Source: Bacteroidota bacterium (GTDB lineage: Bacteria > Bacteroidota > Bacteroidia > Chitinophagales > LD1). From it: DNA of 64,000 nt. A program made the translations under genes and the position numbers. The DNA is taken from NCBI GenBank assembly GCA_947479455.1, contig CANJZE010000001.1, forward strand, positions 173,106-237,105. The letters run 5' to 3'. This document shows positions 1 through 64,000 of this stretch, piece by piece; position 1 is the first letter of the stretch; each line of letters opens with the position of its first letter. The notes beneath the pieces were generated by a model that had not been told where the DNA came from, ran no database searches, and saw only the letters and a program-made list of their open reading frames with translations.

Positions 1-1721
1 ACCAGCCGCACATCAAAATTTCCGGGAGCATCGTATATGTGAACAGGATTTGCAGAAGCTTCTGAAGTGCCATCACCAAAATCCCAAACGAATTTCATAT
101 TCGGCTGCACGCTTTTGTTTTTGAAAGTGCAAACAAATGGGGGAACCTGTGAAGGTGTAGCCACTACATCGAAATCAATTTTTAGATGATCAACGTGTAC
201 GTAATTTTCTAAGGTAACGGTTGAATCGCAATTTTCGTTATTGAAAGCTGTAAGCGATACAGTGTAATAGCCGTTTTTCTTGTACGTGTGATAAGCATTT
301 TTTGTAGTAGCCGTTTCTCCATCTCCAAAACTCCACAAATAAGAAGAGGCATTTGGAGTCATATTAGTAAACCGCATAGCAGAACCTATGCAACCCAATG
401 TATCTACAGCAAAGCGAGCCATTGGTTTAGCCGTTTGAATAAAATTTTCTTCGCGCTTTGTAATCGTGCATCCCGATGAATCAGTAACCGTTAAGCCCAC
501 AGAAAAATTTCCTGTTTTAGCAAAGACTTTTTCAGCTCTTGGTTCAGTCGAAACTGTTCCATCACCAAACTCCCACAAGGCTAAGGCAGATTTAGCTGTT
601 GTGTTTTCAAAGCTTACTTTTTTTACCGGCTCGCAAGACACTTCGGTTGTGCTTGACTTAAATGAAACTGGATTGCCTGGAGTAACGTGTATGTAAGAAA
701 GCTTGCTGCTTGTTTGACTACACTCTCCTTCTTTCACTGTAAATTTTACAGTGTAGTCACCAGGCGTTGTGTAAACTTTATTCGGGTTGCGTTGCGTGGA
801 TGTTGTTCCATCACCAAAATCCCAAGTGCAAGCACTGCCTCTGTAGTTAGAGGTGTTAATGAACTTTACATTTTCACCGGCACAAGTACTTTCTTTCGAA
901 GAATTAAAATCAACTTTCAAATTGGCTATTGTAATTTTCTTTACTAAGGTATCGGCACAACCGTTAGCATCTTTAACCGATAGTGCCACCTGATGAACTC
1001 CCTGATTAAAAATTTGTGAAGGATTCACCTCAGAAGTTATTTTGTTTTCGTTGAAACTCCATAGATATTCCAACTCCTTTCCTACAGAATGATTGGCAAA
1101 TGATACTTGTTCCGTTTCTTTACAACCGCTTTGTGTTGACGGAACAAAATCCGCTACCGGTTTTGGCTTAATTTCTAAAGAGGCTAAAGTTGTTTTGCTT
1201 GATGAGCAACCATTCACATCAGTAGCTACTAACGTTACATTGTAATTGCCTTTAGCTTTATAACGATGTTGTGTGTTTTTCTCGACTGCGGTTTTGCCAT
1301 CACCAAATCCCCAAACATAATTTACCAAAGTAGAGGCGGAAGACGAACTTTCATTGATAAACTTTACCGGTTCATTTTCACAAGCACTTGTTTTTTCAAT
1401 TTTGAAATTTACAACTGGTGAAGCATGAGCCGTAACTGTAATGGAGGATGATTCAGTTTCCAATCCCTTAGTAACCGTAAGTACTGCTTCATAATTTCCT
1501 GCCTCAAGAAAAATAACAGAAGGATTTTTTTCCTTAGAAGTAACCCCGTTGCTGAAACTCCATTTCCAGTTAGCATCTTTCAAATCGCTAGTTCCGGAAA
1601 AATGAATTTCCATCGGAGCGCAACCTGATTTTTTATCGACCGCCACGCGCAAATTCGAATTTTCAGCCGCCATAATAAATGAAACACAAAAAGCAAATGC
1701 AGCCGAGAGGGTGGTTTTCAT
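1..1721 (-). CDS. PKD-repeat secreted/surface protein, 3' end beyond window
   Basis: The frame is open from the ATG at 1721 to the window edge (573 codons) with no stop, so the C-terminus is missing. Residues 1-19 form a signal peptide (MKTTLSAAFAFCVSFIMA). About seven PKD-type beta-sandwich repeats follow at roughly 80-residue spacing. Five have a clear W-x-FGDG core (near residues 135, 297, 380, 461 and 544) and two are degenerate (WSFSNG near 52, WSFNEN near 220). Each repeat carries Cys residues typical of Bacteroidota surface PKD proteins. Such proteins are usually exported by type IX secretion and act as adhesins or scaffolds, but the sorting domain would lie outside the window, so that part is inference. 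Confidence 0.85.
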   Translation of the reverse strand, partial: MKTTLSAAFAFCVSFIMAAENSNLRVAVDKKSGCAPMEIHFSGTSDLKDANWKWSFSNGVTSKEKNPSVIFLEAGNYEAVLTVTKGLETESSSITVTAHASPVVNFKIEKTSACENEPVKFINESSSSASTLVNYVWGFGDGKTAVEKNTQHRYKAKGNYNVTLVATDVNGCSSSKTTLASLEIKPKPVADFVPSTQSGCKETEQVSFANHSVGKELEYLWSFNENKITSEVNPSQIFNQGVHQVALSVKDANGCADTLVKKITIANLKVDFNSSKESTCAGENVKFINTSNYRGSACTWDFGDGTTSTQRNPNKVYTTPGDYTVKFTVKEGECSQTSSKLSYIHVTPGNPVSFKSSTTEVSCEPVKKVSFENTTAKSALALWEFGDGTVSTEPRAEKVFAKTGNFSVGLTVTDSSGCTITKREENFIQTAKPMARFAVDTLGCIGSAMRFTNMTPNASSYLWSFGDGETATTKNAYHTYKKNGYYTVSLTAFNNENCDSTVTLENYVHVDHLKIDFDVVATPSQVPPFVCTFKNKSVQPNMKFVWDFGDGTSEASANPVHIYDAPGNFDVRL

Positions 1722-1841
1722 ACACGTATGTTTGAGTATGTAAACGGATTCACGAATAGGTTAGATGCCAATTCGTTGTTTAATAAAACAGATTGTGATT
1801 TGTAGATTACTGAAAAATTGGCTGATATAAATCTTAAGTTG

Positions 1842-2630
1842 CTACTGATTCTTCTGCTCTAGCAAGAAATATTTGATAGAAACTTTGGTTCCACTTTTAC
1901 TGCTTTCAAATTTCAGCTCGGCACCAATTGCTTTTGCACGGCTTTGAATATTTTTTAGACCTAAACCTGACTGTTTCATTAAGTCCGATGCATCAAATCC
2001 ATTTCCGTTATCGCTTATTTCGAGCAGAATGTTTTGTGCGGTGTAGTGGATAGTTGCATTTATTTCAGTGGCGCAGCTATGTTTAATGGCATTGTTTATA
2101 CATTCCAAAGCAATTCGGTACAAAGTAATTTCAGCTTCTCTTTTTTCCTTCTTGTATTCACCGACTAACCGAAAAGAAATTTTTATTCCTTCATACCCGT
2201 TTAGATCTTTACAAATTTTTTCTAGCGCAAAAGAAAGCCCGTTCAAATCCAACGCACTAGGATATAAGGTGTGCGAAATGGAACGTATCTCATTTCTTAT
2301 TGCTTCTAAATCATTTTTTGCCTGTTCCAAATAATTAGCCTCATCGGTTTCTTTTTTAATGTTCATCAATCCTCCTATAACCTTGTTTTTAACCGATATC
2401 AATTTCAAACCAATATCATCGTGCAAGTCCTTTCCTATGCGTTGCATTTCATCTTCCTGTGCTTTGAGTGTTGCGCGTAAAAGTTCCCGCTGCATCTCTT
2501 CTTCTTTTTGTTGAATCTGTAATTGATGGGCAATAACCCTGCGCTGGTAAAACATAACAAAGGAAATTACCGCCACCGCCATAAAAAGTAAGGCAAAAGT
2601 TCCAAAAATAAGTACCGGTAATATGCTCAT
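1842..2630 (-). CDS. Sensor histidine kinase, HisKA_3 type (NarL/DegS-like)
   Basis: A 262-residue kinase with one N-terminal membrane helix (about 4-27) and a coiled-coil linker rich in Gln and Glu. The HisKA_3 H-box is GKDLHDDIG with the phospho-accepting His at 70. The HATPase_c domain shows the N-box near 177-185 (ECINNAIKH), DNGNGF at 207-212 and GLGL at 222-225. There is no sensory domain of its own. The start ATG overlaps the stop of the upstream membrane protein as ATGA (2627-2630), so the two are translationally coupled and the membrane protein is the likely sensor. This class normally signals to a LuxR-type regulator, but none is adjacent. Confidence 0.93.
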   Translation of the reverse strand: MSILPVLIFGTFALLFMAVAVISFVMFYQRRVIAHQLQIQQKEEEMQRELLRATLKAQEDEMQRIGKDLHDDIGLKLISVKNKVIGGLMNIKKETDEANYLEQAKNDLEAIRNEIRSISHTLYPSALDLNGLSFALEKICKDLNGYEGIKISFRLVGEYKKEKREAEITLYRIALECINNAIKHSCATEINATIHYTAQNILLEISDNGNGFDASDLMKQSGLGLKNIQSRAKAIGAELKFESSKSGTKVSIKYFLLEQKNQ

Positions 2631-3268
2631 GCCTTCTTTATTTTAAAAATACCCATAGCCAAAAACAAATTCATAACCACTAACATGGTTGAGTGAATGA
2701 GCCAACCATTTTTGCTTATAGCAGGATAGTCTATAAACAAAGTATCGTGCAAAGCAAAATAGAAAATGCTTCCACTGTAATAAAACAGAAAGCCGCAGGT
2801 AATCCAAAACATAGGATTTTCGGAAAGAAATATTTCATTCATCCGTTTCATGCGATCGGCAAAAAATAGAAGTAGAGGAACGAGCATGACCACCTGATGA
2901 AAAGGGTAAGTAAAGGACGGTATAAAAAGTTTGAAGTCGAGAAAAACATAAACGCCTAGAAAACCAAGAATGTAGAATGGCAATAGGATGGTTAAAAATC
3001 GCTTGATAGAAATTTCTTCAATAACACTTTTGTAAAGAAGAATGACGAGGATGCCTTCAATAAAACTGAAGAAGAGCATGGTTTCCAGATTGCGCATTTT
3101 GTTGAGTGCCATGCTGATGGTAATCACTTCACTGATAAAATGATTCATTAAATAAAAACTTAAAAGTCGTTGGTTCTGAAACACACTTTTAGCACGTATA
3201 AAAGCAACAGTTAAGGGAAGAATGATTGTTGCCGAACTCAAGCAGGCAAGAAAAAATGTGTAACGCAA
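2627..3268 (-). CDS. Polytopic membrane protein coupled to the downstream kinase (putative sensor)
   Basis: 213 residues, almost entirely hydrophobic helices separated by short basic or aromatic loops, giving about six or seven transmembrane segments. No enzymatic motif is visible. It shares an ATGA stop/start overlap with the kinase at 1842-2630, so it probably supplies the membrane sensory part of that kinase. The size and layout resemble 7TM sensor regions that are fused to kinases in other bacteria; here the two parts are separate polypeptides. The family is not recognised by name and the sensor role is inferred from the coupling. Confidence 0.75.
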   Translation of the reverse strand: MRYTFFLACLSSATIILPLTVAFIRAKSVFQNQRLLSFYLMNHFISEVITISMALNKMRNLETMLFFSFIEGILVILLYKSVIEEISIKRFLTILLPFYILGFLGVYVFLDFKLFIPSFTYPFHQVVMLVPLLLFFADRMKRMNEIFLSENPMFWITCGFLFYYSGSIFYFALHDTLFIDYPAISKNGWLIHSTMLVVMNLFLAMGIFKIKKA

Positions 3269-3283
3269 TAGCTACTTTTTATA

Positions 3284-3326
3284 AATAAAAAAACTCCAAC
3301 CAATTTTAAACTAATTAGTTGAAGTT
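3284..3326 (-). terminator. Rho-independent terminator after the 104-aa gene
   Basis: The arms AACTCCAAC (3292-3300) and GTTGAAGTT (3318-3326) form a hairpin with one mismatch. Read on the minus strand, the stem is followed by a run of seven T. It lies just after the stop of the 3349-3663 gene and separates it from the membrane protein/kinase pair. Confidence 0.7.
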
Positions 3327-3348
3327 TCAGTTTCCTTAGGCAAATTTC

Positions 3349-3663
3349 CTAAGAGTTCAGTGCGTTATCCGTGCTACAAAGATCGGGACACCCGACACCG
3401 GTATCCAAAATATTATTCATGTTGTCATTACCACTAGCATCGGCAGCTACTAAAACCAGTGTTAGTTTTCCGTTTGCATCTTGTCCAAAATAAATGCGCA
3501 ACCCCTTGGTGCCTGTTTGTGAGGCCAAAATTTGAATTTTGTTCTTACCAAAAAAATACCCCTTTTTTTGAGTTGGAAAATTAGCTCTGAATTCAGCGGT
3601 TAATGCACCTGCATCTTTAGAACTGATAATTTCTCCTTCACTACCATTAAATACATCTGCCAT
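3349..3663 (-). CDS. Small conserved Bacteroidota protein of unknown function
   Basis: A 104-residue soluble protein without signal peptide or membrane helix. The pattern GLRIYFGQDANGKLTLVLV (about residues 55-73), then DASGNDNMNNIL and a C-terminal GCPDLC cysteine pair, matches a recurrent small family in Bacteroidota whose members share GIRIYYG...LVLVG..A.GND and a final CPxxC. The function of the family is unknown to me. It has its own terminator at 3284-3326 and lies upstream of the sensor/kinase pair on the same strand, with about 80 bp between. A link with that signalling pair is only a possibility. Confidence 0.75.
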   Translation of the reverse strand: MADVFNGSEGEIISSKDAGALTAEFRANFPTQKKGYFFGKNKIQILASQTGTKGLRIYFGQDANGKLTLVLVAADASGNDNMNNILDTGVGCPDLCSTDNALNS

Positions 3664-3839
3664 AATTTTTTGTTTTTTGAGTTAATAAATTTGTGTGTTT
3701 AACCTTTTACTACACAAGTTACATATTGTTTCAAATTTTACAATCGATTTAAAAAAATAATTTGCTTTAACCAGGATAGCGAGCGCAATTGTATAGTTCA
3801 TCTAAATTTTCACCTTCGTTGCCCAATTGATTTTAAGGA

Positions 3840-5018
3840 ATGGAAATTTCACCTGATATTTTTGAAGATACACAAACGGCTTTCGCCAATTTAAGTAATG
3901 GCGACTTGCAAAAAGCAAAAGCCCTTTTCACCTTAGTTGGAAACAATTCATTGGTAAACTTAGGTAGCACTTTGGCAAATTTGGCATTGTCACTTCATCT
4001 TCCTGTTTCACCTTTGTTTAAGTTTTCGGTGTATAACCATTTTTGCGGTGGCGAAACCTTTAGCGAATGCAAAAAAACGATTCAAAAATTAGAGACTAGT
4101 CATGTAGGGGTGCTACTCAACTATGGAGTGGAACTAAAAGAAACTGAAGAAGATTTTGATAAAACGATTACAAAAAATCTAGAGGCTATTGAGTTTGCTG
4201 GAAAGAATAAATCGGTGAAAGCACTATGTATAAAAATTACAGGCTTCGCACGTTTTTTCTTGTTCGAAAAAATACAGCTTGGAGAAAAACTGAGTATCGA
4301 AGAACGCAAGGAACTGGCAGCGGTAAAAAAACGGTTCGAGAAATTGTGTGACGCAGCTTTAAAAAATGAAGTGTCCTTGTATGTAGATGCTGAAGAGAGT
4401 TGGATTCAAAATCCATTAGATGAGTTGGTAGAAGAAGCTATGGCAAAATATAATGGCGAATGCTGTACCGTGTTTAACACGTTTCAATTGTACCGTTGCG
4501 ATAGATTGGAATATCTGCTGCAACAAATTGAAAAAGCTAAAGCAGGAAATTATTTTTTAGGTGCAAAATTAGTTCGCGGAGCTTATATGGAAAAAGAAAG
4601 AGAACGTGCAACAGAAATGAATTACACTTCTCCCATTCATAAAAACAAAAAAACAGTTGACAAAGATTTTGATGAAGCTATAAAGATTTGCCTCTCTACT
4701 ATTGCACACGTTTATTTTTGTGTGGCTTCCCATAGCGAATCCAGCAATCTTTTTGCCATGAAGCAAATGGACAAGCTGAAAATTGCGCGCAACAGCGATA
4801 GGGTTTTCTTTTCGCAATTGTATGGAATGGGTGATAACATGACTTTTAATCAAGCCAAGCTTGGTTTTAATGCTACCAAGTATTTACCTTATGGTCCGGT
4901 GCGCGATGTAATTCCTTATTTAATGCGCAGGGCACAGGAAAACACTTCGGTAGCCGGACAAACGGGAAGGGAGCTTTTGCTCATTAAAAAAGAAATTGAA
5001 CGAAGAAAAAACTGTTAG
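3840..5018 (+). CDS. Proline dehydrogenase (monofunctional PRODH)
   Basis: Oxidises L-proline to 1-pyrroline-5-carboxylate, passing electrons through FAD to the quinone pool. The 392-residue protein has the PRODH beta/alpha barrel: SWIQNP after LYVDAEE near 185, NTFQLYR near 217, GAKLVRGAYMEKER near 241, SHSESS near 298 and LYGMGDN near 326. Arg and Lys in the barrel motifs match FAD- and proline-binding positions of the family. The P5C dehydrogenase half found in fused PutA is absent, so a separate pruA must lie elsewhere. Single gene, with convergent neighbour 8 bp downstream. Confidence 0.93.
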   Translation: MEISPDIFEDTQTAFANLSNGDLQKAKALFTLVGNNSLVNLGSTLANLALSLHLPVSPLFKFSVYNHFCGGETFSECKKTIQKLETSHVGVLLNYGVELKETEEDFDKTITKNLEAIEFAGKNKSVKALCIKITGFARFFLFEKIQLGEKLSIEERKELAAVKKRFEKLCDAALKNEVSLYVDAEESWIQNPLDELVEEAMAKYNGECCTVFNTFQLYRCDRLEYLLQQIEKAKAGNYFLGAKLVRGAYMEKERERATEMNYTSPIHKNKKTVDKDFDEAIKICLSTIAHVYFCVASHSESSNLFAMKQMDKLKIARNSDRVFFSQLYGMGDNMTFNQAKLGFNATKYLPYGPVRDVIPYLMRRAQENTSVAGQTGRELLLIKKEIERRKNC

Positions 5019-5026
5019 GTCAATCA

Positions 5027-5770
5027 TTACTTCCGAAGCAACTTTTCAATATCTGCTTCAAGAGTTTGTTCAATCCCGGGCAAGCCGCCAATATAATCAG
5101 CCATAATTTTTCCATCCTTACCTACAATAATGTTTGTTGGGTACGATTTTATTTTTAGTGTGCTGATTAGAGTGGCTGCTTCTGCACAAACTGTATAATT
5201 GAAGAAATGTGTTTGAAGAAATTGGGCGACCACACTTTTCTTTTCCCAGCCAACGGCCAAAAAAACTACGTCCTTATTGTCCTTATATTTTTCTGTTAGT
5301 GCATTCAAGCCTTTCATTTCGTTTATACATGGCCTACAAGTAGAAAACCAGAAATTAAGAACAAGAATTTTTCCTTTTAAATCTGTTGAGTTTATCACCT
5401 TACCTTTTATATCAGTCAACACAAATTCGGGAAAAGTTTCTCCTCTATTGGTAGGAGCCGCTTCTTGGTGAAGCGTTTTACTTACTGAAGTTTCTCGTTT
5501 GCTTCCGTCTTCACTTGTGTTAGCTCTTATTTTGTATTCTATGATTTTTCCACTTTTATCTCGCACGGCATCTAGCGTATAAGCGCGTGAGGCAAGCATC
5601 TTTGCTATTTCCTGGTAAGGCAACCGTTTACCATCCTCATTTCGCACAATTGTATTCTCATCTAGTTGAACAGAGAATTTGCTTTTGGTTACCGTAGAAT
5701 GCATGGTTTGCCCGAAAGAAAAAATTATGCTGAAGAAAAACGAAAAGAGAAAACACACAAAATATTTCAT
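5027..5770 (-). CDS. TlpA-like thioredoxin-fold protein, exported
   Basis: The chosen start at 5770 gives MKYFVCFLFSFFFSIIFSFGQ, a good signal peptide; an in-frame ATG at 5794 adds eight residues ahead of it and is less likely. The mature protein has an N-terminal region of about 85 residues without a recognised domain, then a redoxin/TlpA domain with FWFSTCRPCINEM carrying the CxxC at 145-148 and a cis-Pro segment (SYPTNIIV). It should act as a periplasmic thiol-disulfide oxidoreductase. Its partner is unknown. Length is about 247 residues. Confidence 0.85.
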   Translation of the reverse strand: MKYFVCFLFSFFFSIIFSFGQTMHSTVTKSKFSVQLDENTIVRNEDGKRLPYQEIAKMLASRAYTLDAVRDKSGKIIEYKIRANTSEDGSKRETSVSKTLHQEAAPTNRGETFPEFVLTDIKGKVINSTDLKGKILVLNFWFSTCRPCINEMKGLNALTEKYKDNKDVVFLAVGWEKKSVVAQFLQTHFFNYTVCAEAATLISTLKIKSYPTNIIVGKDGKIMADYIGGLPGIEQTLEADIEKLLRK

Positions 5771-5796
5771 GAGTAGATTAATAATGATGCACAATT

Positions 5797-6861
5797 TTAA
5801 AAATGAATTTCACTCAAATGAAACGGGTGATTTACTGTTTCATTGCCTTGGGCATTAAAAATGTGAAAAGTGAGTTGCGGGTCTGTTTGTTCCCAATCTA
5901 TCTCCAGCATTCCGAAATTATAACCCACAGGCGAAGTGGCAATTTGATATTTATTAAACCACGGTTCATTGGCGTGGCGAGCGAGCGGACTTGCGGTGCA
6001 ATCATAAATAGGATACAATCCATTTTCTTTTCGCTTACACAATTCACCAAAATGAATATCGCCACTTAGAAATAAAACTCCATTGGCCTGTGTAGTGCGA
6101 ATCAGTTGAAACATCCGCTCTTGTTCGTCAGGGAAATTTCCCCAACTCTCGCCACCATCAGCTTCGGTATTGAAACGACTGCTGCTGCCAATAATTCTAA
6201 GTTTAGCTGGTTTAAGCAGTTCATCATGTAACCAATTCCATTGTTCATTTCCCATCATGGTAGCCAATGAATCGTAATTAGGTGAGTAGCCATTTCCGAA
6301 AGACCCAATCAAAGGTGTGCGGAATGTTCGAAGGTCGAGCAAAATTACCTGCACAAGATTTGAAGAATCGCCATAGGTGTACGAGGAGTAAACTCCTTGG
6401 TGACTTTGGCGTGTGGCATTATTTTCTTCACCAAAAAATTTAAGAAACACTTGTTTCGATTCTTCCTTCGGTTCGTAATCGTCACCCGAATCGTTATGCC
6501 CGTAATCGTGATCATCCCAAGTGGCAATTACATTAGTATGCGTGATGAGATTTTGAAATTCCTTTTTGCAGGAAAGTTTCCCATATCTCGCTTCCAACTC
6601 GTGTATGTTATATGAATCTCCATAGATGTTGTCGCCAAGGTATACGAACAACTGCGGTTGTTTTTTCACCACTTCATTTAAAATAGATTGGTCCAAATCT
6701 TGGTCGGCACAAGAGCCGAAGGCAATGCGGGTTAGTTTTGGAATAGGTTGTTTAAGATAAACTCTGTCGCACATGCGCAAGGGGTCGATGGAGCAAGAAG
6801 AAAATAGCAGCAGTATGCAGTAGCAGTAAGCGCAAAATGCAAATACAAAATTACGTTTCAT
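5797..6861 (-). CDS. PhoD-type metallophosphatase lipoprotein, copy B
   Basis: Alkaline phosphatase D family. The start at 6861 is favoured because it gives MKRNFVFAF... with a lipobox (LLFSSC, Cys 23) and because its ATG overlaps the stop of copy A as TAATG, implying translational coupling; a longer frame reaches 6960 inside copy A. Family motifs are all present: IAFGSC (46-51), YLGDNIYGD (74-82), ATWDDHDYG (113-121), LDLRTFR and FLSGDIHFGEL near 265. GSC supplies the iron-binding Cys in Bacillus PhoD, and the Asp and His residues ligate metals. Predicted as an envelope phosphatase or phosphodiesterase. It is a clear tandem paralogue of copy A. Confidence 0.88.
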   Translation of the reverse strand: MKRNFVFAFCAYCYCILLLFSSCSIDPLRMCDRVYLKQPIPKLTRIAFGSCADQDLDQSILNEVVKKQPQLFVYLGDNIYGDSYNIHELEARYGKLSCKKEFQNLITHTNVIATWDDHDYGHNDSGDDYEPKEESKQVFLKFFGEENNATRQSHQGVYSSYTYGDSSNLVQVILLDLRTFRTPLIGSFGNGYSPNYDSLATMMGNEQWNWLHDELLKPAKLRIIGSSSRFNTEADGGESWGNFPDEQERMFQLIRTTQANGVLFLSGDIHFGELCKRKENGLYPIYDCTASPLARHANEPWFNKYQIATSPVGYNFGMLEIDWEQTDPQLTFHIFNAQGNETVNHPFHLSEIHF

Positions 6862-7919
6862 TAAAAATGAATTTCGCTTAAGTGAATGGAGTGGTTGTAT
6901 GTTTCGTTGCCTGTAAGTCCATAAATTTTGAAAAATATTTCGGGGTCTGTTTGCGACCAATCAATTTGAAGAGCACCAACGTTGTAATCAAAATTCACGT
7001 TTCCTACGCGATAAGTATTTGGAATATCTACTTCTTCTAATTGCGTAATGCCGCTCGAAGTCAAATCGTAAATAGGATAAAGATTTGGTACTAAACGCTT
7101 TGATAATTCAGCTAAGTGAACATCGCCCGAAATAAAAATAACTCCGTTTGCTTGAGCATTGCGAATAGTTTGAAACATTTTTTCTTGTTCTACAGGAAAA
7201 TTTGCCCAGGTCTCGTAGCCATTGAGTGAGCGACCGAACTGAGTACTACTTCCAACTATTCTTATCTGTGCAGGTTGTTGAAACTCATTTTGCAACCAAA
7301 GCCATTGTTCGGCACCCAACATAGTAGCAGCTGAATCTGCATTCGGAATGTAACTATCGTTTGCATTAGTAATTAAAGGTGTTCTGAACGTTCTTAAGTC
7401 AAGCAAAATAATTTGCACGCGATGCACCGAATCTCCGTAGTAATAGGAAGTGTAAATGCCCTGGTGATTTCTGCGTTCAGAAACTTTGGGCTCGTTCCAA
7501 AAGTCAAGAAAAATATTCTTCGATTCTTCTTTCTTAGAATATTCCACCCCACCATCATTCACCCCGTAATCGTGATCGTCCCAAGTGGCAATTACTTTGC
7601 AAGAGTTTAAAAGATTTTGAAATTCAGCTTTGCAACTCAACTTGCCATATTTTGCAAGTAGCACATTCATGTCTTCGGTATCGCCATAAATATTATCACC
7701 CAAGTAAACGAACAAATCATTCTTCTTCTCAGCTGCAGCATTTAAAATTGGCTGCTCTTTATTTTGCGATGAGCAAGAGCCAAAAGCAATTTTTGAAATA
7801 TTACCCTGCGGCTCGACATGTTGTGGACGATTGCAGAGAAGAACAGAATCTGTTTTGCAGGAAGTTAAAGATGATAGTCCGTAGCCGATAGACAATAGAA
7901 ATGTAAGTTTCGTTTTCAT
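6861..7919 (-). CDS. PhoD-type metallophosphatase lipoprotein, copy A
   Basis: Paralogue of the downstream gene, with about the same length (352 residues) and the same ending NHxxHLSEIHF. The start at 7919 gives [10 protein letters not shown]...SLTSC with the lipidated Cys at 21; the upstream ATG at 7952 would spoil the signal peptide. Motifs: IAFGSC (44-49), YLGDNIYGD (72-80), ATWDDHDYG (111-119), DLRTFRTPL and [11 protein letters not shown]. Likely an envelope-anchored phosphatase or phosphodiesterase. It diverges from ruvB with only 48 bp between the two chosen starts. Confidence 0.88.
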
Positions 7920-7967
7920 TCGAAATTGAAAATAGCAATTGATTACTTTCATGTTATAATTGCCAGC

Positions 7968-8987
7968 ATGAATCCGAATCTAGACCCCGATAAAGAATTA
8001 AATAAAGAAGAGCAGGAAGTGGAGCGCGCCTTGCGCCCTAAAGCTATTGACGATTTTATGGGTCAGCCGAAGATTGTAGATAATCTGTTTGTATTTATTG
8101 AAGCAGCTAAGCAACGCAACGAAGCACTCGACCATGTGTTGCTACACGGACCTCCGGGGCTTGGTAAAACTACCTTGAGTTATATCGTTGCCAATGAAAT
8201 GAAGGTGAACATTAAAATCACCTCTGGTCCGGTGTTAGAAAAGCCGGGAGACCTTGCGGGTTTGCTCACCAATCTTGAAGTAAATGATGTTTTGTTCATT
8301 GACGAAATTCATCGCCTTTCGCCAGTGGTGGAAGAGTATTTGTATAGTGCCATGGAAGATTACAAGATTGACATTATGATTGACACGGGACCAAATGCGC
8401 GCAGTGTTCAGATTGCGCTGAATCCGTTTACGCTAGTTGGCGCTACCACACGTTCTGGTTTGCTCACTGCACCGTTGCGTTCTCGTTTTGGTATAACGCT
8501 GCGCATGGAATATTATGATGCAGAAGTGTTGAAGAACATTATCAAGCGTTCGGCAAAAATTTTGAAAGCAGAAATAAATGAAGATGCTGCATTTGAAATT
8601 GCGCGTAGAAGCCGCGGCACTCCGCGTATTGCCAATTTGCTTTTGCGCAGAGTGCGCGACTTTGCACAAGTGAAAGGTGACGGTACGATTACCCTCAAGA
8701 TTACGAAGTATGCACTCGAAGCACTCAATGTTGATTTGTTTGGTTTAGATGAAATGGACAATCGTATTCTTTCTGCCATTATTGATAAATTTAAAGGAGG
8801 TCCTGTGGGGCTTACTACCATTGCAACAGCCGTGGGCGAAGAAGCGGGAACCATTGAAGAAGTGTATGAGCCGTTTTTAATTAAGGAAGGATTCATTAAA
8901 CGCACTCCACGCGGAAGAGAAGTAACTGAACTTGCTTACAAACATTTAGGAAAAACTCCGCCAACGATTGGAGGCAGTTTGTTTTAA
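7968..8987 (+). CDS. ruvB: Holliday junction branch migration ATPase RuvB
   Basis: The AAA+ motor that drives branch migration with RuvA. The start at 7968 gives [11 protein letters not shown], matching the family, whereas the frame's first ATG at 7926 adds 14 non-homologous residues. Walker A is GPPGLGKT (61-68), Walker B is FIDEIHR (110-116), and the sensor/arginine region is [18 protein letters not shown] near 158. The C-terminal winged helix ([16 protein letters not shown]) is complete. 339 residues is normal length. ruvA and ruvC are not adjacent. The sequence TATAATTG ends 5 bp before the ATG and may be a -7 element giving a nearly leaderless message. Confidence 0.97.
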
Positions 8988-9039
8988 GCAAAATATTTCA
9001 CCATTCAACTACGTTTACTAAGCAATCAAAACATTAACG

Positions 9040-9741
9040 ATGAACAGAAAACTAGTCTTCGGCCTTGTATTAACTACCGTTTATTGTCTAACGTCTCTTG
9101 TCTGTTTTGCGCAGGAACTAAAAGCCGACATGACACACGCGCTACTGAAAGTGGAAGTGGTAGACAATAAAAAGAAACCACAATCCAATCAAAAAGTGAG
9201 TTTTGTTGCAGTAAAAGACGGAAAAGAATTTATTGGAACTACCGATGTGCAAGGCAAATTTTCCATGCTCATTCCTCCTGCACAACAGTATAAAGTGAAG
9301 TATAAAATATTTTCCAAAACAGAAAGCGACCTTGTGCTCGATATGCCCGAAGCACCGGGGCCTTATACGTTTGAATACACGATTACCGCTACGCCACCGC
9401 GCACGTTTACGCTCGACAATGTTTTTTTCGACAGTGGTAAATCGACACTGCGAGCCGAATCGAATAAAGAGTTGAATGAACTTGCCGAATACATGAACAT
9501 CAAAAAAACTTTGGTGATTGAAATTGGCGGACATACCGATAATGTAGGAGCAGCAGATGCCAACCAAAAGCTTTCGGAAGAACGCGCTAATGCGGTAAAA
9601 GAATATTTAAAGAAAAAAGGCATAGCTGCCGAGCGTGTAAACGCAAAAGGGTATGGTGATACTAAACCTGTAGCTGATAATACTACCACTGCCGGCAAGC
9701 AAAAGAACAGAAGAACCGAGGTGAATATTATTTCGGAGTAG
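9040..9741 (+). CDS. OmpA-family outer-membrane protein with N-terminal beta-sandwich domain
   Basis: A 233-residue protein: signal peptide about 1-25 (ending CFAQ), then a carboxypeptidase-regulatory-like or Cna-like beta-sandwich (KVEVVDNKKKPQSNQKVSF through about 120), then an OmpA_C domain from about 127 (NVFFDSGKSTLR) with GGHTDNVGAADANQKLSEER near 166 and a final KNRRTEVNI. The OmpA_C domain binds peptidoglycan non-covalently, so the protein probably tethers the wall to the outer membrane. The gene is 50 bp downstream of ruvB on the same strand, and its function is unrelated. Confidence 0.92.
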   Translation: MNRKLVFGLVLTTVYCLTSLVCFAQELKADMTHALLKVEVVDNKKKPQSNQKVSFVAVKDGKEFIGTTDVQGKFSMLIPPAQQYKVKYKIFSKTESDLVLDMPEAPGPYTFEYTITATPPRTFTLDNVFFDSGKSTLRAESNKELNELAEYMNIKKTLVIEIGGHTDNVGAADANQKLSEERANAVKEYLKKKGIAAERVNAKGYGDTKPVADNTTTAGKQKNRRTEVNIISE

Positions 9742-9747
9742 AAACAA

Positions 9748-10494
9748 CTATACACCCGCAATTACAAACTCAGCTGGAAATTTTTGCTGCACTAAGTTTT
9801 CTACTTGTATCAACATGCCATCTACATCATTTAGACTGAAAGGTATGCCTAACTCATCGAGTGCTTTGTGTGTGTTGTTGCCGAGGTTACCGTCTATGTT
9901 TCCAATTTTTTTACCTAAGCGAATGAGACCCGATTGCAAGGCCGCTTCTTTTTGGTTCGCACTAAAATCATCTACCTGTATACCTACCGAAAGTATAGCA
10001 CTTACAGCAGCTGCTTTGTAAGCCGGAAAATTGTTCTTCGCTTTTGAAGCATAGTAATCGTACACCAATTGATGACTACCTCGGCAATCAAAATGCCAGG
10101 CTTCACTTTTGCCGGGCTTAGGTTCGTTGATGATAGGCACCACCTTGTACTTAGCGGCAAGTTTCCAAAAATCGGCTAACGAAATTTTAATGGAACTTAA
10201 ATCTAAATCGAAACCACGACCTGCCTCATGAAAGCTGCCGCCAGGTGGTGGGCTGAATGCTTTTTTCTTTTTGCTAACATAGTCGCTGTGCGATTGTGCC
10301 TGCATATCGTAACTACGAAACAAATCGCTGAGCACAAGCTTCCCTCCTTTCTTTGCAAGGTCAACGGCAATATTGAAAATGGCAGTTTGTGTATCGGGTG
10401 TGCATTGTGCCATGCGCGCAGGTAAAGGCAACCGATCACCCAATTTATTTTTGTAAATACTGATAATACTGATGGGAACAAGCGGTGTTTTCAT
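9748..10494 (-). CDS. M15-family peptidase (VanY/D-Ala-D-Ala carboxypeptidase-like) with peptidoglycan-binding-like C-terminus
   Basis: A 248-residue protein with the M15 zinc signature SxHxxGxxxD as SFHEAGRGFD (ligands His 89 and Asp 96) and EAWHFD (catalytic Glu 131, ligand His 134). The C-terminal 75 residues (KKIGNIDGNLGNNTHKALDEL) look like a peptidoglycan-binding repeat. There is no signal peptide, which is unusual for an enzyme that cuts cell-wall peptides; phage-type endolysins of this fold also lack one. Last gene of a five-gene minus-strand operon, 24 bp after its neighbour. The family call is firm; the substrate is inferred. Confidence 0.88.
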   Translation of the reverse strand: MKTPLVPISIISIYKNKLGDRLPLPARMAQCTPDTQTAIFNIAVDLAKKGGKLVLSDLFRSYDMQAQSHSDYVSKKKKAFSPPPGGSFHEAGRGFDLDLSSIKISLADFWKLAAKYKVVPIINEPKPGKSEAWHFDCRGSHQLVYDYYASKAKNNFPAYKAAAVSAILSVGIQVDDFSANQKEAALQSGLIRLGKKIGNIDGNLGNNTHKALDELGIPFSLNDVDGMLIQVENLVQQKFPAEFVIAGV

Positions 10495-10518
10495 GGTTAT
10501 AGGCGATGGTTTACAGGT

Positions 10519-11301
10519 TTAATAAATAAATACACTCAGGTACCAAGGAGTTGGATAATCAACAGTGAGAGTGGTGATATCAATATTTTCAGCCGCTAAC
10601 ATTTTTTGAATTTCTAAAGCGTAACGGGTTTCGTTGTAACTGTCATTAGCGGTATACCGAATTACATTTGACTTAATGTTATAGCCCGTGCCGGCATTTT
10701 TAATTTCAGATAAAATGCGAAGCGGTCGCACGTTGAATTTTTTGGAAGCTTTCAAGAGGGCAACAATTTTTTCGGCCTTTTGTTTAGAGGTGGCGTGTGT
10801 TTCTTCGCAGTAGAAAACTTCGATGTCAATCAAGTCTGCCGAAACATTAGCACTTGCTTGCAGGTTTTTAAGATTGAGATGTTTTGTCTTTAAAGCCAGG
10901 TGTTGCACTAGTGCGCTGTCTTCGGTTTGGTTGATAGCTTGGTTCACCAAATTGGTTTTTATCTCCTCTTTTAATTCTGGCGATTTAGATGACACGGCTA
11001 AAACGCTAAGCATAGCTTCTAAAAACTTTTGGTCGCTCACCATGTTAATGACATACTCTTTTGAGGCGCGTTGAATTTGATCGTTGTTTGATTTTATAGC
11101 GTCCTTTACATCGGCATAAATTTGGGTTTTAAAATCGCGCTCAAACTTGAGTGAGTCATGTACGTATTCTAAAATTTTTTGGTTCTCGCCTATGGCTTTT
11201 ACCTTTTCGTCTACTTGATTTGTTTTAATAGTTATCCAAATAGATAAGCCTACAGTTACAAGTCCTAAAACTTTGCTGAGTGAGTCGAGTGGTTTTTCCA
11301 T
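10519..11301 (-). CDS. Single-pass membrane protein with coiled coil, unknown function
   Basis: 260 residues with one N-terminal helix (about 10-28, VLGLVTVGLSIWITIKT), then a long helical coiled-coil region, and a folded C-terminal part from about 155 (LIDIEVFYCEE) with alternating strands and helices, including the stretch KAEKIVALLKASKKFNVR. That C-terminal part resembles small alpha/beta modules such as LytR_C or SPOR-like domains, but I cannot assign it. Fourth gene of the minus-strand operon running from 15126 to 9748, between the outer-membrane protein and the M15 peptidase. Confidence 0.7.
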   Translation of the reverse strand: MEKPLDSLSKVLGLVTVGLSIWITIKTNQVDEKVKAIGENQKILEYVHDSLKFERDFKTQIYADVKDAIKSNNDQIQRASKEYVINMVSDQKFLEAMLSVLAVSSKSPELKEEIKTNLVNQAINQTEDSALVQHLALKTKHLNLKNLQASANVSADLIDIEVFYCEETHATSKQKAEKIVALLKASKKFNVRPLRILSEIKNAGTGYNIKSNVIRYTANDSYNETRYALEIQKMLAAENIDITTLTVDYPTPWYLSVFIY

Positions 11302-11352
11302 GAGATTATGATGAAGTTATTGGTAAGTCTTAAAAAAATCAGCACATAATAA

Positions 11353-12576
11353 TCAGCTTCTAAATTTTACCCAATCAGGAATTGTAAGTTTCCAATCGAA
11401 TCGAAAATAGCCGGTGGTTAAGCTATTACTATTTCCATCTTTAACACCTACATTTTTCATTCCCCCGTACAAACTCAACCATAAGAGGTTGTAAACACCT
11501 ACTTCTGTTCCAATTGAAAAATTATTGGTGAAATGAAGGGCACTATGTTCGTCTTGCTTAAACCCAATTTGTTGCTCGGTTAAAAATTTATACTTGGTTA
11601 CACCAGCATAGAAACGGCTAGTCACACTTAACTCGTAAGGGGGTCTATAACCAACACTTCCATCTTCCATTTTTCTTTCTTTTTCGAACCCGGCATTACC
11701 ATAAACACCTACGAGCCACTGTCCATGTTTTTTTATTTTTATTGAACCCGTAAGCCATAAATTTAAGGTAGAAGGGGTAATCGTTTTTGTAACTTCATTT
11801 GAAATGGCGACCAGAGAAAGCGCAAAATCTAACCGGTTTGCATTCCAATTTTCGATTTCAAATTTTTTATCTGCAGCTCCTATAATGATGTTCGTTCTTA
11901 TAGAATCATTTTCGCCTGCGGCAATAAAATCGGTGTATAAATCCGGGAAAGACTTTTTTGCTTCTGTAAGCGTAAGGTCCTTTAAATCTTCCGGGTCACT
12001 TAAACCAAATTGTATTTTATTTTTCTGTTTAAATTTTTGCCAAAGCGAAGCACGGTTTTGGGTTAGATCTTCGAGCAGTTTATTGATATGTTGCCTGTGA
12101 GTATCATTCAAAAATTTATCGGCATCATTAACAAAAGTAGTACGCAAACCAATCGAAATCTGATTCAGATTGTTGGAGGTGTTCAAGCTGCTTGCGATAG
12201 AAATACCAGTGTTGTAAGCCAGATACGTTGCTTTCTTTTTATAATCAGCAATGTTTAAAATCTTGTCGCGATAAATTAAAGCAGCAGGAGAAACTTCCAT
12301 GGCAAAACCACGCGGCACTGTAAAGTGTCCGTTTTCAATAAATGGAGCAAAGTCCACAACCATGGCTCTTATGTCCGAAAGTCTTAAAAGGTTTGACGGA
12401 TTTAACTGCAGTGCATTAAACGCAGGTATATCGGATGCGGCATTCGGTGTTTCGTGCTTTACCGATTCGTTTGAAAGATGTTCATACGCATCTGCCATTG
12501 TTTTTTCTTGTGCTAACGCAGATGTGCTTACCCCTAAAAGTGAAAGTAGTGAGATAATGTAGTGGGTAAATTTCAT
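11353..12576 (-). CDS. Predicted outer-membrane beta-barrel protein, unknown function
   Basis: 407 residues with a clear signal peptide (MKFTHYIISLLSLLGVSTSALAQ). The C-terminal half has alternating amphipathic strands rich in Tyr, Phe and Trp (for example FSIGTEVGVYNLLWLSLYGG), and the chain ends KLTIPDWVKFRS, suggesting an outer-membrane barrel. The central part, about 150-230, is helical and charged. No named family is recognised. It follows the 126-residue gene by only 5 bp, so the two are almost certainly co-translated. Confidence in the barrel is moderate. Confidence 0.65.
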   Translation of the reverse strand: MKFTHYIISLLSLLGVSTSALAQEKTMADAYEHLSNESVKHETPNAASDIPAFNALQLNPSNLLRLSDIRAMVVDFAPFIENGHFTVPRGFAMEVSPAALIYRDKILNIADYKKKATYLAYNTGISIASSLNTSNNLNQISIGLRTTFVNDADKFLNDTHRQHINKLLEDLTQNRASLWQKFKQKNKIQFGLSDPEDLKDLTLTEAKKSFPDLYTDFIAAGENDSIRTNIIIGAADKKFEIENWNANRLDFALSLVAISNEVTKTITPSTLNLWLTGSIKIKKHGQWLVGVYGNAGFEKERKMEDGSVGYRPPYELSVTSRFYAGVTKYKFLTEQQIGFKQDEHSALHFTNNFSIGTEVGVYNLLWLSLYGGMKNVGVKDGNSNSLTTGYFRFDWKLTIPDWVKFRS

Positions 12577-12581
12577 AATGT

Positions 12582-12962
12582 TTAAAGTTTAATCACCAAA
12601 CGAAGCATCAACTGATCTTCCGTAACAACCTTAGGTAAAACACCGTTTATCTCATCGCATAACTCCAGTTCGATGCCATCCTGGTGGGCGCTTAGCTTTA
12701 GTTTAAATGGTGTGCCAACCAATGCATTGTTTCCTGCTCTGTATTTAAAGACACAGGATACGCGTGTGTTCTGTTCAATGGTAGCGGCAGGTTCTAAAAT
12801 TAAGGTCTTTACATTTTCAATATTTCCTGACTGAGATCGATAAGGTTCGTCAGCATTAGGTGCAAAAATATCAATGGTGTAACCGCAGTTCATCAATCCT
12901 TCCATGACAGGAATTACTTCCACAGGTCCACCTTCCTTTATAAATTTTGTTTTTTTAGCCAT
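12582..12962 (-). CDS. Small soluble beta-rich protein, unknown function
   Basis: 126 residues without signal or membrane segment. It begins MAKKTKFIKEGGPVEVIP and appears strand-rich (VKTLILEPAATIEQNTRVSCVFKY in short pieces). The composition is consistent with a small beta-sandwich. It sits between the large membrane protein (42 bp upstream) and the outer-membrane protein (5 bp downstream) in the same operon. I do not recognise the family. A cytoplasmic binding or adaptor role is only a guess from its lack of export signal. Confidence 0.65.
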   Translation of the reverse strand: MAKKTKFIKEGGPVEVIPVMEGLMNCGYTIDIFAPNADEPYRSQSGNIENVKTLILEPAATIEQNTRVSCVFKYRAGNNALVGTPFKLKLSAHQDGIELELCDEINGVLPKVVTEDQLMLRLVIKL

Positions 12963-13004
12963 AAGAATTGTTGTGCTTAAATAATAGTTTAGAATCTCTA
13001 GCTT

Positions 13005-15126
13005 TTACTTCTTCCCTTCCTTCACTGCTCCGCGTAACTGCACAAACTTGTTCAACATATCGAACCAGAAAGGTGCGCCCAGCGAAATAGCAAAAGCGGT
13101 AAGCAAAAAGCCTAAAAATTTGTGCGTGGTAAATAATAAATACCACACATAAATAACCCTGAATGAACCGCGCTTGTTTTCATACAGCTTTGCAACTGCT
13201 TGTTTATCCGAAATTTCGTTGGAGTACACTTTTTTATTCGTGGCTGTAGTAGCCAATGAATCCGAAAGCATGACCAATCCTATTCTCGCTTTTTTTAACA
13301 AGAAGGTTTTTGGCTCCCCATCTTCGCGCAATTTGAGCAAACCAAAACGCCTGATAACCCCCAATTGAAAATTAAGATCGCGGTATTGTTGCTGTTCCAT
13401 TTTTCTGCGAACAATCAATTGCTCATTGTTATAGCTATAGAGTCGCGCTAATCGACTAGCTGCCGTATCAGCCACTGTGGTGTTCCACCAAACAATAGAG
13501 TCGGTAATTTCAGATGGGATAATTTTGCCTCGCTTGTTTTTCTTAACCGCTAATGTTTCCTGGCGTAACGCTAAAAGTTGCGAATCTGGATTGGCCATCC
13601 ATTGTGCCGTTAAATTTTCGAGTAACACCGTATCTACAAGCAACCGTTGAGATTGCGCAATAGTACCACCGGTGCGCAAGGCTAAAAGCTCTTTTCCTTT
13701 GTCATTCAATGCTTCGTTTACCAAATGATTTAAATTCAAAAACTCAACGTGCACTTCGAGCGTATCGGTAATTTTTGCTTGCGCTATCAACTGTGTTTTC
13801 AGTTCAATTTCCTGCGATAGTTGTATGCATTGGTCCGTTAATCGTTGTGCAAAGGTGTCAATAGATTTTTCGCGTTGCAATTTAAGCATAGGCAAGAGTG
13901 TATCTACCAAATTATTCGCCTTTTCTAATTGCGCTATCTCGGTATTCACAACGTCAAGCGCAGCTTTTTTTAATTGCGCCAGAGTATCGCCATAACATGG
14001 GTAAGGCATAGCCGCAAAAAAATTATACGACTGTCCGTAAAAACCAAACTCTGATTTACGGTATAACAGATGTAAAAAGTAAGGGTCGCTAATTCCCCAT
14101 CCGTTATAACCTACACTCACAATATTATTCGCTTGGTCAATATCCTTGGTCAATAATTGGCGAGAGTAGTTGACCAGACTATCGTAAGTTTTTTGTTGCG
14201 CATCGGCATTGGTACTTTTTAGATTTTCAGCTGGACGCTCTTTGTTATACGCCATGGCCAAGTCAACTAGTTTGTCGCGAGCGCTCTTGTCTTTACTTAA
14301 GCGGTTGGCGATATCTATGGTATCAATGTTGAAACCTATGGCCATGAGTAAACCAAGCAAAAACAAAATCCATTGTGCTTGCCGTTTATACCAACCACTC
14401 ACTCTATTCATTTGATCGTTGAACCATACTTCTAATTTTTTCGAAAACTCTTCCATTGTCTTTACCGCTACTTGTTCATCGCTGTAAGGCATAGTGCCGG
14501 TAGGTACCGTGCCGGCTTGTGCTTGTTGTGCTGCAAAATTAGCGAGCATCGTAGCTCTAGCTTCTGCATCTGCATCACATAACATTTTAGAAATAATTTG
14601 AGCTGTTTCTTGCGAAACTGAACCACCGTTTGCTACCGCCTTTACTAAAAGTTCTTTCAAATTAGCCACTTCACATTTTGCAGTTTTTTGAATTTCGCCC
14701 TCTATTATCGGTTCCACAATCAATTCTGCTTTGAGTACATCTATCAGTATACCTGCAAAATTTCGTGGAGGCAAATAACTTGGCTTGGAGTAAACTTTAC
14801 TTTCTCCGTAATTTTTAATTAGCGGATGGTCGTAAAATTTTTGATGCAATAAATCTTTTTTGCCCGGTTTGCGCGCCACAAAAATTCCTTTTACAAAAAA
14901 CCAAATGGCCCTAAGTAATTTGCCAAAGGGAACAATCGTTTCTATCAATAAACTTCTCTTAGGAGAGCTATCGGTAAGCATTTGTGATATGCCTTTTGAT
15001 AACATGCGTGCGCGCAAATTGAATACAACTGCCACCCCTTCACTAACCGAGGTTGCCAGCAAGCTATACAACAAAAAAAATAAAGGCTAAGCCAATAACA
15101 ACATCTATAACTCCTGATGAAAGCAT
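13005..15126 (-). CDS. Large membrane protein of a widespread unknown family; frame broken at a T8 run
   Basis: The continuous frame runs from a TTG at 15074 to 13005 (689 residues), but the natural start is the ATG at 15126. From there MLSSGVIDVVIGLAFIFF is read before a stop caused by eight consecutive T (complement of 15073-15080). Removing one T joins the frames as ...GLAFIFLLYSLLATSVSEGV, which fits the N-terminus typical of this family (VIDVAIGLxFVYLLLSLL...NE) and gives 706 residues. A family-type motif near the N-terminus is PSYLPPRNFAGIL. A membrane helix lies near 255, and the C-terminus ends with helices and SLGAPFWFDMLNKFVQLRG. Between them is a long helical, probably periplasmic, region. 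The function of the family is unknown. First gene of the operon 15126-9748. The break may be a mutation, a sequencing error, or slippage/phase variation. Confidence 0.75.
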
Positions 15127-15614
15127 AGGTTAATGTTTAACGAGTGTGCATAATGTGTAAATACAACAAACGAATTAAAATCTGGAATTCCAAATTTACA
15201 ATCCGTATTCCTTATTCATTACTAATCTCTAAACAACATTTTATTACAACGCAGTAATCATAAGCACCTCGTGTAATGAAAAGGATTGCAAATCAAACTT
15301 TGGTTTTGGGATAGGTTTTGGTTTTTTGACAGGTGGAGCAGGTTGGTAGGTGGTGGTTGAATTTTTCATGATTAAAATATTTGTTGCAAATCTTCAACCG
15401 CCAACGCGAAATAAAAAGCGTACTTCTACGCAAAAACCGCGTATTTCTACGCAATTTTCGTTACCCGAAAGCCTAAAATTAACGAACGCGAATTTTTCAG
15501 AGCAATTAACTCAGTATTTATTTTTGAGTAAAAAGAAGCCAAAAATGACTGCCTTTAATCTGCGTTATCTACGGTGAAATGTTTTTCGTTGTATTGAATT
15601 TTTAAATTGCATCA
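15127..15614. other. Divergent intergenic region between the membrane-protein operon and the J-domain gene
   Basis: About 490 bp without a convincing gene. It separates two divergent starts (15126 minus and 15615 plus). It holds the paired palindromes described at 15418-15454. The remainder is AT-rich with no hairpin-T terminator and no tRNA. The 75-codon frame at 15350-15577 spans the palindromes and has no gene-like features. Confidence 0.6.
15418..15454. promoter_or_regulatory. Twin palindromic operator-like sites, 21 bp apart
   Basis: Two 16-bp copies differing at one base: gcgtacttctacgcaa (15418-15433) and gcgtatttctacgcaa (15439-15454). In each, GCGTA and TACGC are perfect inverted arms around four bases. 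The centre-to-centre distance of 21 bp is two helical turns, so two dimers would bind the same face of DNA. A half-similar sequence (tgcgttatctacgg) lies near 15561. The regulator is not identified. Confidence 0.6.
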
Positions 15615-16271
15615 ATGAATCTTTCGCAACTCTTCAAAATTATTACCGAAGAAAAACCAAGGGCAAAAAAACAAAGCGCTCAACAGCGTAATCATCAACT
15701 CGAGATTGAAAATGCCATTCTGGTGTTAGCCTCCGAAGTTATTCGTTGTAATAGAAACTACACTGACCACACGCAACAATTCATTCAAGAATTTATTTCC
15801 ACCCAATTTGGAGAGCGCAGTGTTATGCAACGACTAAAAGCTATAGATGACCACCTCTTCAGCGGCACCGAGCCGTTTACCAAAATTGCCTGTAAAGAAT
15901 TAGTACTAATCACTACGTTCGAATCGCGCATAACCGTTATTCGATTTCTTTTGGGAGTTGCCGCTGCCGATGATTTTGTGAATGCTAAAGAACTACGTTG
16001 CGTTCAGCGCATAGCGGGCTATTTAAAAATAAATGAAGTTGACTTTAAAAAAGTGAATCAAGATTTTTTGAACCATAATAATCCCTTCGGTATTTTAGGA
16101 ATAGAAATGGGGGCAAGTTTTAGTGAAGTTAAAACTGCTTATCGCAAAATGATTTTAAAACATCACCCTGATAAACGCGCAGAAGGAGTAACAGAACGCG
16201 AAGCCGAAAAAAAATTCAGAGAAATACAACAAGCGTTTGAAAAAATAAAAGAGATAATGGGAGAAGATTGA
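15615..16271 (+). CDS. J-domain protein with TerB-like N-terminal region (DjlA-like)
   Basis: 218 residues. The C-terminal J-domain (about 154-216) has the HPD tripeptide near 183-185 in LKHHPDKRAEG and stimulates a DnaK-type ATPase. The preceding helical region (about 25-145), with KELVLITTFESRITVIRFLLGVAAADDFVNAKEL, resembles the TerB/DjlA tellurite-resistance-like helical domain. No membrane anchor is present, unlike E. coli DjlA. It is a single gene, and the paired palindromes at 15418-15454 lie about 160 bp upstream. The client is unknown. Confidence 0.85.
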   Translation: MNLSQLFKIITEEKPRAKKQSAQQRNHQLEIENAILVLASEVIRCNRNYTDHTQQFIQEFISTQFGERSVMQRLKAIDDHLFSGTEPFTKIACKELVLITTFESRITVIRFLLGVAAADDFVNAKELRCVQRIAGYLKINEVDFKKVNQDFLNHNNPFGILGIEMGASFSEVKTAYRKMILKHHPDKRAEGVTEREAEKKFREIQQAFEKIKEIMGED

Positions 16272-16375
16272 TGCAATTGTCATCCTGAACAAACCTGTCC
16301 TGATACTCTTATCGGGAGGCTTTACGTAGTGAAGCAACTTGAGTTTTCTTGCGTAACGCGTCCCTCGTCCCTATT

Positions 16376-18148
16376 TTATTTTCCTCTTAAAGTAAAATAG
16401 AAATTACTTCCAGAGCCGGGTAAGCTCTCTACCCACAACTCACCGCCATGCATATCAATAATTTTTTTGCCAATAGCAAGACCTAGACCATTGCCGGTGT
16501 ATTCGTCTACGCGGTTGAGGCGTTCAAACAGTTCAAATATTTTGTTGTAATACTTTTTTGAAATGCCAATGCCGTTATCGCGCACGCAGAAAATAATATT
16601 GCCTTCAAACTTATCGAAGCCAATATCAATGACCGGCTTCTTCGTTTTTTTACGAAACTTAAGTGCGTTATCTATTAAGTGATAGACTAATTTTTCGGTG
16701 AGTTCGCGGTCGGCATTTACATCGGGTAATTCCGTAAAACTTATTTCGGCACCGGCTTCATCAATTTTAGGTTTTAGCTGTTTCAGCACATCTGCTAAAA
16801 CCAATTTCATAGAAACTTTTCCCAATTGAAACTTGTACTCGTTCAGGCCTATATAAGTTTTTAAATCGCTCAACAACTTCTCCATTCGCTCTGCAGCATC
16901 TTGCGCAAAAGCGGTATACTCCATCGCTTGTTCATATTTTTTTTTCGAAAGATTCTCGGAAATCAATTGGGTGTAATTCAAAATAGTGCGTACGGGTTCA
17001 CGCAAATCGTGTGAGGCCAAGTGCAGTACACTTTCGCTGTTAAATGAGTCTTCTTCACCACTTCGTTGAGTAGGAATGTTTTCCTTTTCAATTCTTCTTT
17101 CGAAAGAAAGTATTTGATAAAACTCATCACCTACATTCATAGGCTTTATAGAAAAACTTACAGCCTGTAATGTACCATCACGCATACGCAATGAACCCTG
17201 CGCTCTTTTCTCTGCTAAAAAACTTTGGATGGAAATTCCTTCAAACAGAGGCTCGCTGCTCTCAAAAATATCGGCAAGTGTAAGTGCATTTAACTCACTC
17301 TGCTTTAATTTCAATTGTTTCTGAGCCGGTTTATTTGCCAGCACAATTTTATCACCTTTGAGCACCAGCACATTTTCGTCAATGGAATTAATTAGTGTCA
17401 GTAAATTTTCATCGGCATAAAATGCTTCGGCACTTTTATCATTCTTCTTCGTACGTTCCAGCAAAAACAAATTTGTACGTTCGCCATTCCAATCCAGTTC
17501 ACTAATTTTAATTTGCAACGAAAGATTTTTGCGGGGTCTTAAATCAATCACCTCCTCTTCTTCAATTTCACGATAGGCCAGATAATCGCCTAAATGTTTG
17601 CGAATTGTTTCATCGCCTAAAATGCTATAAGCTTTTGCGTTTGCGTAACGAATAGCATTTTGTGCGTTCACTACTAAAACACCGGCATCAATGCGGTTCA
17701 ACAATTTGTACAAAGTATCGTGCTGCGTAACAAACTCATTGAAAGTGTTATCGAGTTTGGTTTCGGCTTCGCTTAGCTTAAGCGCGTTTACAATTGATTT
17801 TTGAAGATGAAACAAATTGATTTTGTTCTTTACCAAATAATCGGCCGCTCCTGAACGCTCAGCTTGCTGTTGGGCATCATTGTTTCCGGTTTCAGAAAGA
17901 AGAATGAAGGGAATGTTTTCTTTAGCCATGAACTGTTTGAAGGGAGCAAACTCCCTGGCTTCAGCAAATACGGCATCTAACAAAACCACATCGGGTTTAC
18001 GACTTTTTACATAGCTCACACCTTCAATTATACTAGAGGCATGGCTCACCGTTAAGGTATAGGCACTCACTTTCAGAAAACGCTGTATATCGAGCGCGCT
18101 TTGCTCATCGGCATCAAGTAACAGAATGTTGTGAGAAGAAGAATCCAT
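16376..18148 (-). CDS. Receiver-PAS-histidine kinase hybrid
   Basis: A 590-residue cytoplasmic kinase. The receiver domain is about 7-122 with phospho-acceptor Asp 58 (VVLLDAV) and Lys in DYLVKNK. One or two PAS-like regions follow (about 140-230 and 240-350). The HisKA domain has the His near 379 (LASHDLREPVRTILNY). The HATPase_c domain has LIDNALKFRK, VRDNGIGISKKYY, IFELFERLNR and GNGLGLAI motifs. The architecture is like phytochrome-class or MtbS-type kinases acting in phosphorelays. There is no membrane helix, so the input is an intracellular signal or partner regulator. Single gene, with no adjacent response regulator. Confidence 0.92.
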   Translation of the reverse strand: MDSSSHNILLLDADEQSALDIQRFLKVSAYTLTVSHASSIIEGVSYVKSRKPDVVLLDAVFAEAREFAPFKQFMAKENIPFILLSETGNNDAQQQAERSGAADYLVKNKINLFHLQKSIVNALKLSEAETKLDNTFNEFVTQHDTLYKLLNRIDAGVLVVNAQNAIRYANAKAYSILGDETIRKHLGDYLAYREIEEEEVIDLRPRKNLSLQIKISELDWNGERTNLFLLERTKKNDKSAEAFYADENLLTLINSIDENVLVLKGDKIVLANKPAQKQLKLKQSELNALTLADIFESSEPLFEGISIQSFLAEKRAQGSLRMRDGTLQAVSFSIKPMNVGDEFYQILSFERRIEKENIPTQRSGEEDSFNSESVLHLASHDLREPVRTILNYTQLISENLSKKKYEQAMEYTAFAQDAAERMEKLLSDLKTYIGLNEYKFQLGKVSMKLVLADVLKQLKPKIDEAGAEISFTELPDVNADRELTEKLVYHLIDNALKFRKKTKKPVIDIGFDKFEGNIIFCVRDNGIGISKKYYNKIFELFERLNRVDEYTGNGLGLAIGKKIIDMHGGELWVESLPGSGSNFYFTLRGK

Positions 18149-18218
18149 GTGCTTACAGCAAAGTAAACTGTATTTGCCGAAAGCACAAGGGTGATTAAAA
18201 ACAATTGTGCACTTCTGT

Positions 18219-19904
18219 TTACGAAGCTACCAACTTCTTGTACTTGAATTTCCGCGGTTGGTCGTCAGTAATTCCTAAGCGTTGTTTTTTGTTTTCTTCA
18301 TAAGCACTGAAATCGCCTTCGAACCAGTAGATACTTCCTTCGCCTTCAAACGCAAGTATGTGTGTGCATACACGGTCAAGAAACCAGCGGTCGTGCGAAA
18401 TAATAACTGCACAGCCTGCATAATTTTCCAATGCTTCTTCAAGCGCGCGAATCGTGTTCACATCCAAATCGTTTGTAGGCTCATCTAGCAAAAGCACGTT
18501 AGCTTCATCGCGTAAAGTGAGTGCTAAATGCAAACGATTTCTTTCGCCACCCGAAAGTATTTTGATTTTCTTTTGTTGATCGGCTCCGTTAAAATTAAAG
18601 CGCGAAACATAGCCGCGGCTGTTCATTTTCAAACTGCCAAGTTCAATCCACTCACCACCTTTGCTTATCACTTCCCAAACGGTTTGCTCAGGGTCAATGT
18701 TGCTATGCGCTTGATCAACGTAGGCAATCTTTACGGTCTCACCCACTTCAAATGTTCCTGAAGTAGGTTGTTCTTCGCCCATAATCATGCGGAACAACGT
18801 TGTTTTACCTGCACCGTTTGGCCCGATGATACCCACAATACCTCCCTGGGGTAACTCGAAACTTAAATTTTCATAGAGCAATTTATCGCCAAATGCTTTT
18901 GAAACATTCTTGGCAACAATAACTTTTGCTCCCAGTCGCGGACCCGGTGGAATATAAATATCCAACTTCTCTTCACTCTGTTTGGTTTCTTCCGAAGCCA
19001 TTTTTTCGTAATTCTGAATACGCGCTTTCGATTTTGCCTGACGCGCTTTTTGTCCCATGCGCACCCAAGCCAACTCACGCTCCAACATTTTCTGACGCTT
19101 GCTTTCGCTCTTTTCTTCCTGCGCCATTTTAATTTGTTTCTGCTCTAACCAGCTAGAGTAATTTCCCTTCCATGGAATTCCTTTGCCGCCATCTAATTCC
19201 AAAATCCATCCGGCAACATTGTCGAGAAAATAACGATCGTGCGTAATGCAAATAACGGTTCCCTTGTATTGCGCTAGGTGATGCTCTAACCATAAAACTG
19301 ATTCTGCATCTAAGTGATTCGTTGGCTCATCGAGCAACAACACATCGGGTTCCTGCAACAGCAAACGGCAAAGTGCCACTCTTCTTTTTTCGCCACCTGA
19401 AAGAACTTTTACCGAAGCATCTCCATCGGGACATTGCAAGGCACTCATAGCGCGATTGAGAACCTGATCAATTTCCCATGCGTTAGCCGCGTCAATTTTA
19501 TCTTGCAAAACGCCCTGACGTTCAAGCAATTTTTCCATGCGATCGCCATCTAAATTAGGGTCGTTGAACTCATCGCTTATTTTATTGAACTCTTCCAGTA
19601 AATTGAAAATCTCTTTCTTGCCTTCACGAATGATTTCAATAACGGTTTTGCTTTCATCTAACTCAGGTTGTTGCTCTAAATAACCAACCGAATAGTCTTT
19701 GCTCTTTTCAATTTTGCCCAAATAATTTTCATCGAGCCCTGCAATAATTTTAAGCAAGGTTGATTTACCCGACCCGTTTGCTCCAATGATTCCGATTTTA
19801 GCTCCGTAAAAAAAGCTGAGGTAAATATCTTTCAGAATTTGCTTTTGTGGCGGAATGGTTTTGCCAACTCCCTGCATTGAAAAGATAACTGTATTGTCTG
19901 CCAT
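18219..19904 (-). CDS. ettA: ABC-F ATPase EttA (energy-dependent translational throttle)
   Basis: 561 residues with two ABC cassettes and no membrane domain. The first Walker A is GANGSGKS (41-48), with signature LSGGEKRR near 165 and Walker B LLLDEPTNHLD. The second is GPNGAGKT near 359, with LSGGERNR and LLLDEPTNDLD. The inter-cassette linker is strongly basic and helical (the family's P-site tRNA interaction motif). The protein ends LGITDDQPRKFKYKKL, as in EttA. It binds the ribosomal E site and gates translation in response to ADP/ATP. Length and ends match the family. A -7 type element TATATTCG lies at 19923-19930. Confidence 0.95.
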   Translation of the reverse strand: MADNTVIFSMQGVGKTIPPQKQILKDIYLSFFYGAKIGIIGANGSGKSTLLKIIAGLDENYLGKIEKSKDYSVGYLEQQPELDESKTVIEIIREGKKEIFNLLEEFNKISDEFNDPNLDGDRMEKLLERQGVLQDKIDAANAWEIDQVLNRAMSALQCPDGDASVKVLSGGEKRRVALCRLLLQEPDVLLLDEPTNHLDAESVLWLEHHLAQYKGTVICITHDRYFLDNVAGWILELDGGKGIPWKGNYSSWLEQKQIKMAQEEKSESKRQKMLERELAWVRMGQKARQAKSKARIQNYEKMASEETKQSEEKLDIYIPPGPRLGAKVIVAKNVSKAFGDKLLYENLSFELPQGGIVGIIGPNGAGKTTLFRMIMGEEQPTSGTFEVGETVKIAYVDQAHSNIDPEQTVWEVISKGGEWIELGSLKMNSRGYVSRFNFNGADQQKKIKILSGGERNRLHLALTLRDEANVLLLDEPTNDLDVNTIRALEEALENYAGCAVIISHDRWFLDRVCTHILAFEGEGSIYWFEGDFSAYEENKKQRLGITDDQPRKFKYKKLVAS

Positions 19905-19922
19905 AATTTTTGAAATGAGGGG

Positions 19923-19930
19923 CGAATATA
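19923..19930 (-). promoter_or_regulatory. Bacteroidota -7 promoter element for ettA
   Basis: The minus-strand sequence TATATTCG fits TAnnTT(T/C)G. It lies 18 bp upstream of the ettA start, with GCCCC following, as at other promoters in this window. No good -33 TTTG is visible, so the call rests on the -7 element alone. Confidence 0.5.
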
Positions 19931-20034
19931 CAAGAGAAGTTTACAGTTTGAAGGTGTGTGTTGCGGGCTATTGAAACGGTTTCTCTTATCTGATTTAGTT
20001 TTATCAAATTCACGCCTCAAAATTTAAGCAAAAC

Positions 20035-22152
20035 ATGAAAACCCTACTCGCTTTTTTCTGCATCACTTTCGCGTTAGTTTCTTTTTCGGCAAGTGTTACG
20101 CACGGTCCTATTGTAGGTGCGGTAACAGATGTAAGTTGTCGTGTTTTTGTTCGCACTGATTCTGCAGTGAGTGTAACCGTGGAGTTGAGCCCCACCAGTA
20201 CTTTTCTTTCTATTGTTTCTACAGCAACAGGAACAACGGATTCAGCGCGAAATAATATTGCAACATTTGCACTTAATGGTCTTCAGCCCAACACAAAATA
20301 CTTTGTTCATTTTTTAATCAACGGAAATATTTCTGGCGATGTAGGAACCTTTGAGACATTTCATTCCACTTCTTCTTCGGCACATCAGGTATTTTTAACG
20401 GGCTCGTCAATCAAAGATTTAACGAGTGCCGATTCTTCCATATTCACTCAGGCAAAAACTGAAAATGCAAAAGGCTTTATTGAAATGGGCAATTGGGGTT
20501 ACCCTGACGGTAACGGATGGTTCGATATTTATTTTAGCAGCCCACCGCAAAGTTGGGCAAACACCTACACGAACGTTCAGGACCTTTATAAGCAGCGATA
20601 TACTTCGCTCATACATCAAACTTTTATTAAATCCATAGCCATGGATTATGTTTACAGCGACCACGATTTTTTGAATGATGCAGCCGCGAAAGATGCAGTA
20701 AGCGGAATTGTGATTAATCCTTTTTTAGGACTTCCTCTTGGGCAAGCTGAGCTTTGGACACAGCTGCCGGTGGGGCGCAACAATTCTATGCAAGGTTACC
20801 GCGATTGGTTTCCTGCCTACCCTTTATACGACTCAACAGAAGGTATCTATCACAGCTTTCGCTCGGGTAACGCTGAATTTTTTGTAATTGATACTCGCTC
20901 TATGCGTCAACCACAAGCATTGGCAATTGCTTATAGCAGCGTGACCACGCTTTGGTCGTATGCACCGGCTTCCAACTACACTATGCTAGGCACTAATCAA
21001 ATGAATTGGTTAAAGAATGGTTTGCAAAATTCTACAGCTAAATGGAAGTTCATCATCAGCACCGACACTTATAACCGAGGTGGAAGATTGGCTTATGATA
21101 CGTTGCTCAAAATAGGCAACGGTGCTGCTCCATATTGGGAATTGGAAACCGTAGGCATTACCATTGCAAACAAAGGTTATACTGCTGTTCAATACTTTGC
21201 CGATATGTGGGCAGGTTTTCATGAAGATGCCGATTCACTTTTGTTTTATGTGTTGGATAACAACATCAAAAATGTTTTTATGATCAGCGGTAATTCAAAT
21301 ACTGTTGGTTTAGATGATGGTATTAATTCGGGATTGCCTGAACTCAATTCCGGAAATCTGAAACAAACCAATTCGTACAGCTGGAAATATTATCAGCAGT
21401 TTATGGGTTTTAATGAATGGGATTTGGGTGGAAGTGGTTTGTGTGGTCAAGATAATTTCAATCCTACTTATGGCAGAATTGAAATTTTCAACGATGATTC
21501 TATTCGCCTGAGTGCTGTTGATGCCAATGGAAATGAAGTATGCGGGGCAAACTTTTTTGCCGATGCACCTTACAAATACAATCCGCTTTATCATGCCAAC
21601 CGTTTGCCCGTTGCGGCTAACGATGTAGCTACTGTTGCTAATAATGACACCGTAAATATTGCTGTTTTAACCAACGATTCAGATTTTGAAAACGACCCGC
21701 TGTATGTGGGTGTGGTTACTAATCCTGTAAACGGAACAGTGGTTACAAATCCTGATAACAGTTTTACTTACACTCCCGATTCTGCTTTTACTGGCACCGA
21801 TACATTTAGTTATCAAACCTGCGAAAGCTCAAATGCATTGTGTGCAAATTGTGTAACCGCTCGTGTTACCATTACAGTAACTCAAGCAACCGCAATTCAG
21901 AATTTGCCCGCTAATGTTCAGGTGAAGGTTTATCCAAACCCAACTCAAAACACTTTGTTTGTTGAAGCATCAAACTCTGACGAAGTTTTTCAAATAGAAC
22001 TGACAACTACTTTAGGAGAAAAACTGTTGAGTAAAAAATTTACATCGAAGACATCTTTAGATGTTTCTCAACTTGCTTCGGGTAGTTATTTCTATAGTCT
22101 TAAACGAAATAAAGAAGTGGTGAAACACGGTAAGATCGAAGTGCTGAGGTAA
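20035..22152 (+). CDS. Type IX-secreted PhoD-like protein with degenerate metal site
   Basis: 705 residues. Signal peptide about 1-19. Then an FN3-like PhoD N-terminal domain (GPIVGAVTDVSCRVFVRT to about 105), a PhoD-like phosphatase domain (about 115-520), a cadherin-like/Ig domain (about 525-620; NDSDFENDPLYVGVVTNPVNG) and a type A T9SS sorting domain (about 625-705; VKVYPNPTQNTLFVE to the end). The catalytic signatures are eroded: GSC reads GSS, LGDN reads MGNW, WDDHDY reads YSDHDF, and SGDxH reads SGNSN. The iron-binding Cys and an Asp are therefore missing. It may bind rather than hydrolyse, or use different chemistry. It is distant from the two PhoD lipoproteins at 5.8-7.9 kb. Confidence 0.85.
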   Translation: MKTLLAFFCITFALVSFSASVTHGPIVGAVTDVSCRVFVRTDSAVSVTVELSPTSTFLSIVSTATGTTDSARNNIATFALNGLQPNTKYFVHFLINGNISGDVGTFETFHSTSSSAHQVFLTGSSIKDLTSADSSIFTQAKTENAKGFIEMGNWGYPDGNGWFDIYFSSPPQSWANTYTNVQDLYKQRYTSLIHQTFIKSIAMDYVYSDHDFLNDAAAKDAVSGIVINPFLGLPLGQAELWTQLPVGRNNSMQGYRDWFPAYPLYDSTEGIYHSFRSGNAEFFVIDTRSMRQPQALAIAYSSVTTLWSYAPASNYTMLGTNQMNWLKNGLQNSTAKWKFIISTDTYNRGGRLAYDTLLKIGNGAAPYWELETVGITIANKGYTAVQYFADMWAGFHEDADSLLFYVLDNNIKNVFMISGNSNTVGLDDGINSGLPELNSGNLKQTNSYSWKYYQQFMGFNEWDLGGSGLCGQDNFNPTYGRIEIFNDDSIRLSAVDANGNEVCGANFFADAPYKYNPLYHANRLPVAANDVATVANNDTVNIAVLTNDSDFENDPLYVGVVTNPVNGTVVTNPDNSFTYTPDSAFTGTDTFSYQTCESSNALCANCVTARVTITVTQATAIQNLPANVQVKVYPNPTQNTLFVEASNSDEVFQIELTTTLGEKLLSKKFTSKTSLDVSQLASGSYFYSLKRNKEVVKHGKIEVLR

Positions 22153-22168
22153 AATACTTTTCTGTTTA

Positions 22169-22199
22169 TTTGAAAATCTGAATTGTGATTTTACATTTG
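22169..22199 (+). promoter_or_regulatory. Promoter of the tRNA-Val array
   Basis: TTTG at 22169-22172 and TACATTTG at 22192-22199 are separated by 19 bp, matching the Bacteroidota sigma factor consensus (TTTG-N19-TAnnTTTG). It lies 20 bp upstream of the first truncated tRNA unit, so the whole array is probably one transcript. Confidence 0.75.
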
Positions 22200-22218
22200 C
22201 GCTCCGCTTTTTAGAAAG

Positions 22219-22499
22219 GGGAGATTAGCTCAGCTGGTTCAGAGCATCCCGATACAGTCGGGAGGGTCAGAGGTAGAAAAGTTCTTTTGTTCTTTGTGAA
22301 AATTAAATATTGGGAGATTAGCTCAGCTGGTTCAGAGCATCCCGATACAGTCGGGAGGGTCAGAGGTAGAAAAGTTCTTTTGTTCTTTGTCGAAAATTAA
22401 ATATTGGGAGATTAGCTCAGCTAGTTCAGAGCATCCCGTTACAATTGGGAGGGTCAGAGGTAGAAAAGTTCTTTTGTTCTTTGTCGAAAATTAAATATT
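22219..22499 (+). repeat. Three tandem truncated tRNA-Val copies with altered anticodon arm
   Basis: Three units begin at 22219, 22312 and 22406 (periods 93 and 94 bp), and the intact tRNA follows at 22500. Each keeps the 5' acceptor strand (gggagat) and a D arm; the D arm matches the intact gene in units 1 and 2 and has one base change in unit 3. The anticodon arm is replaced. In units 1 and 2 it is TCCCGA-tacag-TCGGGA, in unit 3 TCCCG-ttacaat-TGGGA, so the loop would present ACA instead of TAC. After gggtc the T arm and 3' acceptor are lost and replaced by agaggtagaaaag and a T-rich tail (gttcttttgttctttg). Units 1 and 2 are identical except for one inserted base in the tail. They cannot be charged as tRNAs. 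Confidence 0.9.
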
Positions 22500-22574
22500 G
22501 GGAGATTAGCTCAGCTGGTTCAGAGCATCTGCCTTACAAGCAGAGGGTCACAGGTTCGAACCCTGTATCTCCCA
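22500..22574 (+). tRNA. tRNA-Val (TAC)
   Basis: A complete cloverleaf of 75 nt. Acceptor GGGAGAT pairs with ATCTCCC, discriminator A. The anticodon arm is TCTGC-CTTACAA-GCAGA with anticodon TAC (reads GTA). The T arm is ACAGG-TTCGAAC-CCTGT. No CCA is encoded. It is the last of four tandem units and the only functional one. Confidence 0.97.
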
Positions 22575-22576
22575 CT

Positions 22577-22609
22577 AAAACCCTCTTGATTATCAAGGGG
22601 GTTTTTTTT
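22577..22609 (+). terminator. Rho-independent terminator of the tRNA-Val array
   Basis: The arms aaaaccctcttga and tcaagggggtttt form a strong hairpin with a tta loop, followed by a continuing T run. It starts 3 bp after the tRNA. Confidence 0.9.
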
Positions 22610-22806
22610 ATCCTAATTCGTAATCGTTTTTTCTGTTACAAAAGGTGGAAATGCTTTGCAAATTTCAACAAGACTTGTCATAAATCCTAAGCAACAGCAA
22701 CATTCAAATTTAAACTTGGTTCAAGAAGACAAAAACAGGATGCCCATCTTACATTGTAAGTGTGCGTAGTTTTCTGTTTGATTTGCTTCTACTGATATCT
22801 GATTTT

Positions 22807-25800
22807 TTACCGTATCACCGTCACACTTCCTTTACGGAAGATGCCGGTATCATCGCCAAACAAACCGAGTTTGAAGATATAAATGTAAACACCCGGAGGA
22901 ACTGGTTTGCTTTTGTAGTTGCCATCCCAAGGATAACTTCCTTCGTGCACTTTTTCACCCCATCGGTCAAAAACCTGAAAGAGAATAACACGAACACCAC
23001 TTTGCGCCTGGATATAAAAGTTATCGTTGTTGCCATCACCGTTTGGAGTAAAAGCATTGGGTATGTAAAAGTTGTTCGGAAAAATGACCCGTATCAAAGC
23101 CGAATCGGTAGCGGTGCAGCCGCCAGAATAAACGGTAACACCATAATACTGTGCCGGCACAATTGGCGAAACAAAAGGGTTATTGCATTGCGTGCACGAA
23201 ATATTGATAGCCGGATACCACCGGAACGAATCAATAGAAGCTGAACTCAAATTAATATCGGTGTAAAGCATTACGCTGTCACCATAGATTATCAAGGTAT
23301 CGGGATCGACCTGAACGGTAGGAGCAGCAACGGAAGTTATGGTAATTATGTTGCTTGTGTCTTTACAACCGTTAGCATCGGTAACTACAACGAAGTATTG
23401 TCCGCTTTGATTGGCTTGAATACTTGAAGTAGTGTTTCCTGTGTTCCAGGTATAAGTTGAAAAATTTTGTGTGGTAGAAATAGTTACACTTTGGTTGCTG
23501 CAAATAACTGTTGCACCGGTAGTGTCAATTTGAGCAGTAGGATTAGCCGTAGATAAAACCATCATCGTATCGTCACTAAAACAATCGGGGTCGAAAACAT
23601 GCACGGTATAAAAGAAAGTATCAATTGTTCCTACCGGAACATTTGCTTGTGGGTTAGCTGCATTAGTACTACTCAACCAACTTTGTGGCAAAACATTTTC
23701 GCCACTCCATAAAATAGATGCGCCATTAGTTGCAGTAGGATTTCCTCCAAGATTTACTAAACCACCTTCGCATAAACGAACATCGGCACCAGCATCTGCC
23801 ACCGGAATTGGTTTCGAGAAAATGTACATGGTATCGTGCGCCACACAAGTGGCAGTAGTAGCCGTAAGCGCATAAAAGAAAGTATCAATTGTTCCTGCCG
23901 GAATAGTTGCTTGTGGATTTGCAGCGCTTGTACTATTCAACCAACTTTCCATCGTTGCACTTTCGCTGGTCCATAAAATAGTAGCTGCATTAGTTGAAGG
24001 GCTTCCTCCAATTAAAACCGTTCCCCCTTGGCAAAGAATAATATCTGCACCGGCATCAGCAGTAGGAATAGGACTACTGAAAATAAGAATCGTATCCCTT
24101 CTGAAACACGAAGATGTTGTGGCTCTAACTACATAAAAAAAAGTATCAATAGTTCCCGCTGGAATATTTGCGGTGGGGTTAGTAGCTGTAGTGCTTGTTA
24201 ACCAGGATTGAACTAAACCTGTTTCGCCAGTCCATTGAATTGTCGCAGTTCCTACCGATGTAGGCGTTCCACCTAATTGTATGGGACCTCCGGCACACAA
24301 GTGCGCATCGAAACCTGCATCGGCTGGTGGTGAAGTAGTAACATTAATTTGAGCATCATTCGTTGGCGCAAAAAGGTTGCAGGTATCAAACGCAATACAG
24401 CTAACAAAAATACTTTGGTTTGGGCTTACCGTGTAAGTGTTAGAACCATAAATTGTATCAAATGTATTACCGCCATCTTGTGTCCACAGATAATGATAAG
24501 GCGGCACACCACAACTTGGATGCGCAGTTAACACCACTGGTTGACCTGCACAAATAGTTGATACAAGCGGAGTGATATTAGCTTCAATTTGGCATGCCTC
24601 CACGGTCATTTGCCACATATATCCCATTGCACAAAGCCAACCACAAACATCATTACAAGTAGAGTCTCGGTTTTTTAAAGTAAAATCAATGGCGTAATCG
24701 GGACACTGTGGTGAAAAGCAGGCGAGATAATTAGGAACAAAAGAATTAATAAGAATGGCTCCTGCGCCCGGAACTAAATTTGGATCTGTTGTACACGTTC
24801 CAGTGAATGGAGCTACCTGCGGATTGCAAACTAAGTTGCCCGTGCTTGTTCCGCAGGCATTACAAACAATTTGTTGAGTAACTTGCGAGAAGGTGCAAAA
24901 CGGTGCAGGGAGTGGTGGAGTACCACAGGTATTATCAAATTGAAGGCGGTATTCCAAATCAACCAAGGCATTCGTCAATTGACTTTTTCCAGGTACAATT
25001 ACCGTCATTTGATAATCGCAACTGAGCGGTTTAGTTGTAAAACCCATGCTCTCCGTAAAGCCACCGGGAGTGGTAACAAAATCACCTTTTTTAGTAACTC
25101 CCGAAACTGTAGGGTCAATGAATAACGGGTAGACATTTTCAATTCGAGTAAGCCATGATATAGGAACAAAAAGTTTTAGCGAGTATTCATTTCCATTTTT
25201 TTCTAATTGATAATTACCTTTTATACCCCAAGCCATAGCGTCAACAAATGAAGGCCGCTCATAAGTAATGCGAGTATTTCCTTTTTCATCTTGCACCAAA
25301 TAATCGCCACTAAAAAATTTACCGTCATGTTCGCCTTTCTTCGATTCAACAATGGAGTAACCATTTGGCAAAGTGATTATGTCTTCAATCACCATAAATC
25401 CTTTTGAAATTGGAATTTGAATTGGCTCATTCAACACAAAATTTGTTTTCACTTCGCCTGCACGAAACGTTTCTTCCATGTTTATTCCGTTCCAGATGTT
25501 GTGTACTTCGAGTCCCTCCTCTCCTACATTTTCATGCGAGAAATCGGCAGGAAGAGCAGTTGAATAAGCAACGCCTTCGTCATAGAAATACATCGAAAGT
25601 TTTTTGTTGTATTCAAATTCGAAACCTCTGTCAATGATTGATGTGGAATGTTTGTTCAAATCAATTTTTGTAGGACAAGGCTGGTCGTTAGCTGTAAAAA
25701 CTCCTGCATGGTTTGCCTCGGCACGAAGACGAAAATCAATGGTTCTCCAAATATCGTTCTCGTTTTTTTTGTAATGCAGCGGGAAATAAGATTTCTGAGA

Positions 25801-26082
25801 GTAGGTATGCCCTGCATCATACGCATCAATAAATTGCCGCGAATCAATCGTTCGCTTTTCAATCAACTCGGCACAATCGGCACATTGCGCATTGAACGGA
25901 ACCAAACCAAATTCGGGATGCTCCTTGGCTACAGCGGGAGCAAGTTTATTAATGAGTTCGGCTGAGGAAATTTTTTGTGTGCTATGAAAAGTTTTGAAGT
26001 TAGGTTGCTTCACTCGCATTTGCTGCGCATTACCAAATAAAAACAGAAAAATTACGACAGACAGGGTTAGAGTCTTTTTCAT
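22807..26082 (-). CDS. Giant secreted protein with repeat domains and gliding-type (type B) T9SS sorting domain
   Basis: Start at 26082 chosen because MKKTLTLSVVIFLFLFGNAQ is a signal peptide; the frame extends upstream to 26145 without family support. 1091 residues. About the first 350 are an ordered N-terminal domain without known name, then a Cys-rich region. Three tandem repeats of about 86 residues follow (each with ADAG.D..LC.GG, LGG, ILWT/S, W.T/S S..A.NP, IPAGTIDTFFY), then PKD-like modules and a CHU_C domain (NAFTPNGDGNNDNF, FDRWGEKVHE, PPGVYIYIF). Probably displayed on the cell surface. The ligand is unknown. Confidence 0.88.
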   Translation of the reverse strand: MKKTLTLSVVIFLFLFGNAQQMRVKQPNFKTFHSTQKISSAELINKLAPAVAKEHPEFGLVPFNAQCADCAELIEKRTIDSRQFIDAYDAGHTYSQKSYFPLHYKKNENDIWRTIDFRLRAEANHAGVFTANDQPCPTKIDLNKHSTSIIDRGFEFEYNKKLSMYFYDEGVAYSTALPADFSHENVGEEGLEVHNIWNGINMEETFRAGEVKTNFVLNEPIQIPISKGFMVIEDIITLPNGYSIVESKKGEHDGKFFSGDYLVQDEKGNTRITYERPSFVDAMAWGIKGNYQLEKNGNEYSLKLFVPISWLTRIENVYPLFIDPTVSGVTKKGDFVTTPGGFTESMGFTTKPLSCDYQMTVIVPGKSQLTNALVDLEYRLQFDNTCGTPPLPAPFCTFSQVTQQIVCNACGTSTGNLVCNPQVAPFTGTCTTDPNLVPGAGAILINSFVPNYLACFSPQCPDYAIDFTLKNRDSTCNDVCGWLCAMGYMWQMTVEACQIEANITPLVSTICAGQPVVLTAHPSCGVPPYHYLWTQDGGNTFDTIYGSNTYTVSPNQSIFVSCIAFDTCNLFAPTNDAQINVTTSPPADAGFDAHLCAGGPIQLGGTPTSVGTATIQWTGETGLVQSWLTSTTATNPTANIPAGTIDTFFYVVRATTSSCFRRDTILIFSSPIPTADAGADIILCQGGTVLIGGSPSTNAATILWTSESATMESWLNSTSAANPQATIPAGTIDTFFYALTATTATCVAHDTMYIFSKPIPVADAGADVRLCEGGLVNLGGNPTATNGASILWSGENVLPQSWLSSTNAANPQANVPVGTIDTFFYTVHVFDPDCFSDDTMMVLSTANPTAQIDTTGATVICSNQSVTISTTQNFSTYTWNTGNTTSSIQANQSGQYFVVVTDANGCKDTSNIITITSVAAPTVQVDPDTLIIYGDSVMLYTDINLSSASIDSFRWYPAINISCTQCNNPFVSPIVPAQYYGVTVYSGGCTATDSALIRVIFPNNFYIPNAFTPNGDGNNDNFYIQAQSGVRVILFQVFDRWGEKVHEGSYPWDGNYKSKPVPPGVYIYIFKLGLFGDDTGIFRKGSVTVIR

Positions 26083-26089
26083 AAGGTGC

Positions 26090-26097
26090 CAAATATA
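26090..26097 (-). promoter_or_regulatory. -7 promoter element of the giant T9SS protein
   Basis: TATATTTG on the minus strand ends 7 bp before the chosen ATG at 26082. This matches TAnnTTTG and predicts a leaderless or very short-leader message, which also supports the start at 26082 rather than 26145. The -33 element is not clear. Confidence 0.55.
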
Positions 26098-26159
26098 GTA
26101 ATATGGGTAAGACGTAAAATGAGAAGGAAAAGGATGCAACCTCATCTAAAATCTAAAGC

Positions 26160-26285
26160 AATTTGTCATTCCGAGTTTTAGCTCCCGATAGGTCGAGCCA
26201 AGTTTTCCAAAACGAGGAAACTTGTATTTCTATAGGTAACCTATACAAGTTCCTTCGCTACGCAAAGCCTACGTTCAGGATGAAA
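26160..26285. repeat. Interspersed Bacteroidota-type palindromic repeat
   Basis: The intergenic spacer holds gtcattccgag ... tcccgataggtcgag ... and, near 26220-26265, aacttgtatttctataggt facing acctatacaagtt, with a final gttcaggatgaaa. It resembles the spacers at 16275-16365 and 30985-31075 (tcatcctgaac / atcaggatgac words). It does not encode protein. Confidence 0.5.
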
Positions 26286-26308
26286 GCCCAATTAGACTTT
26301 AATCTTTA

Positions 26309-27604
26309 TCACTCCCGCATGAGCACTTGAATAGTTGTGCGCGAAATTTGACGAAGTAGAATATCCTTATCCTTCGTCAACTTATCAATAATGCCCGGGT
26401 TATAATGACGAATAGTGAGCAACGAAAGATTATCGTTTCGGGTAATGCTGAAATCGTTGGTGAGTTGTTGAATAATGTTTTCAATTTTTTCTTTTTTGAA
26501 ATCAACGGTAATGGAAAAACTGATGGCAGCGTTTTGCATAAGATTAATCCGTAAACGGTTTTCGGCAAAGGTGGCAAACACTTTACTCAAATGTTCTTCA
26601 GCAATGAATGAAAAATCTTTTGCTGAAAAAGAAAGCAAAACCTGACCTCGTTTCCAAATAATAACTGGTGGAAGAAAATTCGTATTCGCATTGGCGGAAA
26701 TTACTGAACCGCGTTTAGCCGAGTTTACAAACGAGCGAACTTCCAACGGAATATTTTTATTCTGAATTGGCTTAATCGTTTTCGGGTGAATAACACTTGC
26801 ACCATAGTAAGTCATTTCAATGGCTTCATGAAAAGTAAGTTCGCTAATGAACTGCGCATCGGGAAATTCCTTTGGGTCGGCATTCATAATTCCTTCTACA
26901 TCTTTCCAAACGGTCATGCGTTCAGCATTGAGTGAGTAAGCAAAAATAGAAGCTGTGTAATCAGAACCTTCTCTGCCGAGTGTAGCGGCAAATCCCTCGG
27001 GAGTAGAGCCCACAAAACCCTGTGTAATTACAAACCCTGTTTTCACTAATTCAGCAACCTTGCTTTGAATAGCTTCTTCTGTTTTTTTAAAATCAACAAT
27101 ACCTTCGGTGTAAGCATTGTCGGTAAACAAAACCTGCTTCACATCAAGCAAAGTATTTTTTAAACCAAGCGAATTAGCGTAGTCACTCACTATGGTGGTA
27201 GAAATATATTCACCAATAGAAACTACTTGGTCGTAGATATAATTGTAGTTACGCGAGTTGTTCTCGGTCAGAAATTTCCGGGCTGCTTCTATCATCAACC
27301 TCACCCCCTGCCCCTCTCCGAAGGAGAGGGGAGAAACAGCCGTCACCTCTCTTGAAATTGTTTTGTTGTAGAGTTTCTCAATTACAACCAAATGTTTTTC
27401 GAAAACATCGTCCAGTGTTGTTTCCCAATTAGGATTGTTAGCATAGTATTGATTCACCACTTCTTCCAACGCGTTGGTTGTTTTGCCCATGGCCGAAATA
27501 ACCACTACCTTTTCGTTAAAGTTATTATGCTGAAGAATAGCGGTAACGTTTTTTACTGCTGCGGCATCTTTAACCGATGCACCACCAAATTTGTAAACCT
27601 GCAT
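26309..27604 (-). CDS. lysC: Aspartokinase with a repeat-derived insertion
   Basis: Phosphorylates aspartate, the first step to Lys, Thr, Met and diaminopimelate. 431 residues. The kinase domain begins MQVYKFGGASVKD, with EGIVDFKKTE, TQGFVGSTPEGFAATLGREGSDYTAS near 195-220 and a C-terminal pair of ACT-like domains (from about 310) for feedback control. There is no fused homoserine dehydrogenase. Between residues about 85 and 105 the protein carries AVSPLSFGEGQGVRL, the translation of an interspersed palindrome (27299-27335), whereas the flanking sequence fits the family without it. The symbol is by family; isoenzyme assignment is not possible. dapA lies 14 kb away. Confidence 0.93.
   Translation of the reverse strand: MQVYKFGGASVKDAAAVKNVTAILQHNNFNEKVVVISAMGKTTNALEEVVNQYYANNPNWETTLDDVFEKHLVVIEKLYNKTISREVTAVSPLSFGEGQGVRLMIEAARKFLTENNSRNYNYIYDQVVSIGEYISTTIVSDYANSLGLKNTLLDVKQVLFTDNAYTEGIVDFKKTEEAIQSKVAELVKTGFVITQGFVGSTPEGFAATLGREGSDYTASIFAYSLNAERMTVWKDVEGIMNADPKEFPDAQFISELTFHEAIEMTYYGASVIHPKTIKPIQNKNIPLEVRSFVNSAKRGSVISANANTNFLPPVIIWKRGQVLLSFSAKDFSFIAEEHLSKVFATFAENRLRINLMQNAAISFSITVDFKKEKIENIIQQLTNDFSITRNDNLSLLTIRHYNPGIIDKLTKDKDILLRQISRTTIQVLMRE
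27299..27335 (-). repeat. Interspersed palindrome inserted in frame in aspartokinase
   Basis: The perfect inverted repeat cccctctcc-gaa-ggagagggg (27311-27331) sits in a longer element (cctcaccccctgcccctctcc...). This is a common intergenic repeat in Bacteroidota genomes. Here it is read through as protein and adds about 13-15 residues. No frame change results. Confidence 0.8.
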
Positions 27605-27695
27605 GATTTAAATTTGAGAATTTGAAAATTTGAAAATTCGAGAATGAGAAAACGGAATTTCATTTCCAAATTTTCGAATTTTCGAATTTGCACAT
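27605..27695. repeat. AT-rich inverted repeat spacer
   Basis: gaatttgaaaatttgaaaattcgag and ccaaattttcgaattttcgaatttg face each other across about 20 bp between aspartokinase and the GNAT gene. The same words recur at 48755-48800 (ttttcaaatttccgaatttccg), marking an interspersed repeat family. Confidence 0.55.
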
Positions 27696-28181
27696 TTATA
27701 GTTTTGATACATACTTCCCTATCTGCTCCTTACTCATTTTCACCGTAATCCATTCGGTATCCATTTCAACTCCCAGTGATTTATAAAATTCTATAGCTGG
27801 TGTATTCCAATCTAACACTTGCCAGCGAATTTGATTAACGCCTTCTTCTTTAGCAGCTATTAAAAATTCATTAATTAGTTTTCTGCCGAGTCCAAACCTT
27901 CTGCAACGTTCAGTTACCACCAGGTCGTCAAGAAAAAGTAGTTTGCCTTTCCATGTGGAATAAGCCGTGTAATACAAAGCCATGCCTACAATTTGATTGC
28001 TACTTTTTTCTACAGCAACAAAAGCCCTGTAAACAGGATTCTCTCCAAACCCATCGCGTAACAAAACCGCTTCGGAGTTCACCACTTCATTTGGGGCACG
28101 TTCAAACTCCGCTAATTCTTTCACCAAGCGGAACATACCGGATACATCGTGAGCTTCAGCTTTTCTAATAATAAAATTCAT
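27696..28181 (-). CDS. GNAT acetyltransferase, spermidine/thialysine acetyltransferase-like
   Basis: 161 residues. Features typical of the SSAT/thialysine acetyltransferase branch: LVKELAEFERAPNEV near 20-33, GMALYYTAYSTWKGKLLFLDDLVV near 75-98, the acetyl-CoA loop RRFGLGRKLINE (Q/RxxGxG/A) near 103-115, and WNTPAIEFYKSLG near 135-147. Predicted to acetylate a polyamine or a lysine analogue with acetyl-CoA. The substrate is not determined by the sequence. Confidence 0.87.
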   Translation of the reverse strand: MNFIIRKAEAHDVSGMFRLVKELAEFERAPNEVVNSEAVLLRDGFGENPVYRAFVAVEKSSNQIVGMALYYTAYSTWKGKLLFLDDLVVTERCRRFGLGRKLINEFLIAAKEEGVNQIRWQVLDWNTPAIEFYKSLGVEMDTEWITVKMSKEQIGKYVSKL

Positions 28182-28259
28182 GCTTGGATTTATCGCTTCG
28201 ATTGCGGAATCACAAATATATTCAGCGCTGTGATAATTAGTAGTGGCAAGGGGATAGCC

Positions 28260-28958
28260 TTACTTATCCGAAAATTTATACCCCACTCCATGAACCGAAA
28301 GGAAATATTTTGGTTTACGAGGATCTGCTTCGAAGTAACCCCTAAACGACAAAATAAAATTATCAATTGTGCGTGTGGATGGAAAATCTTTATAACCCCA
28401 AACAAAATTCAGAATCTCCTGTCGCGAAACCACCTTCCCTTTTTTAATAATCAAAAAATTCAATAGTTCAGTTTCGCGTATGGTTAACTCCACCTCCTTG
28501 CCACGGTTTCCAATTGCTTTTTGAGTAGCAAAATTAATTTCGTTTTTGCCGAAGGTGTAGATTTTGAGCGGCTCGTCCTTTGCCTGGTTCTTTACGCTGC
28601 GCTTCACAAGCACCTTCACGCGTAACAACAACTCTTCTAAATTAAAAGGCTTTACTAAATAATCATCGGCACCGCGTTTTAAGCCTTCCACTCTATCCTT
28701 TCCAGCATTTTTTGCAGTGAGAAAAAGTATAGGCGTGTTCTTATCTTTCAATCTAATTTTTTCGCAAATATCAAAACCGTTCATCTCCGGTAACATCACA
28801 TCAAGTATAATGAGGTCAAAAACTCCATTGCTAATGTATCGCAACGCTGCGGTTCCTGTAGCCGCGTCCGCTACTTCATACTTTTCCATCTCTAAATTCA
28901 TCTTTACTGCTTCGCGCAAAGAATCTTCATCTTCTACCAATAGAATTCTTTCATTCAT
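28260..28958 (-). CDS. OmpR-family response regulator
   Basis: 232 residues. Receiver domain 1-120 with acidic pair Glu 10/Asp 11, phospho-acceptor Asp 53 (IILDVMLPEMNG), Thr in FLTAKN and Lys in YLVKPF. The C-terminal winged helix (about 140-230) includes ELTIRETELLNFLIIKKGKVVSRQEIL and TRTIDNFILSFRGYFE. Transcribed downstream of its partner kinase (29058-30071) after a 99 bp gap. Together they form a membrane two-component system of unknown stimulus. Confidence 0.93.
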   Translation of the reverse strand: MNERILLVEDEDSLREAVKMNLEMEKYEVADAATGTAALRYISNGVFDLIILDVMLPEMNGFDICEKIRLKDKNTPILFLTAKNAGKDRVEGLKRGADDYLVKPFNLEELLLRVKVLVKRSVKNQAKDEPLKIYTFGKNEINFATQKAIGNRGKEVELTIRETELLNFLIIKKGKVVSRQEILNFVWGYKDFPSTRTIDNFILSFRGYFEADPRKPKYFLSVHGVGYKFSDK

Positions 28959-29057
28959 AAGTTGTTCTTATTTACCGGGTAAAGGAAATTTATTTAACCG
29001 ACAAAAAACTGCTATCCCGAAAATAATTGTCATGAAATTGTAAAAAGAATTAACGCT

Positions 29058-30071
29058 TTAATTGTTGGAAGATGCACTTATTGTTTGCGGAAACGTAACC
29101 GTAAAAACCGTTCCTTTTGGTTGGTTATTTGTTACCGAAATTCTACCATTATAAATTTCGGTAACTCTTTTTACAATGTAAAGTCCTAAACCAGTTCCTT
29201 TAACGCTTCGCGTTTCCTCACTGCCTATTCGGTAAAATTTTTCAAAAATTTTCGTTTTAAAATCATCAGGTATTCCTACTCCGTTGTCGGCTACTGAAAA
29301 GATTATACCGGAGCTGTCTGTGCTCAATCGCAATTTTACTTTTGTATTTGCATCAGCGTACTTCATTGCATTCTCCAGTAAATTGATAACAACTGAACTA
29401 TACGCAAGGCTATCTACCTGCATATATATGCCTTGTTGAATTTGAGCATCAATGACTATTGCTTTCTTGTTATCATAAAATTTTTGCACAAGATGCAACG
29501 TCAGTTCTGATATATCTGTTTCAGCATCGCTAAAACCAGTTTCGCTCCGTTCAATTTTTGCGGCAAACAAAATATTATCAATGAGCGAGTCAAGTCGATC
29601 AATATCGCTTAACGAGTTTCCAATGAGTCGTTCTGATTGGTCCGGTTCTAACTTCCGTTTTCTCATGGTTTGTAGCGCAAGCTTTATGCTGGATAAAGGC
29701 GATTTCAATTCGTGTGTAATGGAAAGCATAAAATTTTTCTGTTGCTCAGCCAATTCAATTTCCTGCAAAAAAACTTTGCGCACGCGCAACAGTCCTAAGA
29801 GCATTAAAACAAGAAACGCCAAACCTTCCGACAGAATCATAAATTTTTGCCGCTTGTATTTTGAATATACCTTTGCAAAATCATCCGTAGACTGATAGTC
29901 AATTGTCGCATTGGTTTGGCGAAATCGAATTTCATTTAATTCCACCGTTTCGGTATAAGCCGTTTCATTTTTGGCATACAAAAGGTAGGCCCACCACAAT
30001 GTAAATGCGATAATATAAGTAAACACTACATAAAAAGTTCTAAATGGATTAGTTGGCAAACTATTTTTCAA
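29058..30071 (-). CDS. Membrane sensor histidine kinase paired with the OmpR-type regulator
   Basis: 337 residues with two membrane helices (about 13-32 and 78-97) around a short periplasmic domain of some 45 residues. The HisKA H-box is SITHELKSPLSS with His 120. HATPase_c motifs are NLLENAMKYA, VADNGVGIP and GTGLGLYIVKR. There is no HAMP or PAS domain. The small periplasmic loop suggests a simple ligand or membrane-state signal. Same strand as, and immediately upstream of, its response regulator; divergent from the 30141 gene with about 70 bp between. Confidence 0.93.
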   Translation of the reverse strand: MKNSLPTNPFRTFYVVFTYIIAFTLWWAYLLYAKNETAYTETVELNEIRFRQTNATIDYQSTDDFAKVYSKYKRQKFMILSEGLAFLVLMLLGLLRVRKVFLQEIELAEQQKNFMLSITHELKSPLSSIKLALQTMRKRKLEPDQSERLIGNSLSDIDRLDSLIDNILFAAKIERSETGFSDAETDISELTLHLVQKFYDNKKAIVIDAQIQQGIYMQVDSLAYSSVVINLLENAMKYADANTKVKLRLSTDSSGIIFSVADNGVGIPDDFKTKIFEKFYRIGSEETRSVKGTGLGLYIVKRVTEIYNGRISVTNNQPKGTVFTVTFPQTISASSNN

Positions 30072-30140
30072 TTTGATCGAAAATAATTATTTAAGAACAT
30101 GTTTTCTTTCGCAAAAAAACAGAATTCTTATTTTCAAACT

Positions 30141-30968
30141 ATGGCTAATAGAAAACGAAAACAAAAAGATGCTGAAGAACTTAGCACCGAAAACGAACTG
30201 TTAAAGTTGAAAATGATGGCTGAGTTAGGTGGTAATTTTTTGGGCAGCGATGAACTACCTCCGGAAATAGAAAATAAATTTCTGAAGCAGATTATGAGTT
30301 TTCATAAGAAACACGATACAGCAAAACGCACCACACTATATCAGAAGATTGGTTCGCCAGAATATAATCACGTAAACGATATAAGTGATAAACAATTGGA
30401 TCGTGAACTTTCAAAGATTTGGAATATTATGAATAAGCATGGAGTTGGCTTGAGTGTGCTCTATGATGTATCAAAACGTGAAATTTTCCGTTTCATAACC
30501 GAGGAACTTTTTAAACTGGAAGTAGATGACGTAACAATGAAAGGTTGGACAAATCAATACATCTACGAAGAGTTTCACCCCACCGAAGATTACGATTTAA
30601 AGGTTGCTGTTCAACAATGCGTGCATATGATATTCACGAAGGGGATGCCATTTTTTGGAGAGCAGTTTAGCGAAGAATTGAAAGACAGTATTGGTCTTTC
30701 TATTGAGCCGGAAGAGTTGTTGGAAAAAATCGAAAAATTTCAGTCTGAGTTTTCGCAACTGGATTTACATCAAATAAAAATGATAGTGAACAGCAAAAAT
30801 GAAGAAGCAAAAATTGCGCATGTGACTTGCGAAGCCAACTATAGAACACAAAAAGAAAAGGGACAACGTTTTAAAAAGGAACTAGCCGTGATAGAATTTG
30901 AATTGGAGAAAGCAGATGATGTCCTCACCTTCTGGAACATCAAACAGATCATAACCGATTTGTTTTAG
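30141..30968 (+). CDS. Conserved hypothetical protein, highly charged, possible NTF2-like C-terminus
   Basis: The start at 30141 (MANRKRKQKDAEEL) is preferred; the open frame begins at 30099. 275 residues, cytosolic, Lys/Glu-rich. Recognisable segments are IYEEFHPTEDYDLK near 150 and a C-terminal strand-rich part (KIAHVTCEANYRTQ ... KELAVIEFELEKADDVLTFWNIKQI) that resembles the end of NTF2/SnoaL-like folds. I recognise it only as a Bacteroidota hypothetical. Divergent from the two-component system, so it could be a target of that regulator, which is inference. Confidence 0.7.
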   Translation: MANRKRKQKDAEELSTENELLKLKMMAELGGNFLGSDELPPEIENKFLKQIMSFHKKHDTAKRTTLYQKIGSPEYNHVNDISDKQLDRELSKIWNIMNKHGVGLSVLYDVSKREIFRFITEELFKLEVDDVTMKGWTNQYIYEEFHPTEDYDLKVAVQQCVHMIFTKGMPFFGEQFSEELKDSIGLSIEPEELLEKIEKFQSEFSQLDLHQIKMIVNSKNEEAKIAHVTCEANYRTQKEKGQRFKKELAVIEFELEKADDVLTFWNIKQIITDLF

Positions 30969-30984
30969 CAGTTAAGTTATGTCC

Positions 30985-31075
30985 CGCTGAGTTTGTCCCC
31001 GCCTAAATGGCAAAGTCGGGCAGGGAAGCGTTTCGTGAATGAATCCTTCGACAAGATCAGGATGACAAACTTTCG
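30985..31075. repeat. Interspersed palindromic repeat spacer
   Basis: Contains gtccccgcctaaatggcaaagtc, gggcagggaagcg and ccttcgacaagatcaggatgacaaac. The last segment is the same word family as the arm at 43135-43156 (ccttcgacaagctcagggtgaca). It separates convergent genes 30141 and 31078. Confidence 0.5.
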
Positions 31076-31077
31076 CT

Positions 31078-31632
31078 TTACTTCCACTTGATATTACAAC
31101 CAATGCTTGGTCGCTGAAATGGAGAAACCGGTTTTTCGGCCAAAATATTTTCGAGCGCGGCACGAATATCTTTTCCACTCAGCGTAATGTTATTTGATGG
31201 ACGCGAATCATCTAATTGCCCTCTGTAAACCAAACGCAAGTCTTTATCGAAAATGTAAAAGTCGGGAGTGCAAGCGGCATCATAATCTTTAGCTATTTGT
31301 TGTGTTTCATCATACAAATACACGAAAGGATATTTCAATTCAAGTGCCAGTTGTTTCATTTTTTCAGGAGCGTCTTCGGGATGAGCAATCGCATCGTTTG
31401 AACTGATTGCAACAAACTTTATTCCTTTCTGCAAATAATCATTCGCCAACTTCACCAACTCTGGATTGATATGTTTTACATAAGGACAATGATTGCAAAT
31501 GAACATCACTACAGTAGCGTTTGTTCCTTTTAAATCGTTCAATGAAAAAATTTTCCCTGAAATTGTATCAGGCAAAATAAAATCGGGAGCCTGTGTTCCC
31601 AATGCCAGCATATTAGAAGGTGTAAGTGCCAT
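31078..31632 (-). CDS. Thioredoxin-like redoxin (AhpC/TSA-fold) of the CNHCPYV class
   Basis: 184 residues, cytoplasmic, no signal peptide. The thioredoxin-fold active site is CNHC at 46-49, within FICNHCPYVKHI, preceded by GTQAPDFILPDT, as in peroxiredoxin/TlpA-type proteins. AACTPDFYIFD near 140 contains the cis-Pro loop. This is a known bacterial family usually annotated as thioredoxin family protein; its substrate is unknown. The C-terminus (RPSIGCNIKWK) is typical for the family. Confidence 0.87.
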   Translation of the reverse strand: MALTPSNMLALGTQAPDFILPDTISGKIFSLNDLKGTNATVVMFICNHCPYVKHINPELVKLANDYLQKGIKFVAISSNDAIAHPEDAPEKMKQLALELKYPFVYLYDETQQIAKDYDAACTPDFYIFDKDLRLVYRGQLDDSRPSNNITLSGKDIRAALENILAEKPVSPFQRPSIGCNIKWK

Positions 31633-31651
31633 TTTTGAATTGTTTGTGAAT

Positions 31652-32476
31652 TTACGATTCTAAAAAACTGATGATTTCTTTCAAAAATTCCTGTGGTTTT
31701 TCGGCATGAACCCAATGCCCTGCTCCTTTTATTTCTACCAATTTATTGTTCGGAAACAATTTTTCAATAGAGTCAAAATTTTCTGCGTTGATATAAGAAG
31801 ACTTTTCGCCTTTTATAAAAAGCGTTTCGCCTGCAAATTGTTTTGAAGAAGTAAGTACCGCAGAAATTTTAGAATAGTTCTTGCTTAACGAATCGAGATT
31901 AAAACGCCAATGAAAACCACTTTGACTGTTTTCAGGGCGCGTTAAACTCTTTAGCAAAAACTGAACAGTAGTTTCGTCATTATCCAATTTATCGCGAAGC
32001 ACTTTTTCTACTTCTTCGCGCGAATTTGTGTTTCTCACATCAGCAGCAAAGAGCGCGTTAAACACATCGCTGTGGCGGTCTTCATATTGAACAGGAGCAA
32101 CATCAACCACAATCAATTTCGAAACTTTATCTGAATGCTCCAAGGCAAACTTCATTGCGGCTTTTCCGCCCATGGAATGCCCAATGATGTGCGCTTTTTC
32201 AATTTTCTGTTGCTCAAAAAATTCTAACAAATCGCTCGAAAGCAAATCGTAATTGAACTCATCTGTATGCGGTGAGCGACCGTGGTTTCTCTGGTCGAGA
32301 ATGTAAGTTGCGAGTTGTGAGTTACGAGTTTGTTTCATCCCGCCTGTTTCAGCGGGAGCGGGTTGAACAGCCGCAAGACGTTTTGCAATTGTTTGCCAAT
32401 TGTCTAATGAACCTAATAAGCCATGAAGAATTAGGAGAGGAAATCCTTCACCAAATTTTTTGTAGTTGAGTTGCAT
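31652..32476 (-). CDS. Alpha/beta hydrolase (YbfF-like esterase) with a repeat-derived insertion
   Basis: 274 residues. Oxyanion HGLLGSLDNW near 18-27, nucleophile elbow GHSMGG with Ser 101, and GAGHWVHAEKP with catalytic His near 254; VDVAPVQY follows the family pattern. Between NWQTIAKRLA and YILDQRNHGRS the usual gap of a few residues is replaced by about 24, encoded by an interspersed repeat (32302-32372). Predicted acyl esterase, substrate unknown. 20 bp downstream of the redoxin frame on the same strand, with DUF58 upstream. Confidence 0.88.
   Translation of the reverse strand: MQLNYKKFGEGFPLLILHGLLGSLDNWQTIAKRLAAVQPAPAETGGMKQTRNSQLATYILDQRNHGRSPHTDEFNYDLLSSDLLEFFEQQKIEKAHIIGHSMGGKAAMKFALEHSDKVSKLIVVDVAPVQYEDRHSDVFNALFAADVRNTNSREEVEKVLRDKLDNDETTVQFLLKSLTRPENSQSGFHWRFNLDSLSKNYSKISAVLTSSKQFAGETLFIKGEKSSYINAENFDSIEKLFPNNKLVEIKGAGHWVHAEKPQEFLKEIISFLES
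32302..32372 (-). repeat. Composite interspersed repeat translated inside the hydrolase
   Basis: Read on the minus strand this holds the palindromic words TCCCGC...GCGGGA and the tandem words aactcgtaactcacaactcg. Both word types recur in Bacteroidota intergenic DNA. It is in frame and encodes roughly AVQPAPAETGGMKQTRNS, in an expected loop of the fold. Confidence 0.7.
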
Positions 32477-32479
32477 TTG

Positions 32480-32510
32480 TCTTGAAGCCCCCTTCGGGGG
32501 GTTGGGGGCT
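32480..32510. repeat. Interspersed G/C palindrome between hydrolase and DUF58 genes
   Basis: agcccccttcggggggttgggggct is a near-perfect hairpin. A relative (aaagcccctttaggggtttgg) lies at 33507-33527. These are small intergenic repeats; the copy here sits just before the stop of the DUF58 gene. Confidence 0.55.
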
Positions 32511-32511
32511 G

Positions 32512-33429
32512 TTAAAACATTTTTGTGCGCTTCGTTAAAAACGGCAGCAACACCTGGCGAAAATCTTTATTGATATCGGCTTCCACAAAATCAATTTTGT
32601 ATTGCGCGCAACGAAGCTTCAAACTGATTTCGAATTTCTGCATTTGCTCTATGTAAAAGTTCTTCACCTCTTTAGCTACGAACTTTATTTTCTCTCCTGT
32701 TTCCATATCAATAAACTGATATGGTCGGTTTTCAAACTGAAAGTCCAGTTCCTTCTTCTTATCCACCACATGAAATAAAATCACTTCATGCTTATTGTAT
32801 TTCAAGTGTTGCAGGGCAGAAAATAATTCATCGCGCGTTTCCTTATCCATATGCGAAAACATGTCGCTGAAAATAATAATCATGCTTCGCTTGTGAACCG
32901 TTTCAGCAATTTGATTCAAACACTTAGCAGCATTTGTTTTTTTATTGAGTGGTTTTTCGTTAAGTAATTTTTCGAGCTGTGCAAAAAGTAATTGATGATG
33001 TTTAGTGCTGCTTTTAGCATCGGTACTAAAAATAACTTCATCGGTAAATACAGTTAAGCCAGCAGCATCGCGTTGGCGTTTCAATAAATTTACCAAAGCC
33101 GCAGCCGAAACAATAGAAAAACGAAGCTTGTTTGTTTTCGCATCTACATCATTCGGAAAATACATAGATGAAGAAGCGTCAATTACAATTTGGCAACGCA
33201 AATTGGTTTCTTCTTCATAGCGTTTCACAAACATTTTTCCGGTGCGTGCTAAAACTTTCCAATCCATGTGCTTTGTTGATTCACCCGGATTGTAGAGACG
33301 ATGTTCAGCAAACTCTACCGAGAAACCGTGAAACGGTGACTTGTGCAATCCGATAATAAATCCTTCCACCACTTGCTTGGCAAGCAGTTCAAGATTTTCT
33401 ATTTCGGGAAATTGATTTAGCTCAAGCAT
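32512..33429 (-). CDS. DUF58 domain protein with VWA-like fold
   Basis: 305 residues. N-terminal RQVVEGFIIGLHKSPFHGFSVEFAEHRLYNPGE, then the conserved MDWKVLARTGKMFVKRYEEETN and a MIDAS-like IDASSSM near 98-104, as in the DUF58 family. Such proteins are usually found with MoxR ATPases and Bacteroides aerotolerance (Bat) proteins, which act in the cell envelope or stress response. No moxR or bat gene is in this window, so the partners are elsewhere. Cytoplasmic by sequence. Confidence 0.92.
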   Translation of the reverse strand: MLELNQFPEIENLELLAKQVVEGFIIGLHKSPFHGFSVEFAEHRLYNPGESTKHMDWKVLARTGKMFVKRYEEETNLRCQIVIDASSSMYFPNDVDAKTNKLRFSIVSAAALVNLLKRQRDAAGLTVFTDEVIFSTDAKSSTKHHQLLFAQLEKLLNEKPLNKKTNAAKCLNQIAETVHKRSMIIIFSDMFSHMDKETRDELFSALQHLKYNKHEVILFHVVDKKKELDFQFENRPYQFIDMETGEKIKFVAKEVKNFYIEQMQKFEISLKLRCAQYKIDFVEADINKDFRQVLLPFLTKRTKMF

Positions 33430-33454
33430 TTTCTACTGAAATTTCGGGACAATC

Positions 33455-33492
33455 AAAAATAAAAAAGCGCAACAAAGATTTTTCGTTGCGCC
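33455..33492 (-). terminator. Rho-independent terminator after trxA
   Basis: On the minus strand GCGCAAC and GTTGCGC form the stem around an 11-nt loop, followed by six T and a T-rich stretch. It is 44 bp past the trxA stop, with a small interspersed palindrome (33507-33527) between. Confidence 0.8.
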
Positions 33493-33535
33493 TTGTATTT
33501 GCCTTCAAAGCCCCTTTAGGGGTTTGGCGTTGTAT

Positions 33536-33856
33536 TTATGAAAGATGTTTATTCAACGTAGCTGCCAATTGCGCTTTAGGCACAGCCCCTACTACTTTAT
33601 CTACCACTTGTCCGTTTTTTACAAAAAGAATTGTAGGAATATTTCTGATGCCGTATTTCATTGCGGTTTCAGGATTGTTGTCTACGTCCACTTTACCTAC
33701 TACTGCTTTGCCTTCGTACTCTTTTGAAAGTTCTTCAATCATAGGACCTATTGCTTTGCAAGGTCCGCACCACTCTGCCCAAAAATCTACGAGTGCTACT
33801 TTATTGCTGTCTAATACGGTTTCTTTGAAATTGCTGTCGGTTAACTGAGTTGCCAT
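33536..33856 (-). CDS. trxA: Thioredoxin
   Basis: 106 residues from the ATG at 33856 (MATQLTDSNF). The frame opens at 33928, but the extra 24 residues are not homologous. The active site is WCGPC near 29-33 in LVDFWAEWCGPCKAIGPM, with cis-Pro in NIPTILFVKNGQ. It is the main dithiol reductant. It lies downstream of a glutathione peroxidase gene on the same strand, and thioredoxin is the usual reductant of such Cys-type peroxidases. A -7 element TACATTCG lies at 33905-33912 upstream of the start. Confidence 0.95.
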   Translation of the reverse strand: MATQLTDSNFKETVLDSNKVALVDFWAEWCGPCKAIGPMIEELSKEYEGKAVVGKVDVDNNPETAMKYGIRNIPTILFVKNGQVVDKVVGAVPKAQLAATLNKHLS

Positions 33857-33904
33857 AATTATTGATTTTAAATTTTGAAATTGTTTTTGATTTAATCGGG
33901 ATTG

Positions 33905-33912
33905 CGAATGTA
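33905..33912 (-). promoter_or_regulatory. -7 promoter element of trxA
   Basis: TACATTCG (minus strand) fits TAnnTT(T/C)G and lies about 50 bp before the ATG. The -33 element is poor. It suggests trxA has its own transcript besides any read-through from the peroxidase gene. Confidence 0.5.
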
Positions 33913-33942
33913 GTATGCCTTCAGGCAATTTGTGAACCAGTT

Positions 33943-34458
33943 TTAGTTTTTGTTTTCAACACCCTTTTCTTTCAGACATTTTTCTATCGTTTCGGTTATT
34001 TTGTCGTTATCAGGCAATTTCCAAGGGTTAAACCAGTCCACTACTCTGCCATTTCTGTCAACAATGTATTTCTGAAAATTCCATATCGGGTAATTGTTCC
34101 TTAGCAATTGCTTTGTTTCTGTCGCCAAGTATTGATAAAGCGGCTGCGCTTCGGCACCTTTCACTTTTCCTTTTTCAAAAATCTTGAATTGAACACCAAA
34201 ATTTACTGAACAAAATTCTTGTATAGCTCCTCCTCCTTCTGGCATTTGCGCACCAAATTGATTTGAAGGGAAACCTAGGATTTCAAACCCTTGCTCGTGA
34301 TATTTTTGATATAGCTTTTCCAAAGAATCTAATTGAGGAGTAAGCCCGCAGCGCGATGCAATATTCACCAGCAAAAGAACTTTCCCTTTATAATTGGATA
34401 GTTTGACGGACTTACCGTCTAAACCTTTCACTTCAAAATCATAAATGCTTTTAGCCAT
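33943..34458 (-). CDS. Glutathione peroxidase family protein (Cys type)
   Basis: 171 residues. Peroxidatic Cys 37 in NIASRCGLTPQ, Gln near 71 in FPSNQFGAQ, and Trp and Asn in the segment WNFQKYIVD. Bacterial Cys members are thioredoxin-dependent peroxidases. No signal peptide. Its neighbour downstream is trxA, a likely reductant. 40 bp separates it from the upstream methyltransferase stop. Confidence 0.93.
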   Translation of the reverse strand: MAKSIYDFEVKGLDGKSVKLSNYKGKVLLLVNIASRCGLTPQLDSLEKLYQKYHEQGFEILGFPSNQFGAQMPEGGGAIQEFCSVNFGVQFKIFEKGKVKGAEAQPLYQYLATETKQLLRNNYPIWNFQKYIVDRNGRVVDWFNPWKLPDNDKITETIEKCLKEKGVENKN

Positions 34459-34498
34459 AATTTGTTTTCCGTTTATTAGAGACGCAAGGCGGGAAAGT

Positions 34499-35029
34499 TT
34501 ATTGCTTCAGTTTTGAAAAAAAATCCCAAACCACCACTCCTACACTCACCGCAATGTTAAGCGAATGCTTCATACCGTATTGAGGAATTTCAATTACTAA
34601 GTCCGAAAAATTCACAACTTCCTGGCTTACTCCTTCTACTTCATTGCCAAAAACCACTGCATACTTCACTCCTGCTTCAGCAACAAATTCGTTTAGCATA
34701 GTTGCGCGCTCTGCCTGTTCAATGGAAATAATTTTGTAACCATTTGCCTTCAATTCATAAACTGCATCAAGCGTTGAAGGAAAATGCTTCCAAGCCACCG
34801 TTTCAGTAGAGCCCAATGCGGTTTTATGAATATCGCGATGTGGCGGTGTGCCAGTAATGCCGCACAAACAAATTGCTTCAATCAAAAATGCATCTGCGGT
34901 TCTAAAAACTGAACCTACATTCAAATGACTGCGCACATTATCTAACACAATCATTACCGGAGTTTTCATTTGCCCCTTAAATTCCTCTTTCGATAATCGC
35001 TGCAATTCTTCATTCAATAATTTTCGCAT
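34499..35029 (-). CDS. SpoU/TrmH-family RNA 2'-O-methyltransferase
   Basis: 176 residues. SPOUT motifs: DNVRSHLNVGSVFRTADAF near 29-47, VFGNEVEGVSQEVVNFSDLVIEIPQYGMKHSLNIAVSVGVVVWDF near 125-170. It methylates the 2'-OH of a tRNA or rRNA ribose; the position (for example Gm18) is not shown by the sequence. The usual N-terminal RNA-binding extension of TrmH is missing, as in many Bacteroidota members. Confidence 0.9.
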   Translation of the reverse strand: MRKLLNEELQRLSKEEFKGQMKTPVMIVLDNVRSHLNVGSVFRTADAFLIEAICLCGITGTPPHRDIHKTALGSTETVAWKHFPSTLDAVYELKANGYKIISIEQAERATMLNEFVAEAGVKYAVVFGNEVEGVSQEVVNFSDLVIEIPQYGMKHSLNIAVSVGVVVWDFFSKLKQ

Positions 35030-35202
35030 TACTCGTTCTGTTTAAAAATTTCGGTTCGCAAAGTAAGCACAGTTCTTATTTTCACACCAATAGTTTTTTG
35101 GAATACGAACGATACACTTGTATTTCAACATAAACACATTAACACGTAAACACCTTAACACATTTGTAAGTGGCAGTTCACCGAAGTATGATTAAAAGTG
35201 CC

Positions 35203-37806
35203 ATGAGCGAAACCGAAACTCCGCTCATGAAGCAATACAATGCTTTTAAGGCAAAGTATCCCGATGCTATTTTGCTTTTTCGTGTGGGCGATTTTTACGA
35301 AACATTTTCAGATGATGCGAAGAAGGCTTCTGCAACTCTTGGAATTACCTTGACGAAAAGAAGCAATGGCAAAGCCAGCGAAGTTGAGTTAGCCGGATTT
35401 CCGTATCACGCGCTGGATACGTACTTGCCTAAATTAGTTCGTGCAGGACACCGTGTAGCAGTTTGCGACCAAATTGAAGATCCGAAGTTTGCGAAAGGTA
35501 TTGTAAAGCGTGGAGTAACTGAGATGGTTACACCCGGTGTTGCGCTTAAAGACAATATTCTGAGCACGCGAAGCAATAATTTTCTTGCATCAATTTACTT
35601 TGAGAAAGATTATTACGGCATTTCTTTTCTTGATATTTCAACTGGAGAATTTTTTATTGGTGAAGGAAATTTTTCGTACATCGAGAAGATGATTCAAACA
35701 CTTTCGCCAAGCGAAGTGTTGTATCCAAAATCGAAACAGAAAGATTTTTTACAGCAGTTTGGAAGTAAACTCTACGCTTACAAACTTGACGACTGGATTT
35801 ATAGTTACGATAATGCGATTGATATTTTATTGAAACTTTTCGAAACCAATTCATTGAAAGGTTTTGGAATTGAAGAGGAAAGATTCAGTGTAATTGCAGC
35901 AGGTGCTGCTATTCAATATCTACGCGATACAGAGCACAACAATCTCGCGCACATCAGCAAGGTGACCAAACTAACCGATGAAAAAAATGTTTGGCTCGAC
36001 CGTTTCACCATTCGAAATCTGGAATTGATTTATTCGCCACATCAGGGCGGAAAAACTTTATTGGATGTGTTGGACAATACCACTTCTCCTATGGGAGCGC
36101 GAATGCTCAAGCGTTGGACGGTGATGCCGCTACTCGATATTCAGAAAATAAACGAGCGGTTAAATGCGGTTGAATATTTTGTAAATCATACTGTAGAGTC
36201 GGAAGAATTAAAAAAGTTGATTCGCACTATAGGTGATTTGGAAAGATTGATTTCGAAAGTATCCTTGGAGCGAGCTAATCCGCGCGAAATGGTTCAACTG
36301 AAACGCGCGTTGAATTCCATTCCTTCGCTAAAACAAATTCTTTCTGCATCAAAAAATATTACGCTTCAAAAAGTAAGCGAACAATTAAATCCTTCGCAAA
36401 CACTGGCAGATAAAATTGAAAAAGAAGTTTGGGAAGAAGCTGGACCGTTAATTTCGAAAGGGAATTTTATTCGGAGCGATGTAAATGTTAAATTGGATGA
36501 TTTACGGGCAGTAAAAAATTCAGGGAAGGAATACATCACGGGCATTCAGCAAAAGGAAATTGTAAGGACAGGTATTAACTCACTTAAAGTAGGTTTCAAC
36601 TCTGTATTTGGTTATTTTTTAGAAGTAACCAATTCGCATAAAAGCAAAGTCCCCAGTGATTGGATTCGCAAACAAACACTCACTGGTGCCGAACGATACA
36701 TTACCGAAGAGTTGAAAGAATATGAGGCAAAAGTTCTTGGAGCAGAGGAAAAAATTCAAACACTTGAAGAGAAAATTTTTGCCGAGCTGATTCAGTTCTC
36801 AAAAGATTATGTGCAAACCATTCAACAAAATGCTTCGCTCATTGCAGGCATTGATTGCTTTCTTTCATTGGCAGAAACAGCGGCTAAAAACAATTATGTA
36901 AAACCTGAGTTGAACGAGTCATTCGCTATCGAAATAAAAGAAGGAAGACATCCGGTTATTGAAATGCAAATGGATGCAAGTGAAAAATATATTGCCAACA
37001 ATGTTTTTCTCGATAATGAAACTCAACAGATTCTCATCATAACAGGTCCGAACATGAGTGGTAAATCTGCTTTGCTTCGTCAAACTGCTTTAATAGTTCT
37101 TCTTGCGCAAATAGGTAGTTACGTTCCTGCTGCTTCTGCAAAAATTGGTTTGGTAGATAAAATATTTACGCGCGTTGGTGCGAGTGATAACTTAAGTGCA
37201 GGTGAATCTACCTTCATGGTAGAGATGAATGAAACAGCGAGTATCATGAACAATCTTTCCTCGCGCAGTTTGATTTTGCTCGATGAAATAGGAAGAGGAA
37301 CTTCTACTTACGATGGTATTTCGATTGCCTGGAGTTTGGCAGAATATTTACACAACAATCTTACTTCAAAACCAAGAACACTTTTCGCCACGCATTATCA
37401 CGAGCTAAATGAACTGGCAGAAAAATATAACCGCATCAAGAATTTTCATGTAGCCATAAAAGAAACAAGCAACAAAGTTATTTTCCTCCGCAAACTTGTG
37501 GAAGGCGGTACTGAGCACAGTTTCGGAATTCATGTAGCTAAAATGGCGGGAATGCCCAAAGCAATTATTGAACGTGCAAACGAAATGCTGCATGAATTAG
37601 AAAGCCAGCGCCAACAGCATGATGATATAAAGAAGACCGTGAAGAAACTTCCTGCTCAAAATTTTCAACTCAGCATTTTCGACATGAGCGACCCTAAAAT
37701 GAAACGTTTAGCAGAGGAAATTGAAAATATAGAGATAAATGCCATGACTCCCGTAGAAGCTATCATGAAATTGCATGAACTTAAAAAGCTCTTGGAGAAA
37801 GAATAA
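35203..37806 (+). CDS. mutS: DNA mismatch repair protein MutS
   Basis: 867 residues from the ATG at 35203 (MSETETPLMKQ). An in-frame GTG at 35170 and ATG at 35188 are upstream, but the family starts near PLMKQY. Mismatch-binding Phe-x-Glu is FYE in VGDFYETF near 28-35. Walker A is GPNMSGKS, with DEIGRGTSTYDG Walker B/dimer motif. The C-terminal region includes QLSIF, a beta-clamp-binding pentapeptide near residue 824. It recognises base mismatches and recruits MutL. Confidence 0.96.
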   Translation: MSETETPLMKQYNAFKAKYPDAILLFRVGDFYETFSDDAKKASATLGITLTKRSNGKASEVELAGFPYHALDTYLPKLVRAGHRVAVCDQIEDPKFAKGIVKRGVTEMVTPGVALKDNILSTRSNNFLASIYFEKDYYGISFLDISTGEFFIGEGNFSYIEKMIQTLSPSEVLYPKSKQKDFLQQFGSKLYAYKLDDWIYSYDNAIDILLKLFETNSLKGFGIEEERFSVIAAGAAIQYLRDTEHNNLAHISKVTKLTDEKNVWLDRFTIRNLELIYSPHQGGKTLLDVLDNTTSPMGARMLKRWTVMPLLDIQKINERLNAVEYFVNHTVESEELKKLIRTIGDLERLISKVSLERANPREMVQLKRALNSIPSLKQILSASKNITLQKVSEQLNPSQTLADKIEKEVWEEAGPLISKGNFIRSDVNVKLDDLRAVKNSGKEYITGIQQKEIVRTGINSLKVGFNSVFGYFLEVTNSHKSKVPSDWIRKQTLTGAERYITEELKEYEAKVLGAEEKIQTLEEKIFAELIQFSKDYVQTIQQNASLIAGIDCFLSLAETAAKNNYVKPELNESFAIEIKEGRHPVIEMQMDASEKYIANNVFLDNETQQILIITGPNMSGKSALLRQTALIVLLAQIGSYVPAASAKIGLVDKIFTRVGASDNLSAGESTFMVEMNETASIMNNLSSRSLILLDEIGRGTSTYDGISIAWSLAEYLHNNLTSKPRTLFATHYHELNELAEKYNRIKNFHVAIKETSNKVIFLRKLVEGGTEHSFGIHVAKMAGMPKAIIERANEMLHELESQRQQHDDIKKTVKKLPAQNFQLSIFDMSDPKMKRLAEEIENIEINAMTPVEAIMKLHELKKLLEKE

Positions 37807-37817
37807 TTCACAAACGG

Positions 37818-37848
37818 TTTTGAGAATTTAGTGCCGTTTCTATATTTG
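37818..37848 (+). promoter_or_regulatory. Promoter of the tRNA-Gly/tRNA-Leu region
   Basis: TTTTG (37818-37822) and TATATTTG (37841-37848) are 18 bp apart, matching the Bacteroidota consensus. TATATTTGCAGTCC parallels TACATTTGCGCTCC at the tRNA-Val promoter. The degenerate tRNA-Gly copy starts 38 bp downstream. Confidence 0.75.
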
Positions 37849-37886
37849 CAGTCCTCAAAAGAAAAAACGTTCTTTTTTGACAGTAT

Positions 37887-37979
37887 GCGGGACTTGCGGC
37901 TCAGAATGATAACCGCCACCTTGCAGACATCTTTTAAATATTTTTCTTCGAAAAAATATTTCGTTCTTTTTGACATTAT
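37887..37979 (+). pseudogene. Degenerate truncated tRNA-Gly copy
   Basis: Begins with gcggga and keeps gctcag and the ccaccttgc of the anticodon arm in altered spacing, then loses the T arm and 3' acceptor. It is preceded by gttcttttttgacagtat, nearly the same as the gttctttttgacattat before the intact tRNA-Gly at 37980, giving a 93 bp period. This is the same layout as at the tRNA-Val and tRNA-Leu arrays but more decayed. Confidence 0.75.
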
Positions 37980-38052
37980 GCGGGAGTAGCTCAGTTGGTA
38001 GAGCGCCACCTTGCCAAGGTGGAGGTCGCGGGTTCGAGCCTCGTCTCCCGCT
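37980..38052 (+). tRNA. tRNA-Gly (GCC)
   Basis: A complete 73-nt cloverleaf. Acceptor GCGGGAG pairs with CTCCCGC, discriminator T. The anticodon arm is CCACC-TTGCCAA-GGTGG with anticodon GCC (reads GGC/GGT). The T arm contains GGTTCGAGCC. No CCA encoded. Confidence 0.97.
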
Positions 38053-38129
38053 CTATAAAGAGCAGCAGTAGGCAGCAGCAGTCAGCAGTTTTACTGCATC
38101 AGTTGTTGCCTATTGTCTTTTTAGAAGTT

Positions 38130-38399
38130 GCCGTGGTGGTGGAACTGGTAGACACGTCCCGACCTTTAAGTCGGGATGATACTTAAACACTGTGCGGATT
38201 TAATTTTTGTTCTTTTTTTGCCGTGGTGGTGGAATTGGTGGACACGTCCCGACCTTTAAGTCGGGATGATACTTAAACACTGTGCGGATTTAATTTTTGT
38301 TCTTTTTTTGCCGTGGTGGTGGAATTGGTAGACACGTCCCGACCTTTAAGTCGGGATGATACTTAAACACTGTGCGGATTTAATTTTTGTTCTTTTTTT
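38130..38399 (+). repeat. Three tandem truncated tRNA-Leu copies with altered anticodon arm
   Basis: Three units start at 38130, 38220 and 38310, each exactly 90 bp; the intact tRNA is the fourth at 38400. Each keeps the gccgtggtggtgga acceptor strand and D arm. The anticodon arm becomes TCCCGAC-ctttaa-GTCGGGA, a perfect 7-bp stem, in place of the caggA stem. A variable-arm sequence follows (tgatacttaaacactgtgcgg), then the T arm and 3' half are replaced by atttaatttttgttcttttttt. Units differ at only two D-arm positions. The T-rich end could terminate each unit. Confidence 0.9.
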
Positions 38400-38485
38400 G
38401 CCGTGGTGGTGGAATTGGTAGACACGCAGGACTTAAAATCCTGTGATACTTAAATATCGTGCGGGTTCGATTCCCGCCCGCGGTA
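38400..38485 (+). tRNA. tRNA-Leu (TAA)
   Basis: A complete class II tRNA of 86 nt with long variable arm. Acceptor GCCGTGG pairs with CCGCGGT including wobble pairs, discriminator A. The anticodon arm is CAGGA-CTTAAAA-TCCTG with anticodon TAA (reads TTA). The T arm is GCGGG-TTCGATT-CCCGC. Last of four tandem units. Confidence 0.97.
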
Positions 38486-38494
38486 CAAGACAAG

Positions 38495-38527
38495 AAAGGT
38501 TTCAAGCAATTGGAACCTTTTTTATTT
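38495..38527 (+). terminator. Rho-independent terminator after tRNA-Leu
   Basis: aaaggtttcaa and ttggaaccttt form a hairpin with one G-T wobble and a gcaa loop, followed by a T tract. It begins 9 bp after the tRNA. Confidence 0.85.
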
Positions 38528-38656
38528 AAGCAGGATTAGATAAGCACTATACCACTGTGAAAGAACATTAAGCCAACACTTTTACCAAGCCAAACTGTGG
38601 TTAACCCTTTAGTTTGCTCCTTTATTTATTTTTAGACATCAGTTAATTCAAATTAG

Positions 38657-40615
38657 ATGCTCGAAAAATATTTCAGAACACTTAGCTTCTTCGGTTTAGT
38701 TTATTTTTTCATTGGCAGTACAAAGGTAAGTTGCCAGGATAATTTTTCCATATCAAACATTAAGATTGAACGTCAAAAAATTAAATCCATAAACAAGTAT
38801 GCTTCTGTCAAATTCTTTGTGAACAATCAAAAACAGGAAATCGAATCGTGTATATTGAAGAGTGATTCGAGCATTGCCTCTTCCTGTGATTTAAACAAAG
38901 GTCAACCATCAATACTTGCTTCGTTCAAAACAGCAGGCAAACATTATTTTGGTTTTGGTGAACAGTTTTCACATCTGGATTTTAAAAACAAAAAGCCCTA
39001 TATTTTCACAGAAGAACAGGGAATTGGCCGGGGCGATAAACCGCTGAGTAAGTTCACCAGGCTATTCGGTGTATGTGGTGATGAATTCAGTTCTTATGCT
39101 CCAATGAATTTTTTCTTTACAGACAGAAACGAAGCTTTCATTTTTACCGGAAGTCCATACATCAGATATGATTTCACAAAACCTAATTCTTTTTCAGTTG
39201 AAAGTTGGAGTAAGGAGTTGAAAATAAAATATATCAACGCTGCTAATCCTAAAGAGATTCTTTATAAGACCACCGAACTAACCGGAAGAATGCCAATGCT
39301 ACCCGATTGGGCATTTGGTACGTGGCTCGGCTTACAAGGAGGAGAAAAGAAGGTTGAAGAAATTATTAACCAGGCACTACTACAGAATAATCCTGTGAGC
39401 GCAGTATGGATTCAGGATTGGGTGGGAAGAAGAAAAACCCGTTTCGGTTCGCAGCTTTGGTGGACATGGACAGCAGATACTATTGCGTATCCAAATTTTC
39501 CTGAGTTCTGCAAACGAATGCGTAAACAAAACATTCGGGTTCTTGGTTACATCAATTCTTTCATTGCAAGCGAAGGAAAACTTTTTGAGGAGGCTAAATC
39601 AAAGGGCTATTTGGTGAGAAATAAAAAAGGGGAAGATTATGAAATTAAGACAGCTGGATTTCCCGCCTTCTTAATTGACCTTACAAATCCAAATGCATTT
39701 CAGTGGTTGAAAAATGTTATCCATCACAATTTGATAGATCAAGGCTTAAGCGGTTGGATGGCTGATTACGGAGAGTGGCTTCCTTTGGATGCGAAACTAT
39801 ATTCAGGTATAAATGCATTAGATTACCATAACCAATACGCTGTTGATTGGGCTAAGCTAAATAGGGAAGCAATTCATGAAGCCGGCAGAGATAGTGATAT
39901 CGTTTTCTTTACCCGAAGTGGAGCGCTAGGCTCAGCTAAATATTCAACCCTCTTCTGGTCAGGAGATCAACTGGTTGATTGGGGAGAGAATGATGGTTTA
40001 CCTTCTGCAATTTGCGCCTTGATTACTTCAGGCTTATCCGGAATTACACTAAACCACTCCGATATTGGCGGCTATACTACTGTAGATAATATTTTTCTGA
40101 AAGTAAAAAGAGACGAAGAGTTATTAAAGCGTTGGATTGAATTTGCCACGTTCACACCCGTGTTTAGAACGCACGAAGGATTAATTCCTGAAAGCAATAT
40201 TCAGATATACTCAAATGATTCTATCATGAAATTTTTTTCAAGATTTGGGAAAATACATTTTGCATTAAAAGATTATTTCAAAGAGCTAAACAAAGAAGCA
40301 ACAGAAAAAGGTATTCCCATTGTTAGAGCTTTGCTGCTTGAATTTCCGGACGATACGATAACCTATCCCATTAAAGATGAATTTTTATTGGGGGAAGATT
40401 TGCTGGTAGCACCGGTTGTTATAAAGGGAGCTAAATCGCGCGAAGTTTATTTTCCTGCAGGTGAATGGGTAAATGTTTGGACTAATGAAACTATTCAAGG
40501 AAAGAGAACAAAATCTATAAATTCAGAAATCGGTTTCCCATCTGTATTCATCAAAAAGAACGGGAGATGGTATGATCAATTAATAAATATTTTCAGAAAA
40601 TTCAGTTCTACCTAA
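38657..40615 (+). CDS. Glycoside hydrolase family 31 alpha-glycosidase (SQase-like subgroup)
   Basis: 652 residues with a possible signal peptide (about 1-25, FIGSTKVSC might be a lipobox). GH31 barrel motifs: IQDWVGRRKTRFG near 252-264, nucleophile Asp 370 in WMADYGEWLP, and acid/base Asp 437 in FWSGDQLVDW. The sequence shape follows the YihQ/sulfoquinovosidase-like subgroup (QDW and MADYGEW). However, the Arg that binds the sulfonate in E. coli YihQ (position 301) aligns with Gln 266 here, so a substrate other than sulfoquinovose is likely. No sugar transporter or sulfoglycolysis genes adjoin it. Confidence 0.87.
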   Translation: MLEKYFRTLSFFGLVYFFIGSTKVSCQDNFSISNIKIERQKIKSINKYASVKFFVNNQKQEIESCILKSDSSIASSCDLNKGQPSILASFKTAGKHYFGFGEQFSHLDFKNKKPYIFTEEQGIGRGDKPLSKFTRLFGVCGDEFSSYAPMNFFFTDRNEAFIFTGSPYIRYDFTKPNSFSVESWSKELKIKYINAANPKEILYKTTELTGRMPMLPDWAFGTWLGLQGGEKKVEEIINQALLQNNPVSAVWIQDWVGRRKTRFGSQLWWTWTADTIAYPNFPEFCKRMRKQNIRVLGYINSFIASEGKLFEEAKSKGYLVRNKKGEDYEIKTAGFPAFLIDLTNPNAFQWLKNVIHHNLIDQGLSGWMADYGEWLPLDAKLYSGINALDYHNQYAVDWAKLNREAIHEAGRDSDIVFFTRSGALGSAKYSTLFWSGDQLVDWGENDGLPSAICALITSGLSGITLNHSDIGGYTTVDNIFLKVKRDEELLKRWIEFATFTPVFRTHEGLIPESNIQIYSNDSIMKFFSRFGKIHFALKDYFKELNKEATEKGIPIVRALLLEFPDDTITYPIKDEFLLGEDLLVAPVVIKGAKSREVYFPAGEWVNVWTNETIQGKRTKSINSEIGFPSVFIKKNGRWYDQLINIFRKFSST

Positions 40616-40653
40616 GTTTGAAAAGTAATTGTTTAGAACAAGAACTAAGTCAC

Positions 40654-41541
40654 TTAACCTTTCGGTAAACTTTTTATAGCCTTATGAATTTTGTTTTTCA
40701 ATTCCTTAGAAACCGGAACTAAAGGCAAACGAACGTGGCTTTCGCAAACATTAAGAATTTCAAGCGCGCACTTTACACCAGCCGGATTTCCCTCAGCAAA
40801 AAGCATATCGGTGATGTCGTTGAGAAGATAATGAAGTCGTCTGCCTTCGGGCACATCATTGATTAAACTCATTCGAACCATTTCTGTAAATATTTTTGGA
40901 AACGCCTGACCAGCTACGCTAATCACTCCATCAAAGCCATAAGCAATTAAACCCAGCGTAATATTATCGTCACCCGAGATTACCAGAAAGTTTTTCGGTT
41001 TATTCTTCACGATCTGCATGCACTGGTTAAAATCGCCAGATGCTTCTTTAATACCGATAATATTTTTCAGTTCTGCCAAACGCAAAGTGGTTTCGGCTTT
41101 CATGTTTGATGCTGTTCTTCCAGGCACATTGTAAAGTATCACCGGTTTTGAAGAAGCTGCAGCCACTGCCTTGTAATGCTGATAAATTCCTTCCTGCGTT
41201 GGTTTATTATACGATGGCGAAACCGATAACACGGCATCTACTCCATTCATATTTGCGGTTTTCAACTCGCTTATGATTTCAGCCGTATTGTTTCCGCCAA
41301 AACCAGCTACCACGGGTACACGACCTTTGTTCTTCTCAACAGTATAACGCAATACTTCTGTTTTTTCTTCTTTGCTAAGCGTTACACTTTCACCTGTAGT
41401 GCCCAGCGAAACGAGATACTCCACACCACCGTTTATGCAATGGTCAATTAGTTTGCCTAAACCTTTGTAGTCAACTTTTCCTTTTTTAGTAAAAGGAGTT
41501 ACCAGTGCCACTCCTGTTCCGCGAAGCTTAGTTTGAATCAT
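40654..41541 (-). CDS. dapA: 4-hydroxy-tetrahydrodipicolinate synthase
   Basis: Condenses pyruvate with aspartate semialdehyde, entering lysine/diaminopimelate synthesis. 295 residues. Pyruvate-binding region GTTGESVTLSKEEK near 48-60, catalytic Tyr 137 in LYNVPGRT, and Schiff-base Lys 165 in IGIKEASGD. The barrel is complete. It overlaps the downstream-strand neighbour at 41528-42070 by 14 bp, so the two are probably co-transcribed. Aspartokinase, the first step of the same pathway, is 13 kb away. Confidence 0.96.
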   Translation of the reverse strand: MIQTKLRGTGVALVTPFTKKGKVDYKGLGKLIDHCINGGVEYLVSLGTTGESVTLSKEEKTEVLRYTVEKNKGRVPVVAGFGGNNTAEIISELKTANMNGVDAVLSVSPSYNKPTQEGIYQHYKAVAAASSKPVILYNVPGRTASNMKAETTLRLAELKNIIGIKEASGDFNQCMQIVKNKPKNFLVISGDDNITLGLIAYGFDGVISVAGQAFPKIFTEMVRMSLINDVPEGRRLHYLLNDITDMLFAEGNPAGVKCALEILNVCESHVRLPLVPVSKELKNKIHKAIKSLPKG

Positions 41542-42070
41542 ATTTTATTTCGTTTAAAAAATGGGTTGTTTGATTTAAGAAGTATTGCAAATCGTTTTTG
41601 CCGCCTGTGTTAATCATCATTTCGTAATAGTCGGTTTTCTTTTCATCAAAATGACCTATGCGCCATTTGGCAGCAGAAACACGAGCTACATATTCTAATG
41701 GAAAGTTTTGTTCCAAGAAACAAGCAAGGAACAAATCAAAATTCTTAGCAGCAAATTTTTCTACGCGCTCATCAGTAGGTGTTAGATTCCAGCTGATATT
41801 GTTGGTGTTAAACACTTCAATATCGGCTTTGTGGTCAATCTTTTTATCGTTGATAAAAGCCAAAATCTCTACAGTTTTTCCATTGTTACGTAAATGCTCT
41901 GCAAACTTGGTTATTATAATATCGTTATCAGGATTTGTGCTATCGTAAACAATACCTATGGTTCTGGCATCGTGCAAATTAATGAGGTGGCGTTTAGTAT
42001 TCGTTGCACTTAGTTTAGCCTCAATATTTTTTTGGTAGAAATAATTCCGTATGTCGTCCCACAATTTCAT
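41528..42070 (-). CDS. DUF6913-type conserved protein
   Basis: 180 residues, soluble. The segments HLINLHDARTIGIVYDSTN near 28-46, DLFLACFLEQNFPLEYVARVSAAKWRIG near 111-138, and YYEMMINTGGKNDLQYFLNQ match what I know of a Bacteroidota family often adjacent to dapA. The function is unknown. Its 14 bp overlap with dapA suggests translational coupling and a link with the wall or lysine pathway, which is inference. Confidence 0.8.
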   Translation of the reverse strand: MKLWDDIRNYFYQKNIEAKLSATNTKRHLINLHDARTIGIVYDSTNPDNDIIITKFAEHLRNNGKTVEILAFINDKKIDHKADIEVFNTNNISWNLTPTDERVEKFAAKNFDLFLACFLEQNFPLEYVARVSAAKWRIGHFDEKKTDYYEMMINTGGKNDLQYFLNQTTHFLNEIKYDSN

Positions 42071-42076
42071 CGCGTG

Positions 42077-43039
42077 CTATTTATCATCAATGGTTTCGTA
42101 CACGCCAATGGCCGAATATTTTTGAATGCGTTGTTCAATTCGTTCTTCGGCAGTTTTCGAAGTCAAATCGGTCATGTTTTTAAGAATCACACGCTTTAAT
42201 GTTTTCGCCATTTCTTCGGGATTAGCATGTGCGCCACCCAGCGGTTCTTTTATAATACCATCAATGATTCCGAATTTCAGCAAATCTTGCGGAGTAGGTT
42301 TCAACGCTTCAGCCGCTTTTTCTTTATGCTCCCAACTGCGCCACAAAATAGAGGAGCACGACTCAGGTGAAATAACCGAAAACCAAGTGTTCTCCAGCAT
42401 CAATAATTTGTCGCCCACCCCAATGCCCAACGCACCTCCCGAAGCACCTTCACCAATAACGATGCACAACACAGGAACTTTCAAAGCCGCCATCTGCATC
42501 AGGTTACGCGCAATGGCCTCGCCTTGTCCGCGTGCTTCGGCTTCTTCACCGGGGTAAGCACCCGGTGTATCAATCAAGGTAATTATCGGCTTGTTGAATT
42601 TTTCAGCCAGCTTCATCAATCGCAACGCTTTGCGGTACCCTTCAGGGTTCGGCATTCCGAAATTGCGATACTGCCTTGCTTTTGTATTACTTCCTTTCTG
42701 GTGACCAATGAACATGTAAGTCTTGCCGTCAACATCACCTAGCCCGCCAACAATGGCTTTGTCATCTTTAAAATTTCTATCACCAAAAAGCTCAATGAAT
42801 TTGTTGCAAATGTATTCGATATAAAAAAGTGAATACGGTCTATCGGGATGACGACTTGCCTGAATACGCTGCCAGGTAGTAAGGTTGGAATAAATTTCCT
42901 TTTGCTTATCGCGAACCTGATATTCGAGTTCGGTAACTTTTTGCTGTATAGAAGTTTGACTGCCTTGGTCGTTAGTTTTTACACGCTCCAACTCAGCAAA
43001 AAGTTCTTCAATAGGTTTTTCGAAATCAAGAAAGTTCAT
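42077..43039 (-). CDS. accA: Acetyl-CoA carboxylase carboxyltransferase alpha subunit
   Basis: 320 residues from the ATG at 43039 ([18 protein letters not shown]), the expected family start; the frame runs further to 43117. With AccD it transfers carboxyl from carboxybiotin to acetyl-CoA, giving malonyl-CoA for fatty acids. Carboxyltransferase motifs include [30 protein letters not shown], and [14 protein letters not shown]. Full length. Neighbour dapA/DUF6913 is 7 bp downstream. Confidence 0.96.
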
Positions 43040-43094
43040 GGAGCGAATAAACAAAATTATTGGTGGAGGAGAATGCAAATTGAAAGGGAGACTG

Positions 43095-43156
43095 TCAAGC
43101 TGAGCCTGTCGAAGCATCTTCTCCTAAAAACCCTTCGACAAGCTCAGGGTGACAAT
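43095..43156. repeat. Interspersed inverted repeat
   Basis: tgtcaagctgagcctgtcg... and its facing arm (cttcgacaagctcagg...) form a 22-bp imperfect inverted repeat with a loop of about 20 bp. It matches the family at 31050-31070. It lies upstream of accA, between that gene and the 43172 lipoprotein gene. Confidence 0.7.
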
Positions 43157-43171
43157 GCTGCAATAGTCGTG

Positions 43172-43669
43172 TTACTTCCTATAACTATACTTCAGCGTTC
43201 TTCCCCAATTGCCCACGTGAATCAAAATGCTTTTCTCCACCAGTGAATCGTAATTGGCAAGAGCAGTATCTCTGCGCATTTGTAACGAAGAAATATTAAA
43301 GGTGAGATGAAACGGATGACGCTCTTTGCATTGAGTATCCATCAATTGAAAAAGCTTTACGTTGGTTTGTGCCGGAAGCGATTTCATCATGGCTCCGTTC
43401 CACATTAATTTGAAATTATCGGCATCGCAAGCCAGAATTTTTTTCGTCAATAAATGCAGCGTGTCTTTTGCAAGGTAAACCGTGTCGAGCGGAACCAATT
43501 CGGTGGTAGAATTGTAAAGTTCTTTATCTTTTATCAGCTTGCGAAACGAATTGTCAGTAATCGTATCTTCTACCGGGGCCGATGCCACACCATTTTGTTT
43601 TTGTGTAGTGCAAGAACCAATGAGGATAAGAAAACCGAATGCTGAAAGAAATATTTTTTGCATGCTCAT
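43172..43669 (-). CDS. Small predicted lipoprotein, unknown function
   Basis: 165 residues with a lipobox (LILIGSC, Cys 20) after a short hydrophobic segment. The remainder is mixed helix and strand with no recognised domain. The last base of its start codon region overlaps the end of the protease gene (43669), so the two are co-transcribed and perhaps coupled. It is probably an outer-membrane-anchored lipoprotein. A link with the protease is inferred from position only. Confidence 0.7.
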   Translation of the reverse strand: MSMQKIFLSAFGFLILIGSCTTQKQNGVASAPVEDTITDNSFRKLIKDKELYNSTTELVPLDTVYLAKDTLHLLTKKILACDADNFKLMWNGAMMKSLPAQTNVKLFQLMDTQCKERHPFHLTFNISSLQMRRDTALANYDSLVEKSILIHVGNWGRTLKYSYRK

Positions 43670-45975
43670 TATTTCAAAATTAGTTTTTGCACGGCTTTGC
43701 CAAAACTGCTTTGCGTTTCTAAAAAATAAACGCCTTTGTTTTCTGCACTTAAATCGATGCTGAAATTCTGTTCGATTGTTTTCTTTTCAAAAACAATTCT
43801 GCCCAGCGCATCAAACACCCGAACACTTTTCTCTGTTGCTTCATCAAACATCAAACTAAAGACTCCGTTCGATGGATTAGGAATTATGTTTAGCCGCATT
43901 TCTTTCGTTTCATCTATGGAAGTTGCTGCTACACAAAAATTATGTGCTTCCTGTGTTCCGAAATTTGCACTCGTTAAAGTAGCGTAAGTAGTGGTATTAC
44001 CTGTTAACGAAAAACTTCCAATGGTTCCCGAACTTACTCCATCACCATACGAATCGTAAATTGTAAAAGTGTAACAGCCTGGAGCAAGGCAAGCCGTTTC
44101 TGTGATTGACTGCCCGCCTGTAACATCAGTATACGTTCCACCTTCTGCTACTATTTGACTGTTTGCATTTGTAATTTCCCAACGTGTTTCAGAGCCGTAA
44201 TCATCGGTATGTAAATTTAAAACCACGCTACCGCTTGGAGGAAAAACCGTAATTGTAATAGTTTGAATGTCGTTTGCAGTATTACCATCGGCTTGGTTAT
44301 TCGGCAAAGTGGTTTCGAAAGTAAACGTATGTGTTCCTACACTTAACACAATTGCCGGAAGTGTAATAGCTGTTGTGTTTCCTGAAAGTAACATGCCATT
44401 GAATTGATATTGAAACACATTACCATCAATGGTGTAATTAATGGTAAGTTGTGTAATCGTATTCACACCAAAATTGCGAATCACAATTTTGGGTGTGTCG
44501 CTAACGGAAGTAACCACATTACAAATATTGGAGACCGGTCTATTAATGTTTGATATACCGGCATCGTTTTGCACCGCACTTCCACAAGGCGCGTTGACAC
44601 CGCTTATAGAATCGGCTGAAGTATTATCAGGATCTAACCAAACTTTTAATTGACGATTGGCAGCAGTGCCCATCGAAGTCCAGCCATAAAACACTCTGCC
44701 GTATTGGTCTTTATTGTTTGGCGTTACGCAATAAGAATCGCCACCGGTAAGAGTGCCTATAATTTGCTTCTGGTTATTGAAAAGAGGAGAGCCCGAAGAG
44801 CCCGGCTCCGTTACACCATGTCCGTTGGCGGTTGCCGCCCACTTCACATCCCAATGGGTATTATTCACACTTCCCCCCCACGAAGTTGTGGTAAGCGGGG
44901 TTGTGTACGTAGATATTTTTTTGATGTCACCATCCGGATGATGTATGCTAACGCCCGATGGTGAAGGTGTAGTCAAATGATTCCAACCACTGAAATAGGC
45001 ATTGTAGCTCACCGGCACATTTGAATTGAATCGAAGCAATAAAAAATCGGGACCTGTATCACCACCGCTATCGTTGCTATCAGCAATTTTTGTGCAACCG
45101 TTTACAATTTTATTTGTTGGTCCGGTTGTGCCATTGCAAGTAGCGGCTTGATAATTGAAATAGAAAACCCATTGAGAATATTGATTGGCAGTTGTTCCTT
45201 CACTGCAATGTTGTGTAGAGAGAAAATAGGGAGTGCAGTCGGCTCTTACATTATTAATCAGTGCTCCGCTGCAAAAGCCGTTTCCACCATTGCTTACTGC
45301 TAAAATGCGTGCTGCGCTGCGCACTTGGTCTGCCCAGTTAGCGGCTTCGCTGCAAACCACATTTACTTCACATGCACCGGCCGCGGTTGCGCTATTTGTG
45401 CTCCGGCTCAGTGGTGCAATCCATCGGTAAGCATGACCCACTTGATTGATGCTGATGATTCCTTTACCCTTCACTTCTTTCGGTTCGTTGTATTCCACAA
45501 TGCAGGTTTCGCCATGAATAATGCCTGTACAAAAAGCGCGAACCTCGGGAGAATTGTCATGTGTAAATGCGCCAAGCACTTCTTCTTTGCCGGGCATGTA
45601 AACATACATAGTTGCCCCTTCGGGCAAATAAAATTTATCGAAAAGCGGAACAAGTGCCAACGCATTTACTGAAGTAATTTTCACACGCCATACTCTGCTA
45701 CCATCGGGCAAATCATTCCAAACACCAGAATTATTGAGGGTGATATTGGTGTTGATGTTTCGCGAAAACAATGCGAGGTGACCGTTCTTTGCATCGTTCT
45801 TATCTAATTGTTCTGCCTCGGTTAAAGAAAAAGCAGGTAGAACAATTTCTTGCGGCTTTGTAAAAAGTGCAGCGGAGTAAACCGTTGATTTTGGAAAAAT
45901 AGTTTCGTCAAACTGAGCAGTAGCAACTGTACAAAAGATGAAACTGATAACTACTATAGCATTAATCCTTTTCAT
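43669..45975 (-). CDS. Secreted trypsin-like serine endopeptidase (lysyl endopeptidase-like), T9SS type A
   Basis: 768 residues with a signal peptide (about 1-20, ICTVATAQ). A propeptide of about 190 residues precedes the S1-type catalytic domain, which has NGFCSGALINN, His in FLSTQHC, Asp in GPDFLLLRF and Ser in EPGSSGSPLF, as in Achromobacter/Lysobacter lysyl endopeptidases. Further domains near 470-660 resemble CARDB-like and beta-sandwich modules. The C-terminal NIIPNPSNGVFSLMF ... VQKLILK is a type A sorting domain. It is predicted to be exported and processed. Specificity for Lys is a family guess. Confidence 0.9.
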   Translation of the reverse strand: MKRINAIVVISFIFCTVATAQFDETIFPKSTVYSAALFTKPQEIVLPAFSLTEAEQLDKNDAKNGHLALFSRNINTNITLNNSGVWNDLPDGSRVWRVKITSVNALALVPLFDKFYLPEGATMYVYMPGKEEVLGAFTHDNSPEVRAFCTGIIHGETCIVEYNEPKEVKGKGIISINQVGHAYRWIAPLSRSTNSATAAGACEVNVVCSEAANWADQVRSAARILAVSNGGNGFCSGALINNVRADCTPYFLSTQHCSEGTTANQYSQWVFYFNYQAATCNGTTGPTNKIVNGCTKIADSNDSGGDTGPDFLLLRFNSNVPVSYNAYFSGWNHLTTPSPSGVSIHHPDGDIKKISTYTTPLTTTSWGGSVNNTHWDVKWAATANGHGVTEPGSSGSPLFNNQKQIIGTLTGGDSYCVTPNNKDQYGRVFYGWTSMGTAANRQLKVWLDPDNTSADSISGVNAPCGSAVQNDAGISNINRPVSNICNVVTSVSDTPKIVIRNFGVNTITQLTINYTIDGNVFQYQFNGMLLSGNTTAITLPAIVLSVGTHTFTFETTLPNNQADGNTANDIQTITITVFPPSGSVVLNLHTDDYGSETRWEITNANSQIVAEGGTYTDVTGGQSITETACLAPGCYTFTIYDSYGDGVSSGTIGSFSLTGNTTTYATLTSANFGTQEAHNFCVAATSIDETKEMRLNIIPNPSNGVFSLMFDEATEKSVRVFDALGRIVFEKKTIEQNFSIDLSAENKGVYFLETQSSFGKAVQKLILK

Positions 45976-46103
45976 TTAGCTACGATTGATTTTGAAGACG
46001 TGTGAAAATAGTTTTTTTTGATACTGACTAAATCAACGCAAAACTACAAATGAAATTTTGTGAAGCAGGCTTCGTTGTATTGTAGTAATTGCACCTTAAT
46101 AAG

Positions 46104-48701
46104 ATGAGCACCGAAAATAATTTACCGCACAATAACAGCATTCGTACAAAAGATCGATGGAAGAAGTTTGTACTCATCACGCTCTCTGTTCTTGTCGTTA
46201 TAACTACACTTTTAGTAGTAACGGCTTTTGTTTTAGAAGCGAAAATTAAAGCTGGGCTTATTGCAGAAATAAATGCACGCGTTACTGTTCCTGTAAAAGT
46301 GGAAGGCGGTATTTCGCTTTCCTTATTCAAACATTTTCCTTACGGTTCGGTTACTTTTTCAAAGGTAACTATTGACGATAAGTTTGATAAGAAGAATAAA
46401 AAACTGTTGCGCGTGGAAGAGATTTCGCTGCTCTGTAATATCTATTCGCTGTTTAGCGATAGGATTGAGTTTTCGAAAATTGTTTTGCGCAATGGTGAGT
46501 TGAATTTTTATAAAGATGAAGCGGGCAAAATGAATTTCGATATTCTGAAACCAACCAAGGGCGATTCGAAACAAAAACTTAGCATACAAATAAAAAAGGC
46601 GCTGATAAACGATGTGAAGCTGATTTACCTAGACAAATCGCAGGCAACTAACATTGACGCGGAAGTGAACGAGGTACTCCTAAGCGGCAATTTTGATGAA
46701 GAGAATTTTGAGTTGACAGCAAAAAGTCAAATCAGGGTAAATAGTATTACAGCCAACGGAGAAATGCTTATAAGCAATAGAAATATTTCGGCCGAAACTA
46801 TTTTGAATATTGACAAAGCCAAGAATAAATACAGTTTCAAAAACGGGAAAATTTCTATTGATGAATCGGAATTCAACATCAACGGTTTTTTTGCGCTTTT
46901 AAAAAACGAAACTCAACTCAATTTCAATTTGAAGAATGAAGGCAGCAACATGCAACAATTATTTTCGCTCTTTCCCGAAAAGTATAAAGCAAGTTTTACT
47001 GAAGCAACAGGAAGTGGTGAATATGCTATTGCTGTAAGTGTGAAAGGAATTTTAAGTAAGTCGATTTTCCCTTCTATAAAAGTTTCGGCTGATTTAAAAA
47101 ACAGTGAGATAAAACTGAGCCAATACAATAAGTTATTGCAAAAGGTAAATGCAAAAGCGAGTTATGAATTAGATACAAAAGGCAACGACCGAATCATCAT
47201 CAGCAATTTCGATTGCACTTTGAATAACGAGCCGTTCAGTTTTAAACTTTCGTTGGAAAATATTTCTAACCCGGTTTTTAATTTTTCGGCCAATGGAGTT
47301 TTGCATTTGAATGAACTCACCACTTTTATTCCCGATTCGGTTATTCAAGATATTGACGGCACAGTAACTTTTTCGAATTTTCATTTACAGGGAAAGAAGA
47401 ATGATTTTACAGATGTCGAAAATTCAACGCTGCTTGGTTCCGGTGATTTTAAAATGGAAGGAGTAGAGTTTCGTCAAAACGGAATTACCTACGGTAATAT
47501 CAATGGTGTGTTGAAATACGAAAACAGAATTATTGAAGCACATGATTTAACGCTAAACTTTCTAAGCACCGATTTTAATTTTTCGGGAAACATTGAAAAC
47601 CTTTTTGCGTTTGCTTACAACCTTGCAGTTAAGCGCAAAGCAAATGATGTAGTACTTGGCGTAAACGGTAAAGTAAAAATGCAAACATTCAATCTGAGTG
47701 GTCTGCTTGAAGCTTTCGGAAAAAAGAATCGTCCACAACCAGCACAGCGTGAAAAAATAAATCCGCGCGAGATATTCAGCATGAAAGGAAATGTAGAAGT
47801 AGAAGTTGGAAAATTTATTTTTCGTCAAATGCAGTTCGATGCTGTTAGAGCGAATTTGCAGGTAGCACCCGGCATTGTTCAAATCAATCACTTGCGTGCC
47901 AATGCAATGGAAGGTGAATTGAAAACAACAGGTCAAATTGCCTTTACTCAAAACAACACGCTCTCTATGAAAATTGATTTGGTGGCGGTGGAGTTGAACA
48001 TACCCGAAATATTTAGACAGTGCGAAAACTTTGGTCAAAGCACGTTGACCGATAAACATTTGAAAGGAAAAGTGAGCACCTCAATTTCTTTAAATGCCGA
48101 TTGGAGAAATTACAAAGACCTTGACATGAAAACTTTGTCATCGGTAATTGATTTCAGAATTGCGAATGGAGAACTGAATAAGTTTGAGCCGTTGCGAGCA
48201 GCTTCAAAGTTTGTGCGGGTAGAGGAATTAGAAAATATCCGCTTTGCAGATTTAGAGAACACAATAAATATGGCTAATGGACGTATAGATATTCCCGAAT
48301 TTGAAATAAAAACTTCGGCACTCAATCTTATGGTTTTTGGTTATCACAATTTCGACAATACGGTGGATTATCATTTGAAAATAAATTTGCACAAGCTGTT
48401 GGCGCAAAAATTTAGACGAACCACGGGTAACGAACAATTTATAGAAGCCGACCCTTATGAAGGAGTAAACCTGTTTCTTACCTTAACTGGTCCCATCAAC
48501 AATTTGAATATTAAGTTCGATAAAGCGGGAATAAGAAAAAAAGTTCAAACCGATTTTAGAAACGAGCGACAAGTACTTAAAGATTTATTGAACAACTCGC
48601 GAAGGAAAATTGACGAGAACGAACAAAAGCGTGAGGAAAAATATTTTAATGTAAAAGAAGAGCCGCAGTTTATGGACTTTGATACGATAGAAAAGCAGTG
48701 A
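46104..48701 (+). CDS. AsmA-like envelope protein
   Basis: 865 residues from the ATG at 46104 (MSTENNLPHNN); a TTG at 46089 adds five residues. One N-terminal membrane helix (about 23-45, VLITLSVLVVITTLLVVTAF) is followed by a long periplasmic part rich in beta strands, with AsmA-type pieces such as NFDILKPTKGDSK, FNINGFFALLKN and TGPINNLNIKFDKAGIRKK near the end. AsmA-like proteins bridge inner and outer membranes and are linked to lipid transfer. Ends with a charged helical tail. No partner is adjacent. Confidence 0.87.
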   Translation: MSTENNLPHNNSIRTKDRWKKFVLITLSVLVVITTLLVVTAFVLEAKIKAGLIAEINARVTVPVKVEGGISLSLFKHFPYGSVTFSKVTIDDKFDKKNKKLLRVEEISLLCNIYSLFSDRIEFSKIVLRNGELNFYKDEAGKMNFDILKPTKGDSKQKLSIQIKKALINDVKLIYLDKSQATNIDAEVNEVLLSGNFDEENFELTAKSQIRVNSITANGEMLISNRNISAETILNIDKAKNKYSFKNGKISIDESEFNINGFFALLKNETQLNFNLKNEGSNMQQLFSLFPEKYKASFTEATGSGEYAIAVSVKGILSKSIFPSIKVSADLKNSEIKLSQYNKLLQKVNAKASYELDTKGNDRIIISNFDCTLNNEPFSFKLSLENISNPVFNFSANGVLHLNELTTFIPDSVIQDIDGTVTFSNFHLQGKKNDFTDVENSTLLGSGDFKMEGVEFRQNGITYGNINGVLKYENRIIEAHDLTLNFLSTDFNFSGNIENLFAFAYNLAVKRKANDVVLGVNGKVKMQTFNLSGLLEAFGKKNRPQPAQREKINPREIFSMKGNVEVEVGKFIFRQMQFDAVRANLQVAPGIVQINHLRANAMEGELKTTGQIAFTQNNTLSMKIDLVAVELNIPEIFRQCENFGQSTLTDKHLKGKVSTSISLNADWRNYKDLDMKTLSSVIDFRIANGELNKFEPLRAASKFVRVEELENIRFADLENTINMANGRIDIPEFEIKTSALNLMVFGYHNFDNTVDYHLKINLHKLLAQKFRRTTGNEQFIEADPYEGVNLFLTLTGPINNLNIKFDKAGIRKKVQTDFRNERQVLKDLLNNSRRKIDENEQKREEKYFNVKEEPQFMDFDTIEKQ

Positions 48702-48754
48702 GTAATTAGACCGCAGCCGTTTTTTATTCGCTAATTGAATTTGTATTTGCATCT

Positions 48755-48800
48755 TGTATTTCATTTTCTCATTTTCAAATTTCCGAATTTCCGAATTAGT
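48755..48800. repeat. AT-rich interspersed repeat
   Basis: ttctcattttcaaatttccgaatttccgaatt resembles the spacer at 27605-27695. It lies just before the start of the kinase at 48806. Confidence 0.45.
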
Positions 48801-48805
48801 ATTTC

Positions 48806-50314
48806 ATGGACGTTTACTCGCGCAAATCAAATCTTAAACTCATTCTGCTGTTGTGCGGTGTTTTAATCGGGCTTAGCACGCTCGTGTATACAAATCATTT
48901 GGCTAATAAAATTGCGGATGAAGAAAAATACAATGCGCGCCTGTGGGCAGAGGCAATAGCACGCAAAGCACGCTTGGTTCGATACACCAAAGAACTTTTC
49001 ACCAAACTGGCTGCCGATGAAAGAAGAAAGGTGAACGTATATGCACAATCAACCAAATTTGTTTTGAAGGTTGACGACAATGAAATGCTCACCTTCTTCA
49101 ATGAAATTGTTACTTCTAACAATGACATTCCAGCCATTCTGGTAGATGAAAGAGGAAATATTCTTGGCGCGCGCAACATTGAAATTCCTGCGGTGAAAAC
49201 TTTTTTTGAGTTACCACAAAAAACCATTGCTGAGTTTTCCAGTTACCCGCCAATTTTGGTTGATTATAAAATCAACAAGAATTTTATCTACTACAAAGAC
49301 TCCAATCTTTTTACCAAACTGAAACAAACCCTTAGCGATTTGGTGGAAACCTTTATTTCAGAAGTGGTGGTGAATACCGCTTCGGCTCCGGTAATTCTTA
49401 CCGATGAAAAAATGAATGTGATTGACTATGGTAATATTGATTCGTTACAAATGAAAGACGATGCCGCGGCACTCAAAATGATTAAAGCTATGCAGGCGGC
49501 TCATGAACCTATTATGGCCGATTTGGGCGAAGGAGTGTATCGATACATTTATTATGACGATTCACAAACGTTGAAACAACTGCGAATTTTTCCGTTTGTA
49601 CAACTTGGAATTTTTGCCGTGTTTCTCCTCATCTCTTATTTCGCTTTCAGCAATGCGCGCAGAGCCGAGCAGAATTTAGTTTGGGTGGGCATGGCTAAAG
49701 AAACTGCGCATCAACTGGGCACTCCTATTTCATCGCTAAGCGGTTGGGTAGAATTACTTCGCGACATTGATGGAATGAAAGGAAATGAAAAATTGCTTGA
49801 TGAATTTGACCTCGACATTCAACGACTTACTTTAGTGGCCGACCGTTTTTCGAAAATTGGTTCGGTGCCGCAACTCACTGCACAAAGTGTGCGCGAAACG
49901 CTTGAGCGCAATGTGGACTACATGCGCAAACGCGCCAGCGAAAAAGCACAGTTCAGTATTTTTTGTGAAGATGATTTGCGCATCAATATCAACAATCAAC
50001 TTTTCGATTGGGTGCTTGAAAATTTATTAAAGAATGCGCTGGATGCTATGGATGGTACCGGAGAGATTGATTTGGAAGTGAGCAGCGATTCAAACAACGT
50101 TCATATTGATATTACAGATACCGGCAAAGGAATTGCAAAAAACAAATTCGAAACAATTTTCGAACCCGGCTATTCTACCAAACGCAGAGGTTGGGGTTTA
50201 GGACTATCACTCACCAAAAGAATCGTAGAAGAATATCACAACGGAAAAATTGTGGTACGCAGTTCAGAAATTGGTAAAGGAACTACGTTTAGAATTTCTT
50301 TGCCCAAGGCGTGA
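48806..50314 (+). CDS. Membrane sensor histidine kinase
   Basis: 502 residues with two membrane helices (about 12-30 and 270-290) around a large periplasmic sensor region of about 235 residues. The H-box is ETAHQLGTPISSL with His near 302. The HATPase_c part has ENLLKNALDAMDGTG, DTGKGIAKNKFETIFEPGYSTKRRGWGLGLSLTKRI. The HQLGTP form of the H-box is typical of a Bacteroidota kinase group. No response regulator is adjacent, so its output is unknown. Separated from the AsmA-like gene by a repeat-rich 104 bp spacer. Confidence 0.92.
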   Translation: MDVYSRKSNLKLILLLCGVLIGLSTLVYTNHLANKIADEEKYNARLWAEAIARKARLVRYTKELFTKLAADERRKVNVYAQSTKFVLKVDDNEMLTFFNEIVTSNNDIPAILVDERGNILGARNIEIPAVKTFFELPQKTIAEFSSYPPILVDYKINKNFIYYKDSNLFTKLKQTLSDLVETFISEVVVNTASAPVILTDEKMNVIDYGNIDSLQMKDDAAALKMIKAMQAAHEPIMADLGEGVYRYIYYDDSQTLKQLRIFPFVQLGIFAVFLLISYFAFSNARRAEQNLVWVGMAKETAHQLGTPISSLSGWVELLRDIDGMKGNEKLLDEFDLDIQRLTLVADRFSKIGSVPQLTAQSVRETLERNVDYMRKRASEKAQFSIFCEDDLRININNQLFDWVLENLLKNALDAMDGTGEIDLEVSSDSNNVHIDITDTGKGIAKNKFETIFEPGYSTKRRGWGLGLSLTKRIVEEYHNGKIVVRSSEIGKGTTFRISLPKA

Positions 50315-50333
50315 TGTAAAATTTTGTTGATTT

Positions 50334-51749
50334 ATGAAACGCAAAGAATTTAATCGCCTTAGTGTTTTGGCAATAACTTCCCTCCTATTTCCGCCTTTTT
50401 TGCAAGCAGCAATTGCTGTTTCAAAACGCCCCTCGCCTACTCAACGAAAATTTGTGAGCAAAGCCGTTGATGAATTAATTGAGGAAATAAAACGCAACAT
50501 TAGCGATAACGAGTTGTCGCAGCTTTTCGAAAACTGTTTTCCGAATACCCTCGACACCACCGTATTTTTTGAACTCCACAATGGGGTACCCGATACTTAT
50601 GTTATAACCGGTGATATTGATGCCATGTGGCAGCGCGATTCATCGGCTCAGGTGAATCCTTATTTGCCACTTTGTGCAAAAGATAAAGAGTTGTCATTAA
50701 TGGTGGAGGGATTAATCCGCAGGCAAACGCGCAACATTTTGCTCGACCCTTACGCCAATGCGTTTTATAAGGATGCAAGCAAAATCAGTCAATGGAAAAA
50801 CGATAAAACCGAAATGAAACCGGGTGTGCACGAACGCAAATGGGAACTGGATTCGCTTTGTTATTGCATACGACTGGCGCATCGTTATTGGAAAATAACA
50901 GGAAATGTTTCTGCCTTTAACGAAACCTGGTTGCAGGCAATGAAATTGGCAGTGGCCACTATGAAAGAACAACAGCGCAAAAACGATAAGGGCACTTATC
51001 ACTTTCAGCGTGTGGGCAATCCTCACGATACTTTAATTAATAGCGGATATGGAAGTGATGTAAAATATACGGGAATGATTTGTTCGGCTTTTCGCAACAG
51101 CGATGATGCTACAACGTACCTCTATAACATTCCCGAAAATCTTTTTGCTGTAACAGCTTTGCAACAATTGGCAGAAATGATTCAAACTGTTTTTCCCAAT
51201 GAAAATTTTGCGAAAGAATGTTTGGAATTGGCAAGTGAGGTTGAACAGGCGGTAAAAGATTACGGCATTGCACACCATAAAGATTTCGGAAAAATTTACG
51301 CGTATGAATGCGATGGCAAAGGCAATTATCTTTTTATGGAAGATGCCGGCATTCCCGGTTTAATCACCATTCCTTATTTGGGATACGGAAATATGAACGA
51401 TGAAATTTATCAGCGCACCAGAAGTTTTGCATTGAGCAAAGACAATCCTTATTTTTTTAGATCCGAAAAATACGAAGGCACGGGCAGCCCTCATTTAGAT
51501 TGGAAAGGAAACATGATTTGGCACCTGGGAATTATTTCACGCGCTATAACTTCGGTAAATGACGAGGAAATAAAATACTGTTTGCACTTATTAAAAACTA
51601 CACACGCGGGCAAAGGCTTTATGCATGAAGGCTTCCGAAAAAATAATTCGAATGATTTTACTCGCCCGTGGTTTGCCTGGGCTAACAGTTATTTTGGCGA
51701 ATTGATTTTAAAAATATACGCAGATAAAAAGCACTTGCTGCAGCAATAG
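50334..51749 (+). CDS. Glycoside hydrolase family 125 exo-alpha-1,6-mannosidase
   Basis: 471 residues with a signal peptide (about 1-28, SLLFPPFLQAA). GH125 motifs are FVITGDIDAMWQRDSSAQV in short form near 90-107 (ITGDIDAMWQRDSSAQ), GLIRRQTRNILLDPYANAF near 128-146, and HERKWELDSLCY near 163. The family is an inverting, metal-independent alpha-1,6-mannosidase acting on yeast- or N-glycan-type mannans. No PUL-type susC/susD genes are present near it. It follows the kinase gene by 19 bp and could be in one transcript. Confidence 0.92.
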   Translation: MKRKEFNRLSVLAITSLLFPPFLQAAIAVSKRPSPTQRKFVSKAVDELIEEIKRNISDNELSQLFENCFPNTLDTTVFFELHNGVPDTYVITGDIDAMWQRDSSAQVNPYLPLCAKDKELSLMVEGLIRRQTRNILLDPYANAFYKDASKISQWKNDKTEMKPGVHERKWELDSLCYCIRLAHRYWKITGNVSAFNETWLQAMKLAVATMKEQQRKNDKGTYHFQRVGNPHDTLINSGYGSDVKYTGMICSAFRNSDDATTYLYNIPENLFAVTALQQLAEMIQTVFPNENFAKECLELASEVEQAVKDYGIAHHKDFGKIYAYECDGKGNYLFMEDAGIPGLITIPYLGYGNMNDEIYQRTRSFALSKDNPYFFRSEKYEGTGSPHLDWKGNMIWHLGIISRAITSVNDEEIKYCLHLLKTTHAGKGFMHEGFRKNNSNDFTRPWFAWANSYFGELILKIYADKKHLLQQ

Positions 51750-51898
51750 AAGAACGTTTCAAAAAAAATTAGTCGCTTTTATTCCCCTGCAAATTTTTAT
51801 TTGCCAACTACCGTTACCCTTTATGGAGTCAAATAATTTTATGCAATATCGCATCCGCTTAAATTAATAGTGAGTTAACCAGAGCATAACTGCATAGC

Positions 51899-53701
51899 AT
51901 GAATACAACTCCGGATAAGGAGAATACATACGGAACCGTTACGCCCGAAGTACCCAACACTAAATACTTTTTAACCACTGAGCAATTCAACAGAGGAGTG
52001 GGCACCCATTTTATTAAACATGCCAACCGCACTTTAGAAAAGGGACAAAAATTTATGGTGGGGCTATCGCACGGGCAATCGCCTGCGGGTGTTTATCAGT
52101 ATATTTTTGAACACTATAATGAACTCAAAAATCCGGAGAACATACTTTACACGTTTGTAAATTCACCAAGCACTAGGCAACGTAGCTTAGAGGGAATTAT
52201 GGATGCGCGCGAATTTGTAAAGAAACTTTTTCGCAATCGTTTAATTACCCGCGAACAAATTATTGGTTACAGTTTCAGTCACGAAAGCATGGAAGCTTAT
52301 GTAGCCGATTTCAATTTATCGGTTTCGGCTTATTTAAAAGAGCATAACAAAGAAGGTTTTGATTATGTGTTTCTTTCTTGCAATCCACGTGGTATGGTGG
52401 CGGCTATTGAACGTAAATCAACCGCTTTCAATTCAACCGAAATTGTGGTAGTGGTAGATAGTAACAAACAGAAAAAAATTACCGGCACTCCGTATTTTCT
52501 CATGCGTTCTAAACGCATTGGCTTTCTGGCAACCAAAGCCGATAAGAGACGACCGCTTGCCTGGCTTTTTGCTATTGATGCAAAACCCGATCAAAGCCCC
52601 GGCTTTTTGCGCTACATACCTGGCGTGCAAAAACGCATGACCGTTTTTATTGACGATAAAGCATTGACATGGCCACAGGTAGAAGTAAAACGCGAAACAC
52701 CTTATGGCGTAAGCACCATACGTGTTGATACCGCAAACACCTATAAAGAAAACGCGAAAGAAAAGTTACCGGTAGTTATTCTCATTCACGGGTTCCTCGG
52801 TTTAAATTCTTACGATGGATTGTTGTCCATCATTCCTTCGCACTTATACCTAGCTGCGGCTATGCACTACGGCTCCATACCAAACGATCTTCCACCTTCC
52901 GAATACTCGCATCACATTGCCAGCAATATTGATGCAGTGGTTGATTACTTCGGCTCCAAAGGTCACCCTGTTTATATTTACGACCACTCTATGGGCAACA
53001 TTTATTTTATGATGATTGACCGAGAGTTGAGTAAATATCCTGCGGTAAAAAAATATTTGCGTGGTCGCATTGGTGCTAATCCTTTTTTTGGAGAAGAAGC
53101 TAAACACGCAACACTTGGTTTCTTAGATAATGTGATTCTGCCTTCCTTAAAACACATCAAAGGATTTGCAGCTAAAACTATGCTGGTTACACTTAGAAGA
53201 GTTATTCCTTTCGATTCGAAAAACGGAGTGCGCAAACGTGGCATTATACTTTCCGACTGGCTCATTAGTAAAGAAAGCAACATGCGCGAACGTATTTGGA
53301 TGGCGGCTAAAGAGCGTATCCTGTACTTAATGACGAATATGGATTCGTTGCCGCATCTTAATCGCATTCCAATTGAGCGTGCCTTGAATCGTTTGCCAGC
53401 AAAAGTTTTTGCCATACAAACACATTCAGCTCTGGAGCAAAGTATAGCGTTCGACCAACAAAAGGGGTTAGTGAATATTCCTAACAAAAACATTCCTGTA
53501 CTCATACTCAAAAGCGAGCGCGATGGCGTAGCACGTTTTGTGCCGCGCATTTATGAAGGCAAAAACATTGAGGTGATGGATGTAACTAATCATAACGAAT
53601 ACGACCTCTTTCGCGAACATCTCTTTCACATGGCGCATCCACACCGCGCAACTCGCATTATTGACGAGTTTATTAGAAAAACCGAAGAAGAGAATAAGTA
53701 A
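51899..53701 (+). CDS. NagB-like/alpha-beta hydrolase fusion protein
   Basis: 600 residues, no signal peptide. The N-terminal half (about 20-245) has the NagB/6-phosphogluconolactonase-like fold signature (VGLSHGQSPAGVYQYI near 55-70), but the catalytic GxGxDGHIA motif is replaced by SCNPRGMVAAIERK, so this domain is probably not an isomerase. The C-terminal half (about 270-600) is an alpha/beta hydrolase: oxyanion HGFLGLNS near 299, nucleophile DHSMGN with Ser near 363, Asp in SERDGVARFV and His in VTNHNEYD or HLFHMAHP. The pairing of these domains is unusual. The start at 51899 is the first ATG. Confidence 0.8.
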   Translation: MNTTPDKENTYGTVTPEVPNTKYFLTTEQFNRGVGTHFIKHANRTLEKGQKFMVGLSHGQSPAGVYQYIFEHYNELKNPENILYTFVNSPSTRQRSLEGIMDAREFVKKLFRNRLITREQIIGYSFSHESMEAYVADFNLSVSAYLKEHNKEGFDYVFLSCNPRGMVAAIERKSTAFNSTEIVVVVDSNKQKKITGTPYFLMRSKRIGFLATKADKRRPLAWLFAIDAKPDQSPGFLRYIPGVQKRMTVFIDDKALTWPQVEVKRETPYGVSTIRVDTANTYKENAKEKLPVVILIHGFLGLNSYDGLLSIIPSHLYLAAAMHYGSIPNDLPPSEYSHHIASNIDAVVDYFGSKGHPVYIYDHSMGNIYFMMIDRELSKYPAVKKYLRGRIGANPFFGEEAKHATLGFLDNVILPSLKHIKGFAAKTMLVTLRRVIPFDSKNGVRKRGIILSDWLISKESNMRERIWMAAKERILYLMTNMDSLPHLNRIPIERALNRLPAKVFAIQTHSALEQSIAFDQQKGLVNIPNKNIPVLILKSERDGVARFVPRIYEGKNIEVMDVTNHNEYDLFREHLFHMAHPHRATRIIDEFIRKTEEENK

Positions 53702-53784
53702 TTCTGTTTCAGCAATTGTTCCTGTTACTTTTTCCATGCGCATAAAAAATTAGTTTCGAGCCCCAAATTTTTTGAAACAGAACC

Positions 53785-54747
53785 ATGAGTATATCTTTTA
53801 AAGAAGTAGCCAATAAAATAGAACTGCATTATTTTTTTTCTGACGAATCGCACAGTATGAACGCGCTGGTTCGCAATAAATGCGAACACAACCTCTTGGG
53901 CATTTTGAAAGAAATATCAACGGTACTCAGTGCGCGCCTAAAAGTAGAAACCGAAGCCTATACCGAAGGAGGATTGAAAGAACGTTTTGTGTTGTTGAGC
54001 AATAGCGAGTTTCTGCGTGGTTTTGCCGCCAGTGTTTTTCAGTACGTGTTACCGCTCGAAGTAGATATTGAAAAAACAGTGAGTGAAGAAAACAAAGAAG
54101 ACACCAAAGAACGAATTGAAAAACTGCGCAAAGAATTAAAAGAATATGAGCGTGATAATGATTTGAAAATAGATGCAGAAAATGTGGAAACACTCTTTCG
54201 CAACAACTTAAAGATTATTAAACTGAAATCAAATTTCTATAGGCAATTGAGCAGTTGCGAGAAGGTGACCAAGTTTGCTGTGCAACGCGTTAATGCCGAT
54301 GGCGAATACTGCGGCAAATCATACACCATCAACCGCAAACGATTTGATACCTATATGTTAATAGCCGACACTTTAAAACCTGAAACAGACGAAGCAGCTG
54401 TGATTGAAATTATTTCTCCGGTGCTTAAAACTGGCAGCTATAAATGGAAAGGCATTTATGTGCAAACCGGAAAAATCATCAGCTTTTACATGAAAGATGA
54501 AGGGTTTAAAAACGAAGTTATCAGCCAAAGCATTCCGTTTAAAAACGGAACCCGCATTGAATGCACACTTGAAAGCACGCGCAAGATGAATGAGTTCGGA
54601 ACCGAAGTAGTAACAGGCTATTCTGTTTTGGTAGTTACAAAAAAGTTAGATGACGAAGTAGTGATGGAAATGCCAAAAGTACGCACTGCACCTAAAAAGA
54701 AAGAAACCGAACTCAAGCAACTTGATTTGTTTGGAACGTTGTTTTAA
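53785..54747 (+). CDS. Unknown protein with coiled coil and C-terminal clamp-binding-like motif
   Basis: 320 residues, cytoplasmic. It has a charged coiled coil (about 105-140, ERIEKLRKELKEYERDNDLK) and a strand-rich second half. The C-terminus ends QLDLFGTLF; QLDLF is a canonical beta-clamp-binding pentapeptide (QL[S/D]LF), and MutS in this window has QLSIF. This suggests contact with the replication clamp, but no nuclease, polymerase or helicase motif is recognised. The gene is 83 bp downstream of the fusion protein gene. I cannot name the family. Confidence 0.7.
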   Translation: MSISFKEVANKIELHYFFSDESHSMNALVRNKCEHNLLGILKEISTVLSARLKVETEAYTEGGLKERFVLLSNSEFLRGFAASVFQYVLPLEVDIEKTVSEENKEDTKERIEKLRKELKEYERDNDLKIDAENVETLFRNNLKIIKLKSNFYRQLSSCEKVTKFAVQRVNADGEYCGKSYTINRKRFDTYMLIADTLKPETDEAAVIEIISPVLKTGSYKWKGIYVQTGKIISFYMKDEGFKNEVISQSIPFKNGTRIECTLESTRKMNEFGTEVVTGYSVLVVTKKLDDEVVMEMPKVRTAPKKKETELKQLDLFGTLF

Positions 54748-54834
54748 TGAGTGACCTATTATTGTGTAGGCTACCTGAAAATCGCATGCAAACACTCCTG
54801 AATTTATTTTCATTTGCATTCTCTTATAAACTCC

Positions 54835-55509
54835 ATGCGCAGACTAATCAGTTTTTCTGTTCTCTTATTTTTAAAAGTTTTGTCGGCTGTTTTCTATAAA
54901 TTTAGAGTGGGTTGGCCTACAGAAAAAATTCGTTGGAATGATATACGCCTTATCATTTTTCTAAACCACACTTCGCTTTTCGAACCCATTTTTCTGGGCT
55001 TTCTTCCGGTTAGCTTTTTGTGGCGGCTTTCGGGTCACCTGGCTGCACCCGGTGCCGATAAAACAATGAACCGCCCAATAGTAGGTACCTTTTATAAGTT
55101 AATGAGCCCGGGCATTACGTCTATAAGCAGAAAGCGTGACGACACTTGGGAACATTTTATGGAAACAATTTCAGAAGATTCCATTATTGTAATTGCACCA
55201 GAAGGTCGTATGATGCGCAAAAATGGATTAGACCTGGAGGGAAATAAAATGACTGTGCGAGGCGGAGTGGCTGATATACTTGCGCTGTTAGAAAAAGGAC
55301 AAATGGCTGTTGCTTACAGCGGTGGTTTACATCATGTGCAAATACCCGGTGAAGGATTGCCTAAACTTTTCAAAACCTTGAAAATAAATATTGATGCACC
55401 GGAAATTGCTGACTACAAAACAAGTTTCAGCGCAGCAGTAGGAACCAGCGAGTGGAAAAAACAAGTGCTTGATGATTTGCAACATCGTTTAGAAACAAAA
55501 ATTCCATAA
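54835..55509 (+). CDS. Acyltransferase of the 1-acyl-glycerol-3-phosphate acyltransferase (PlsC) family
   Basis: Start at 54835 (ATG, MRRLISFSVLLF); a TTG at 54814 adds seven residues. 224 residues. The N-terminal hydrophobic segment anchors it in the membrane. The motif NHTSLFEP (HX4E rather than the canonical HX4D) near 46-53 and APEGRMMRKNG near 117-127 are the acyltransferase blocks I and III. It probably acylates a glycerophosphate or a related lipid. First of a group of three lipid genes on the same strand. Confidence 0.8.
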   Translation: MRRLISFSVLLFLKVLSAVFYKFRVGWPTEKIRWNDIRLIIFLNHTSLFEPIFLGFLPVSFLWRLSGHLAAPGADKTMNRPIVGTFYKLMSPGITSISRKRDDTWEHFMETISEDSIIVIAPEGRMMRKNGLDLEGNKMTVRGGVADILALLEKGQMAVAYSGGLHHVQIPGEGLPKLFKTLKINIDAPEIADYKTSFSAAVGTSEWKKQVLDDLQHRLETKIP

Positions 55510-55556
55510 AATATTTTGACATTACATTATATTGTTGCACTAATTAATTTACAACA

Positions 55557-56150
55557 ATGAACCCATTCGTAAAATTTTATTTAGCAGCTTACAATTTTGT
55601 TGCTTTTGTTTTTTGGGCACTGTACCTGACGTTCTATTTTTTAAGTGGCTTTCAAATGAACAGCACCAACCTGTTGCTGCTCAACATAGCGCAAGGAATG
55701 GCCGTTTTAGAAATTCTACACGTTGTTATAAAATGGGTGAAATCACCGCTGGTTTCCACGAGTGTGCAAGTGTTTTCGCGCATACTAATTCTAATACTCA
55801 TCAATATTTTCCTGCAAAATCATGCTGCACTTTTTGTTTTTGATTGGGGCGTAAAAATTGTTTCGGTGGCTTGGGGTATTACTGAGTTGGTGCGCTACTC
55901 TCTTTATTTTCTTTCGCTTTTTGGCAAACAACCCGCTGCGCTTTTGTGGATGCGCTATTCATTTTTCATAGTTCTATATCCGCTTGGTGTAACCGGTGAA
56001 TGGCTTATTTTGATTACGCCTTTGGTTGCAAATGGATTTGCGTTGAACGCTTACAATCTTTTTTTAGGAGCAAGTGTTTTTTCTTACGGCTATTATTTTC
56101 CGGTACTTTATAAATACATGTGGGCGCAGCGTAAAATAAAACTTCAATAA
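55557..56150 (+). CDS. HACD/PTPLA-like 3-hydroxyacyl-CoA dehydratase homologue
   Basis: 197 residues with about six membrane helices. The sequence follows the eukaryotic HACD/Phs1 family: LEILHVVIKWVKSPLVST near 51-68, WGITELVRYSLYF near 106-118, WMRYSFFIVLYPLGVTGEW near 131-149. The key positions match Phs1 spacing: Arg 133, Tyr 141, Gly 144, Glu 148 correspond to Phs1 R141, Y149, G152, E156. It would dehydrate 3-hydroxyacyl-CoA in fatty-acid elongation. Flanked by an acyltransferase and an acyl-CoA ligase, which supports a lipid role. Confidence 0.82.
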   Translation: MNPFVKFYLAAYNFVAFVFWALYLTFYFLSGFQMNSTNLLLLNIAQGMAVLEILHVVIKWVKSPLVSTSVQVFSRILILILINIFLQNHAALFVFDWGVKIVSVAWGITELVRYSLYFLSLFGKQPAALLWMRYSFFIVLYPLGVTGEWLILITPLVANGFALNAYNLFLGASVFSYGYYFPVLYKYMWAQRKIKLQ

Positions 56151-56159
56151 ATTTTAGCT

Positions 56160-57815
56160 ATGGGAAATTTAAAAACACCTATAGAAATGCTCTACCATTG
56201 GGAGCAAACCACGCCTGACAAAATTTTTATGCTGCAACCATTCGAAGGAGAATGGAAAAAGTTTACTTGGAAAGAAGCAGGACTGGAAATTAGAAAATTA
56301 GCTGCTGTTTTACAGTCATACAACTTTCCACCAAAATCAAGAATTGGTTTAGTATCGAAAAACTGCGCACACTGGATGATGGCTGATTTAGCTATTATGA
56401 TGGCGGGTTACGAATCTATTCCGGTTTATCCCAACGTAAATGCCGAAACACTGAACTATGTTTTGACACATAGCGATACAAAATTATTGCTGGTAGGAAA
56501 ATTAGATGACTGGAATTTTATGAAAGCCGGTGTGCCCGATGGTGTTGGTTGCATCAGTTTTCCCTGGTACGGTCCAAAACAAAATGGCTTTCAGTATTGG
56601 GAAGAATTAGTGAAAGACAAAAACCCATTGCAAGGATTTCCAAAAAATAATCTGGATGATGTAATGACTATTATCTACACCTCTGGCACTACCGGAAAAC
56701 CAAAAGGCGTGGTGCATACGTTTCGAAATTTTGCATGGGCCACCACCATGGGCAAAACGTTTGTGGAGTTAAAAGACGGTGAGGAAAGATTGTTCTCTTA
56801 CCTTCCGCTATCGCATATTGCTGAACGAATGCTTATTGAAATGGCTGGCGTTTATACCAATAGCGAAATTTGGTTTGCAGAGAGCTTAGATTTGTTTGCA
56901 AAAAATTTAGCAGAGGCGCAGCCCACCATTTTTCTAGGAGTACCGCGCATTTGGACAAAATTTCAAATGGGTGTTTTAGCCAAACTACCGCAGAGCAAAT
57001 TGAATATACTGCTAGCTATCCCTTTCGTAAAAAATATTATTCGTAATAAAATTAAAACTGGTTTGGGCCTAAGTAAATGCCGGCATGCCATCACAGGCTC
57101 TGCGCCAATTTCTGCTTCGCTCATTGATTGGTGGGCAAAGTTGGGAGTCGAAATTGAAGAAGTTTATTCTCAAACCGAGAATTGCGCCATCTCTCATTTC
57201 AATCGCAAACCCGATTTTAAATTAGGAACGGTAGGCAAACCAATGCCGGGAGTAGAAATGAAATTTAGTGAGAGCGCAGAAATTTTAATTCGGGTTCCTT
57301 GTAACATGCAAGGGTACTATCGTGAACCGGAAATGACCGCAGCGGCACTTAAAGACGGATGGTTACATACGGGCGACAAAGGTGCCTTGGATGCAGAAGG
57401 CTTTTTGAAGATTACCGGTCGCGTGAAGGAAATTTTTAAAACTGATAAAGGAAAATACATTTCGCCAGCGCCTATTGAAATGAAAATTTTAAAAAATCAA
57501 TTGGTAGAACAAATTTGCGTGGTTGGTGCTTCTTTGCCCCAGCCTATTGGTTTAATTGTGCTGTCGCTCGATGGAAAAACAAAAGACAAAAATTATTTGC
57601 AACAAAGTTTATCAGAAACGCTGCTCGAAATAAATCAGGAATTAGAAAAACACGAACGCATTCAAAAGTTGGTGGTCATGAAAGAAGAATGGAGCATAGA
57701 AAACGGATTGCTCACTCCAACTATGAAAATAAAACGCAACCCAATTGAAGATAAATACCAATCGGGTTATGAGGGCTGGTATAAGCAAACTGATCCTATT
57801 GTTTTTGAATCGTAA
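56160..57815 (+). CDS. AMP-forming long-chain acyl-CoA synthetase
   Basis: 551 residues. AMP-binding motif YTSGTTGKPKGVVHTF near 178-193, then FLGVPRIWTKFQ, EIEEVYSQTENCA near 337, and the hinge GWLHTGDKGALDAEGFLKITGRVKE near 400-424. This is the FadD15-like group that activates long-chain fatty acids to CoA. No signal peptide. It follows the HACD homologue by 9 bp and is almost certainly in the same operon; together they could activate and dehydrate acyl chains. Confidence 0.93.
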   Translation: MGNLKTPIEMLYHWEQTTPDKIFMLQPFEGEWKKFTWKEAGLEIRKLAAVLQSYNFPPKSRIGLVSKNCAHWMMADLAIMMAGYESIPVYPNVNAETLNYVLTHSDTKLLLVGKLDDWNFMKAGVPDGVGCISFPWYGPKQNGFQYWEELVKDKNPLQGFPKNNLDDVMTIIYTSGTTGKPKGVVHTFRNFAWATTMGKTFVELKDGEERLFSYLPLSHIAERMLIEMAGVYTNSEIWFAESLDLFAKNLAEAQPTIFLGVPRIWTKFQMGVLAKLPQSKLNILLAIPFVKNIIRNKIKTGLGLSKCRHAITGSAPISASLIDWWAKLGVEIEEVYSQTENCAISHFNRKPDFKLGTVGKPMPGVEMKFSESAEILIRVPCNMQGYYREPEMTAAALKDGWLHTGDKGALDAEGFLKITGRVKEIFKTDKGKYISPAPIEMKILKNQLVEQICVVGASLPQPIGLIVLSLDGKTKDKNYLQQSLSETLLEINQELEKHERIQKLVVMKEEWSIENGLLTPTMKIKRNPIEDKYQSGYEGWYKQTDPIVFES

Positions 57816-57844
57816 AAGGTTTTCTGTTTATTAAAATTCTGTTC

Positions 57845-58267
57845 ATGCAAAATTTCTTTTTTATCGTGTTGGTGTTTTCGCAATTTTTTTTGTTGTCGTG
57901 TGGCAATCAAACTTCCACTGCGGTTGACGAAAATCAAAAGTTGGTTTTTCGTTTTGAGTTAGACAGCACAGGCGCGGTAAGTTCTTCAGAAATAAAAAAG
58001 CAATTGGCTGATTTAGCCGTAAAAATAAGTGCCAATGCCGATAGAGTGGTGATGCACAGCTTTACAGAAAAAATGAATACCGAACAACAAAGTATTGATA
58101 CCGCATACATGCTAGCTGCGGCAGCTAAAGAAATTATGTTTCATTCGGCCACCGAAAGAATTTATTACAGTGTGGGGATTGATGCTTTAGGTTTTAAAAA
58201 TCCGATTGATGCGGCACATCCTTTTTCAAGAGTAAACCGAAGACTTGAAATTGAATACTTGAAATAA
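57845..58267 (+). CDS. Small lipoprotein with OmpA-like C-terminus
   Basis: 140 residues with a lipobox (FFLLSC, Cys 19). The mature part (VFRFELDSTGAVSSSEI ... SRVNRRLEIEYL) has the end signature NRRLEI seen in OmpA_C domains, but lacks the full HTDxxG motif, so it is a divergent or reduced OmpA-like fold. Probably anchored in the outer membrane facing the periplasm. Located 29 bp after the acyl-CoA synthetase. Confidence 0.68.
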   Translation: MQNFFFIVLVFSQFFLLSCGNQTSTAVDENQKLVFRFELDSTGAVSSSEIKKQLADLAVKISANADRVVMHSFTEKMNTEQQSIDTAYMLAAAAKEIMFHSATERIYYSVGIDALGFKNPIDAAHPFSRVNRRLEIEYLK

Positions 58268-58284
58268 AAACAAAGCAATCTTTT

Positions 58285-59055
58285 TCAGAATCGAAGATGC
58301 TTCACCGTCATTCCTTCATTGATCAATTGCTTCAACGAATCAATTCCAATTTTTAAATGTTGCTCCACAAAACCGGTGGTTACTTTTAAATCGCTCTTTT
58401 CTGTTTTAACTCCCTGCGGTACCATGGGTTGGTCCGAAACTAAAAGCAAAGCACCAACTGGAATTTCATTTTTAAAAGCGGTGATAAAAATTGTGGCGGT
58501 TTCCATATCAATAGCCATCACCCGTATTTCGCGCAAATACTCTTTGAATTTATCGTCCCATTCCCACACTCTTCGGTTAGTCGTGTAAACAGTTCCTGTC
58601 CAGTAATCTTGTCCCGAATCGCGAATGGTAGTGGAGATTGCTTTTTGCAAAGCGAAAGAAGGAAGCGCAGGAACTTCAATAGGAAAATAATCGGCAGAAG
58701 TTCCTTCGCCACGCACAGCAGCAATGGGTAAAATAAAATCACCTATTTCATTTTTCTTTTTTAAACCGCCACACTTACCTAAAAACAAAGCTGCCTTCGG
58801 CTCAATAGCCGAAAGTAAATCCATCATAGTGGCAGCATTGGGGCTTCCCATACCGAAGTTGATAATCGTAATGCCATCGGCAGAGGCGTTCATCATTGGC
58901 CTGTCAAGACCAACTATAGGCACGTTGTGTTGCTCGGCAAACATGTGCACGTAGTTATCGAAATTGGTAAGCAGAATATATTTATCGAAGTCTTTCAATT
59001 CGCGACCGGTGTAACGAGGCAACCAGTTTTGTACAATTTCTTCTTTTGTTTTCAT
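58285..59055 (-). CDS. amn: AMP nucleosidase (short Bacteroidota form)
   Basis: Hydrolyses AMP to adenine and ribose 5-phosphate. 256 residues with a phosphorylase fold (PNP/UDP family): GMGSPNAATMM near 69-79, FLGKCGGLKKKNEIGDFILP near 92-111, and VMAIDMETATIF near 183-194 with the conserved Met-Glu. Shorter than the 480-residue E. coli enzyme because the N-terminal regulatory domain is missing. Convergent with the lipoprotein gene. Confidence 0.93.
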   Translation of the reverse strand: MKTKEEIVQNWLPRYTGRELKDFDKYILLTNFDNYVHMFAEQHNVPIVGLDRPMMNASADGITIINFGMGSPNAATMMDLLSAIEPKAALFLGKCGGLKKKNEIGDFILPIAAVRGEGTSADYFPIEVPALPSFALQKAISTTIRDSGQDYWTGTVYTTNRRVWEWDDKFKEYLREIRVMAIDMETATIFITAFKNEIPVGALLLVSDQPMVPQGVKTEKSDLKVTTGFVEQHLKIGIDSLKQLINEGMTVKHLRF

Positions 59056-59162
59056 AAAAACAGATTTTAGATGTTATGTTTCATCGGGAGATAGTAGACC
59101 TTAAAAGTTAGACAAATGCAAAATACATTTTAATGATTTTATTTTCGGACTAAGTTAAAAAC

Positions 59163-59615
59163 ATGACCGAAGTAATATTTTCCACTTACAATTTCAGAAC
59201 TGAAGAGCGGACCGGCAATCGTTTTATTTTTGACGTAGTGCGAAAAAAAATGGTGGCGCTTACTCCCGAAGAATGGGTGCGCCAGCATATTCTTCATTAC
59301 TTAATTACCGATAAAAAAATTCCCAAGGGATTGATTGCCGTAGAACGTGGAATTGAATTGAACGGTTTGCAAAAACGATTTGATGTAGCGGTATTCAATA
59401 ATCAAGGTCAACCAAAAATGCTGATTGAGTGTAAAGCTCCGGAAGAAAAATTAAATGCTAAGGTGTTTGAACAAATTGCGCGTTATAATCTTTCGCTCCA
59501 TGTAGATTACCTATGGGTGACTAATGGAGAAAATAATTTTTGTTCAAAACTTAAAAACGGAATTGAGTTATTGAAAGAAGTGCCGGGATACGATGAATTG
59601 ATTACGGCAGATTAA
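59163..59615 (+). CDS. HsdR N-terminal-like nuclease domain protein
   Basis: 150 residues carrying the type I restriction R-subunit N-terminal fold (HSDR_N): VVRKKMVALTPEEWVRQHILHYL near 22-44, RGIELNGLQKRFDVAVF near 61-77 and MLIECKAPEEK near 86-96, which together give the PD-(D/E)xK-like elements (Glu, Asp, Glu-x-Lys). There is no helicase, HsdM or HsdS gene nearby, so it is not a restriction system. This small solo family is common in Bacteroidota and its function is unknown. Overlaps the convergent DUF5808-like gene by 14 bp. Confidence 0.85.
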   Translation: MTEVIFSTYNFRTEERTGNRFIFDVVRKKMVALTPEEWVRQHILHYLITDKKIPKGLIAVERGIELNGLQKRFDVAVFNNQGQPKMLIECKAPEEKLNAKVFEQIARYNLSLHVDYLWVTNGENNFCSKLKNGIELLKEVPGYDELITAD

Positions 59616-59814
59616 CTCTTGCGTTTCCGCTATAGATTGCATATATCAACAACCCAACTAATCCCAGGATAATTACCCACGAAACTTTACTGGCAAAATT
59701 CAACGTCCATCCAAAAACCGGAATTTTTTTAGGAACCAAAATGCGTGGGTCGCTTTCATCGTAATAGAAGAGTCCGTATTTCCAGGGATTAGGTGTGTTT
59801 TGATTATCTGCCAT
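59602..59814 (-). CDS. Small DUF5808-like membrane protein
   Basis: 70 residues: WKYGLFYYDESDPRILVPKKIPVFGWTLNFAS, in pieces, matches the DUF5808 pattern, followed by one membrane helix (about 42-62, VSWVIILGLVGLLIYAIYSG). The function is unknown. Its 3' end overlaps the HsdR-like gene by 14 bp; upstream lies arfB on the same strand (29 bp). Confidence 0.8.
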   Translation of the reverse strand: MADNQNTPNPWKYGLFYYDESDPRILVPKKIPVFGWTLNFASKVSWVIILGLVGLLIYAIYSGNARVNLP

Positions 59815-59843
59815 CGGTTTATTTATATTGAAGATGAAATCTT

Positions 59844-60257
59844 TTATAGAAAATCTCTCGTGCGCAATTTTCTGCCCGCCTTTTTATCTGAAAGCAATTT
59901 TTTCTTTTCTCTAATGGTTTGCTTTACTGCTTTCGGCACGTTGGTTGGAATTCGTTTCTTCTCCTTCGCCATTGCCTTGGCAAGCATTTCGTAAAATTTC
60001 TTGATTACATGCTGCTTGTTGGAACTTTGCGAACGATGTTGACTACTGCAAATAGTAAAGATACTTTCATCACTCACACGGTTTTTCCATCGTTTAATAA
60101 ACTTCTCTTTCTCTTCTTCGCTTAACAAAGAAGAGTCTGCTACATCAAACAACAATTCAACTCGTGTTTCTGTTTTGTTTACGTGCTGTCCGCCCGCTCC
60201 ACTGCTACGCGAAGTGCGGAAACTAAATTCAGGTTCAAAATTTTTTTTCTCTTTCAT
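59844..60257 (-). CDS. arfB: Alternative ribosome-rescue factor ArfB (peptidyl-tRNA hydrolase)
   Basis: 137 residues from the ATG at 60257 (MKEKKNFEPEFSFR); a further ATG lies at 60269. The GGQ motif is RSSGAGGQHVNKTETRVELLFDV in part (SGAGGQHVNKTETRV) near 19-33. The tail (KKKLLSDKKAGRKLRTRDFL) is basic and binds the empty mRNA channel, as in ArfB/YaeJ and ICT1. It rescues stalled ribosomes without a release factor. Divergent from the cytochrome gene. Confidence 0.95.
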   Translation of the reverse strand: MKEKKNFEPEFSFRTSRSSGAGGQHVNKTETRVELLFDVADSSLLSEEEKEKFIKRWKNRVSDESIFTICSSQHRSQSSNKQHVIKKFYEMLAKAMAKEKKRIPTNVPKAVKQTIREKKKLLSDKKAGRKLRTRDFL

Positions 60258-60324
60258 GATAAAAATCAAACTTCTTTTAAGTGCAAATGTTTTAGTTCAC
60301 ATTTGTGCCCGCAATTTACACAAG

Positions 60325-61416
60325 ATGAAAAGAACCAAACTTTATTTTTTAGCTATTCCCTTTTTGTTCACCATTTATTTAGTGAGCTGCAATTTTCTCA
60401 AATCGAAAGTGGCGCTGGATATAACTGCAAAACCTTTTGAAAAACTTTCGGAGTATCATTTCTTTGAGGGAACTATCAATGAACTAAAACCGAATGCGCG
60501 TGTTCTTCCTTATGATTTAATTACTCCGCTCTTTAGCGATTATGCATTTAAAGCACGTTTTGTTTATATGCCCGAAGGCAAAAGTGCTGATTACGACACT
60601 ACCAAAGTTTTACAATTGCCCATTGGTTCGTGCCTCATCAAAAACTTTTATTACCCCGATGATTTCAGAAACCCTACAGGTAAAAGAAGAATTATAGAAA
60701 CGCGTTTGCTGGTGCATCGCGAAAAAGTATGGGAAGCCCTCAACTATATTTGGAACGATGAACAAACCGAAGCAGTTTTAGAAAATGCTGGGGACATCAA
60801 AAAAATTTCATGGACGCATTACGATGGTTCTAAAAAAGAGATTGACTACATCATTCCGAACAAAAACCAATGCAAGGGTTGTCATTGGAACAATGTGGAT
60901 GGGCTGATACCTATAGGACCAAAAGTGCGCAACCTCAATCGCGATTTTGAATATGCCCAAGGAAAAGAAAATCAATTAGTGCAATGGGAGAAAGAAGGTT
61001 TTTTGAAAAATATTCCTGCACCAAACAATGCACCGCGCATGGCAGATTGGAAAGATTCAGTGCATTATTCGGTGAATGAACGTTCGCGGGCATATTTAGA
61101 AACGAACTGCGCACACTGCCACCATCCAAACGGACCGGCTTACACTTCGGGTTTATATTTGAATTTAGAAAACAACAATCTCGAAAATCTTGGTTACTGT
61201 AAAACGCCCGTTGCCGCAGGTAAAGCCACAGGCAATTTGTTTTATGACATTGTTCCATCGGAACCTGAAAAATCTATTCTGCTCTATCGTATGAAAAACG
61301 ATGATCCTGGTATTCGAATGCCCGAAGTTGGTCGTTCGCAATTACACAAAGAAGGCGTTGATTTAATTGAGCAGTGGATTCGTGAAATGAACCCAGATGT
61401 CTGCAACAAAATGTAA
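60325..61416 (+). CDS. Diheme c-type cytochrome lipoprotein (SO2930-like)
   Basis: 363 residues from the ATG at 60325 (MKRTKLYFLAIPFLFTIYLVSC); the open frame extends to 60175. Lipobox LVSC with lipidated Cys 22. Two heme attachment sites, CKGCH near 185 and CAHCH near 260, with the segments YDLITPLFSDYAFKARFVY and LPIGSCLIKNFYYPDDF matching the SO2930 diheme family. Located in the periplasm or outer membrane. Members usually pair with a parallel beta-helix protein, but none is present here. The role in electron transfer is inferred from family. Confidence 0.88.
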   Translation: MKRTKLYFLAIPFLFTIYLVSCNFLKSKVALDITAKPFEKLSEYHFFEGTINELKPNARVLPYDLITPLFSDYAFKARFVYMPEGKSADYDTTKVLQLPIGSCLIKNFYYPDDFRNPTGKRRIIETRLLVHREKVWEALNYIWNDEQTEAVLENAGDIKKISWTHYDGSKKEIDYIIPNKNQCKGCHWNNVDGLIPIGPKVRNLNRDFEYAQGKENQLVQWEKEGFLKNIPAPNNAPRMADWKDSVHYSVNERSRAYLETNCAHCHHPNGPAYTSGLYLNLENNNLENLGYCKTPVAAGKATGNLFYDIVPSEPEKSILLYRMKNDDPGIRMPEVGRSQLHKEGVDLIEQWIREMNPDVCNKM

Positions 61417-61463
61417 AGGACTAAACCACTTCTTCTTTTATCTTCGTGCTCTATTTTTTAGCC

Positions 61464-62858
61464 ATGCACAAACGACAGAAATACCGCGACCTTATTACCC
61501 AAACTTTTGATTTTCCTCAGCGCGATTTTAAGGAAGAGAAAAATTTGCTCTACTGGAACGACCTTCCGCTAATGGATATTATTGCGCAATACGGCACGCC
61601 TTTGCGCCTGACTTATCTTCCAAAAATTACACAGCAAATTCAAAAAGCAAGACGCCTTTTTAACTCCTCCATTGCCAACAACGATTACCGAGGCGATTAT
61701 CACTATTGCTACTGTACAAAGAGTTCGCATTTTTCTTTTGTGGTAGAAGAAGCGTTAAAAAATAAAGTGAACCTGGAAACATCTTCTGCATTTGATTTTG
61801 AAATTTTGAAAAGACTCGAAGAGAAAAAGAAAATAAAAAAGGAAGCTTACATTGTTTGCAACGGCTTTAAACCACAGCATTACATTGATAAAATACTGGA
61901 AGCATACAGCAACGGTTACAAAAACATTATTCCTGTTTTAGATAATCTTGATGAGCTAGAAAGATACGGCACACCGAGCGAACCGATGAATATTGGTATT
62001 CGCATTGCGGCTGAAGAAGAACCGAAGTATGAGTTTTATACTTCGCGTTTAGGCGTTCGCTATAACGATATTGTTCCTTTCTATCAGCAAAAAATTCAGG
62101 ACAATCCGAATTTTAAATTGAAGATGCTTCACTTTTTTATTGACACCGGAATAAAAGACGTGAACTATTACTGGACGGAGTTTCACAAAGCATTGGGTGT
62201 GTATTGTGATTTGAAAAAGATTTGTCCGGAGTTGAACACTATTAATCTAGGCGGTGGAATGCCGATTAAACATTCGCTGGCTGCCGATTTCGATTACGAA
62301 TACATGATAAACGAAATTGTTTCGCAGATTAAAATAACCTGCAATAATGAAGGTGTTGATGAGCCCGATATTTTTACTGAGTTCGGAAGTTATACGGTAG
62401 GTGAAAGCGGCTGCGTTATCTTCGGTGTGCTCGGTGTAAAAAATCAGAATGACAGAGAAACTTGGTACATGCTTGATGGTTCGTTGATGAATAATCTTCC
62501 TGACATCTGGGGTTTATCACAACGCTTTATCATGCTGCCCATTAACAAGTGGGACGATGATTACAAGCACGTAAACTTAGGCGGCATTACCTGCGATGTA
62601 GGCGATTACTACAACAGCGATGCGCATATCAATCAAGTTTATCTTCCGAAGATTAAGCAGGGAGAAAAATTGTTCATCGGCTTCTTCAACACAGGTGCTT
62701 ATCAGGATACGCTGAGCGGTTATGGCGGAATAAAACATTGTTTGCTTCCATCGCCACCTCATATTTTAATTGACGAAAAGAAAAAAGGAGAATTTACTTA
62801 CAAGGTGTTTGCCGAGGAACAAACTTCGGATAGCATGATGAAGATTCTGGGCTACTAA
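61464..62858 (+). CDS. speA: Arginine decarboxylase, PLP fold III (Bacteroidota short form)
   Basis: 464 residues from the ATG at 61464 (MHKRQKYRDLITQTFDFP); the upstream ATG at 61446 lacks support. PLP barrel motifs: YCYCTKSSHFS near 83-93 with the Lys, a Gly-rich GGGMPIKHS near 266-274, and TEFGSYTVGESG near 307-318. Related to biosynthetic arginine decarboxylase SpeA but much shorter than the E. coli enzyme. It makes agmatine for polyamines. Single gene, 47 bp downstream of the cytochrome. Confidence 0.87.
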   Translation: MHKRQKYRDLITQTFDFPQRDFKEEKNLLYWNDLPLMDIIAQYGTPLRLTYLPKITQQIQKARRLFNSSIANNDYRGDYHYCYCTKSSHFSFVVEEALKNKVNLETSSAFDFEILKRLEEKKKIKKEAYIVCNGFKPQHYIDKILEAYSNGYKNIIPVLDNLDELERYGTPSEPMNIGIRIAAEEEPKYEFYTSRLGVRYNDIVPFYQQKIQDNPNFKLKMLHFFIDTGIKDVNYYWTEFHKALGVYCDLKKICPELNTINLGGGMPIKHSLAADFDYEYMINEIVSQIKITCNNEGVDEPDIFTEFGSYTVGESGCVIFGVLGVKNQNDRETWYMLDGSLMNNLPDIWGLSQRFIMLPINKWDDDYKHVNLGGITCDVGDYYNSDAHINQVYLPKIKQGEKLFIGFFNTGAYQDTLSGYGGIKHCLLPSPPHILIDEKKKGEFTYKVFAEEQTSDSMMKILGY

Positions 62859-62899
62859 AAAAGCTTAACCAATAAGGACATTAAAACCCGTCAACAAGT

Positions 62900-63544
62900 T
62901 TAGGACAGATTTTCTTTCTCTTCTTCCAACTGCGATTTTTTCTGCTTGTAATAAGAGCGCGCTTCTTTTTCTATAAATTCCAACACGGCTTCTTTGCCGT
63001 GTTTTTTTTCTGCCGAGGTAACAAAGGTCACCGGCAGTTCAGCCCATTCTTCCAGCAATTCATTTTTAAACGACTGAATATTTTGCAGGGTGTCTTTGCC
63101 ACCTGCTTTATCGGCTTTGGTAAAAATGACAACAAGCGGCACGTGGTTTTTTCCCATCCAACCGATAAATTCCAAATCAACTTTTTGTGGTGGTATACGC
63201 GCATCAATTAATTGAAACACATACATCAGTTGCTCGCGATGAAGAATGTAATTGCGAATCATGTTATCCCATTTGTTGCGCATTTCTATAGAAACACGGG
63301 CAAAACTGTAACCCGGTAAATCAACAAACTGAAGCGTTTCATTAATATCGAAGAAGTTAAGCGTTTGGGTTTTGCCCGGTGTGTTCGACACCTTCGAAAG
63401 TTTCTTTCTGCCACACAAATAATTGATGAGCGAACTCTTGCCCACATTCGACCTGCCTATAAATGCAAACTCCGGCACTTCGCCCTTTGGGCATTTTGCC
63501 ACATCCACATAACTCGCTTTATACTCGGCTGATTTTATTTGCAT
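62900..63544 (-). CDS. engB: Ribosome biogenesis GTPase EngB (YsxC/YihA)
   Basis: 214 residues from the ATG at 63544 (MQIKSAEYKASYVD); the frame opens at 63619 in a repetitive spacer. G1 is GRSNVGKS near 30-37, G3 is DLPGYSFARV near 75-84, G4 is FTKADK near 145-150 and G5 is VTSAEKK near 180. Essential GTPase for 50S subunit assembly. Full length and complete. Confidence 0.96.
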   Translation of the reverse strand: MQIKSAEYKASYVDVAKCPKGEVPEFAFIGRSNVGKSSLINYLCGRKKLSKVSNTPGKTQTLNFFDINETLQFVDLPGYSFARVSIEMRNKWDNMIRNYILHREQLMYVFQLIDARIPPQKVDLEFIGWMGKNHVPLVVIFTKADKAGGKDTLQNIQSFKNELLEEWAELPVTFVTSAEKKHGKEAVLEFIEKEARSYYKQKKSQLEEEKENLS

Positions 63545-63564
63545 GGCGCAATGATAGCGAAACG

Positions 63565-63650
63565 AGAAATGGAATAATGGATAATTGGATAATTGGAATA
63601 AACAGCCGCGTTTCATCATCCATCATTCCATCATTCCAAACGAGTAAATT
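63565..63650. repeat. Low-complexity interspersed repeat spacer
   Basis: ggaataatggataattggataattgg and catcatccatcattccatcattcc face each other as an imperfect inverted repeat. It lies between divergent engB and the menaquinone methyltransferase gene, and the engB reading frame opens inside it by chance. Confidence 0.5.
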
Positions 63651-63718
63651 TGCATTGCAACACCTTTTTAAATGTTACAGCTCCAATCTACCAATCACTG
63701 CTATATTCGCCCGCTTTT

Positions 63719-64000
63719 ATGAGCAAGGCAGTTACTCCATACAACGATACACGCAGCAAGAAAGCGCAGGTAGAAGAAATGTTTGACAACATTGCTCACC
63801 GTTACGATTTTCTGAATCATCTTTTAACGCTGGGCATTGATATTACATGGCGCAAAAAAGCGGTAAAGTTTATTGGCACGGTTCAACCTAAGAGGATTTT
63901 AGATGTGGCCAGCGGCACCGGTGATTTTGCTTTTGAAGCATTGACTTTGAATCCTGATAAAGTTGTTGGATTTGATTTGAGCGAAGGCATGATGAATTAC
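63719..64000 (+). CDS. menG: Demethylmenaquinone/ubiquinone methyltransferase, 3' end beyond window
   Basis: The first 94 codons only. ATG at 63719, MSKAVTPYNDTRSKK, then VEEMFDNIAHRYDFLNHLLTLGID, the classic UbiE/MenG start, and ILDVASGTGDFAFEA with the SAM-binding glycine motif near 65-73, then VVGFDLSEGMM. It methylates demethylmenaquinone in the last step of menaquinone synthesis. The C-terminal two-thirds is outside the window. MenG is chosen over UbiE because this phylum uses menaquinone. Confidence 0.94.
   Translation, partial: MSKAVTPYNDTRSKKAQVEEMFDNIAHRYDFLNHLLTLGIDITWRKKAVKFIGTVQPKRILDVASGTGDFAFEALTLNPDKVVGFDLSEGMMNY

Follow-up and report, generated by a model that had tools for sequence, protein, structure and literature searches.

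Tandem palindrome-marked tRNA halves upstream of tRNA genes in a Bacteroidota genome: probable relics of a homing-type GIY-YIG cassette

The window, meaning the whole 64,000-nucleotide stretch analysed here, belongs to contig 1 of a draft assembly of 70 contigs and 3.76 Mb, and carries a tandem array at its tRNA-Val(TAC) gene. The array consists of three truncated units (22219-22499) and the tRNA gene itself (22500-22575, plus strand), with a start-to-start spacing of 93, 94 and 94 nt, which agrees with the four units and the 93-94 bp period of the original prediction. Only the last of the four is called as a tRNA by ARAGORN and Rfam (72.9 bits). Units 1 (22219-22311), 2 (22312-22405) and 3 (22406-22499), all on the plus strand, gave no tRNA or Rfam family in the window (ARAGORN; Rfam at gathering score), and the view that these truncated 5' units are not callable as tRNAs is thereby borne out. 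Over 94 nt, identity to unit 2 is 88% for unit 1, 96% for unit 3 and 68% for the tRNA unit, and a DNA search of the host genome returned no further full copy of the Val unit.

All three units retain the 5' acceptor strand and the D arm, as had been claimed. The position of the anticodon arm is occupied by TCCCGATACAGTCGGGA in units 1 (22247-22263) and 2 (22340-22356) and by the variant TCCCGTTACAATTGGGA, which ends in TGGGA, in unit 3 (22434-22450). A remnant of the variable region and the 5' strand of the T-stem (GGGTCAGAGGTAG) follow the palindrome, and an AT-rich leader with GTTCTTT makes up the 3' part of the unit. The units were rightly described as truncated. The predicted loop ACA is obtained in one register; the cognate anticodon TAC lies within the palindrome. 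What had been taken for an isolated swap of the anticodon arm is its replacement by a recurrent TCCCG..CGGGA palindrome.

A promoter-like site on the plus strand precedes unit 1 (22169-22199), formed by TTTG at 22169-22172, 19 nt and TACATTTG at 22192-22199, which we take to be of the Bacteroidota type on the TAnnTTTG consensus. No TAnnTTTG box other than the one it contains, at -308, was found in the 320 nt before tRNA-Val. The idea of one promoter for the whole array therefore finds a single promoter-like box, but a sigma-70 scan, with one site at this position, does not rise above shuffled sequence (1 versus a shuffle mean of 1.0). On the same strand a terminator-like hairpin, predicted from the sequence, follows the tRNA (22577-22605).

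The Val array is not a one-off, as similar fragments lie upstream of the two other tRNA genes of the window, and the impression that the array is peculiar to tRNA-Val is not supported, given units of the same type at other tRNAs of the genome. An eroded 5' unit of tRNA-Gly(GCC) (37887-37926, plus strand), in which the similarity stops within the anticodon loop (...CCACCTTGC), precedes the functional gene (37980-38053, plus strand; identified by tRNA call). The Gly units of the host genome, G003 and G013 share this point of loss inside the anticodon loop, and no such unit end was seen in the stretch before the tRNA-Gly of G008. The Leu array (38130-38399) comprises three units of 90 bp that are built like the Val units, all on the plus strand: unit 1 at 38130-38219 with its palindrome (TCCCGACCTTTAAGTCGGGA) at 38157-38176, unit 2 at 38220-38309 with 38247-38266, and unit 3 at 38310-38399 with 38337-38356. 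The functional tRNA-Leu(TAA), identified by tRNA call, follows at 38400-38486 (plus strand).

An alignment scan covering 30 of the 36 Rfam tRNA matches of the host genome passed 5' copies at four tRNAs (Lys TTT, Lys CTT, Val and Leu TAA) and 3' copies at two (Thr TGT and Arg TCT), eroded copies such as those of Gly and Ser lying below the pass mark. A TAnnTTTG box was found at -15 to -26 in 8 of 30 host tRNAs, and none of these eight passed the 5' copy scan. For the fragment-preceded Lys, Lys(CTT), Gly(GCC) and Thr(TGT) genes the box lies at -113 to -148, and tRNA-Leu(TAA) has none within 320 nt upstream.

The palindrome links these fragments. Against a chance expectation of 0.15, the window has six matches to TCCCGN{3,14}CGGGA: one in each of Val units 1 and 2, one in each Leu unit and one elsewhere. 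The host genome has 121, versus 11 for the reversed pattern. Among the host matches listed some are at tRNAs, and seven others that were read are not. A TCCCG..CGGGA hairpin away from tRNAs, TCCCGCCTGTTTCAGCGGGA, is located at window positions 32338-32357, and several host hairpins resembling it have GTTTCA in front. In most loci read, the palindrome takes the position of the anticodon arm. All five named Asp loci have it in the T-loop, and three Ala loci, which together form one branch of the nuclease tree described below, have it in the D-loop; in a deviating Asp copy of G008 it lies behind the anticodon loop.

Of 58 distinct cases, 22 contain the cognate anticodon within the palindrome, where shuffling gives 8.9 (0 of 20000 shuffles as high). 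The input comprised 45 named and 29 hand-read decoys with related sequences still included; 13 named loci were dropped by hand (palindrome in the T- or D-loop or elsewhere, or an ARAGORN-called decoy), and loci without a palindrome were also excluded. Furthermore, the first and last inner bases of the palindrome are complementary in 55/55 distinct sequences, with four kinds of pair. Given the cognate anticodon and the complementary inner bases, the palindrome arms look rebuilt around the tRNA's own loop. At the tRNA-Met of G003 the 5' and 3' halves carry one identical palindrome; among the 23 loci with palindromes on both sides, the two are identical in three and reverse complementary in one, so that the halves either drift or arise separately. 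At one tRNA-Val locus (L197) the loops of the 5' and 3' palindromes are mutually reverse complementary, as if the hairpin had been flipped, and a tRNA-Ser locus of G007 (L134) has a longer REP-like palindrome inside the T-loop, common to the 5' and 3' halves.

Comparison with congeners provides empty and filled sites. Of 13 congener Val loci read, 12 are without units, as are 11 of 12 Gly-Leu loci with respect to the Leu unit; G002 has one unit at each. The most similar flanks are those of G007, G016 and G017, all without Val units, and G007 and G017 are also without Leu units. Their unit-free tRNA-Val is preceded by the same promoter region as the window array, and their leader is continued in the window by Val unit 1, which thus represents the 5' tRNA half continuous with the congener-shared leader. 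Presence and absence among relatives is accordingly seen at the congener Val and Leu loci, and insertion at a specific target is reflected in the isotype clades below. The original prediction had offered the absence of units from close relatives as grounds for its rejection. Such absence is indeed the rule at these two loci, but other tRNAs and other families have units of this design. The copy is thus recent, and the feature is not refuted. The suggested search of relatives for tandem 5' fragments was productive: two-unit 5' arrays precede the tRNA-Val of G068, where a GIY-YIG frame comes right after the tRNA, and the tRNA-Thr of G284. Two 3' units accompany the tRNA-Thr of G382, at which no GIY-YIG frame was found by motif.

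In G002, of the same genus, the 5' half, the tRNA, a GIY-YIG gene and the 3' half are all present at tRNA-Leu(TAA). The GIY-YIG match begins 16 nt behind the tRNA, its frame runs into a D arm, and the 3' half carries TCCCGACTTTAAGTCGGGA, one base shorter than the Leu palindrome of the window. Native and carried copies were compared at the window Val and Leu loci, by leader continuity and by one genus-variable base. Leu unit 1 has GGAACTGG, like G007 and G017, and Leu units 2 and 3 and the working tRNA-Leu have GGAATTGG; this one base, variable in the genus, is suggestive of a working 5' half of tRNA-Leu that may have come with the insert.

The nuclease genes beside palindrome-marked tRNA halves are tiny GIY-YIG genes of ~82 codons. 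The tRNA-linked nucleases match PF01541 above cut-off, which places them in a homing-family group of nucleases, and five aligned proteins share 27 invariant columns, including the Y, YYVG, R and E positions. For three tRNA-linked proteins NCBIfam gave no family above cut-off, and in two of the three a weak match, below threshold, to endonucleases of group I introns. The genes are under purifying selection, with dN/dS of 0.01-0.27 in the 13 gene pairs, out of 41, that could be scored, being neither saturated nor near-identical; several of the 13 are close to saturation. In the host genome, all three small GIY-YIG genes sit directly behind a same-strand tRNA (Asp, Leu CAG and Arg TCT), the one at Asp being interrupted by an internal stop; the other two GIY-YIG matches fall in a 626 aa frame, which by its length is UvrC-like, and in a 405 aa frame. 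No GIY-YIG match was found on the contig of the window.

To describe the neighbourhood, we took as named loci the best 80 of 273 matches to a profile of the five tRNA-linked proteins. In 67 of these 80 a same-strand tRNA lies no more than 600 nt upstream, a share biased upward because the profile query was built from tRNA-linked copies. Of the 13 loci without a tRNA call, 10 have <440 nt of contig upstream and three have 1500 nt. The gap between tRNA and nuclease gene is 25-75 nt in 57 of the 67, and in three the nearest upstream tRNA call itself bears a palindrome. In a less biased sample of 59 small GIY-YIG genes, part of the small PF01541 matches in 30 genomes of the family, 21 have a tRNA within 600 nt upstream and 24 have either a tRNA or a 3' decoy, leaving 38 with no upstream tRNA call.

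Behind the nuclease gene a 3' copy of the same tRNA is present in 59 of the 67 loci. In 52 of the 59 it has a palindrome whose stem is 6 or longer, and in 51 one of the CCCG..CGGG kind. With called tRNA-like stretches masked, 3' copies were found for 48/66 linked tRNAs versus 8/34 other tRNAs of the same loci, seven of these eight being weak (scores 24-28). The last 28 bases of the tRNA are repeated exactly in 23/67 of the 3' copies, and 33/67 score at or above the level chosen to allow about two differences. The nuclease frame often ends 5 bases ahead of CCCG, at the TAG of the D-arm sequence. A 5' copy precedes the tRNA in 26 of 66 loci, in 24 of the 26 with CCCG..CGGG. The full form thus reads, in order: 5' half with palindrome; leader, intact tRNA and nuclease gene; palindrome with 3' half. 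At two further loci, L129 and L131 (in G024 and G022), GIY-YIG genes stand in tandem, separated by palindrome-marked 3' halves of tRNAs, and no intact tRNA was called in the stretch read.

The nuclease clades follow tRNA isotype. Mapped onto the nuclease tree, the target isotype changes 16 times; shuffling gave a mean of 43.6, with none of 200 shuffles as low. The tree has 82 columns and 85 rows, with 46 of its 81 inner branches open; 6 of the 80 named proteins were omitted as too short, and the isotypes of L148, L153 and L190 were relabelled by hand. All 25 Lys rows, from several families, fall on one side of a branch with support 92, and records from Ignavibacteriota and Calditrichota are among the Asp rows. 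Palindrome-marked tRNA halves, 5' or 3', recur at many isotypes in Bacteroidota, often near GIY-YIG genes. A narrow pattern of the palindrome in tRNA context was found in 5 of 30 family genomes and 16 of 395 phylum-sampled genomes, the host genome being counted in both, and its reversed control gave no match in either set.

We consider the Val array to be an amplified relic of a homing-type mobile cassette that carries a spare tRNA and a GIY-YIG gene, with a probability of roughly 0.68. Cleavage by the nuclease and mobility of the element are what we infer from this anatomy. The cassette would consist of leader, intact tRNA and ~82-codon GIY-YIG gene, inserted in a resident tRNA gene of the same isotype. 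The nuclease would cut the tRNA gene, and repair would copy the cassette in. The resident tRNA would thereby be split, mostly at the anticodon arm, its 5' half staying by the promoter and its 3' half by the old downstream flank, and each displaced half would bear the TCCCG..CGGGA palindrome instead of the arm. Recombination between the repeated 3' halves might then remove the nuclease gene and leave a 5' half before a working tRNA, the state in which we would place the window Val and Leu loci. Unequal exchange, or amplification provoked by the nuclease, could multiply the unit of 93-94 bp (Val) or 90 bp (Leu), and the working tRNA would stay intact, since a cell that lost it would be harmed or killed. 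In the least certain step, the palindrome would mark the altered target arm and may render the remnant uncuttable. Template switching that corrects imperfect to perfect palindromes would account for the second arm. An expanding selfish repeat, one of the options listed in the original prediction, is the kind of reading that is now favoured.

Several points speak against the cassette. The intact tRNA would still hold the supposed target, and the protein appears to have little beyond the nuclease domain, with hardly room for a recognition domain. There is no nuclease gene at the window Val or Leu array, and 38 of the 59 small family genes stand without an upstream tRNA call. The same palindrome is found on both sides in only 3 of 23 loci, the 3' copy is exact in only 23 of 67, and a Lys unit is conserved. 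This unit differs between G000 and G007 at 1 of 87 bases, versus 14 of 200 in the adjacent 200 nt (Fisher p 0.04). Within the latter, the nearest 70 nt including the promoter differ at 2/70 and the next 130 nt at 12/130; differences amount to 55/400 far upstream and 17/301 downstream. The low divergence could reflect constraint on the unit.

The alternatives explain parts of these observations. Plain tandem duplication of the tRNA with its leader, followed by decay, would make the GIY-YIG genes unrelated settlers at tRNA ends. It accommodates units that are tandem and near-identical and orphan arrays without a nuclease gene, but the array-internal spacers are unlike the leader ahead of unit 1 that congeners share, and we disfavour simple duplication for this reason; the recurrence of TCCCG..CGGGA at unrelated tRNAs and in other phyla also speaks against it. 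In a control run, moreover, 5' copies were commoner at nuclease-linked tRNAs (25/65) than at other tRNAs (6/35). Four of these six are Lys genes of the same element kind, in two loci where ARAGORN took a decoy as the linked tRNA; the other two are Pro genes without a nuclease gene, which fit duplication. On balance we regard such an origin as unlikely. A role as functional RNA, in which co-transcribed 5' hairpins would titrate an anticodon nuclease or a modification or processing enzyme, or attenuate transcription of the tRNA, is in our judgement quite unlikely. Units that differ in presence between close species do not suggest it, and the 3' halves behind the nuclease, which share the palindrome, would require a separate RNA role. 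The placement of the units between the promoter-like site and the tRNA, the complementary inner end bases, the frequent retention of the cognate anticodon and the good conservation of the Lys unit between two species are what such a role would lead one to expect. Folding does not decide, since the z-scores of two Val units (-1.4 and -2.0) and a Leu unit (-2.4) resemble that of tRNA-Val (-2.1). For the decoy, processing-guide and regulator roles listed in the original prediction the analysis yielded no positive evidence; the conserved Lys unit and the tRNA-like folding are the reasons for which we keep this rival.

tRNA anticodon arms are common integrase targets, and the halves might be attachment-site remnants of integrase-type elements or satellites with the anticodon arm as core site. 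Hybrid arms, part tRNA and part foreign, would then be expected, but in the loci read both palindrome arms are new sequence by eye, and the GIY-YIG frame takes up the ~300 nt that separate the tRNA from the 3' half; this origin is very improbable. Chance or artefact as the source of the design is ruled out by its recurrence in other genomes. Near-identical 94 bp repeats can be miscounted in a 70-contig draft, but the units differ among themselves, and other genomes also have arrays built in this way. An assembly artefact is therefore scarcely credible as an explanation of the array, and doubt about the assembly is limited to the copy number of the units.

Known systems resemble the proposed cassette in part. 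The E. coli rtT at tyrT consists of tandem partial tRNA repeats that are 3' ends, lie downstream and come without a nuclease gene, whereas the units here are 5' halves, lie upstream and carry a palindrome; the suggestion that rtT is the closest analogy is not supported. REP palindromes and RAYT transposases tie small palindromes to one endonuclease-like gene family, but here the palindrome lies inside tRNA copies. By sequence, the closest solved relatives of the nuclease are UPF0213/Slx1-like (PDB 1ywl, E 2.3e-9; 1zg2, E 1.5e-8), and the SLX1 structure 7cq2 gives an E of 0.005. We know of no tie of UPF0213/Slx1-like proteins to tRNA genes, and these names give no function for the tRNA-linked clade.

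SegB of phages T4 and T6 is a free-standing GIY-YIG homing endonuclease at tRNA genes, which cuts a tRNA-containing locus and in phage T6 causes the tandem amplification of a segment with a tRNA gene in it (PMC13096335). A GIY-YIG nuclease beside tRNA genes and tandem amplification are thus common to both. SegB is tied to tRNAs in many phages, and no isotype preference is reported for it (PMC13096335); unlike the phage enzyme so described, the nucleases here have ~82 codons, are chromosomal and cluster by isotype. Split tRNA halves and palindromes, present here, are absent from the parts of the SegB description that were compared (PMC13096335). Mobile ORFs of fungal mitochondria that carry a replacement gene end, in Allomyces atp6 and Glomus atp6, atp9, cox2 and nad3, provide a second parallel: an endonuclease gene and a copy of the downstream part rebuild the target while the displaced native end remains, the endonucleases being LAGLIDADG except for that of atp9, which is GIY-YIG (PMC3630166). 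The 3' copies in 59/67 and 5' copies in 26/66 tRNA-linked loci may be comparable. The fungal ORFs sit in mitochondrial protein genes and, in the parts of the source compared, are without palindromic marking, 5' halves or tandem arrays (PMC3630166).

It seems probable to us that the elements form an undescribed, isotype-specific family of selfish elements that split tRNA genes on bacterial chromosomes. A minimal GIY-YIG nuclease would swap the resident tRNA for a carried copy, tag each displaced half by a palindrome formed around the cognate anticodon loop, and leave amplifying arrays of halves. As the carried copy would replace the resident tRNA, a working essential tRNA could be of mobile origin. 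Records that fit come from Bacteroidota, Ignavibacteriota and Calditrichota, and possibly Cloacimonadota. A literature search whose scope excluded preprints and most subscription papers brought up phage SegB and the mitochondrial mobile ORFs, and among the papers listed none describes a chromosomal bacterial GIY-YIG element that splits tRNA genes. For bacterial chromosomes the elements thus seem to be undescribed; target-rebuilding homing elements as such are already known, and SegB was compared by its description. If the proposal holds, essential tRNA genes of many Bacteroidota would repeatedly have been cut, replaced and flanked by their own former halves, in a natural system of tRNA gene replacement, and the cassettes may rank among the smallest homing elements known. 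It would also account for truncated tRNAs, for GIY-YIG genes that end in tRNA sequence and for false tRNA annotations, and the recurrent palindrome would allow direct and cheap probing of recognition by an orphan GIY-YIG protein.

Small GIY-YIG genes of a second kind have no tRNA and are flanked by direct or inverted repeats (L096, L097, L101, L102, L135, L137-L142 and L145). The flanking repeats exceed all shuffles in 12 of these 12 loci (L097: 53 versus 24), compared with two of six long-frame controls, which do so by one point; possibly these loci represent a REP-like palindrome system. A tRNA-Glu of G000 (C49:5542-5614) lies on a 5.6 kb contig whose flank is by eye much richer in G+C than other host sequence, possibly a contaminant contig. 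A palindrome-bearing pseudo-tRNA-Lys of G000 (C2:82157-82230) is scored as a tRNA by Rfam (39.5 bits), and other palindrome remnants are called tRNA-Stop or unknown by ARAGORN. Annotation may therefore contain false tRNAs.
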